The notes under the pieces: generated by a model
Database searches by the model: none
What the model was told of the DNA's origin: nothing
The model's input: the letters and a program-made list of their open reading frames with translations, nothing else
Source: Phycisphaerae bacterium
Lineage (GTDB): Bacteria; Planctomycetota; Phycisphaerae; Sedimentisphaerales; Anaerohalosphaeraceae
Direction of reading: 5' to 3'
Length of the DNA stretch: 32,154 bases
NCBI GenBank assembly: GCA_018433925.1
Contig: JAHDQI010000142.1
Location: 1-32,154, forward strand
Part shown: positions 1 to 32,154 of the stretch, in pieces
Layout: every line of letters starts with the position of its first letter
Position numbering within the stretch: the stretch's first letter is position 1
Translations under genes and position numbers: made by a program

Positions 1-318
1 GATGAAATCCCAACTCAATTAGGAATTTTTAGTACAAACCAGCCGCCGGGCGGCAGTATCTTTTTAGGGTGGAAGTGCAGCATCCCCATGTATGATAATG
101 TGATCAATCAGAGAATTCGCGGGGAATACGGAAAATATAGAAAATCAATGGCGTATTCATGGACAAGAAAAGTAACTTTCGGCTCCGCCCGGGATCATGA
201 TTGTGAAGATCCTGCATGGTGCAGCGAAATGAAAGATAATTTGTATATCATCGGAGCAGAGGCTTACTCCTCCCATTGGTGTACGCCGAATATCTCAGAG
301 ATGCAAGATTATAGATAG
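1..318 (+). CDS. C-terminal fragment of an unrecognised protein (5' end outside the window)
   Basis: The reading frame is open from the first base and ends at the TAG at 316-318, so this is the last 105 codons of a longer gene. An internal ATG at 88 has no Shine-Dalgarno sequence and is probably not the start. The fragment is rich in Tyr, Trp and Cys (four Cys, in the contexts WKCS, HDCED, AWCS and HWCT) and has no membrane segment. I do not recognise the family. The next gene begins 23 bases downstream on the same strand, so the two are probably co-transcribed. A toxin C-terminus followed by an immunity gene would fit this layout, but nothing in the residues proves it. Confidence 0.6.
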   Translation, partial: DEIPTQLGIFSTNQPPGGSIFLGWKCSIPMYDNVINQRIRGEYGKYRKSMAYSWTRKVTFGSARDHDCEDPAWCSEMKDNLYIIGAEAYSSHWCTPNISEMQDYR

Positions 319-341
319 CCCAAATCTTTGAAAGGAGAGAT

Positions 342-1304
342 ATGAAAACGGTTATACAAATTTGGACCACGGGTTTCCTTGCAATACTTACATTGGCCGG
401 GTGCAGTCAACACACTATTGATACACCGCAGGAGATTCAATTTCAGGAAGTCGGATTACAACGATTCAGAGAAATCCATCCCAAAAACGTAAAAGCCGTC
501 CTGTTAGCAGGTGGAGATATCAGCCCGGAACTATCCCAATGTGAAAGTGAAATCCTGTTCATGGTCGTTGAAAAACGGGATTTCGCCAATCGTATTTCAT
601 TACGTAATTTCAGAAGAGATCTTCCCGTGAATCTCATCGAGGACCGTAATTTACTGAACAATTTCGTTTCTTTTCAAGCGTGGGAGAATCCGTTTACTTC
701 CGCGTTTGGGGCTTTCCTGGCTTATATTGTCGAAGAAAACGGACATTTCACTGGATATGCCCTTCCGATTGATGAACGCAACGTCATGATTCAGGGGGTC
801 TACTGGAATTCGGAGGAACTAAAAATTCTTCTTATTGAAACCTTACGCAAACAGGGGGTCCATTGGGAAACCGGCGAATGGTCGGTCGAATACAGGAATA
901 TTGACAATTTGTCCGCATTCAGAAAATCCTTCTCTGCCAAATCTCTTCAGGGCATACTGCTTGTCGCCGGCGATATCTTGTCCGATGAACATACCGTCTT
1001 GTTCGCTATGGGTCAGGAACGTTTACTAAGCCGAATTCCGATGAAGCATTACGACAGAGAAATCATTGAAAATGATGAATCATTCGAAAAGCTTGCTTCC
1101 TTTGAGTTTGAAGAAAACCCGCTCCTGCCGGTGTTCAAAACATCTCTTGTCTATGTAGAGAGAAAAGATAATAAACTGATTGGATCTATCCTTCCTTTTG
1201 GTAAACGCGAAGGTGTTATCCATGGAAAATTTTGGCATTCCAGAGAACTTGGAGACCTTATCCATGAGATTAGTCAAAAATACGGATTCCCATTCGATGA
1301 TTAA
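342..1304 (+). CDS. Predicted lipoprotein with two tandem copies of an unknown domain
   Basis: This 320-residue protein starts at an ATG preceded by AAAGGAGAG. A hydrophobic N-terminus ends in the lipobox LAGC (Cys21), so it should be lipid-anchored outside the cytoplasmic membrane. The mature part is two copies of one domain, about residues 42-165 and 193-305. Each has a VLLAGGDIS / ILLVAGDIL strand near its start, then an ENP-x5-F segment (ENPFTSAF / ENPLLPVF), a Y-[IV]-V-E strand, a LP-[IF] turn and a G-x-[FY]-W-x-S-x-EL end (GVYWNSEEL / GKFWHSREL). I do not recognise the domain. It looks more AT-rich than the ilvC region downstream, which could reflect transfer. It probably shares a transcript with the fragment upstream. 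Confidence 0.75.
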   Translation: MKTVIQIWTTGFLAILTLAGCSQHTIDTPQEIQFQEVGLQRFREIHPKNVKAVLLAGGDISPELSQCESEILFMVVEKRDFANRISLRNFRRDLPVNLIEDRNLLNNFVSFQAWENPFTSAFGAFLAYIVEENGHFTGYALPIDERNVMIQGVYWNSEELKILLIETLRKQGVHWETGEWSVEYRNIDNLSAFRKSFSAKSLQGILLVAGDILSDEHTVLFAMGQERLLSRIPMKHYDREIIENDESFEKLASFEFEENPLLPVFKTSLVYVERKDNKLIGSILPFGKREGVIHGKFWHSRELGDLIHEISQKYGFPFDD

Positions 1305-1430
1305 TTCTCGACACGAGCCGCCAATTTTATAAAAATATCTGGCATTTTTAAGTCCACAATCTGTATTTAAAAACCGTTCCGGATTACGCGGGATTTCCCC
1401 GACACTTTCGGTTTTTGTTTGAAAAAAGGA

Positions 1431-1459
1431 TTGAAAACCGCCCATTTTTGGCTTATTCT
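1431..1459 (+). promoter_or_regulatory. Candidate sigma70-type promoter for ilvC
   Basis: TTGAAA at 1431-1436 and TATTCT at 1454-1459 are separated by 17 bases. The predicted start lies near 1466, giving a leader of about 37 bases before the ilvC ATG. Judged by eye only. Confidence 0.4.
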
Positions 1460-1502
1460 TATCCTCTTAACAAAAAAGCTCAATTTTAGGAGAACCAGAA
1501 TC

Positions 1503-2504
1503 ATGGCGAAGATTTATTATGAACAGGACGCCCCTCTTGACGCCCTGAAAGGCAAAAAAGTGGCCGTCATCGGATACGGCAGCCAGGGCCACGCCCACAG
1601 CCAGAACCTCCGCGACAGCGGGATCGAGGTCGCCGTGGCCGAGCTCGAGGGCACCGACAACTACAAACTGGCCCGGGAACACGGCTTTACCCCCGGCTCC
1701 ATCCCCCAGGCCATGGACGGGGCGGCCCTGATCATCATCACCCTGCCTGACGAGGTCCAGGCCAAGGTCTATGAATCGGAAATCGGCCCCAACCTCAAGC
1801 CCGGCCAGACCCTCGGCTTCTGCCACGGATTCAACATCCACTTCGGCTACATCACCCCCCCCGCCGAGGTCAACATCGTCATGATCGCCCCCAAGGGCCC
1901 CGGGCACCTGGTCCGCAGTGAATACGAAAAAGGCGGCGGCGTGCCCTGCCTGGTCGCTGTCCAGCAGGACGCCGGCGGCGATGCCCTCCAGATCGCGCTG
2001 GGCTGGGCCAACGGCATCGGCGGAGCCCGCGCCGGCATCATTGAAACCACCTACAAGGAAGAGACCGAAACCGACCTCTTCGGCGAACAGGTCGTCCTCT
2101 GCGGCGGGCTGACAGCCCTGATCAAGGCCGGCTTTGAAACGCTCGTCGAAGCCGGATACCAGCCCGAAATCGCCTACTTCGAATGCATGCACGAGGTCAA
2201 GCTCATCGTCGATCTGATGTACCAGGGCGGCATGAGCTACATGCGGTACAGCATCTCCAACACCGCCGAATACGGCGACCTGTCCCGCGGCCCGCGCATC
2301 ATCACCGAGCAGACCAAGGCCGAGATGAAAAAAATTCTCGGCGAGATCACCTCCGGCAGTTTTGCCAAAGAATGGGTCGGCGAGTACCAGGGCGGACTCA
2401 AGAAGTTCAACGAGCTCTACCAGAAAGACTACAACAGCCAGCTCGAACAGGTCGGACGCAAACTGCGGAAGATGATGAAGTGGATCAAGGCCAGGGAAGT
2501 TTAA
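1503..2504 (+). CDS. ilvC: Ketol-acid reductoisomerase (NADP+)
   Basis: IlvC catalyses the second step of valine, leucine and isoleucine synthesis: alkyl migration and NADPH reduction of acetolactate or acetohydroxybutyrate, with Mg2+. The 333-residue length fits class I. The start [20 protein letters not shown] is typical, and the Rossmann motif [17 protein letters not shown] follows at about residues 24-40. The Mg2+-binding knotted domain is visible in [13 protein letters not shown] and in [17 protein letters not shown]. The frame stays open upstream to 1419, but only the ATG at 1503 has a Shine-Dalgarno (TTTTAGGAGA) and matches the family N-terminus. The rest of the ilv/leu pathway is absent nearby. 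A small lipoprotein gene follows after 24 bases. Confidence 0.97.
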
Positions 2505-2528
2505 AAAACCAACGGAAAGGGTCCCGAC

Positions 2529-3257
2529 GTGAAAAAGACAGGGCAATTCGTAATCGCGCTGATCATCGGCCTGGCAGGCGGCTGCCAGACCCTGAACGAA
2601 GAAAAAGTCGTCTTTGAAAAATATTATGAGACGACACTGGGCTACAGCACCTCAGCCGATGTGCTCGAGTCGCTGCATAATCCCCTCGATGAGTACCTCA
2701 GCCAGGGCGACCGCGTGGCCGCAACCTGGAACGAAGCCGACGACGGCCAGACCCACTGGTTCAACATGGTGGCCTTCGACGAAGAGGCCCTCACGGCCGT
2801 GCGAAAATACGGCTTCTCCCTCGTGGAACAGCGGCTGGGACCCAACGCCCCGCCGAAGCCGAAAATGCGGCTGGACGGTGAACTGATCGCCGCAAGCGAG
2901 CTCCTCGACGCGGTCTATCCCACGCAGAACGCGCGATTTATCGCCGTCCTCGGCGCGGTCAAGACGCATTTTGCCCAGGATGCCCTCGAGGTCGTCGCCG
3001 ACAGCCAGATTCTCCAAAGCTCCACCCTGATGGTCAACCAGGCCCTCAACGCCGCCCTTGTCAAGCTGCAGAACAACCCCGCGATGGCCGCCCGCCTGCC
3101 GTGGCTGGAGGGGCTGGAGTTCGACCACCCCACCCTCGGCCAGAGCCGCATCCGCATGCTGATTCTCGGCAACACGGTCAAGGTCAAGATCAAGGCCTCC
3201 CCCGCCTGGTTCAGGAACACTCCCTTCGAGCAGCACCCCGACGTAAAATATATGTAA
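2529..3257 (+). CDS. Hypothetical lipoprotein
   Basis: This 242-residue protein begins MKKTGQFVIALIIGLAGGCQ, a signal peptide ending in a slightly atypical lipobox with Cys19. The start ATG follows GGAAAGG. The mature region contains a conserved-looking WNEADDGQTHWFNMVAF segment and an alpha-helical middle, with no membrane segment or catalytic motif I can name. It lies 24 bases after ilvC and ends just before a strong terminator, so it probably shares the ilvC transcript. Nothing suggests a role in amino-acid synthesis. Function unknown. Confidence 0.75.
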   Translation: MKKTGQFVIALIIGLAGGCQTLNEEKVVFEKYYETTLGYSTSADVLESLHNPLDEYLSQGDRVAATWNEADDGQTHWFNMVAFDEEALTAVRKYGFSLVEQRLGPNAPPKPKMRLDGELIAASELLDAVYPTQNARFIAVLGAVKTHFAQDALEVVADSQILQSSTLMVNQALNAALVKLQNNPAMAARLPWLEGLEFDHPTLGQSRIRMLILGNTVKVKIKASPAWFRNTPFEQHPDVKYM

Positions 3258-3283
3258 TGCCGATACCTTTCCCGAAAATACCC

Positions 3284-3311
3284 AAAGCCGGCCCCATGCC
3301 GGCTTTTTTTA
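3284..3311 (+). terminator. Rho-independent terminator after the ilvC transcript
   Basis: A perfect nine-base stem AAAGCCGGC / GCCGGCTTT around the loop CCCAT runs into a T-run. It lies between two converging genes and could act weakly in the other direction too, although the reverse T-run is only three bases. Confidence 0.85.
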
Positions 3312-3379
3312 TACCCTTTTCCCCCTGCCACGAACCGGCGGGCCGCGCAGGGACCTGGACTTACGACAATGCGTACTCC

Positions 3380-4642
3380 TTACTCCGTTCCATACAGCCA
3401 CCATTCGGCGAAAATGGAAAGGTCGGCCAGATTCACCATGCCGTCATGATTGGTATCCGCGCTCGGGCTGAAACCCAGCACATACATCCGGCCGGTCGAA
3501 GAGCTTTTGGTGCTGGCCCCCACGAAGGCGAAATAGGAATTGTCGGTTGTACGCATGGCGACGGAGTGACCATAGCGGTCGTTGTCGGCCCCATCGGAAG
3601 CGGTCATCTTCTGCTGATGAACCCAGGCGGTCCCATTGTATTTAAATAGGTATGATGCGCCCCGGGCAATCTCTTTCTGCTCGGCCCCGACGACGGCATA
3701 CCCGTCTCCGATGGAAACGGAGATGCCGAACCGGTCGATGGCGGACGGATCCGGAATGGTCAGCTTCTGCCGCTCGGTCCAGGTGGTGCCCTCGCGCTGG
3801 AAGAGATACGCAGACTCCCCCGCCCCCGCGAGTACCGTATCGCCGCAGATCGAGACGGATCGGCCTAAGTTACCCCCTGCGGCGCCATCCGAGGCGATCC
3901 GTTTCTGCTCCAGGGTCCAGATGACTCCCTCCCGCTTGTATATATATACGGCCCCGGCCGCCGTTCCGTTGCTGTTGCTGTTGGTTCGTGAGCCCACGAC
4001 AGCGGTATCGCCGCTGATCGCGACGGCGTAGCCGAAATTGCCGCCGGCGTCGGCCGGGATCAGTTTCTGCTGCAGGGTCCAGCTTGCCCCATCGCGTTTG
4101 TACAGGTACGCCGACCCTTTTACATTGTTGTCCGGCGCCCCGACGAGGGCGTAGTCGCCGTCAATCGCCACCGACCAGCCGAACTGGTCATCATCGGCAC
4201 CCTGGGCATCGAACAGCTTTTGCGCCTGGCTCCAGGTAGCCCCCTCGCGCTGGAACAGATAGGCCGTGCCGGCATAGTCTTTCTCGTCAATCTCGCCCGG
4301 CGTGCCGATGAGGGCGGTATCGCCACTGATCGCGACGGCGACGCCGAAATGATCGCCCCATGCGCCGTCAGAAGCCGTCAGTTTTTGTCCTTCGACCCAG
4401 GCGGTCCCATCGCGGTTGAAAAGATAGGCCGCCCCCGCAAACATGGCTCTATCGTCATCTCCCGGCGCTCCGACAATGGCAACATCGCCGCAGGCAGCGA
4501 CGGAATTGCCGAACGCATCTCCCGGTTCGGTATCCGAGGCCATCTCGCTTTGCCGTTCCACCCAGGAATCAATACTCCCGCGGCAAAAGTTAAAGGAACC
4601 CCCCAGAATCACTGCTCCGATTACAATACATTGCCTTTTCAT
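3380..4642 (-). CDS. Secreted seven-repeat FG-GAP beta-propeller protein with dockerin-like C-terminus
   Basis: The protein has 420 residues from the ATG at 4642, which is preceded by GGAGGCAGGAAAG; a longer upstream frame lacks such a site. It opens with a signal peptide (MKRQCIVIGAVILGGSFNFC). Seven FG-GAP-type repeats follow, marked by DAFGNSVA, DHFGVAVA, DQFGWSVA, GNFGYAVA, GNLGRSVS, DRFGISVS and DRYGHSVA. Each leads into a GD-x-A-[IL]-[VI]-G strand and a YLF-[KQN]-R-[DE]-G-x-x-W strand, as in an integrin-alpha-like seven-bladed propeller. The C-terminus, ADTNHDGMVNLADLSIFAEW, is a single dockerin/EF-hand-like half-repeat. The likely role is extracellular or surface binding. No enzyme motif is visible. 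Confidence 0.88.
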   Translation of the reverse strand: MKRQCIVIGAVILGGSFNFCRGSIDSWVERQSEMASDTEPGDAFGNSVAACGDVAIVGAPGDDDRAMFAGAAYLFNRDGTAWVEGQKLTASDGAWGDHFGVAVAISGDTALIGTPGEIDEKDYAGTAYLFQREGATWSQAQKLFDAQGADDDQFGWSVAIDGDYALVGAPDNNVKGSAYLYKRDGASWTLQQKLIPADAGGNFGYAVAISGDTAVVGSRTNSNSNGTAAGAVYIYKREGVIWTLEQKRIASDGAAGGNLGRSVSICGDTVLAGAGESAYLFQREGTTWTERQKLTIPDPSAIDRFGISVSIGDGYAVVGAEQKEIARGASYLFKYNGTAWVHQQKMTASDGADNDRYGHSVAMRTTDNSYFAFVGASTKSSSTGRMYVLGFSPSADTNHDGMVNLADLSIFAEWWLYGTE

Positions 4643-4693
4643 CTTTCCTGCCTCCGATCCTAATGTGAGATTTCCCCCAGCCAATCGGCCTTC

Positions 4694-4723
4694 ATTGTAC
4701 CCGATTGCCCTTCTCAATGTCAA
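4694..4723 (-). promoter_or_regulatory. Strong candidate promoter for the FG-GAP protein gene
   Basis: On the minus strand, TTGACA (4718-4723) and TACAAT (4694-4699) are 18 bases apart, a near-consensus sigma70 promoter. The predicted leader is about 45 bases and carries the Shine-Dalgarno of the gene starting at 4642. Confidence 0.6.
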
Positions 4724-4916
4724 GATATTTCGAGATGCTTGAGAAAGCAGATGCGTTGTGTTTGGGGCTGCGGCATTCTTTCCATTGCGGCAAGCGGGCT
4801 GAATCGAGACAGATTCTCACCCTCTTATTGGCCGTATCTACAGGGCTCAATCGGCCCCTACCGATTGCTTATCCGGCGAAACCGTAGCGAACATGATTTT
4901 TTGAGGCGGGGTGGGG

Positions 4917-7067
4917 TTATTTGGCGTCTTTGACGCAGCGGAAGCCGATGGTGCTGCATCGGTCGAGGCCGGGCCAGGTGAGGATGAATTTGGCGTGATG
5001 GGCGGCCGGGCGCGGTCCGCCGTCCATGTACCAGACGCTGCCTTCGGCCGTGTAGAAACTGCCGCCGCGAATCATCACAAATCGGGTGCGGCCGTCCGAA
5101 TAGACGGGTTGTGTCCATTCCCAGACATTGCCGGCCATGTGATAGCATCCATAGGGGCTTTTTCCCTCCGGCAGGGATTTGGCGGGCCTCGTGCCCCGGC
5201 CGTCTGAATTGCACTTGGCCGGGTCAAACTCGTCTCCCCACGGCCATGTCCGGCCGTCGAGTCCCTGGGCGGCACGCTGCCATTCGGGCTCCGTCGGCAG
5301 GCGCTTGCCCGCCCATTCAGCATAGGCCCGCGCCTCTTCGAGAGCGACGTAAACGACGGGATGATCGGCCAGTTCCGCAGGCATCTTTCCGTCCGGCCAA
5401 TGGTTTAGAAACTTTTTCGTATGCCTAGGCCGATAGCCGGTTGCGTTCAGAAAGTCCCGGAATTGTTGATTCGTCACCTCGGCCTCGTCGATAAAAAACG
5501 GCCGGACCCGGACCGGGATTGCGTGTTCGATGTCCTGGTGAATGATCTGCGGATACTCGGCGCCGAATTGCAGACCATGCCCGAAATTGTCGGGATTCTC
5601 GACCGGTTTGTCCAGATAGCACCCGCACTCTCCCCGCTTGTGTCGAATCCGCATTATAAAATCTCCGCCGGGGACATATACCATTCCTTCGGGAGGATTT
5701 TGCCTCGATGCGGCCGGTGTGCGAGCGCCGGTTTCCGTGCAGACGGCCGGCACATAAAGGGGAGCGTCTTCGTCGGAACCCGCGGCATCCGTTTCCCGGA
5801 TCTGCCGGAGTAAGGAAGAAAATTCCGGTGTTATCGCGGATTGTCGGATCGAAAGGATGCACCCGATCCGATCGATTGAGCCGCGCAGGATTGCGGTCTC
5901 TTTCTCTGTTTCCGGATACATGGGATCGGCTGACCACAGATCATAATACGCGTAATCGGTTTGATGCGCAGTCTGAATCAGGGATTTGTTATCGATGCTT
6001 TGCTCCTGATTGAGGAATACATAAAGGCATTTTTCTTCATCGCTCCAGCGATTGGCATACAGGCCGGGCCGCAGAACGGGCACAAAAGGATCCCATTGTC
6101 CCTTCGCAAACAAGTCCGCAAAATGATGAAGAATCAGGTTGGCTTTTTTCCACTGTTTTTGATCCTTCCGGTTCCACGGATTGGATGCGCCGAAGACATT
6201 TTCCCAGACGACGATCCCGCCGGCGTTAAACAACGCGGCGGCGATTTCGTTGGAGCGATCCCGATTCCACCGGCGGATGCCGTAGAGCGGGAATTGGGGA
6301 TCGATCCATTTGAGCCGCAGGATTCCCGGCTCAGAGGACGTCTGCAGCCATTGTCCCCATGCCCCGTTAATCAGCGGCAGTTGCTCAAGGGCGGGGTGTC
6401 CTTCCGTAATCACCTCGAGGCCCGGCCGGACGCGATCGAGCATTCTGCGAAGTTCGGCCGATCCGGCGGACAGGGTATCCAGGAATACTCCATCGGCCCC
6501 GGTGCGGGCGACCAGTTCGGCCAGCGTCTCGTAATCGGTTTTGTCTTCTCGCCGGGTGCCGGTATCCCATGGGTTATACGGCAGGATCACGCGGATGTTT
6601 TTGGAGCGGCAGAGGGCGATTTTCTCACGAAGGCCCTCTATTCCGCCGGGCAGATCGCGCCAGAAGTCAAACTGGTTGCGCTCATCGGCCCCCAGCCGCG
6701 GATAGCCGTGCCAGAGAATCAGCGTATCGAGGGGGCCCAGTCGGCGTTCTTTTTTTTCAAGATAATCCTGAATGTTCCATTGATTGGTGTTCGGGTCGTA
6801 GAGATCCCTGTCAAAGAGCATATTCATGCAGCAGGTAAAAGAAGGGCCCGCCGGAGTACGTTTTGCCGGGGAGGGACCGAGTTTTTTGCGGGCTTCCTGC
6901 CTGAACCGATGCATGGCTTGCCTGTATGGATTTGCGGGCTGGCCGGAGGCGGGCGGAAACAGAGAATGCGCATTTTGATTGAGCCTGTCGGCTTCCGTAA
7001 CGGGGGCGGCTGCACAACTGCACAAAATCGCACAAACGGCCCCCTTCAGGCAGGTTCTGTGAGCCAT
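4917..7067 (-). CDS. Exported glycosidase-like TIM-barrel protein fused to an FGE-sulfatase (SUMF1/EgtB-type) domain
   Basis: The protein has 716 residues from the ATG at 7067. That start gives a signal-peptide-like N-terminus (MAHRTCLKGAVCAILCSCAA), but its Shine-Dalgarno is weak; an ATG at 7112 is possible. Residues of about 75-400 look like a sugar-hydrolase-type barrel, with ILWHGYPRLGADERNQFDFW, VILPYNPWDTGTRRED and GADGVFLDTL strands. Residues of about 455-716 are an FGE-sulfatase domain: GMVYVPGGDFIM, EAEVTNQQFRDFLNATGY, AYAEWAGKRLPTEPEWQRAA, GNVWEWT, IRGGSF and the terminal GFRC. The two copper-binding Cys of true formylglycine-generating enzymes, which normally follow the GGSF motif, are not evident (SVWYMDGGPRPA stands there). 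Sulfatase activation is therefore doubtful. The gene is divergent from a sugar ABC operon. Confidence 0.85.
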   Translation of the reverse strand: MAHRTCLKGAVCAILCSCAAAPVTEADRLNQNAHSLFPPASGQPANPYRQAMHRFRQEARKKLGPSPAKRTPAGPSFTCCMNMLFDRDLYDPNTNQWNIQDYLEKKERRLGPLDTLILWHGYPRLGADERNQFDFWRDLPGGIEGLREKIALCRSKNIRVILPYNPWDTGTRREDKTDYETLAELVARTGADGVFLDTLSAGSAELRRMLDRVRPGLEVITEGHPALEQLPLINGAWGQWLQTSSEPGILRLKWIDPQFPLYGIRRWNRDRSNEIAAALFNAGGIVVWENVFGASNPWNRKDQKQWKKANLILHHFADLFAKGQWDPFVPVLRPGLYANRWSDEEKCLYVFLNQEQSIDNKSLIQTAHQTDYAYYDLWSADPMYPETEKETAILRGSIDRIGCILSIRQSAITPEFSSLLRQIRETDAAGSDEDAPLYVPAVCTETGARTPAASRQNPPEGMVYVPGGDFIMRIRHKRGECGCYLDKPVENPDNFGHGLQFGAEYPQIIHQDIEHAIPVRVRPFFIDEAEVTNQQFRDFLNATGYRPRHTKKFLNHWPDGKMPAELADHPVVYVALEEARAYAEWAGKRLPTEPEWQRAAQGLDGRTWPWGDEFDPAKCNSDGRGTRPAKSLPEGKSPYGCYHMAGNVWEWTQPVYSDGRTRFVMIRGGSFYTAEGSVWYMDGGPRPAAHHAKFILTWPGLDRCSTIGFRCVKDAK

Positions 7068-7141
7068 TCTGCGGATCGAATTTGCCTTTATGTGCGGTCC
7101 TTTGCACAACATGCCCAAAACTCGTTTGTGCAACTTGTGCA
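7011..7141. promoter_or_regulatory. Array of TTGTGCA / TGCACAA boxes in the divergent promoter region
   Basis: TGCACAA occurs at 7011-7017, 7019-7025 and 7103-7109, with CGCACAA at 7029-7035. The reverse orientation TTGTGCA occurs at 7126-7132 and 7135-7141. The last two form a direct repeat with two spacer bases and face the 7103 copy as an inverted repeat. The first three boxes lie in the signal-peptide codons of the minus-strand gene and the rest in its 5' region, upstream of the sugar operon. This looks like an operator cluster for an unidentified regulator. Confidence 0.45.
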
Positions 7142-7195
7142 CTTTGTTCCATTTATAAAAAAACAATATTGATTTTTCAGGCCATTTTGTATTAC

Positions 7196-7201
7196 TATAA
7201 T
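7196..7201 (+). promoter_or_regulatory. Consensus -10 box (TATAAT) for the sugar ABC operon
   Basis: A perfect TATAAT lies 42 bases upstream of the ATPase start codon. A -35 element at normal spacing is poor (T-rich at 7173-7178), while TTGATT at 7169 is too far at 21 bases. A weak -35 would fit an activator-dependent promoter, with the TTGTGCA boxes ending about 55 bases upstream. Confidence 0.4.
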
Positions 7202-7243
7202 CGATCTCTGTGTAAATACAAAAGAATTTCAGGATGGCTCTCA

Positions 7244-8785
7244 ATGACGATGCTGTTGACCATGAAGGATATTTATAAGTCGTTCGGCCCGGTTCGGGTT
7301 CTGGAGGATGTCCGGTTTGATCTTCGGCCTTCGGAGGTGCATATCCTGGCCGGGGAGAACGGGGCGGGCAAGAGTACCCTGATGAAAATTCTGGGAGGGG
7401 TGTATCCGGATTACAGCGGCACGATTGAGCTGGGTCAAAAACCCGTGCGATTTAAATCCGTCCAGGATTCGGCCGGCGGCGGCATTTCGATCATCTACCA
7501 GGAACTGTCTCTGGTGGGGTCGCTGTCTGTGTATGAAAACATTTTCCTGGGCCGCGAGCGGCACCGCTTTTCCTGGATTGAGCGGACGGGGATGAAAAAC
7601 GAAGCCCGCCGCCTGCTGGCCGAACTGGGTCTTTGCATGGATGTGGAGACGGCCGTGGAGGACTTGCCTATCGGCCAGCAGCAGATGGTTGAAATTGCCA
7701 AGGCCCTTTCGTACCAGGCGCATGTGATCGTGATGGATGAGCCGACCAGCGCCCTGACCGAGCCGGAGGTAAAAAAACTTTTTGAGATTATCGCCCGTCT
7801 GAAACAAAAAGGATGCGGCATTGTATATATCTCGCACAAGATGGAGGAGATTTACCAGATTGCTGACCGCATTACGGTGCTGCGAGACGGGCGGTATATC
7901 GGGACCGAAACGGCCGAAAATCTTCCGGCTGACAAGCTCATCCACTGGATGGTCGGTCGCCAGCTCAATCAGCAGTTTCCGCGGCACCAGTCCCGTCTCG
8001 GCGATGTCCGCCTGGACGTATCGAACCTGACGGTCGCCGGCGAGGCCGGGAACCCCATCCCGCTGGTGGATGGGGTTTCGCTGCACGTTCGCGCCGGGGA
8101 AATCGTGGGGCTGGCGGGCCTGCAGGGCTCGGGCAATTCGCAATTGCTGCACGGCCTTTTCGGAACGTTTGGAAAACGGGTCAGCGGATCGTTGAAAATA
8201 GACGGCCGACCCGTGCCCATTACCCATCCGGCCGGCTCGATTCAGCGGGGCCTGGCGCTGCTGACCAATGATCGAAAGAGTACCGGGCTGGTGCTCGGCA
8301 GAGACATTGTGGAAAACGCCTCCCTGGCCTGCCTGCCGAAGTTTTCGCCGGCCGGCTGGCTTCGTCCCAAGGCGGAAAAACGGGCGGTTTCTCAAACCCT
8401 GCAGCAGCTTCGGCTCAAGGCCGAGAGTCTGTCTCAGCCGGTTGAATCGCTCTCCGGCGGCAACCAGCAGAAGGTCGTCCTGGCCAAATGGATCCAGACC
8501 GATCCCCGGGTCCTGTTGCTGGATGAACCGACCCGCGGCGTGGATGTGGGCGCCAAACAGGAAATCTATGAGTTGATGAATCAATGGACGCAGGCAGGAA
8601 TCGCGATCATTCTGATAACCTCTGAGATGCCCGAACTGCTGGCGATGAGCGACCGCATTTTGGTCATGCACCGCGGGCACATCACGGCGGAATTTGAGTC
8701 GGGGCAGGCCACGCAGGAAACTATTCTCAGTGCGGCACTTGGCGAAACGACGAAAGGAATGCGCAATACATGGCGGACAAACTGA
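7244..8785 (+). CDS. Sugar ABC transporter ATP-binding protein (RbsA/MglA type, two NBDs)
   Basis: This is the cytoplasmic ATPase of a carbohydrate-uptake (CUT2) ABC importer, 513 residues, close to the usual 500. The first NBD has Walker A GENGAGKST (37-45), the signature-region variant LPIGQQQMVEIAKAL and Walker B VIVMDEPTSAL. The second has the degenerate Walker A GLQGSGNSQ, signature LSGGNQQKVVLAKW and Walker B LLLDEPTRGVDVGAK, the asymmetry normal in this family. The start is the ATG at 7244, nine bases after AGGA; the frame is open further upstream but without a site. The gene overlaps the permease gene by 16 bases. The substrate is probably a pentose, hexose or deoxyhexose, judging from the isomerase at the operon end. 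Confidence 0.95.
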   Translation: MTMLLTMKDIYKSFGPVRVLEDVRFDLRPSEVHILAGENGAGKSTLMKILGGVYPDYSGTIELGQKPVRFKSVQDSAGGGISIIYQELSLVGSLSVYENIFLGRERHRFSWIERTGMKNEARRLLAELGLCMDVETAVEDLPIGQQQMVEIAKALSYQAHVIVMDEPTSALTEPEVKKLFEIIARLKQKGCGIVYISHKMEEIYQIADRITVLRDGRYIGTETAENLPADKLIHWMVGRQLNQQFPRHQSRLGDVRLDVSNLTVAGEAGNPIPLVDGVSLHVRAGEIVGLAGLQGSGNSQLLHGLFGTFGKRVSGSLKIDGRPVPITHPAGSIQRGLALLTNDRKSTGLVLGRDIVENASLACLPKFSPAGWLRPKAEKRAVSQTLQQLRLKAESLSQPVESLSGGNQQKVVLAKWIQTDPRVLLLDEPTRGVDVGAKQEIYELMNQWTQAGIAIILITSEMPELLAMSDRILVMHRGHITAEFESGQATQETILSAALGETTKGMRNTWRTN

Positions 8786-9771
8786 CGCAGAAAAACAGAA
8801 TGCCGGAGTGGATCACTTCTCCGACCAGCCGCGCCCTGGCGGCGCTGATTGTGGTTTTTGTTCTGGGCCTTCTTTTCCATGCGGAGGGGGCGTTTTACAA
8901 ATGGGGCACCCACCGGGATATGCTGCGGGCGGTCTCCGTTTACGGCATTCTCGCCTGCGGGATGACGCTGGTGATTATCACCGCCGGGATTGATTTGTCC
9001 GTCGGCAGCGTGCTGGCCCTGACGGCGGTGCTGTTTGCCCTGACGACCATTCACTGGCAGTGGCCCTTCTGGCTGGCGATTCTTTTCTGCCTGGCGGTTG
9101 GGGGCGTCTGCGGCGGCTTTTCGGGCTACCTGATCGGGCGGTTCAGGATTCAGCCCTTCATCGCGACGCTGGCGATGATGGTCTTCGCGCGCGGCGTGGC
9201 CAAGTGGGTCTCCGGCGGCCAGAAGATCTCCACGGCCGTCCAGCAGCCGGACGGAACGTATCAGTATGTCAGCGTTCCGGATATTTTTACCCTCATCAAC
9301 GCCAAAATTTTCGGCGGCAACCTGACGGTTGTCACCGTAATCCTCCTGGCCTGCATCCTGATTTCCTGGATTCTGCTGACCCGACTTCGTCAGGGCCGGT
9401 ACATGCTGGCCATCGGCGGCAACGAGCAGGCGGCGGTGCTATCCGGGGTTCCCGTCAATCCGATCAAGATTCTGGCCTACGGCATGGCCGGGCTGTTTTC
9501 CGCAGTAGCCGGCATCTGCCAGGCCTCCCAGGAACTCCAGGGCGATCCGGAAGCGGGGGTCGCCTACGAACTGTCGGCCATTGCCATGGTCGTCATCGGC
9601 GGAACGTCTCTCCAGGGCGGGCGCGGCAGCCTCTGGCTGACCCTGATCGGTATTTTGACAATTGGCTATCTTGAAAAAATACTGAGTATTAACGCCGTCG
9701 GCGAGGACAAACGGCTGATGCTGACCGGCGTGATTATTATTGCGGCCGTGTTATTGCAGAAAAACAAGTAA
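8770..9771 (+). CDS. Sugar ABC transporter permease (RbsC type)
   Basis: This 333-residue membrane protein has about eight to ten hydrophobic segments. It carries the BPD_transp_2 family hallmark GMTLVIITAGIDLSVGSVLA at about residues 59-78 and a family GGTSLQGGRGSL loop near 278-289. It would form the membrane channel with the RbsA-type ATPase upstream. The ATG lies inside the end of the ATPase gene, 11 bases after AAAGGA, so translation is probably coupled. The binding-protein gene follows after 15 bases. Confidence 0.95.
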   Translation: MADKLTQKNRMPEWITSPTSRALAALIVVFVLGLLFHAEGAFYKWGTHRDMLRAVSVYGILACGMTLVIITAGIDLSVGSVLALTAVLFALTTIHWQWPFWLAILFCLAVGGVCGGFSGYLIGRFRIQPFIATLAMMVFARGVAKWVSGGQKISTAVQQPDGTYQYVSVPDIFTLINAKIFGGNLTVVTVILLACILISWILLTRLRQGRYMLAIGGNEQAAVLSGVPVNPIKILAYGMAGLFSAVAGICQASQELQGDPEAGVAYELSAIAMVVIGGTSLQGGRGSLWLTLIGILTIGYLEKILSINAVGEDKRLMLTGVIIIAAVLLQKNK

Positions 9772-9786
9772 CGAAAGGAACGTGAC

Positions 9787-10737
9787 ATGAAAAACGGCAT
9801 GATCCTGTTGATTGCGGTCTGTTTGGGATTGATTCTGTTTGGCGGCGGCTGCGGCAAAACGGAGTCCCCGGAAGGGGAGCCGGGCGGCCGGACCATCGGC
9901 ATGAGCCAGTGCAACCTGGGAGAACCCTGGCGGGTCCAGATGAACGCGGATGTCCGGCGGGCCGCCGAGGCGCACCCGAACCTCCGCGTTATTTTCAAGG
10001 ATGCCCAGAATGATACGCTCAAACAGCAGGCCCAGATGGAGGAATTTATCAGCGCCGGGGTGGATCTGATTATCATTTCCCCCAAGGAAGCGGCTCCGCT
10101 GACGCCCGTCGTAGCCCAGGCGTATGCCAAAGGCATCCCCGTCCTCGTGCTGGACCGCCGGGTACTCGGCGACCAGTACACCTGTTTTATCGGCGCCGAT
10201 AACAAAAAGATCGGCAAGGCCGCGGGCCAATGGATTGTCGATACGCTCGGGGGCCAGGGCAAGGTCGTGGAACTCAAAGGGCTGATGACCTCCACGCCCG
10301 GCCAGGATCGGCATACCGGGTTTCGTGAGGGCATTGAAGGCAGCGATCTCGAAATCATCTTCGAAGCGGATATGAAATGGCTGGAGCCCAACGCGCGAAA
10401 GGAAATGGAATCGGCGCTGGCCCGTTTTCCGCAGATCGACCTGGTTTATGCCCACAATGACCCCGGCGCCCACGGCGCCTATCTGGCAGCTAAGGCGGCC
10501 GGGCGGGAACAGGATATTTTGTTTGTCGGAATTGACGGCCTCCCGCAGGAAGGGCAGGCCTATGTCAGCCAGGGCGTTCTGGCGGCCAGTTTTGAATACC
10601 CCACCGGCGGGAAGGAAGCCATTGAAACCGCGCTGAAAATCCTTGCGGGGCAACCCGTTGAAAAGGAAATTACCCTTACTTCCCGGGTTTTTACCCAGGA
10701 TACGATTGATCAGGGCGGTCAGCGGCTTACTGAGTAA
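9787..10737 (+). CDS. Sugar-binding lipoprotein of the ABC transporter (Peripla_BP_4 / RbsB-like)
   Basis: This is the extracytoplasmic solute receptor of the preceding ATPase and permease. It has 316 residues with a lipoprotein signal peptide ending at Cys22 (FGGGC). The two-lobed LacI/RbsB fold is visible in IGMSQCNLGEPWRVQM, the FISAGVDLIIISPKEA strand, PVLVLDRRV, VYAHNDPGAHGAYLAAKAAG and ILFVGIDGLPQEGQAYVSQG. A Shine-Dalgarno GAAAGGAA precedes the ATG. The sequence is in the style of galactofuranose, ribose and fucose binders, but the ligand cannot be read from it. Confidence 0.92.
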   Translation: MKNGMILLIAVCLGLILFGGGCGKTESPEGEPGGRTIGMSQCNLGEPWRVQMNADVRRAAEAHPNLRVIFKDAQNDTLKQQAQMEEFISAGVDLIIISPKEAAPLTPVVAQAYAKGIPVLVLDRRVLGDQYTCFIGADNKKIGKAAGQWIVDTLGGQGKVVELKGLMTSTPGQDRHTGFREGIEGSDLEIIFEADMKWLEPNARKEMESALARFPQIDLVYAHNDPGAHGAYLAAKAAGREQDILFVGIDGLPQEGQAYVSQGVLAASFEYPTGGKEAIETALKILAGQPVEKEITLTSRVFTQDTIDQGGQRLTE

Positions 10738-10793
10738 GGTCCGCCGCAAGACACAGAAAGAATCACGAGAAGATTGACGGAAAGGAAAAACCC

Positions 10794-12305
10794 ATGAGCA
10801 AGATTGTTGACTTGTATATCCCGCTGGATGCGAGAGAGGCCCCGAACCGGGAAGTCATGGCGGTCGCCAAGCCGCAGATTGAACAAATCAAGAAAGTCAT
10901 TGAAGGGCTGGGCTGGCAGCCCCATGTGCTGAATCCCGACAAGCCCGTCTCCAGCGTGGCCGAAGGACTGGAAGTGATCCGGAAGGCCAAGGGAGACCGA
11001 TTTATCAATTTCCTGCCCGGCTGGGCCTATCCCGATTTTACGGTCAGTCCCATGTGGCAGCTTCCCCAAGAGACCCCCAAACTGCTGCTGGGCAGCTCGA
11101 TTCCGGATTTTCCCGGTGCGGTGGGCCTGCTGGCGGCCGCGGCGGGCACTGAACATGTCGGCATCCGCACCAGCCGTCTGTTTGTGGAGAACTTTGAGGA
11201 TGCCGATTCCTACCGCGATGCCCTCAAGGCCTTTTTGAATGAAGGCCGCTATGAATTTGACTATCCGAAAACCATCGATGTGCAGGTGACCGAAGTCCAT
11301 CGCGAAAAGGCCCGTGAAGTCAAACAGAAATTGGCCGGTATGGTCTATGGAACGGTCGGCCCACGTTCGATGGAAATGTGGAACAAGATTTCGGAGGCGG
11401 ACTTTTTGCGGTATTTCGGCATCGCCAAGCTGGGCTTTGACGGCTTGCGCCTGGCCAAGATGGCCGAACGCATCCCGGAGGACCGGGCCCAAAAGGCCTT
11501 TGATTTTCTTGTGAAGAATAAAATGCGGCTGGATATGGGTACTGATCCGGCCACGGAACTGACGAAGGACATGGTTCTGTTCCAGATGAAGGTTTATTGC
11601 GCCATGCTGGATCTTAAAAAGCAGTTCGGTCTGGATTTCGCGGGGGTGCAGGATCAACTGGATTGGATCGAGCACTATCCGGCCACAGACCTGACCGTCG
11701 GCCTGCTGAATAACCGGCTGCGTCCGGAAGGCGACGGCGGCACCTTTGTCACGGCCACGGAGGCCGACGACGGGGCGGCCCTGACCATGCAGACCCTGAA
11801 ACTGCTGACCGGCGGCGAGCCGGCCGGATTTAACGACCTTCGCTACTGGCAGGCCGACAAAATGCTCTACTGGTTTGTCAATTCGGGGGCCCTGGCGCCG
11901 TATTTTGCCGGCGGCCGGGACGATTCCCTCGAAGGGGCCTGGTCCGAACGACAGACGCCCATGTATTTCAAGGCCGGCGGCGGCACCTGTTCCGTGGTGG
12001 TTCGCAAGCCCGGTCCGGTTACCTGGGCCCGTTTCAGTTACCGGGATCACCAGCTTTACCTGTGCGCCGGCCGCGGCAAGACCGATATTCCCGACGAGCA
12101 GGAGTGGCTCCGTCGCACCGAGCGCTGCAGCCGCGACTGGCCCCAGTGGTATCTCAAACTGTGCGGCCGGATTGAAATGAAGGTCAATACCAACCATCCC
12201 ATGACGGTCTTTGGCGATTACCTGGCGGACCTGAAGGCCCTGGCCGAGGCCCTTGATATCCCCTTTGAATGCTATGATTTCATGACGCCTGAGGAGCTGG
12301 ACTGA
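10794..12305 (+). CDS. L-fucose/L-arabinose isomerase family protein (FucI-like)
   Basis: This family interconverts aldoses and ketoses using Mn2+. The 503-residue length lies between L-arabinose isomerase (about 500) and FucI (about 590). The metal triad appears as Glu323 (TATEADDGAAL), Asp348 (AGFNDLRYW) and His468 (VNTNHPMTVFGDY). The Glu and Asp are 25 residues apart, compared with 24 between E337 and D361 of E. coli FucI. The Rossmann-like N-terminal half contains FLPGWAYPDFTVSPMWQL. It is the last gene of the sugar ABC operon, 56 bases after the binding protein, with GGAAAGGA before the ATG. It probably acts on the imported sugar. Exact substrate unknown; many divergent planctomycete homologues remain unassigned. 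Confidence 0.82.
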   Translation: MSKIVDLYIPLDAREAPNREVMAVAKPQIEQIKKVIEGLGWQPHVLNPDKPVSSVAEGLEVIRKAKGDRFINFLPGWAYPDFTVSPMWQLPQETPKLLLGSSIPDFPGAVGLLAAAAGTEHVGIRTSRLFVENFEDADSYRDALKAFLNEGRYEFDYPKTIDVQVTEVHREKAREVKQKLAGMVYGTVGPRSMEMWNKISEADFLRYFGIAKLGFDGLRLAKMAERIPEDRAQKAFDFLVKNKMRLDMGTDPATELTKDMVLFQMKVYCAMLDLKKQFGLDFAGVQDQLDWIEHYPATDLTVGLLNNRLRPEGDGGTFVTATEADDGAALTMQTLKLLTGGEPAGFNDLRYWQADKMLYWFVNSGALAPYFAGGRDDSLEGAWSERQTPMYFKAGGGTCSVVVRKPGPVTWARFSYRDHQLYLCAGRGKTDIPDEQEWLRRTERCSRDWPQWYLKLCGRIEMKVNTNHPMTVFGDYLADLKALAEALDIPFECYDFMTPEELD

Positions 12306-12338
12306 CCGGAAAGACGGCGAATTTTCAAAAAGCAGCCC

Positions 12339-12367
12339 TTGATGAGGGCCGTCAGGCGGGATATAAT
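12339..12367 (+). promoter_or_regulatory. Candidate promoter for the corrinoid-protein gene
   Basis: TTGATG (12339-12344) and a perfect TATAAT (12362-12367) are 17 bases apart, giving a leader of about 39 bases that contains CAGGAGA. A small hairpin GCCCT/AGGGC overlaps the -35. The gene can therefore be expressed independently of the sugar operon. Confidence 0.55.
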
Positions 12368-12412
12368 GAAGGGGATTGGTAACCATGTTGTTTCGATACA
12401 GGAGATTAAAGA

Positions 12413-13039
12413 ATGGCGGATTTAAAGGCGTTAGCGAATGCGGTCATTAAGGGCGATCAGGCGGAAGCGGTCCGGCTGACTCAGCAGGCCCTCGATGAGA
12501 GTACGGCTCCCAAACAGGTTCTCGATGAAGGATTGATCGCCGGCATGAATGTGGTGGGTATCCGGTTCAAGGCCAACGAGGTCTACATCCCGGAGGTGCT
12601 GATTTCTGCCCGGGCCATGAAGATGGCGATGGAGATTCTCGAACCCGAACTGATTGCCGCCGGGGTGGATCCCATTGGCAAAGCCCTCATCGGCACCGTT
12701 CAGGGGGATCTTCATGATATCGGAAAAAACCTGGTTGTGATGATGCTCAAGGGAGCGGGCTTTAATGTGGAAGACGCCGGGGTGGATGTCTCGCCGGATG
12801 CGTTTGTGGAAAAAATCAAGTCAGGCAACGTGCAGATCGTGGGCCTGTCCGCATTGCTGACGACGACCATGCCCGCCATGGACAAGACCATTCAGATGAT
12901 TCGCGAGTCCGGACTGTCCTGCAAGGTGATGATCGGCGGCGCTCCGGTCACGCAGAATTATGCCGACAAGATCGGGGCCGACGGCTATGCCCCGGATGCC
13001 GCCTCGGCGGTGGATGTCGCCAAGGGCTTTTTGAATTAA
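12413..13039 (+). CDS. Methyltransferase corrinoid (cobalamin-binding) protein
   Basis: Proteins of this MtbC/MttC/MetH-like family carry a methyl group on a corrinoid cofactor between a substrate-specific and a second methyltransferase. The 208 residues comprise a helical cap domain (about 1-88) and a Rossmann B12-binding domain (about 90-208). The latter has the base-off motif GTVQGDLHDIGKN (Asp99, His101 as the lower cobalt ligand, Gly104), then GLSALLTTTMPAM and IGGAPVTQNYADKIGADGYA. The start follows CAGGAGATTAAAG. No methyltransferase or reductive activator lies in the window, so its partners must be encoded elsewhere. Its position after a sugar transporter and FucI-like isomerase is suggestive but unproven. 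Confidence 0.93.
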   Translation: MADLKALANAVIKGDQAEAVRLTQQALDESTAPKQVLDEGLIAGMNVVGIRFKANEVYIPEVLISARAMKMAMEILEPELIAAGVDPIGKALIGTVQGDLHDIGKNLVVMMLKGAGFNVEDAGVDVSPDAFVEKIKSGNVQIVGLSALLTTTMPAMDKTIQMIRESGLSCKVMIGGAPVTQNYADKIGADGYAPDAASAVDVAKGFLN

Positions 13040-13086
13040 CAGACGCCTTTTGTACTCTGTGAAAGCAGGGAATCGATTTTTAGAAG

Positions 13087-13114
13087 CCGACCGGTTTTTC
13101 CGGTCGGTTTTTTT
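13087..13114 (+). terminator. Rho-independent terminator after the corrinoid-protein gene
   Basis: A perfect eight-base stem CCGACCGG / CCGGTCGG with loop TTTTT is followed by seven T. Confidence 0.92.
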
Positions 13115-13196
13115 ATGTCTTTCTGCCGCGAGAACATTTCCTTCTGCCGATAACGAAATGGCTGTTTTTCCGCTTGAGGGCCCGTTGAAAACCGTC

Positions 13197-13225
13197 TTGC
13201 GGCCGGTGCGGCGGGCGGGTAGAAT
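13197..13225 (+). promoter_or_regulatory. Candidate promoter for the P-type ATPase gene
   Basis: TTGCGG (13197-13202) and TAGAAT (13220-13225) are 17 bases apart, with a leader of about 38 bases before the start codon at 13270. Confidence 0.35.
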
Positions 13226-13269
13226 AAACGGCGTCAACCATCCATAGAACAAGACAGGAAAGGGATGTC

Positions 13270-15972
13270 ATGGCCTCACCGGAAACCCTCTGGCACGCAC
13301 TCGAAGCGGACGCATCAGTCCAAAAACTGGACAGTGAAGAAAACGGCCTGCCCGCCGATCAGGCAAAGCAGCGTCTGGATCGGCAGGGTCCTAATACGCT
13401 CAGCGCCGAGGAGGGTGTCGGCCCCGCTGCGCTGCTGATCCGCCAGGTGCACAATCCCCTGATCTATTTGCTGGTTGGCGCCGCGGTTCTCTCCCTGGCG
13501 GCGGGCAAACCCATTGATGCCTGGGTCATCCTCGGCGTTATTGTATTGAACAGTCTGCTCGGTTTTTTTCAGGAATGGCGTGCCGAGGGAGCGCTGGCGG
13601 CGCTTCGGCAGATGGCCGCTCTTCATGCCCGGGTGCTGCGCGGCGGAAAGCCGGAAGAGATCGAGGCCGCCGCGGTTGTCCGCGGCGACATCCTGCTGCT
13701 TGAAACAGGCGACCGGGTGGCCGCGGATGCCCGGCTGCTCAGCGCCGAGGAGCTTCAGATTGATGAATCGGCCCTTACGGGCGAGTCCGAGCCGGTCCGA
13801 AAGCAGACCGAGCCGGTGGAGGCCGACGCGGCCGTGGCGGACCGAAACAATATGGTCTGGATGTCCTCCAACGTAACCGGCGGACGCGGGCGGGCAGTTG
13901 TGGTCCATACGGGGATGCAGACCCAGATGGGGCAGATCGCCGGCCAGGTTCGCACTACAGTTCGCGAAAAAACCCCGCTCCAGAAACGGATGCATACCCT
14001 CAGTCTGGTGCTGGGCGGGGCAGGAATCGGGCTGGCCGCGGTCGTGCTGGGCCTGGAAATGCTGCGGGGATATCAATTTGTGGAGGCCGTCATGTTCGCG
14101 GTGGCCATCGCCGTTTCCGCCATTCCCGAAGGATTGCCGGCCGTCATCAGCGTTACGCTGGCCCTGGGCGTGCGCCGAATGGCCGACCGCCACGCCATCA
14201 TCCGCCATATGCCCGCCGTCGAAACCCTCGGCTCAATTACTGTCATCTGCACGGACAAAACCGGAACGCTTACGAAAAATCAGATGACCGTCCGAAAACT
14301 GTGGGCCGGCGGACAGACCTATGAGGTAACCGGCCAGGGATATCCGCCGGAAGGCGTTTTGCAGTCGTCGGATGGCCGGACGCCCGATCCGCTGCCCCGG
14401 TCGCTGGATACGCTTCTTCGGATCGGCGCCCTAAACAACAATGCCCGGCTGATTCAACAGGAAAACAAGTGGCAGGCCGAGGGCAATCCGAGCGAGGCGG
14501 CACTGCTGACGGCGGCCGGCAAGGCGGGACTTGATCTGCAGAAGATACAGGAGGAAAACAAGCGGCTGCATGAAGTCCCCTTTTCGAGCGACCGAAAATA
14601 CATGGCCACGCTGCATCCGCAAACGGATTCGGATCACTCGGAAGCGTTTGTCAAAGGCGCTCCCGATCGGCTGCTGACTTTTTGCTCGCATATTCTGATG
14701 GATGGTCAATCCGTGCCGCTCGAGGACACGCACAAACAGGCCGTTGAAAACGCGATCGACGAATTCGCCTCACAAGCCCTTCGCGTTATGGCGGGCGCCT
14801 TTCGACGGTTTCCTTCAGGCAAAGATAAAATCGCTCCCGATGACGTCGAAAGCGGGTTGACGCTGGCCGGACTGTGGGCCCTGATTGATCCTCCGCGGGA
14901 AGAAAGCGCCCGGGCCGTCCGCGACGCCAAAGAGGCGGGCATTCGCCCTGTGATGATTACCGGCGACCATGCGGCTACGGCGACCGCCATTGCCCGGCAG
15001 GTCGGGATTGCCGGGGAGGGTCCGACCCTGACCGGCAGGGATATCGATGCGATGGACAAGCCTGCCCTGGCCGAGGCCGCCCTGCGTTCGGGTGTTTTTG
15101 CGCGTGTCTCGCCGGCCCATAAGCTCAAGATCATGGAAGCGCTGCGCGAGCAGGGACAGGTCGTTGCGATGACCGGAGACGGCGTTAACGACGCCCCGGC
15201 GCTGAAAGGGGCCGATATCGGTGTGGCGATGGGACTGGGCGGCACCGAGGTGGCCAGGGAAGCGGCCGATATGATTTTGACCGATGACAATTTTGCCACG
15301 ATTGTTCACGCCGTGGAGGAAGGCCGCGTTATTTTCAGCAACCTGCGCCGGGTCGTGTATTTTCTCGTGGCCACAAACCTCGGCGAAGTGCTGACGATGA
15401 TCGCGGCGCTGCTGATTGGGATGGACCTGCCGCTGACGGCGGTGATGATCCTGTGGATCAACCTGGTCACCGACGGGGCCTGCACGATCCCGCTGGGTGT
15501 GGAGCCAAAGCACTGGGATGTACTCAACCTGCCGCCGCGTGATCCAAAGGAATCTATCCTCAATCGTTCCCTGATCCTTCGGATGGCGCTGCTGACCCCG
15601 CTGATGGCGGCCGGCACGCTGCTGATGTTTCACTGGGCCCGTCCGGGCGGGCTGGACCATGCCCGTACCGTTGCCTTTACCACGCTGGCGGCGTTCCAGT
15701 GGTTTCAGGCCTTCAATGCGAGAAGTCATTACCAGTCGGTTTTTTCCATCGGTCTTTTCAGCAACCGGTGGCTCCTTGGCGGGGTGGGACTGGCGATTCT
15801 CCTGCAGATTGCGGTCATCCATACATCGATCGGCCGGACGCTTTTTGGCACCGTCTCCTTATCGGCGGCCGACTGGCTCTGGATTGTCCTGGTTTCCGGC
15901 TCGATCTGGGTTGTCGATGAGGGGATGAAGCGGCTGGGGATACTCGGACGGCCGCCGCGAAAATCCGACTGA
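13270..15972 (+). CDS. Cation-transporting P-type ATPase (P2A, Ca2+-ATPase-like)
   Basis: This 900-residue integral membrane pump has the normal length for the family. An N-terminal cation-ATPase domain (ADQAKQRLDRQGPNTL) is followed by the A domain TGES (SALTGESEPV), the phosphorylation site DKTGT (Asp329), the N-domain KGAPD motif and the hinge TGDGVNDAP. Ca2+-pump site residues are conserved: Glu287 in M4 PEGLPA, the M5 Glu in NLGEVLTM, and Asn/Thr/Asp in M6 NLVTDG. Ca2+ export is the best guess; Mn2+ is possible. The ATG follows GGAAAGGGA. It is probably monocistronic, between a terminator upstream and an inverted repeat downstream. Confidence 0.94.
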   Translation: MASPETLWHALEADASVQKLDSEENGLPADQAKQRLDRQGPNTLSAEEGVGPAALLIRQVHNPLIYLLVGAAVLSLAAGKPIDAWVILGVIVLNSLLGFFQEWRAEGALAALRQMAALHARVLRGGKPEEIEAAAVVRGDILLLETGDRVAADARLLSAEELQIDESALTGESEPVRKQTEPVEADAAVADRNNMVWMSSNVTGGRGRAVVVHTGMQTQMGQIAGQVRTTVREKTPLQKRMHTLSLVLGGAGIGLAAVVLGLEMLRGYQFVEAVMFAVAIAVSAIPEGLPAVISVTLALGVRRMADRHAIIRHMPAVETLGSITVICTDKTGTLTKNQMTVRKLWAGGQTYEVTGQGYPPEGVLQSSDGRTPDPLPRSLDTLLRIGALNNNARLIQQENKWQAEGNPSEAALLTAAGKAGLDLQKIQEENKRLHEVPFSSDRKYMATLHPQTDSDHSEAFVKGAPDRLLTFCSHILMDGQSVPLEDTHKQAVENAIDEFASQALRVMAGAFRRFPSGKDKIAPDDVESGLTLAGLWALIDPPREESARAVRDAKEAGIRPVMITGDHAATATAIARQVGIAGEGPTLTGRDIDAMDKPALAEAALRSGVFARVSPAHKLKIMEALREQGQVVAMTGDGVNDAPALKGADIGVAMGLGGTEVAREAADMILTDDNFATIVHAVEEGRVIFSNLRRVVYFLVATNLGEVLTMIAALLIGMDLPLTAVMILWINLVTDGACTIPLGVEPKHWDVLNLPPRDPKESILNRSLILRMALLTPLMAAGTLLMFHWARPGGLDHARTVAFTTLAAFQWFQAFNARSHYQSVFSIGLFSNRWLLGGVGLAILLQIAVIHTSIGRTLFGTVSLSAADWLWIVLVSGSIWVVDEGMKRLGILGRPPRKSD

Positions 15973-15987
15973 TCTGTTTGCCCGGCG

Positions 15988-16013
15988 GCACGATTCCATC
16001 GGCCGAATCGTGC
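15988..16013. repeat. Perfect inverted repeat between the P-ATPase and membrane-protein genes
   Basis: GCACGATTC and GAATCGTGC (nine bases each) flank the loop CATCGGCC. No T-run follows in either direction, so it is not a standard terminator. It ends 10 bases before the candidate -35 of the next gene and could be an operator. Confidence 0.5.
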
Positions 16014-16023
16014 AGGACGATCC

Positions 16024-16051
16024 TTGCCGGAATCCCGCGAGCGTGTATAAT
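16024..16051 (+). promoter_or_regulatory. Candidate promoter for the split spermidine-synthase-like pair
   Basis: TTGCCG (16024-16029) and a perfect TATAAT (16046-16051) are 16 bases apart. The predicted leader to the TTG start at 16115 is about 57 bases. Confidence 0.45.
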
Positions 16052-16114
16052 GGCTCGGACAATTAACGGTTGATGACTTGAAAAATATCAGCCCGTTTGA
16101 ACAGGAGTGATTCA

Positions 16115-16762
16115 TTGAAATACGATTCCTCTATCGAGACAGACGGCCGCCGGCGGCTCCGGCGGGCCGGCGTGATTTTCGTGGCCTGTGTGTGCGGCTG
16201 GTTCGTGATGCAGTTGGAGATTCTCGGCGTGCGGATGCTGGCCCCGCACTTCGGCAGCGCGGTTTATGTCGTCACCGGCAGCGTCATCGGCACGTTTCTG
16301 CTCAGCTTGTCGGTTGGGTATATGCTCGGCGGCTGGAGGTCGGCGCAGCGGCAAAGCCGGCGAAATCTCGGCCTGAACATTGCGGCGGCGGGCCTGTGGA
16401 TGGGGTTGCTGCCCTGGATGACCGAACCTGTATGCGACCGGGTCTTCGACCTGGGGCTCGACGAAAAATGGGGATCGCTCCTGGCGGCGCTGATTCTGTT
16501 TGCTGTCCCGACGGTGCTGCTGGGCACCGTTTCGCCCACCGTGGTCCGTTGGCTGACCACCTGTTCGGCTGATTCGGGATGGAATGCCGGGATGGTACTG
16601 GCGGCTTCCACGGTGGCCAGCTTTGCCGGCTGCGTGGTGACGGCGTTTTACCTGATCCTGTATTCCATGCGGCTGACGCTGTGGGTCTCCGGCGGAGCGC
16701 TGATGCTGCTGGGGGCCGGGCTGGCACTTTTGCCGAGTGTATGGAGAAAACAGGATGCCTAA
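16115..16762 (+). CDS. Multi-pass membrane protein, membrane half of a spermidine-synthase-like system
   Basis: The start is a TTG at 16115, seven bases after AGGAG; a TTG at 16097 lies before that Shine-Dalgarno and is unlikely. The 215-residue protein has about five to six hydrophobic segments. It resembles the N-terminal membrane domain of fused spermidine-synthase-like proteins, which typically begin E-[IL]-x-x-x-R-[ML]-x-A-P-x-F-G. That pattern is visible here as EILGVRMLAPHFGSAVYVV, followed by a second helix ending in SVGYMLGG and by VLLGTVSPTVVRWL. The last eight bases overlap the next gene, which encodes the matching SAM-fold half, so the two products probably act together. Substrate unknown. 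Confidence 0.75.
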   Translation: MKYDSSIETDGRRRLRRAGVIFVACVCGWFVMQLEILGVRMLAPHFGSAVYVVTGSVIGTFLLSLSVGYMLGGWRSAQRQSRRNLGLNIAAAGLWMGLLPWMTEPVCDRVFDLGLDEKWGSLLAALILFAVPTVLLGTVSPTVVRWLTTCSADSGWNAGMVLAASTVASFAGCVVTAFYLILYSMRLTLWVSGGALMLLGAGLALLPSVWRKQDA

Positions 16763-17687
16763 GAAAATAATGATTTGGGCTGTGTGTGTGTCTGCTTTTC
16801 CGCTGGTGTCTTTACGGGCGGAACCGGAGGACTGGGGCCGGCTGATTCATCGCAAAGATTCACTCTACAACACCATTTTTGTTTATCAGCGAGGGCCGAT
16901 TGTCACGCTGCGTTTCGGCAGACGAGGCGGGGTGCCGATCCAGAGCCAGGTCCATCTCGATGAGTTGCATCGGCACATGCTCGACTATACCAAGATGACC
17001 TTTTGCGGCCTGCTGTATCAGCCGCGGCCGCAGCGGATGCTTGTGCTCGGCCTGGGCGGCGGGGTGATCCCGCGGCAGATGCGGGACTTCTTCCCGGAAG
17101 CCCAAATTGATGTCGTGGAAATTGACGAGGCGATTGTGCCGATTGCCAAACGCTACTTTGCCTTTGCGGACGATGAAACACTCAAAGTCCACATTGAGGA
17201 CGGCCGGGTGTTCATCAAAAAACAGCTTCGTCTCGAAAAACCGCCGCAGTATGACTTCATTGTGCTGGATGCATTTAACGGTGATTATATCCCGTTTCAC
17301 CTGATGACGCGGGAGTTTTTGCGGGAAGTCCGCGGGGTGCTGGCCGAAGGCGGGGTGGTCGTGGCCAATGTGTTTTACACGAATCGGCTCTTTGATGCGG
17401 AACTGGCGACGTTTCTGGATGTATTCGGGCCATGTCATGTTTATATGAGCCGGGACAGCGGCAACGCGATGCTGGTCTCACAGGCCGAGGATGAACCCAT
17501 GCCGGAGGTGGAGGCGCTGATCGAACGGGCCCGCGATTTGCAGGAAACGCACCGGTTTTCTTTCAATCTGATTACGGTGGCCAAATGCATCCGTCCCACT
17601 CTCCGGCCCGAGAAGAACGCCAACGTGCTTACGGATGACCGGGCGCCGGTCAACTACCTACGCCAACAGGAGAGGAACGTTGATTGA
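16755..17687 (+). CDS. Exported spermidine-synthase-like (SAM-binding fold) protein
   Basis: The ATG at 16755 follows GGAG by eight bases; a GTG at 16737 is possible. This 310-residue protein opens with an apparent signal peptide (MPKKIMIWAVCVSAFPLVSL, likely cleavage near LRA). The rest is a class I SAM/aminopropyltransferase fold: VLGLGGGVIPRQMRDFFP (97-114), VVEIDEAI, HIEDGRVFI and LDAFNGDYIPFHLMTREFL (171-189). The acidic residue of the classical GGGDG loop is missing, and the classical D-x-x-D-P-x-GP motif is replaced by LDAFNGDYIP, as in the uncharacterised fused family. Classical spermidine synthesis is therefore unlikely. A SAM-type enzyme outside the cytoplasm would be odd; retention as a membrane anchor facing inward is possible. 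Confidence 0.8.
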   Translation: MPKKIMIWAVCVSAFPLVSLRAEPEDWGRLIHRKDSLYNTIFVYQRGPIVTLRFGRRGGVPIQSQVHLDELHRHMLDYTKMTFCGLLYQPRPQRMLVLGLGGGVIPRQMRDFFPEAQIDVVEIDEAIVPIAKRYFAFADDETLKVHIEDGRVFIKKQLRLEKPPQYDFIVLDAFNGDYIPFHLMTREFLREVRGVLAEGGVVVANVFYTNRLFDAELATFLDVFGPCHVYMSRDSGNAMLVSQAEDEPMPEVEALIERARDLQETHRFSFNLITVAKCIRPTLRPEKNANVLTDDRAPVNYLRQQERNVD

Positions 17688-17714
17688 CCCGAATAAATAT
17701 TTTGAGGAGATATG

Positions 17715-17849
17715 ATGGAATGGGAGGAAGATAGCTCCTATGCGGACAGTTTGATTATTGTGTTGCCGAAGGAAAAGGATAAGCGTCTGCCGCGTTTCCG
17801 CTGCGTTCCCATCCAAATCGGAACAATAAAAAAGGAGCATGAGGGATGA
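17715..17849 (+). CDS. Candidate small ORF translationally coupled to the BRO gene
   Basis: This 44-codon ORF begins MEWEEDSSYADSLIIVLPKE. Its ATG lies five bases after GAGGAG, and a second ATG directly before it is too close to the site. Its stop overlaps the BRO-gene start as ATGA, and the Shine-Dalgarno of the BRO gene lies inside its last codons. The product is charged, without a signal peptide or membrane segment. I recognise no family. It may be a real leader or partner gene, or simply a translated 5' leader. Confidence 0.4.
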   Translation: MEWEEDSSYADSLIIVLPKEKDKRLPRFRCVPIQIGTIKKEHEG

Positions 17850-18619
17850 CTGAGCAATCAACACAGATTGCCTTATTTAAAGGCAGGGAAATTCGCAAAA
17901 GAATCCATGATAACGAATGGTGGTTTTCGGTTGAAGATGTCGTTTTGGCCTTAACGGATTCAAAAGACCCTAAACAATACATCAACAAACTGCGTAGACG
18001 TGACCCCCAGCTTTCAGAAGGGTGGGTACAATTTGTACATACCCTTCCGCTGGAGACCGCCGGAGGTTCCCAAAAGGTCAATTGTGCTAATACAGAAGGG
18101 ATTTTTCGGATTATTCAGTCCATCCCCTCACCCAAGGCCGAACCGTTCAAGCGATGGCTGGCGAAAGTGGGGTATGAACGGATTCAGGAAATTGAAGATC
18201 CGGAACTGGCCGCAAAGCGGACACGAGCGATCTACAAAGCAAAGGGATATCCGGATGAGTGGAAGGATCGACATGTCGGCTGTGATCGAGAGTACGCGAT
18301 TTTGACAGCCGAGATATCCAAAGCGGCTTTCGGGCTTACCCCGTCGGAGTACAAAGAACTGAAGGGGCTCAGTCGGGAGAACCTGAGGGACCACATGAAT
18401 GATCTGGAACTGATTTTCTCTATGCTGGGCGAGGCGGCCACAACAGAAATTACACGCAATCAAGATGCACAGGGATTTGATGAAAATAAACAGGCCGCGG
18501 TCGAAGGGGGGTCAGTCGCCGGTACGGCCCGCAGGCAGCTTGAGTCCAAGACAGGGAAAAAGGTGGTTTCCAAAAATAATTATCTCCCCCAAAGTCCAAA
18601 GAAAAAACGACTGAGATAA
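17846..18619 (+). CDS. BRO-family (Bro-N domain) protein
   Basis: This 257-residue protein has an N-terminal Bro-N-type domain (about 12-115) with the family's EWWFSVEDVVLALTDSKDP opening and a helical VNCANTEGIFRIIQSIPSPK segment. The C-terminal part contains EYAILTAEISKAAFGLTPSE and RENLRDHMNDLELIFSMLGE, seen in chromosomal BRO proteins. The end is very basic (NNYLPQSPKKKRLR). BRO domains are common in phage antirepressors and DNA-binding proteins, so a DNA-linked regulatory role is likely, but no function is established for this subgroup. It is preceded by AGGAG and starts within the stop of a tiny ORF. It looks more AT-rich than its neighbours, a sign of possible transfer. Confidence 0.85.
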   Translation: MTEQSTQIALFKGREIRKRIHDNEWWFSVEDVVLALTDSKDPKQYINKLRRRDPQLSEGWVQFVHTLPLETAGGSQKVNCANTEGIFRIIQSIPSPKAEPFKRWLAKVGYERIQEIEDPELAAKRTRAIYKAKGYPDEWKDRHVGCDREYAILTAEISKAAFGLTPSEYKELKGLSRENLRDHMNDLELIFSMLGEAATTEITRNQDAQGFDENKQAAVEGGSVAGTARRQLESKTGKKVVSKNNYLPQSPKKKRLR

Positions 18620-18620
18620 A

Positions 18621-18676
18621 CCACCGGAACTATTCGACTGCCGGATCATCGAAACCGCGAATTGTTCCTGTGGTGG
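18621..18676. repeat. Bulged inverted repeat after the BRO gene
   Basis: CCACCGGAAC at 18621-18630 pairs with GTTCC at 18664-18668 and GGTGG at 18672-18676, leaving a three-base bulge and a 33-base loop. There is no T-run. It may mark the 3' end of the BRO transcript; the evidence is weak. Confidence 0.3.
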
Positions 18677-18695
18677 GACTGAAGAGAGCTTTCGA

Positions 18696-18724
18696 TTGAT
18701 TCGCAACGCCGGGTCGGGTATAGT
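18696..18724 (+). promoter_or_regulatory. Candidate promoter for a leaderless methyltransferase mRNA
   Basis: TTGATT (18696-18701) and TATAGT (18719-18724) are 17 bases apart. Counting from the -10 puts +1 at about 18731, the A of the ATG, so the mRNA would have no leader. The only purine run before the ATG is GGGGGG, part of which would lie between the -10 and the start. Confidence 0.5.
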
Positions 18725-18730
18725 GGGGGG

Positions 18731-19948
18731 ATGAAAGCGACTGACAAACGAACGATTCTGATTACCTGCGGGCGAGGGTTGTCCGATCTGCTGCGGCAGG
18801 AGATCGAGGCCCTCGGTTTCGCGGTGGATTCTGCGCACGAAACGGGGGTGGAAATCACCGGCGATCTGACGGATGCCATGCGGCTGAACCTGCACCTGCG
18901 GACGGCCTTTAACGTGCTGGTCCTGCTGGCCCGGTTCGAGTGCCGCGGACCCGACCCCCTGTATATCCAGGTCGGCCGGATCCCGTGGGAGGACATTCTG
19001 CCGACGGATGGGTATGTCTGCGTGGTCGGCCGGATCGATACCCCAACCATCAAAAATACGATGTACGCCAACCTGAAGATCAAAGATGCCATTGCCGACC
19101 GGATGGTGCAGAAAACCGGTTGCCGGCCGGACTCAGGCAAGGACCGCAACCGGGCGGTCGTGCAGGCCTATTGGAAAGGCGATCAGTGCTGGATTTACCT
19201 GAATACCTCCGGCCGAAAAATCTCCGACCGGCAGTATCGTCGGATTCCCTGCCAGGCGCCGCTGCGGGAGTCGCTGGCGGCCGCCATTATCCTGACGGCC
19301 GGCTACGACGGCAGCGAGACGCTGGTCTGTCCCATGTGCGGCAGCGGAACGCTGCCCATCGAAGCGGCCCTGATCGCGTCCCGCCGTGTGCCGGGCCTTT
19401 TGCGGACCAATTTTGCCTTTATGCACACAACACTCTATGACGAGGCCGCCTGGCAGCGGATGCGGGCCGAAGCGCTCAGGCAAAGCAAAAAACGCGGCGG
19501 CAAGGCGGGCTTCAGGCCCGCCCGGATCCTTGCCACGGATATCGATGCTTCGGTGGTGGCCGCCGCCCAGCGAAATGCGCAGACCGCCGGCGTCGATCAC
19601 CTGATCGAGTTTGGTGTATGCGATTTTGCCGACACGGAGATCCCGGAAGGCAAAGGGATCGTTGTGATGAATCCCGAATACGGCATACGGCTGGGGGAAA
19701 TTGACGCCCTCAAGCAAACGTACCAGCGCATCGGCGATTTTTTAAAACAAAAATGCGCCGGGTATACGGCCTTCATTTTTACGGGCAACCCCGAACTGTC
19801 CAAAAAGATCGGCCTGCGAACCAGCCGGCGGATTCCGTTTTTTAACGGAGACATCGAATGCCGCCTGCTCAAATATGAACTCTACAGCGGCACGCGCAAA
19901 CACTACGCCGACAGATCGAATGCCCCGACAGATCCGCCGGATCGTTAA
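18731..19948 (+). CDS. THUMP-domain class I rRNA methyltransferase (RlmL/UPF0020 type)
   Basis: This family makes N2-methylguanosine in 23S rRNA. The 405 residues comprise an N-terminal ferredoxin-like and THUMP region (about 8-160, opening TILITCGRGLSDLLRQEIEA) and a C-terminal methyltransferase. SAM motif I-like MCGSGTLPIEAAL (202-214) and ATDIDASVVAAAQRNAQTAG (268-287) are clear. The catalytic motif IV is NPEYGIRLG (314-322), where the family normally has NPPYG, so Pro is replaced by Glu. No RlmK-like C-terminal half is present, unlike E. coli RlmL. No good Shine-Dalgarno exists and a promoter abuts the ATG. The stop overlaps the stop of the convergent phosphatase gene. Confidence 0.9.
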   Translation: MKATDKRTILITCGRGLSDLLRQEIEALGFAVDSAHETGVEITGDLTDAMRLNLHLRTAFNVLVLLARFECRGPDPLYIQVGRIPWEDILPTDGYVCVVGRIDTPTIKNTMYANLKIKDAIADRMVQKTGCRPDSGKDRNRAVVQAYWKGDQCWIYLNTSGRKISDRQYRRIPCQAPLRESLAAAIILTAGYDGSETLVCPMCGSGTLPIEAALIASRRVPGLLRTNFAFMHTTLYDEAAWQRMRAEALRQSKKRGGKAGFRPARILATDIDASVVAAAQRNAQTAGVDHLIEFGVCDFADTEIPEGKGIVVMNPEYGIRLGEIDALKQTYQRIGDFLKQKCAGYTAFIFTGNPELSKKIGLRTSRRIPFFNGDIECRLLKYELYSGTRKHYADRSNAPTDPPDR

Positions 19949-20538
19949 GGGATCCTGACGAACTCTTTTCGCAGGGCCTCGACGTCAAGCGTTTCGAGGA
20001 ATTTGGGCAGGCCGGACCAGAACTTATGATATCCGAACGGACCTTTTGTCATTTCCTCGATGGCTCGCTCTTTGCTCCAGCCCTCCACCACCATTCGCCA
20101 GGCGGCGATCAGAGTGCCGGTGCGGTCGGCCCCGTGCCGGCAGTGCAGCAAGACCGGCTGATAGGCCGGGTCAGTGGCTATGCGCAGAAACTCGCGAACC
20201 TGTTTTCCTTTCGGATCCCAGGGAGCCATTGAGATGCTGATGTATGCAAGAGACGTCCCTTCCAGTTCCTTTTCGTCGGAATGGAACATCCGCAGGTCGA
20301 TAACCGTCCGGATGCCAAGCCGCTCCAGATACGGAAAACATTCCTTCTCCGGCTGAGCGCTGCGGTAAAGAACTTCCGAAACCCTGTAAAGATTGGGACA
20401 GCCGGCCTGCACAACCGGCCGGGCGGGGGTCAGGGAAGCGCCCCCGGCCGTCGCCGGGCCGCGGACCTCAGAGGTGCAGCCGGATCCAAGTATAATGCCG
20501 ACAAACAAGAATGGAATGCTGTTTTTTAATCTCTTCAT
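19945..20538 (-). CDS. Exported dual-specificity/tyrosine phosphatase-like protein
   Basis: The start is taken at the ATG at 20538, giving 197 residues and a signal peptide (MKRLKNSIPFLFVGIILGSG) followed by Cys21, a possible but weak lipobox. The longer frame upstream runs through the promoter. The Cys-phosphatase loop HCRHGADRT (His132, Cys133, Arg139) is intact and is followed by GTLIAAWRMV. An upstream GIRTVIDLRM strand and a possible general-acid Asp108 in APWDPKG fit the DSP fold. It should therefore hydrolyse phospho-Tyr/Ser or another phosphoester in the periplasm. No kinase is adjacent. It is divergent from a large membrane protein. Confidence 0.85.
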   Translation of the reverse strand: MKRLKNSIPFLFVGIILGSGCTSEVRGPATAGGASLTPARPVVQAGCPNLYRVSEVLYRSAQPEKECFPYLERLGIRTVIDLRMFHSDEKELEGTSLAYISISMAPWDPKGKQVREFLRIATDPAYQPVLLHCRHGADRTGTLIAAWRMVVEGWSKERAIEEMTKGPFGYHKFWSGLPKFLETLDVEALRKEFVRIP

Positions 20539-20595
20539 TTCTAATCTGTTTTGTTTACAGTTCAATTGTCCCTTGCGTAAACGCCCCCCTGCCTG

Positions 20596-20626
20596 TAGTA
20601 TAACGGCCGGCGGTTTCCAATGTCGA
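20596..20626. promoter_or_regulatory. Overlapping divergent promoters for the phosphatase and membrane-protein genes
   Basis: On the minus strand, TCGACA (20621-20626) and TATACT (20597-20602) are 18 bases apart. On the plus strand, TTGCGT (20573-20578) and TAGTAT (20596-20601) are 17 bases apart. The two -10 boxes share five bases, so the two polymerases should exclude one another. Judged by eye. Confidence 0.4.
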
Positions 20627-20648
20627 ATGAAAAGCATCCGGATTTTGC

Positions 20649-22277
20649 GTGAGAACAGACAAGGCAAAACTTTTTTTGCATGGCCTCCTTGAGGTTTGGC
20701 GATCTATCACAGCGATTGTCCGCTGGACAGCCGTCGCCGTATTTTCCGTGCTGTTTCTTGCCGGTCTCCTGCTGCGGCTGCCATGGAAGATCCTGTTTTT
20801 GCTGACAGTCATTCCGGTGGTGGGTCTTTTCGTCCCGCGAGAAAGACAAAAATGGGTCTGGGGTGCTTTCACACTCGTTGCGGCCGGGGTCTATTTGTGG
20901 ATTTTTTTCCTGCCCGCCCATGAGGAGTCCGGCTGGAGCACCTACCAATACATCGAAGAGCCGAGCCCCGAGTTTCTGACCAATCCTGAAAACGCGGCCG
21001 TGCATTATGTTGATTTTTTTCAACAATATGAAGAAGAGGTCTTTTCCTATCCCTATTCCACCTCTGAAGATCAGGCAACGTATGAAGGTCCCTGGGATGC
21101 CCGGCAGTTTCCGGATCTGAGCGACTGGATGGATCGCAGGAAACCGGCCCTCGAAACCCTGATCGGCATCTCCCGAATGCCGCTGTGCCGGTTTGAGGCC
21201 CCCATCACGCTGCGAAGCTATCAGCGTTTGCAGCTTCGGATCAAACTGATGAAGGCCTGGGCCAGCGTACTGATCCGGTCGGCCCATCGAGACCTGGCTG
21301 CCGGCGACTCTGCGGCAGCCCTCGAAAAGCAGTTGACGATCTGGGCGATGGCCCGCCATCTGTACATGCAGGGAACCCTGCTGGACCAGGCCACGGCATT
21401 CCATCTCCAGCGAAGCGGCTGCCGTGTCCTCCATTCCTTTATCATCCGCCAGGATCCGCCCGATTCCATGCTCGAGGAAATCCTGTCTCGATCTGAACAG
21501 TTGGATTCAAACTGGCCGGAAAACTGGCCGCGGATCCTCCGCCGTGAAAAACGGCTGGCCGGTAATTTCGCGGGCCTGTTTTACCAGGTCCATGAACAGG
21601 GCCAATCGCGCATCTCACGCGATCTGGGACAGGGCTTGCATGAGGCCCTCGGCCATCCGCCGTATCGGTTTCTGCGGAGAAGGGAACTTTCACGCCTGCT
21701 GGCGCTGTCCATGTGGCTGTCGCTGCCGGCTTCGCCCGAGGGCATCGAAAGCATGATTGAAAGGCGTTTTGACCGATATGCGCAGATCGCCGAAGCGGGA
21801 AAAGACCTGGAGTTTGTGGATACCTGGCCGATCTGGATGAGAGGCCTGAATTATCGATCGGTGATCGACTGGTACGCCAAACAGCAGGTCAGTTTCTACT
21901 ATCCGCTGCGGCAAAAAAATATCCAGTACGAGGCGCTGGAACGGGTGACCCGGCTTCTGGTCGAACTCAAACGCTATCAGCAGAGCCGGGGCACCTGGCC
22001 GCGGCAACTGGAAGACCTGCTCGGCGGTACCCTGACGGGGGGACGCCTCTTTGATCCGGTCAGCGAGCGGGTATTTCGATATGAACGAACAGGCGATGCG
22101 TTTCGGCTTTATAGTCTCGGCAGCAACCAGCGGGATGACGGCGGCGTCAATAACGGGGAAGACAAGGGCGACCGGCTCTATTGGCCGATGACTGCATGGC
22201 AAGAGGAATCAGAAGCAATCGAAAGCCGGGTTCCTATTGAAATCGACGATTTAGATAAGCATGAGCGGGCTTTTTGA
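20649..22277 (+). CDS. Membrane-anchored hypothetical protein with GspG-like C-terminal segment
   Basis: This 542-residue protein begins at a GTG; no internal ATG offers a better start and the Shine-Dalgarno is weak. Three hydrophobic segments lie at about residues 20-42, 46-62 and 70-90, so the remaining 450 residues are probably outside. The middle is helical and acidic, with a YEGPWDARQFPDLSDWM segment. Near residues 430-510 the sequence resembles the tail of type II secretion pseudopilins and planctomycete relatives: LVELKRYQQSRGTWPRQLED, then FDPVSERVFRYERTGDAFRL and LGSNQRDDGG. No N-terminal pilin cleavage motif is present, so it is not itself a pseudopilin. Function unknown. It ends 19 bases from a convergent gene. 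Confidence 0.78.
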   Translation: MRTDKAKLFLHGLLEVWRSITAIVRWTAVAVFSVLFLAGLLLRLPWKILFLLTVIPVVGLFVPRERQKWVWGAFTLVAAGVYLWIFFLPAHEESGWSTYQYIEEPSPEFLTNPENAAVHYVDFFQQYEEEVFSYPYSTSEDQATYEGPWDARQFPDLSDWMDRRKPALETLIGISRMPLCRFEAPITLRSYQRLQLRIKLMKAWASVLIRSAHRDLAAGDSAAALEKQLTIWAMARHLYMQGTLLDQATAFHLQRSGCRVLHSFIIRQDPPDSMLEEILSRSEQLDSNWPENWPRILRREKRLAGNFAGLFYQVHEQGQSRISRDLGQGLHEALGHPPYRFLRRRELSRLLALSMWLSLPASPEGIESMIERRFDRYAQIAEAGKDLEFVDTWPIWMRGLNYRSVIDWYAKQQVSFYYPLRQKNIQYEALERVTRLLVELKRYQQSRGTWPRQLEDLLGGTLTGGRLFDPVSERVFRYERTGDAFRLYSLGSNQRDDGGVNNGEDKGDRLYWPMTAWQEESEAIESRVPIEIDDLDKHERAF

Positions 22278-22296
22278 AGCAGGATTTTGGGCTTCT

Positions 22297-23601
22297 TCAA
22301 AGAGGACGGTCAGCCGCGTTAAAGGGGTCCCTGCTGTACCACTGGATTTCCTTTCCGGTTTCATCCTGAATGTCAAGACGGTCTTTGGTTTCCTGGCGAA
22401 AGGCCGAAATCCAGCCGTAGGACGGCCAGGTTTTCGCCTCCTTGTCGGCTTTTGGAATCAGATACAGTTTGTTATTATGAGAAATCAGAATCCTCCCGCT
22501 TCGGGCGTCTCCGGATAGATTCTGTCCCCGACTGAACACGGGATGTTCTGTTAATCCTCCAAAGCCGAGTCCTCCTCCTGATAAAGAGGCGGCGGCATAG
22601 GAAAAGTCGTATCGCCAGATTTCACCAGTGCGTAAATTGGATAAAAAAAGTTCATACTGACGAGTACCGGCTTTGCTAATCCAAAGAATCTGTTCGGGAG
22701 TCAGGTCAATCAGTTCCCAAAAGGAAGACGGCAGCGTCATTCGCTCGAGGGTTTTTTCATCGATGGAAAATCTGAAGATTTCACCAAAACCCACACAGTT
22801 ATAATCGCTTCGATAGAAATAGACAAAACGCTCATCCAGACAGACATGCGTAAAGTATTCAAGCCGATCTTTCGTCCGGAATGTGAAGTCATGTTTGCCT
22901 GTCTGTTTATTGTAGAGCCGGAGGGTATGATCTGCGGAGTACAGGATATAATTTCCTTTCCAGTCCCCATCGCAAAACCGGTCTGCGTTTGGTGGTGCGA
23001 GAACTTCTGCATGAACCGGATCCGCTTCTGTACCGTTCCATGGGATTATCGAAACACCCCAACGGGTCTGATTTCTGTCGGCATACAAGCAAATCAATCC
23101 TTCCGTGAAGATTCGGACCGGCGTATGTTCTCCTTTGCCCATTACTATTACTGTCTCTGTATTTCCCATTCCGTGAGGATTCCGCGGCCTCTCTTGGCGG
23201 GGATAAAGAAAGACGGGCGGCCGGGGTTTTCTTGGGTAAAGAATCTGCTGAAAAGCACCGCGATAATCGGACGCGACGATCCCCTTTTCTCCAAGGACAA
23301 ATTGATCTCCCCAGGGTCTGGATTCATCCGGCTTCAGGAGGGTTTCTATTGCATCCGTACCAAGCTGTTTTCGATAAAGGCCGACAAAAGAAGAGGGGGC
23401 CCGATTCATGGCTGTCGCCGGATCGCCCCGATTTTCCATCCAGGCGATCCAACCGTCCTGAATACCGATCGAGACAATGATCCCATCCTGTGACTCGGCG
23501 ATTGGCTCCCAGGAAGGAGGAACGGTAAATTCCCGTGCATACGAGGAGATCAACGGAAAGAAAAGCAGCAAAAATAAGCGGCTGCAAACTGTTTGTTTCA
23601 T
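22297..23601 (-). CDS. Secreted propeller-like hypothetical protein
   Basis: The ATG at 23601 follows AAAGGAGAAAAAGG, giving 434 residues and a signal peptide (MKQTVCSRLFLLLFFPLISS, likely cleavage near SYA). The mature part has recurring short beta-strand units with aromatic and Gly-Asp turns, such as GIQDGWIAWMENRGDP, GDWKGNYILYSADHTLRLYN and DERFVYFYRSDYNC. These suggest a TolB/WD40-like beta-propeller, though the blades are too divergent to count reliably. The middle contains a Pro/Arg-rich stretch (YPRKPRPPVFLYPRQERPRN). There is no dockerin-like end and no enzyme motif. Exported; function unknown. Confidence 0.75.
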   Translation of the reverse strand: MKQTVCSRLFLLLFFPLISSYAREFTVPPSWEPIAESQDGIIVSIGIQDGWIAWMENRGDPATAMNRAPSSFVGLYRKQLGTDAIETLLKPDESRPWGDQFVLGEKGIVASDYRGAFQQILYPRKPRPPVFLYPRQERPRNPHGMGNTETVIVMGKGEHTPVRIFTEGLICLYADRNQTRWGVSIIPWNGTEADPVHAEVLAPPNADRFCDGDWKGNYILYSADHTLRLYNKQTGKHDFTFRTKDRLEYFTHVCLDERFVYFYRSDYNCVGFGEIFRFSIDEKTLERMTLPSSFWELIDLTPEQILWISKAGTRQYELFLSNLRTGEIWRYDFSYAAASLSGGGLGFGGLTEHPVFSRGQNLSGDARSGRILISHNNKLYLIPKADKEAKTWPSYGWISAFRQETKDRLDIQDETGKEIQWYSRDPFNAADRPL

Positions 23602-23751
23602 CCTTTTTCTCCTTTGCCGTATTTCTTCGGGCCTTCTATTGATTGTACTTGCCAATCGACCGGATTTCATGTAAATAATTTAAAAAACAAGCAGAGAAAC
23701 AGTAAAAAAGGAAGGGATTGGTCCCTGGTAAAATATTGTCGATTGGCGGAG

Positions 23752-23780
23752 TTGTTTTGAATCGGATCGGGAATTATATC
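23752..23780 (+). promoter_or_regulatory. Candidate promoter for asnS
   Basis: TTGTTT (23752-23757) and TATATC (23775-23780) are 17 bases apart, about 28 bases upstream of the ATG as a start-site-to-codon distance of roughly 22. Confidence 0.35.
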
Positions 23781-23808
23781 TGAATTGACTTTCTGAGAGA
23801 GAGTGGGC

Positions 23809-25323
23809 ATGGAAGAACACATCAAAAAAACCATTTCGGAATTGAAGGATCAGATCGGCAAGGAAGTGACGCTTAGCGGCTGGCTGTATAACAACCGTCC
23901 CAGCGGCAAACTGCAGTTTCTGATCCTGCGGGATGGGTCGGGGCTGTGCCAGTGTGTGATCGAGCGGGGCGGGATTCCGGATGCCCTGTACGATGCGCTG
24001 GCGCATCTGGGACAGGAATCCTCGCTTTCGGTCACGGGGACAGTACGGGCCGAGCCGCGCAGCCCGGGCGGCTATGAACTGGCGGTCACGGGGACGCAGA
24101 TTCACGGCACAGCGACGGATTACCCGATTACCCCCAAGGAACACGGGATCGATTTTCTGCTGCAGAACCGGCATCTGCACCTGCGGAGTCAGCGGCCGTG
24201 GTGCATCGGCCGCATCCGGCACACCGTTATCGATGCGATCCGGCGGTTTTTCAACGACAACGGCTTTACGCTGGTCGATACGCCGATCTTTACGACCCTC
24301 GCCGGCGAGGGCGAGCAGACGCTTTTCGAAGTGGATTATTTCGGCCAGCCGCTGCATCTGGCCCAGACCGGCCAGCTCTATCTCGAGAGCGCCGCCATGA
24401 GTTTTGGCCGGGTTTACTGCTTCGGGCCGACCTTCCGCGCCGAAAAAAGCAAGACCCGCCGCCACCTGACGGAATTCTGGATGGTCGAGCCGGAAGTGGC
24501 CTATATCGATTTAAACGGGCTGCTCGAACTGGCGGAACATTTTGTCACCTCCATTGTCCGGCGTGTGCTGCGGGACAATCGAAGCGAGCTGGAGACATTG
24601 GGGGCCGATATCCCCGCCCTCGAAAAGATTGCTCCGCCGTTTGTCCGGCTGACCTACACGGAGGCAGCCGACATCCTGACCCACCGGAAGACGAAGGATT
24701 TTATGGAACAACAGTTGGCCGAGTTGCGGGATCAAAAAGTCAAATTTGAAAGCGAACTGGCCGACATCGAGGCCCGCGACAAAAAGGGCGGCCTGAAAAA
24801 ATGGCAGCAGGAGAAAAACGCCCGCCGGGTTCAGCAGTTGCGGTCGGACATTGCTGAACTGGAGGTGAAAATCGAAAACAATCCCAAGCATGCCCAACTG
24901 GCGGCCGACTTCCGCTGGGGCAAGGACCTGGGCGGCTCGGATGAGACAATCATCTCTACGATGCATGACAAGCCCGTGTTTGTGACGCATTATCCCAAAA
25001 ACGCCAAGGCGTTTTACATGAAGGCCGACCGCACCAATGACAAGGTTGTGGAAAATTTTGACCTGCTGGCTCCGGCCGGTTTCGGCGAGATCATCGGCGG
25101 CTCGGTGCGTGAGGATGACTATGACCGGCTCATGGCCCGAATCCGGGAGGAAGGATACAATCCGCAGCATTATTCCTGGTACCTGGATCTGCGAAAATAC
25201 GGCTCTGTGCCTCACGGCGGATTCGGCCTTGGCGTCGAACGCACGGTTGCCTGGATCACCGGCGAAAAGCACATCCGCCAGTGCATCGCGTTCCCGCGCC
25301 TGATGGATAAGGTATATCTGTAA
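23809..25323 (+). CDS. asnS: Asparagine--tRNA ligase with a coiled-coil insertion
   Basis: AsnRS charges tRNA-Asn in the cytoplasm using ATP. The ATG at 23809 follows GAGAGAG; a GTG six bases earlier is possible. The N-terminal OB-fold anticodon-binding domain spans about 1-105 (TLSGWLYNNRPSGKLQFLIL). Class II motif 2 is FRAEKSKTRRHLTEFWMVEP (209-228) and motif 3 is GGFGLGVER (470-478). The AsnRS-type YPKNAKAFYMK distinguishes it from AspRS. The protein has 504 residues, longer than the common 430-470. The excess is a charged helical segment at about 294-365 (MEQQLAELRDQKVKFESELA and KKWQQEKNARRVQQLRSDIA), inserted between YTEAADIL and WGKDL. It is probably a coiled coil projecting from the catalytic domain. 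Confidence 0.95.
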   Translation: MEEHIKKTISELKDQIGKEVTLSGWLYNNRPSGKLQFLILRDGSGLCQCVIERGGIPDALYDALAHLGQESSLSVTGTVRAEPRSPGGYELAVTGTQIHGTATDYPITPKEHGIDFLLQNRHLHLRSQRPWCIGRIRHTVIDAIRRFFNDNGFTLVDTPIFTTLAGEGEQTLFEVDYFGQPLHLAQTGQLYLESAAMSFGRVYCFGPTFRAEKSKTRRHLTEFWMVEPEVAYIDLNGLLELAEHFVTSIVRRVLRDNRSELETLGADIPALEKIAPPFVRLTYTEAADILTHRKTKDFMEQQLAELRDQKVKFESELADIEARDKKGGLKKWQQEKNARRVQQLRSDIAELEVKIENNPKHAQLAADFRWGKDLGGSDETIISTMHDKPVFVTHYPKNAKAFYMKADRTNDKVVENFDLLAPAGFGEIIGGSVREDDYDRLMARIREEGYNPQHYSWYLDLRKYGSVPHGGFGLGVERTVAWITGEKHIRQCIAFPRLMDKVYL

Positions 25324-25521
25324 AAAAAGACCCATATAGTATTATACAAAACCGCTTTTTCGAGGTTCTCAGTCATTCTTTAGACGATTTTGATTGTCGA
25401 AGATTCTGTAATATCTCCAATATCACTCTTGACTTAGGGGGTCCTGAGGCGGTAAGGTGGTATTTTCGTATCTTTGTTAATGGGTTCGAGTATACCCTCT
25501 GATTTCGAAAGGAAAACTCTA

Positions 25522-26709
25522 ATGAGATTGTTCGTAACGTTGTTGATGCTGATTGTTGCCCTTGGATTGATGACCGGCTGCGAGGATGAGAAAAAAGCCG
25601 CCCAGGCCCCCTCAGAAGAGGAAGTTCACGCCGTCGCCGAAGAGATTATTCAAATGCCTGCCGACCCTGTGGTGCAGACACCGGCCCCCCCGGCGGCCGC
25701 GGCGGATCCTGATGCAATCGTCGTCACTATCAGCGGTACAAAAATCATCGAAAGCCAGGTCTCCGAAGAAGTCGAAAAACGGGTCCAGGCCCGCATGAAA
25801 ATGATTCCTCCCGGCATGACCGTGCCGCCGGAACGGATCGCGGCGCTCCGCGATCAGACACGGATGCAGGTCGCCGACATGCTCGTCGACAAGGTACTCA
25901 TCAATGAGGCCCTCCGTGAAAAAAACATTACCGTTACCCCCGAACAGGCCGAAGCTCAGCTTCAGGCCTTTATGAAAGAGAACGAAATCACGCCTGAGGG
26001 GATGGCCGAACAGATCGCCCGCTCCGGTATGACAATGGAGGATGTTCGCGAACAGTTCCTGATGCGGGAAAAAGTCAACGCCCTGATTGCGGCCGAATTA
26101 GGCGAATTTTCCGTGGATGAAGAAGAAGCCCGCGCGTTTTATGATGAAAACATCCAGCAGTTTTCCCAGCCGGAGCTGGTCACTGCCAGCCATATCCTGC
26201 TCAATACGCAGGGCAAGACGGACGAAGAGAAGGCGGCGGTTCGAATGCACATGGAAAATATTCTCAAGCGAGCGAAGGAAGGCGAAGACTTTGCCGCCCT
26301 GGCCAAAGAATACTCCGAGGATCCCGGCTCCAAAGACCGCGGCGGAGAATACACGTTCCCCCGCGGACAGATGGTCAAACCCTTTGAAGATGCCGCGTTT
26401 GGCCTTGAAAACGGAAAGATCAGCGATATTGTCGAGACCCAGTTCGGCTATCACATTATCAAAAAGATCGATCACAAAGAAGGCGGAACCCGACAATTCG
26501 AGGAGGTCAAAGAGCAGTTAATCGCACGGCTGACGGATCAGAAAAAGGGGGCCGCCTGGCAATCTTACCAGCAACGGCTGCACGAGAATGCCGATATCCA
26601 GTGGTCTGCGGCCGAGCAGGCCCGACGGGAAACAGCCACCCGTTCCATGCAGATGCCCGCGCCCCGGCCCGCCCCGGCCCCCCAGCCCGCCAAAGGCGAG
26701 CAGCCGTAG
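25522..26709 (+). CDS. PrsA/SurA-like peptidyl-prolyl isomerase lipoprotein (parvulin)
   Basis: This exported folding chaperone has 395 residues from the ATG at 25522, preceded by AAAGGA; a TTG at 25474 is less likely. The signal peptide ends in the lipobox LMTGC (Cys20). A Pro/Ala-rich linker is followed by a SurA_N-like helical region (about 65-205) and a PpiC rotamase domain (about 217-316). Its landmarks are VTASHILLNTQGKTDEEKAA, FAALAKEYSEDPGSKDRGGE, FPRGQMVKPFEDAAFGL and TQFGYHIIKKID. The tail is a Pro/Ala-rich stretch (MPAPRPAPAPQPAKGEQP). It likely assists folding of exported proteins such as the propeller and helix proteins nearby. It stands alone, followed by a terminator. Confidence 0.93.
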   Translation: MRLFVTLLMLIVALGLMTGCEDEKKAAQAPSEEEVHAVAEEIIQMPADPVVQTPAPPAAAADPDAIVVTISGTKIIESQVSEEVEKRVQARMKMIPPGMTVPPERIAALRDQTRMQVADMLVDKVLINEALREKNITVTPEQAEAQLQAFMKENEITPEGMAEQIARSGMTMEDVREQFLMREKVNALIAAELGEFSVDEEEARAFYDENIQQFSQPELVTASHILLNTQGKTDEEKAAVRMHMENILKRAKEGEDFAALAKEYSEDPGSKDRGGEYTFPRGQMVKPFEDAAFGLENGKISDIVETQFGYHIIKKIDHKEGGTRQFEEVKEQLIARLTDQKKGAAWQSYQQRLHENADIQWSAAEQARRETATRSMQMPAPRPAPAPQPAKGEQP

Positions 26710-26740
26710 GAACGGCACGGAATATAAAACCCACAATCAA

Positions 26741-26776
26741 AACCGCCGCGATTCTTTACGGATTCCGGCGGTTTTT
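26741..26776 (+). terminator. Rho-independent terminator between convergent genes
   Basis: The stem AACCGCCG (26741-26748) / CGGCGGTT (26766-26773) has a 17-base loop and ends in a run of T. On the minus strand it ends CGGCGGTTTT, so it may also serve the converging gene. Confidence 0.75.
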
Positions 26777-26792
26777 CTATGGAAAAAAATAA

Positions 26793-27101
26793 TTAGAGAG
26801 TCCGAAAATTCTCATTGGACGGTCGAGATTCCGATGAAGACGGAGCCGGCGTTTGAGGAAACCCGCGCTGCTCCCTGAGAACGGGCCAGTCACTGAAGGC
26901 CAGAAACAGGGGCATGATAACATTGCCCAGCGGAACCAGCATCAGCAGACCGAGAGCCCAGTGAAAGCCCGCCTTGGAGAAGATTTTGCAAAACGCCACA
27001 ATCATCAGAATGCTGATGGACAGCGCCACAAGCATCATAAAGATAAAAAAACAGCCGAATGAAGCCGTCTCCGGGCCGCCGGACGAATAGGGATGATCCA
27101 T
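26793..27101 (-). CDS. Small membrane protein of unknown function
   Basis: This 102-residue protein has two hydrophobic segments, at about residues 14-38 (FGCFFIFMMLVALSISILMI) and 47-68 (HWALGLLMLVPLGNVIMPLF). They are separated by a short CKIFSKAGF loop, and the hydrophilic tail is rich in Ser and Pro. The ATG follows AAAGGAAA, which supports real translation. I recognise no family. It converges on the parvulin gene and lies downstream of the beta-helix gene on the same strand, with a 165-base gap. Confidence 0.65.
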   Translation of the reverse strand: MDHPYSSGGPETASFGCFFIFMMLVALSISILMIVAFCKIFSKAGFHWALGLLMLVPLGNVIMPLFLAFSDWPVLREQRGFPQTPAPSSSESRPSNENFRTL

Positions 27102-27203
27102 CGAAATTTCCTTTCTTTATAACACAGATTTCATAATAAAAGACGATAACCAGGCAGTGTTGTTTCGGTATTTCCGGGTGGATTACTAAAAAAAAGTTGA
27201 ATT

Positions 27204-27222
27204 GCCGGGCGTAAACCCCGGC
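27204..27222 (-). terminator. Possible terminator after the beta-helix/propeller gene
   Basis: On the minus strand GCCGGG / CCCGGC with the loop GTTTACG is followed, after AATTCAAC, by eight T. The gap before the T-run makes it non-standard. Confidence 0.35.
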
Positions 27223-27266
27223 GGTTTCTTAGGTCAATCATCCGTATTGACGGTGCCCTGGGGAAC

Positions 27267-29402
27267 TTACGGCCGGCAGCCATCCGGGCTTTGCCGCCCG
27301 CAGACCAGCCATTGTGAGCAGAAGGCGGCAAGATCGGTCAGATCGATCATGCAGTCGCCGTTGCTGTCCATCGAGGGCGGGTCGATACAGGGCCAGACAG
27401 AGCCGGGGCCGGCCGTCGATTGACTGGCCTCGATCGTGCCTCCGTAAGCGCCCAGGTTGATCCGACCGCCGTGAGGATTCAGTTCCAGTTGGGTATCATC
27501 CGCCGGATCGCCAAGATCGATACAGCGGCTGCTCCGTTCATCCATAACCCAGTCGGAGACGGCTGGATCCCACCTGCCTGCCTCTGAGAGCAGGTGATAG
27601 TCATTTGAATCGGCGTCTGCGAAATGGGGATCTTCTACGATACTGCCGATGCCGGGTACCGCTTCGCCGTCAAACGATCCTCCTTCGTTTTGCCAGAATG
27701 CGTTATAGCGGTTTTCACATACTCCGCTGATGCCGATGCCTTGATTAAAGGCCAGGATGTTATTTTTAACGAGGCCGCCGCAGTTTGCCAGTCCGCCGCC
27801 GCCGTTGAAGGCAAGGGTATTGTTGACAATGTCGCCATCGGAATTAACTATGGCTGTCTGATGATTTCGGATAATCAGATTGTTGCCGATCAATCCTCCG
27901 CAGGATTCCACGCCGTAGGCCTTATTGTAGGCGATATGATTATTCCGGATGATTCCGTTGCATTCAAAAACGCCGTATTCATTATTCGTAATCAGATTGT
28001 TTTCAAGAAGTCCGTTGCAGCCGGAAACCGCGTCATAGTTATATTGAATCGTATTATTCAGCAGGGTCGGCGCCGACAATTCCATCCCGACAATCCCGTA
28101 ATTAACACAGCCCAGAACCGTACAGTTCTCAATCACAGGCGCAGCGTTCCGGCATACAATCCCGTACAAAACAGTCTGCGAGCAGGCCGGGTACCGCAAA
28201 TCAAACCAGTAAATTTCAGGTAGTGTAGTGCGGCCATCCTGCCAGGCGACAATGGTTCCGTCAATGGCCGGGTTGGTCTGGCTGCCGGAGGCCGAGCTGA
28301 TAACAATTTCTTCTCCCTCGATCAGGTTCTTTGCGTAAATATCCTCGTTTCCGGTCCGATTGTCCTGCCAGACAACCCACGGTCCGCTTAAATCAAAAAA
28401 CGTCTGGGCGCTTTCAAGCGTGCAAACTTCAAATTCGATGCCGGTTGTCCGGTTTTTCCCGTACAGATCATAATTTCCGTTTCGCTCATCTCGCCACACA
28501 ACAAACTCCCCGGAGACGGCCGGGCGGGTCTGGGCCCCTTCGGCTGTGCAAATCTCAAATTCCTCGCCGCTGGTCAGGTTCTTTCCATAGATGTCGCTGC
28601 CGGTTGTTTCGCTGTTTCGCTGATCGCTCCAGACGACGATGTCTTCATAAATATCGGGATTAAACTGGGAGGCCGAATGCGTACAGATTTCCAATTCATT
28701 GCCGTCGGCCAGGTTTTTTCCGTAAATATCATAATTGCTGTTTCGAAAATCCCGCCAGACAACCACCTGCCCGTACACCGCCGGATCGTTCTGCATCGCG
28801 GTATTCGTGCAGATCGCGATTTCCGTCCCTGTGGAAAGGTCCTTTCCATAGATATCGTAATTGCTGTTTCGCATATCCTGCCAGACGGCCAGGTTCCCGT
28901 AAATATCCGGATATTCCTGGTTTCCTGTTTGCGTGCAGACGGCGGCCAGTTCATGGGTCTCCAGGTTGCGGCCGTAAATCTCTTTGTTGCTGCTTCCGTT
29001 GCGATGGTCTGTCCACAAAAGCCACGGCCAACTGACGGCCGGGTGTTCCTGGGTATCACTGTCGCCGGTGGCATTGAAGGCGTTGCTCAGAATCGTCAAT
29101 CCCTTCAGCCGCGCCGCGTCTGTCTCGGCGTATTCAAAATATACGCTTCCGTTGATAACCGTGGATGCGACAACGTCAGGATCACCCGGGTCCGTGCTGG
29201 TCAGCGTAAGATCCCGCCCGGCAAAAGTGATATCTTCCTCATACAGTCCCGGAGAAACCACGATCGTATCCCCGTACCAGGCCGCATAGATTGCCTCCTG
29301 AATGGTCTGGAAATCCCCGCCTCCCGCCGGATCCACAAGAAAGGTCTGGCCCCCCGCCAGTCCGCACACCCACAAGAAAAAAACCACGGCCGCTGTCTTC
29401 AT
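27267..29402 (-). CDS. Secreted right-handed beta-helix protein with an inserted seven-repeat propeller and dockerin-like end
   Basis: This 711-residue protein begins with a signal peptide (MKTAAVVFFLWVCGLAGG). Residues of about 20-105 are the start of a pectate-lyase-like beta-helix (DFQTIQEAIYAAWYGDTIVV, then LKGLTI). Residues of about 115-400 hold seven propeller repeats of about 40 residues, each shaped P-[AD]-[IV]-x-G-x-x-[VA]-W-x-D-x-R-N, then DIYGKNL and a [EI]-ICT strand. The helix then resumes with YGIVCRNAAPVIENCTVLGC and repeated NN-x-I coils to about residue 620. The C-terminus DSNGDCMIDLTDLAAFCSQW is a single dockerin-like motif with Cys at the usual Gly position. No polysaccharide-lyase catalytic residues can be assigned. 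It is probably a surface carbohydrate-binding or adhesion protein. Confidence 0.88.
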   Translation of the reverse strand: MKTAAVVFFLWVCGLAGGQTFLVDPAGGGDFQTIQEAIYAAWYGDTIVVSPGLYEEDITFAGRDLTLTSTDPGDPDVVASTVINGSVYFEYAETDAARLKGLTILSNAFNATGDSDTQEHPAVSWPWLLWTDHRNGSSNKEIYGRNLETHELAAVCTQTGNQEYPDIYGNLAVWQDMRNSNYDIYGKDLSTGTEIAICTNTAMQNDPAVYGQVVVWRDFRNSNYDIYGKNLADGNELEICTHSASQFNPDIYEDIVVWSDQRNSETTGSDIYGKNLTSGEEFEICTAEGAQTRPAVSGEFVVWRDERNGNYDLYGKNRTTGIEFEVCTLESAQTFFDLSGPWVVWQDNRTGNEDIYAKNLIEGEEIVISSASGSQTNPAIDGTIVAWQDGRTTLPEIYWFDLRYPACSQTVLYGIVCRNAAPVIENCTVLGCVNYGIVGMELSAPTLLNNTIQYNYDAVSGCNGLLENNLITNNEYGVFECNGIIRNNHIAYNKAYGVESCGGLIGNNLIIRNHQTAIVNSDGDIVNNTLAFNGGGGLANCGGLVKNNILAFNQGIGISGVCENRYNAFWQNEGGSFDGEAVPGIGSIVEDPHFADADSNDYHLLSEAGRWDPAVSDWVMDERSSRCIDLGDPADDTQLELNPHGGRINLGAYGGTIEASQSTAGPGSVWPCIDPPSMDSNGDCMIDLTDLAAFCSQWLVCGRQSPDGCRP

Positions 29403-29438
29403 TTCATCGCCCTCATTTTAAACATCTCGTAGAGAGCG

Positions 29439-29466
29439 AGTATAAAGGAGGCCGTCTTTAAAACAA
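29439..29466 (-). promoter_or_regulatory. Candidate promoter for the beta-helix/propeller gene
   Basis: On the minus strand TTGTTT (29461-29466) and TATACT (29439-29444) are 16 bases apart; the predicted leader is about 30 bases. Confidence 0.45.
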
Positions 29467-29517
29467 TAAAAAAATTCCCCGCTCTTGTCCTTGCCCCCTC
29501 CTAAAAAGCTCCTTTTT

Positions 29518-30036
29518 CTACAGGCCGAACGGGGGATCCACATAGGGATCAAAATAAGGGTCCAGCATGGCCTTCGTCTCGGCCGAATAGCTGAATTTGA
29601 AGACCATCGGCCGGGCCAGCCGCTGGTATTCGTCCATCGTCATATGAATCGAGGTTTCATGCGAACCGGCCGGAAAGGTGATCTCCTTATCCCTGGCAAG
29701 CGTTTTGTCCATCAGCGTCGGCAGGTCGTAGAGATTGCCGAAGGGGGCCTCGGCCCCGACCTGGCTGTCGGCAAAAAGCCCGGCCATCTGTTTTTCATCC
29801 GCCAGGCGCACCTGGCGGACTTTCAGGTGCTTTTGCAGGGCCAGAAAATCGATTTTCCGGTCGGCCGGAAGGACGCACAGATAAAAACGCCCGTCGGCCT
29901 CCACAACCACACACTTGGCCACCTGCCGCTTTGGGATTTGCTCAACCCGTGCCAACTGCTCAGCCGTGTAAGCCGGTTTGTGATGAATCAGCTCGTATCG
30001 GCAGTTCTGAGCATTCAAAAAATCAATGACATTCAC
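29518..30036 (-). CDS. YbaK/ProX-type aminoacyl-tRNA deacylase
   Basis: Proteins of this family hydrolyse misacylated tRNAs in trans. The 172 residues match a single YbaK/EbsC domain: MNVIDFLNAQNCRYELIHHK, then the strand QVAKCVVVEADGRFYLCVLP with the conserved Lys41, and the GAEAPFGNLYDLPTLMDKTL loop. A C-terminal extension is rich in Pro, Tyr and Asp (LDPYFDPYVDPPFGL). A strong Shine-Dalgarno (AAAGGAGG) precedes the ATG. The amino acid removed cannot be inferred. It lies 65 bases after a small membrane protein gene and may share its transcript. Confidence 0.87.
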   Translation of the reverse strand: MNVIDFLNAQNCRYELIHHKPAYTAEQLARVEQIPKRQVAKCVVVEADGRFYLCVLPADRKIDFLALQKHLKVRQVRLADEKQMAGLFADSQVGAEAPFGNLYDLPTLMDKTLARDKEITFPAGSHETSIHMTMDEYQRLARPMVFKFSYSAETKAMLDPYFDPYVDPPFGL

Positions 30037-30101
30037 TGCGGGCCTCCTTTCTGTTTGGTGCTTCTGCTTCCAACACGTCTATGCTTACGCTCGATGGGTT
30101 A

Positions 30102-30308
30102 TCAGCCCATATACGGATAGGTCGGGGCATACGGCTGGGTCTCAGGCAGTACCGGTCCCACCAGCGTGGCCAAAAACATGATCGCGATGATAATCAGCGC
30201 CAAAATCAGAATGGACCAAAACAGGGGATCGTGAATCAGTTCACGTGCCCGCTGTCGAATGTGCTCCCAATCGGGGCTGTGAAAATGTGGTATATGCAGG
30301 ATACGCAT
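30102..30308 (-). CDS. Small single-pass membrane protein
   Basis: This 68-residue protein has a His-rich, charged N-terminus (MRILHIPHFHSPDWEHIRQR), one long hydrophobic helix at about residues 29-50 (FWSILILALIIIAIMFLATL) and a Pro/Tyr tail (PYAPTYPYMG). The ATG is preceded by AGGAGGT, a near-perfect Shine-Dalgarno, which is the main support for its being real. I recognise no family. It is probably co-transcribed with the YbaK-type gene downstream. Confidence 0.65.
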   Translation of the reverse strand: MRILHIPHFHSPDWEHIRQRARELIHDPLFWSILILALIIIAIMFLATLVGPVLPETQPYAPTYPYMG

Positions 30309-30415
30309 TGTTTCTTACCTCCTGACTAAACCGCATTGTCTGTCTGTAAATACTACGAGGCGGGCGGCGAAAAGTTGGGTTTTTTTGTGGCGAATGGGGG
30401 GTGGCGGGGAATTAA

Positions 30416-30450
30416 AGGCGAGCGGTATTATCGGGATCGCTTCGGTCGCC
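30416..30450 (-). terminator. Weak stem-loop after the ATP-cone gene
   Basis: On the minus strand GGCG and AGCG on the left pair with CGCT and CGCC on the right, with an internal bulge, and are followed by TTTAATT. It is a possible terminator of the nrdR operon, with low support. Confidence 0.3.
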
Positions 30451-30452
30451 AA

Positions 30453-30992
30453 TTACAGTGTGATCTTAAGCTGTTCCTCGGCACGAAGCATGGTTTCGGT
30501 TTCAGTATCGACCAGTTCGCGGATCAGCCGTTTTCGGATTCGTGAGAGGCCCATCCGGAGGATCTTTTCCTCAACGGAGCCGGCGATGACCCGCGCCAGG
30601 GGCCGGTTGAGGCGGTATTGTTTGACCAGGGTCTCGACGATGTCTGACTTGTCCCAGGGCCGGGCGTCGTCCTGATCGGTTGTTTCCTCGACTACGACGA
30701 GGCGTTTTCGCCGGAGCTTGCGGCCGATCCGGTGATCATTCAGGAGGTGAGCGGCCGTCGCGAAGCCCGTGTCCCGAAGGACGGCCTGTGCCATGAGGTG
30801 GATTTCGTCCGTGGAGATTGTGCGGCTTTCGGGGCGGCTGTAGAGGTAAAAGGTCACGGCCTCGGCCATCTGCTCGGCGGCGAACAGGTCGCCGGTTCCG
30901 GCCTCGCTGAGGGCTTGGTGAAAGGTGCCCAGTACTTTCGTGTGAAGGTACGGCTCGATTGTGCGATCGGTTTTCATCACCCGAATACGCAT
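30453..30992 (-). CDS. ATP-cone domain protein without zinc ribbon, downstream of nrdR
   Basis: This 179-residue protein starts with an ATP-cone (about residues 3-95: IRVMKTDRTIEPYLHTKVLG, then STDEIHLMAQAVLRDTGFAT and AAHLLNDHR). ATP-cones bind ATP or dATP in ribonucleotide reductases and in NrdR. The C-terminal half (about 108-172) has a second helical unit, PWDKSDIVETLVKQYRL then VEEKILRMGLSRIRKRLIRE, resembling cone-like segments of other ATP-cone proteins. No reductase catalytic domain or DNA-binding zinc ribbon is present, so it is probably a nucleotide sensor. It lies 63 bases after nrdR and is preceded by AAAGGG, suggesting a shared operon and a role in deoxynucleotide control. Confidence 0.82.
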   Translation of the reverse strand: MRIRVMKTDRTIEPYLHTKVLGTFHQALSEAGTGDLFAAEQMAEAVTFYLYSRPESRTISTDEIHLMAQAVLRDTGFATAAHLLNDHRIGRKLRRKRLVVVEETTDQDDARPWDKSDIVETLVKQYRLNRPLARVIAGSVEEKILRMGLSRIRKRLIRELVDTETETMLRAEEQLKITL

Positions 30993-31055
30993 CGTTTTGC
31001 CCTTTCGACGAGAGGTCTGGTTTTGGCCGGTTTTGGCGGTTTCCGGCGGATCTCG

Positions 31056-31547
31056 TTACGGATTAAACAATCCCGGCTGGTCCGTCAGGTCCGGTTCCTG
31101 AAGGGCCAGGTTAAATTCGTCCAGCAGTTCTCCGGCGTCGGTAAATTCCCGATAGACGCTGGCGAATCGGATATAGGCGACCTTATCGATCTTTCTCAGG
31201 TGTTTCATGGCGGCCTCTCCCAAAAAGCGGGACGAGACTTCCTTGTCGCAACTTCGGAAGATTTCCTCTTCGATCCGGTCGGCAACCTCCTGAATGGTTT
31301 CGGCCGAGACCGGGCGCTTGTAGCAGGCCTTCTGGAGGCCGGCGATGATTTTTTCGCGTTCGTAGGGGACCCGTGAACCGTCTTTCTTGATGATGCTGAG
31401 CTTGAAGCTTTCGCCGACCTTTTCATAGGTCGTAAACCGGCGCTGGCAGGCCAAACACTGCCGACGCCGCCGAATGATCCGCCCGCCGTCACTCGAACGC
31501 GAATCAATCACCTTATCCTGATCTTCCTTGCAGAATGGACATCTCAC
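31056..31547 (-). CDS. nrdR: Transcriptional repressor of ribonucleotide reductase genes
   Basis: NrdR binds NrdR boxes upstream of nrd operons and senses ATP/dATP. The zinc ribbon has CPFC (Cys3, Cys6) and CLAC (Cys31, Cys34) around DSRSSDGGRIIRRRRQ, followed by RRFTTYE. The ATP-cone runs from about 49 to 139 (IIKKDGSRVPYEREKIIAGL onward). The GTG at 31547 gives the standard MRCPFC-type N-terminus and has GGGA just upstream; a TTG at 31562 is the longer alternative. The 163 residues are about ten longer than usual because of a C-terminal tail. Two NrdR-box-like palindromes and a promoter lie immediately upstream, implying autoregulation. Confidence 0.95.
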   Translation of the reverse strand: MRCPFCKEDQDKVIDSRSSDGGRIIRRRRQCLACQRRFTTYEKVGESFKLSIIKKDGSRVPYEREKIIAGLQKACYKRPVSAETIQEVADRIEEEIFRSCDKEVSSRFLGEAAMKHLRKIDKVAYIRFASVYREFTDAGELLDEFNLALQEPDLTDQPGLFNP

Positions 31548-31577
31548 AGTGTTGTTTCCCAAGAGATTGTTAATGAG

Positions 31578-31593
31578 CCACTATATATAGATT
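31578..31593. promoter_or_regulatory. NrdR-box-like palindrome 1
   Basis: CCACTATATATAGATT matches about 13 of 16 positions of the published NrdR-box pattern acaCwAtATaTwGtgt. It lies 31 bases upstream of the nrdR GTG, close to the expected transcription start. Confidence 0.6.
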
Positions 31594-31601
31594 GATTGTA
31601 A

Positions 31602-31629
31602 ATAGTAATCGCAGTATCTATGGTGTCAA
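31602..31629 (-). promoter_or_regulatory. Candidate nrdR promoter
   Basis: On the minus strand a perfect TTGACA (31624-31629) is followed after 16 bases by TACTAT (31602-31607). The -35 overlaps NrdR-box 2. Confidence 0.5.
31611..31626. promoter_or_regulatory. NrdR-box-like palindrome 2
   Basis: GCAGTATCTATGGTGT matches about 12 of 16 positions of the NrdR-box pattern. Its start is 33 bases from that of box 1, about three helical turns, so both face the same side of the DNA. Confidence 0.5.
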
Positions 31630-32154
31630 CAGGATTTTTTGTAAAATATTGCCTGTTTTTACAGGACCTTGCGGGTATTTTTTTGTTTGTCCGGCTTTTC
31701 ACGGCTTTGGTTTTTGGGGGTTGAAAATGTTTCGCGGGAAGGGATTTTCTTTGTTTTTGGGCTGGATACGCGGTTTTTTGGCGGTTTTGTGGGTATTTTT
31801 ACTGACGCCAAGTTTGTCCATTCCTTTTCCTTTTGTGTCCACTCTTTGTTCTGTTTTGTCCGTTTTTTGTCCAAAAATTGCCGCTTTTGCTCCGGTTTTT
31901 TCCGAGTTTTGCCAGCGTTTTAATGCTGCCGAGAGAAAAGAAATAAGGAAACCGCCTTCGGCGGAAACTAATTTTAAACCCCCTCCCCTTCGGGCGGGCC
32001 CCCTTGACAGGGGGAGAGCTTTTTTAAGGCCGGGGCGCACATTGGGGCGCATTTTTGGACCGGCCGGGAACGGCGGCGCGACTTTTTGAGCCAGGTTTTT
32101 GGGGGATTGGGCTGCCGGCGCACCTTTTTGAGCCACACGGCCGGCGGGCTTGAA
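31630..32154. other. Non-coding, T-rich then GC-rich stretch without a supportable gene
   Basis: The first 300 bases are T-rich on the plus strand with TTTGTCC at 31686, 31813, 31855 and 31866. Around 31952-31964 and 31999-32014 lie two short hairpins (CCGCC-TTC-GGCGG and CCCCC-TTGACA-GGGGG). Reading frames cross the region on both strands but have low-complexity, Lys- or Phe-rich products and no good ribosome-binding site. I see no gene here. Confidence 0.5.
32075..32135. repeat. Direct repeat GGCGCnnCTTTTTGAGCCA, two copies
   Basis: GGCGCGACTTTTTGAGCCA (32075-32093) and GGCGCACCTTTTTGAGCCA (32117-32135) agree at 17 of 19 positions, 42 bases apart. A shorter related GGCGCATTTTTGGACC lies at about 32046-32061. 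More copies may lie beyond the window. Confidence 0.55.

Follow-up and report, generated by a model that had tools for sequence, protein, structure and literature searches.

NrdR is a repressor that lowers the synthesis of DNA building blocks. Its sensing domain, the ATP-cone, has been described as in essence restricted to reductases and to NrdR itself (PMC11226230), and all of the closest described counterparts of the small double-cone protein reported here belong to these two groups, apart from one weak match. In structure, the best counterpart is the double ATP-cone of Pseudomonas aeruginosa NrdA (5im3; Foldseek E 1.7e-7 over 175 columns), in which an outer functional cone is likewise followed by an inner cone; those cones, however, sit on a class I enzyme that is active, and they share 17% identity with our protein. 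The best sequence match among solved structures is the ATP-cone of L. blandensis NrdB (5olk; E 8.9e-5). As in our protein, the cone is borne by something other than the catalytic subunit, but it is fused to the radical-generating subunit and a single cone is matched. NrdR of S. coelicolor and E. coli (PMC9110341, PMC12176259) has an ATP-cone with corresponding contacts and is represented by the neighbouring gene in our locus, yet our protein lacks its zinc ribbon and DNA-binding domain and resembles it less than it resembles reductase cones. The weak match is the N-terminal domain of the archaeal 2-phosphoglycerate kinase (PRK04220), an unrelated enzyme, to the NrdD-type form of the second unit (E 1e-4 to 1e-5).

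The NrdD proteins examined from Planctomycetota (for example at locus L159) begin with a module in which both units of our protein recur, arranged alike; they share most of the conserved residues and are encoded in the same position, directly after nrdR. Relative to them, our protein is without the catalytic barrel, the zinc site, the glycyl-radical domain and the equivalent of NrdR residue R51, and at the position of NrdR E56 it has glutamate where they have valine. In the openly accessible literature searched, neither a free-standing cone protein nor a pseudo-NrdD tied to nrdR was found described, and the literature on Planctomycetes with NrdR held nothing relevant by title and abstract.

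Organization of the nrdR operon

The window analysed is the whole 32,154-nucleotide stretch of contig JAHDQI010000142.1 from a Phycisphaerae bacterium of the order Sedimentisphaerales (GCA_018433925.1). On its reverse strand, nrdR (31056-31547, stop codon included) encodes a repressor with a zinc ribbon followed by an ATP-cone (Pfam Zn_ribbon_NrdR, 1.2e-19; ATP-cone, 3.6e-22), which matches TIGR00244 at E 4.5e-51 (172.8 bits, well above the 124.65 required). The GTG at 31547 is its start and agrees with the start in relatives (MRCPFC...). The double-cone gene, an open reading frame of 179 aa on the same strand (30453-30992, stop codon included), lies 3' of nrdR across a gap of 63 bp (30993-31055), and the coding strand of this gap holds no terminator-like site. 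The initial annotation of an nrdR operon with a downstream cone gene thus stands.

Upstream of nrdR, and on the same strand, is a predicted sigma-70-like promoter (TTGACA-16-TACTAT, 31602-31629) with 10 of 12 consensus matches. It is overlapped by an NrdR box, ACACCATAGATACTGC (31611-31626), and a second box, AATCTATATATAGTGG (31578-31593), follows on the same strand, such that the two are 33 bp or about three helix turns apart. The best box pair 5' of nrdR scores at least 22 in 54 of 77 loci of the order, a score reached by 0.75% of shuffles and by none of 75 stretches downstream of the double-cone gene. A chance origin of the boxes is ruled out by these shuffles and control stretches. Because box pairs are conserved 5' of nrdR in the order and absent from the controls, the double-cone gene is very probably co-transcribed with nrdR under NrdR feedback.

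Two further reading frames on the reverse strand follow the operon. The one just 3' of it (29518-30036) reads like a putative YbaK/ProX-type aminoacyl-tRNA deacylase, and the other (27267-29402) encodes 711 aa that, judged by eye, look like a secreted repeat protein with a dockerin-like stretch, DSNGDCMIDLTDLAAFCSQWL, at its end.

Domain structure and nucleotide site

The only Pfam match in the 179-aa protein is an ATP-cone (PF03477) at residues 4-81, which is weak, its 23.0 bits falling just short of the 25.8 set as the curated cut-off. The same domain is matched by all 76 of the aligned homologues at E<=1, many of them above the gathering cut-off and the best at 1.2e-11. Profile scans with Pfam and TIGR models found neither the NrdR zinc ribbon nor TIGR00244 in the protein; the catalytic barrel with its radical cysteines, the glycyl-radical site RxxGY and the zinc CxxC pair are likewise absent, as the protein ends after its second unit. 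An AlphaFold2 model built with the 76 homologues as input has a pLDDT of 92. Unit 1 (residues 1-97; 30702-30992, reverse strand) is a complete ATP-cone according to Pfam, the model and the alignment, and the model places the full cone at residues 4-97, with strands at 4-6 and 12-14, helices at 17-30 and 36-51, a strand at 58-60 and helices at 61-74 and 78-97. Unit 2 (residues 98-178; 30459-30701, reverse strand) is cone-like according to the model and the alignment. Its modelled elements, spanning residues 99-178, come in a similar order: a strand at 99-101, helices at 115-126 and 130-147, a strand at 151-153 and a helix at 154-178. What had been described from the DNA, an ATP-cone joined to another unit that is cone-like, with neither zinc ribbon nor reductase domain, thus proves accurate.

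The model has the strand-capped four-helix fold of a cone and superposes on known cones at about 2-2.5 Å over 87-97 columns in Foldseek, which ranks P. aeruginosa NrdA (5im3) first, then NrdB (5olk), NrdD (8p28) and NrdR. A sequence-profile search of solved structures found NrdB, NrdA and NrdD; NrdR was not among its matches. A conserved C-terminal tail of approximately RLRQPQNGLCPVEA occurs in family f2 only (L055, L061, L063, L065, L067, L068, L072 and L074-L078) and may be a short interaction motif.

In S. coelicolor NrdR, the inner nucleotide is contacted by K50, R51 and E56, mutation of V48 weakens binding, F58 sits in the loop that recognises adenine, and K62 touches the outer nucleotide (PMC9110341); the contacts in E. 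coli NrdR agree (PMC12176259). The alignment equates V48, K50, R51, E56, F58 and K62 with V5, K7, T8, E13, Y15 and K19 of our protein. All 76 homologues have K7, E13, Y15 and K19, and also R91 and R95 of the same unit, without exception, and position 5 is valine in 72 of 76. The equivalent of R51, a phosphate contact in NrdR, has been lost and is alanine, serine or threonine in nearly all members of the order. The nucleotide-binding residues, whose absence would have told against a cone-only partner of NrdR, are therefore retained at four invariant positions and missing at one. Unit 2 contributes a further four invariant residues (W113, K115, V140 and E141), for a total of ten in the 76 sequences. 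On reading the alignment, we found no counterpart in unit 2 to the inner-site lysine, and this unit probably does not bind nucleotide. In this it resembles the inner cones of multi-cone reductases, which are described as the more variable ones (PMC9669993). Nucleotide binding by the protein as a whole is a prediction from its residues, and we consider it likely that the protein is a functional nucleotide sensor.

Conservation of the gene pair

The double-cone protein is present in 79 of 98 genomes of the same order, with matches free of internal stops, and nrdR is matched in 90 of the 98. In every locus fetched from the order, nrdR lies directly 5' of the double-cone gene on the same strand, so that the proposed pairing is indeed a conserved one. 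The gap between the genes is mostly 9-137 bp, and 220-505 bp in six loci. A contig scan of close relatives found three, and the pair was present in 3/3. Pairwise dN/dS of the double-cone protein ranges from 0.04 to 0.31 in 11 pairs, while values for NrdR reach up to 0.07, from which we conclude that the double-cone gene is under purifying selection and evolves faster than nrdR. These ratios exclude a chance open reading frame, and so does the fact that several families of the order share both the gene and its position next to nrdR.

Family f4 (L133-L135, L141 and L142; five genomes) has kept nrdR and a class II nrdJ and has no double-cone gene. It is a natural deletion of this gene that can be used for functional comparison. 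A few other genomes of the order also have nrdR without the double-cone protein.

Origin of the double-cone protein

An alignment-based search across the phylum found matches in 179 of 294 Planctomycetota genomes, with longer reading frames outside the order, and nrdR was directly upstream in 23/23 of the loci fetched first. A profile of the 76 sequences (positions 4-174) matches both units at the N-termini of NrdD-type proteins with E values of 1e-29 to 1e-34, and matches NrdR at about 6e-4 only. Sixty longer regions were fetched from the phylum, 58 of which yielded a homologous reading frame. In 51 of these 58 loci nrdR adjoins the longer homologue on its upstream side, often with overlapping frames, and one more has an nrdR fragment at a contig end. 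Among the rest, two loci of family f32 have a pseudo-NrdD unlinked from nrdR, which sits elsewhere in the genome; no nrdR was found in the two genomes of family f67, which are 77-79% complete (the one f67 locus among the 58 comes from the 77%-complete genome); the upstream sequence covered at L188 and L192 holds no nrdR; and L193 begins at a contig end.

These homologues form a series. L159 is a complete NrdD with two ATP-cone stretches (TIGR02487, 413.8 bits against a cut-off of 326.35), and an NrdG2-type activase is encoded downstream of it. Six loci have every feature checked, namely the YCSSHS cysteine, CCRL, the CxxC pair and RxxGY. Six others have the cysteines and the zinc site without the glycyl-radical motif; L160, which would be one more, is truncated by the end of its contig. 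More than 40 are dead pseudo-NrdDs, mostly of 560-790 aa, with neither cysteine motif, with no glycyl-radical motif in place, and usually without the zinc site. In the order of the window the two cones stand alone, mostly in proteins of 170-230 aa. Four of the six genomes with an intact NrdD have no class I/II reductase match, and nearly all genomes with a dead NrdD carry such reductases. NrdG2 scores above its cut-off in one dead-NrdD genome alone, G327, which has both a dead NrdD linked to nrdR and a separate NrdD with an NrdG2 activase (L152, L227).

A tree of the module unites the proteins of the order in a single clade (SH-aLRT 99). At least two changes on it are needed to account for the dead versions, one group of which is placed among intact and glycyl-less NrdDs; this is a quick tree in which many branches are weak. 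With considerable confidence, we trace the double-cone protein to the N-terminal module of a class III NrdD encoded after nrdR, from which it has become detached. This origin was missed by the initial annotation, accurate as its description of the protein was. The most economical reading would be that the lineage gave up catalysis but retained the sensor, still next to nrdR. That the gene was copied from an NrdD at some other site of its own genome can be set aside: NRDD (PF13597) is matched in only 9 of 98 relatives within the order and was found nowhere in the genome of the window, and in those relatives' NRDD proteins that have a complete N-terminus, encoded at another locus, the NRDD domain directly follows a single cone.

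Proposed function

The genome of the window has one class I/II reductase match, the class II enzyme NrdJ (PRK06556, 1339 bits versus 859), in which no ATP-cone was found. A pair of NrdR boxes 30 bp apart lies 5' of nrdJ (L132, 729 and 759; span 729-774). Since the only reductase detected is this cone-less NrdJ, and since box pairs precede both nrdJ and the nrdR operon, the double-cone protein very likely works within the NrdR regulon as a free-standing sensor of ATP and dATP. Because pairing with nrdR is conserved across much of Planctomycetota, what is left of the enzyme probably does regulatory work of its own.

We propose the following course. An ancestral NrdD would have been encoded directly after nrdR, and in the order of the window its catalytic barrel, zinc site and glycyl-radical domain would have been lost and the double-cone sensor kept. 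Unit 1 would bind ATP or dATP, and unit 2, a degenerate cone, would serve as a structural element or an interaction surface. Through the shared promoter with its boxes, the dose of the protein would track NrdR feedback. Its nucleotide-dependent binding to NrdR would shift the repressor between DNA-binding and non-binding assemblies, thereby adding a second sensor to the repression of the single class II reductase.

NrdR may well be the main target, and we favour it tentatively because it is the constant companion of the module while the reductases vary across the phylum (some class I, others class II, and not all of them with cones), and because in the loci examined the module is never beside a class I/II reductase gene (nrdJ or nrdAB). 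Dead versions, too, keep their link to nrdR, although nearly all of their genomes have class I/II reductases. Counting against NrdR as the target are the loss of the R51 equivalent, family f4 with its nrdR and nrdJ but no double-cone protein, the unlinked pseudo-NrdD of f32, and f67, where nrdR was not found. Moreover, the cone is of the reductase type (like those of NrdD, NrdB and NrdA), so mixed oligomers formed through NrdR's own interface are not expected, and the initial proposal that the protein joins the cone oligomers of NrdR is less likely in that form. The full sequence of events, in which an NrdD beside nrdR became a dead sensor more than once and was stripped in this order to a double ATP-cone that now acts as a co-regulator of NrdR, is one we hold more cautiously, as something that might have happened.

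If this is true, a metabolic enzyme was converted into an additional nucleotide sensor that serves the very repressor controlling the pathway to which the enzyme belonged. A conserved free-standing cone, together with dead NrdDs tied to nrdR across the phylum, would add a component to the control of DNA precursors. The free-standing form would show directly what ATP-cones do without an attached enzyme, and the intact, glycyl-less, dead and cone-only versions would constitute a natural set of variants on how a partner tunes nucleotide sensing by NrdR.

The strongest rival is regulation of a cone-less reductase in trans: the detached cone would bind NrdJ and switch it off at high dATP, and in other Planctomycetota the targets would be their class I/II enzymes. 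We regard this as possible, if somewhat doubtful. Reductases are the usual targets of cones, the only one detected in the genome of the window has no cone, and the box pairs before nrdJ and the nrdR operon mean that the two proteins would be co-regulated. However, the module stays with nrdR and is beside nrdJ or nrdAB in no locus examined, and f4 has the same type of NrdJ without the double-cone protein. Pseudo-NrdDs are also kept where the class I reductase already carries a cone or two itself (at least two class I enzymes in dead-NrdD genomes do, by reading), and the one cone-bearing class II enzyme that has been studied is stated to have shown no regulation of its activity (PMC9669993).

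Less probable, and in our view unlikely, is an accessory sensor that acts on something else or only passively, perhaps by buffering dATP/ATP or by binding another protein of dNTP metabolism, and that is beside nrdR merely for expression within the regulon. The unlinked copies in f32, the loss of the gene in f4 and the tail unique to f2, which suggests a lineage-specific extra contact, are consistent with such a role, but a specific partner is suggested by how persistently the gene stays with nrdR and by the residues of unit 2 that never vary. It is very improbable that the gene is a decaying, functionless remnant of nrdD: the entire catalytic part is gone and f4 has lost the gene, yet the gene is under purifying selection (dN/dS 0.04-0.31 in 11 pairs), keeps ten residues unchanged throughout the 76 sequences and has stop-free matches in 79 of 98 genomes, which contradicts this reading. 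Least credible of all is descent from NrdR, by way of a paralogue that shed the zinc ribbon and acquired an extra cone, since, for all that the gene adjoins nrdR and encodes an ATP-cone, both units match the NrdD N-terminus (E 1e-29 or better) far better than NrdR (about 6e-4).

Candidate split NrdD proteins

Some genomes with a glycyl-less NrdD encode a separate reading frame of 120-172 aa with an NrdD-like glycyl-radical domain (TRIVGYYSRVENWNKSK...). The putative split class III enzymes are L183 with L223 1583-2098, L189 with L222 1400-1774, and L163 with L224 1532-1891; a further radical domain lies at L225 1713-2111. No class I/II reductase was found in G290 and G301, two of the genomes with a candidate split NrdD, which suggests that the radical domain works in trans. 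One genome, G146, has an intact NrdD plus a spare glycyl-radical domain.
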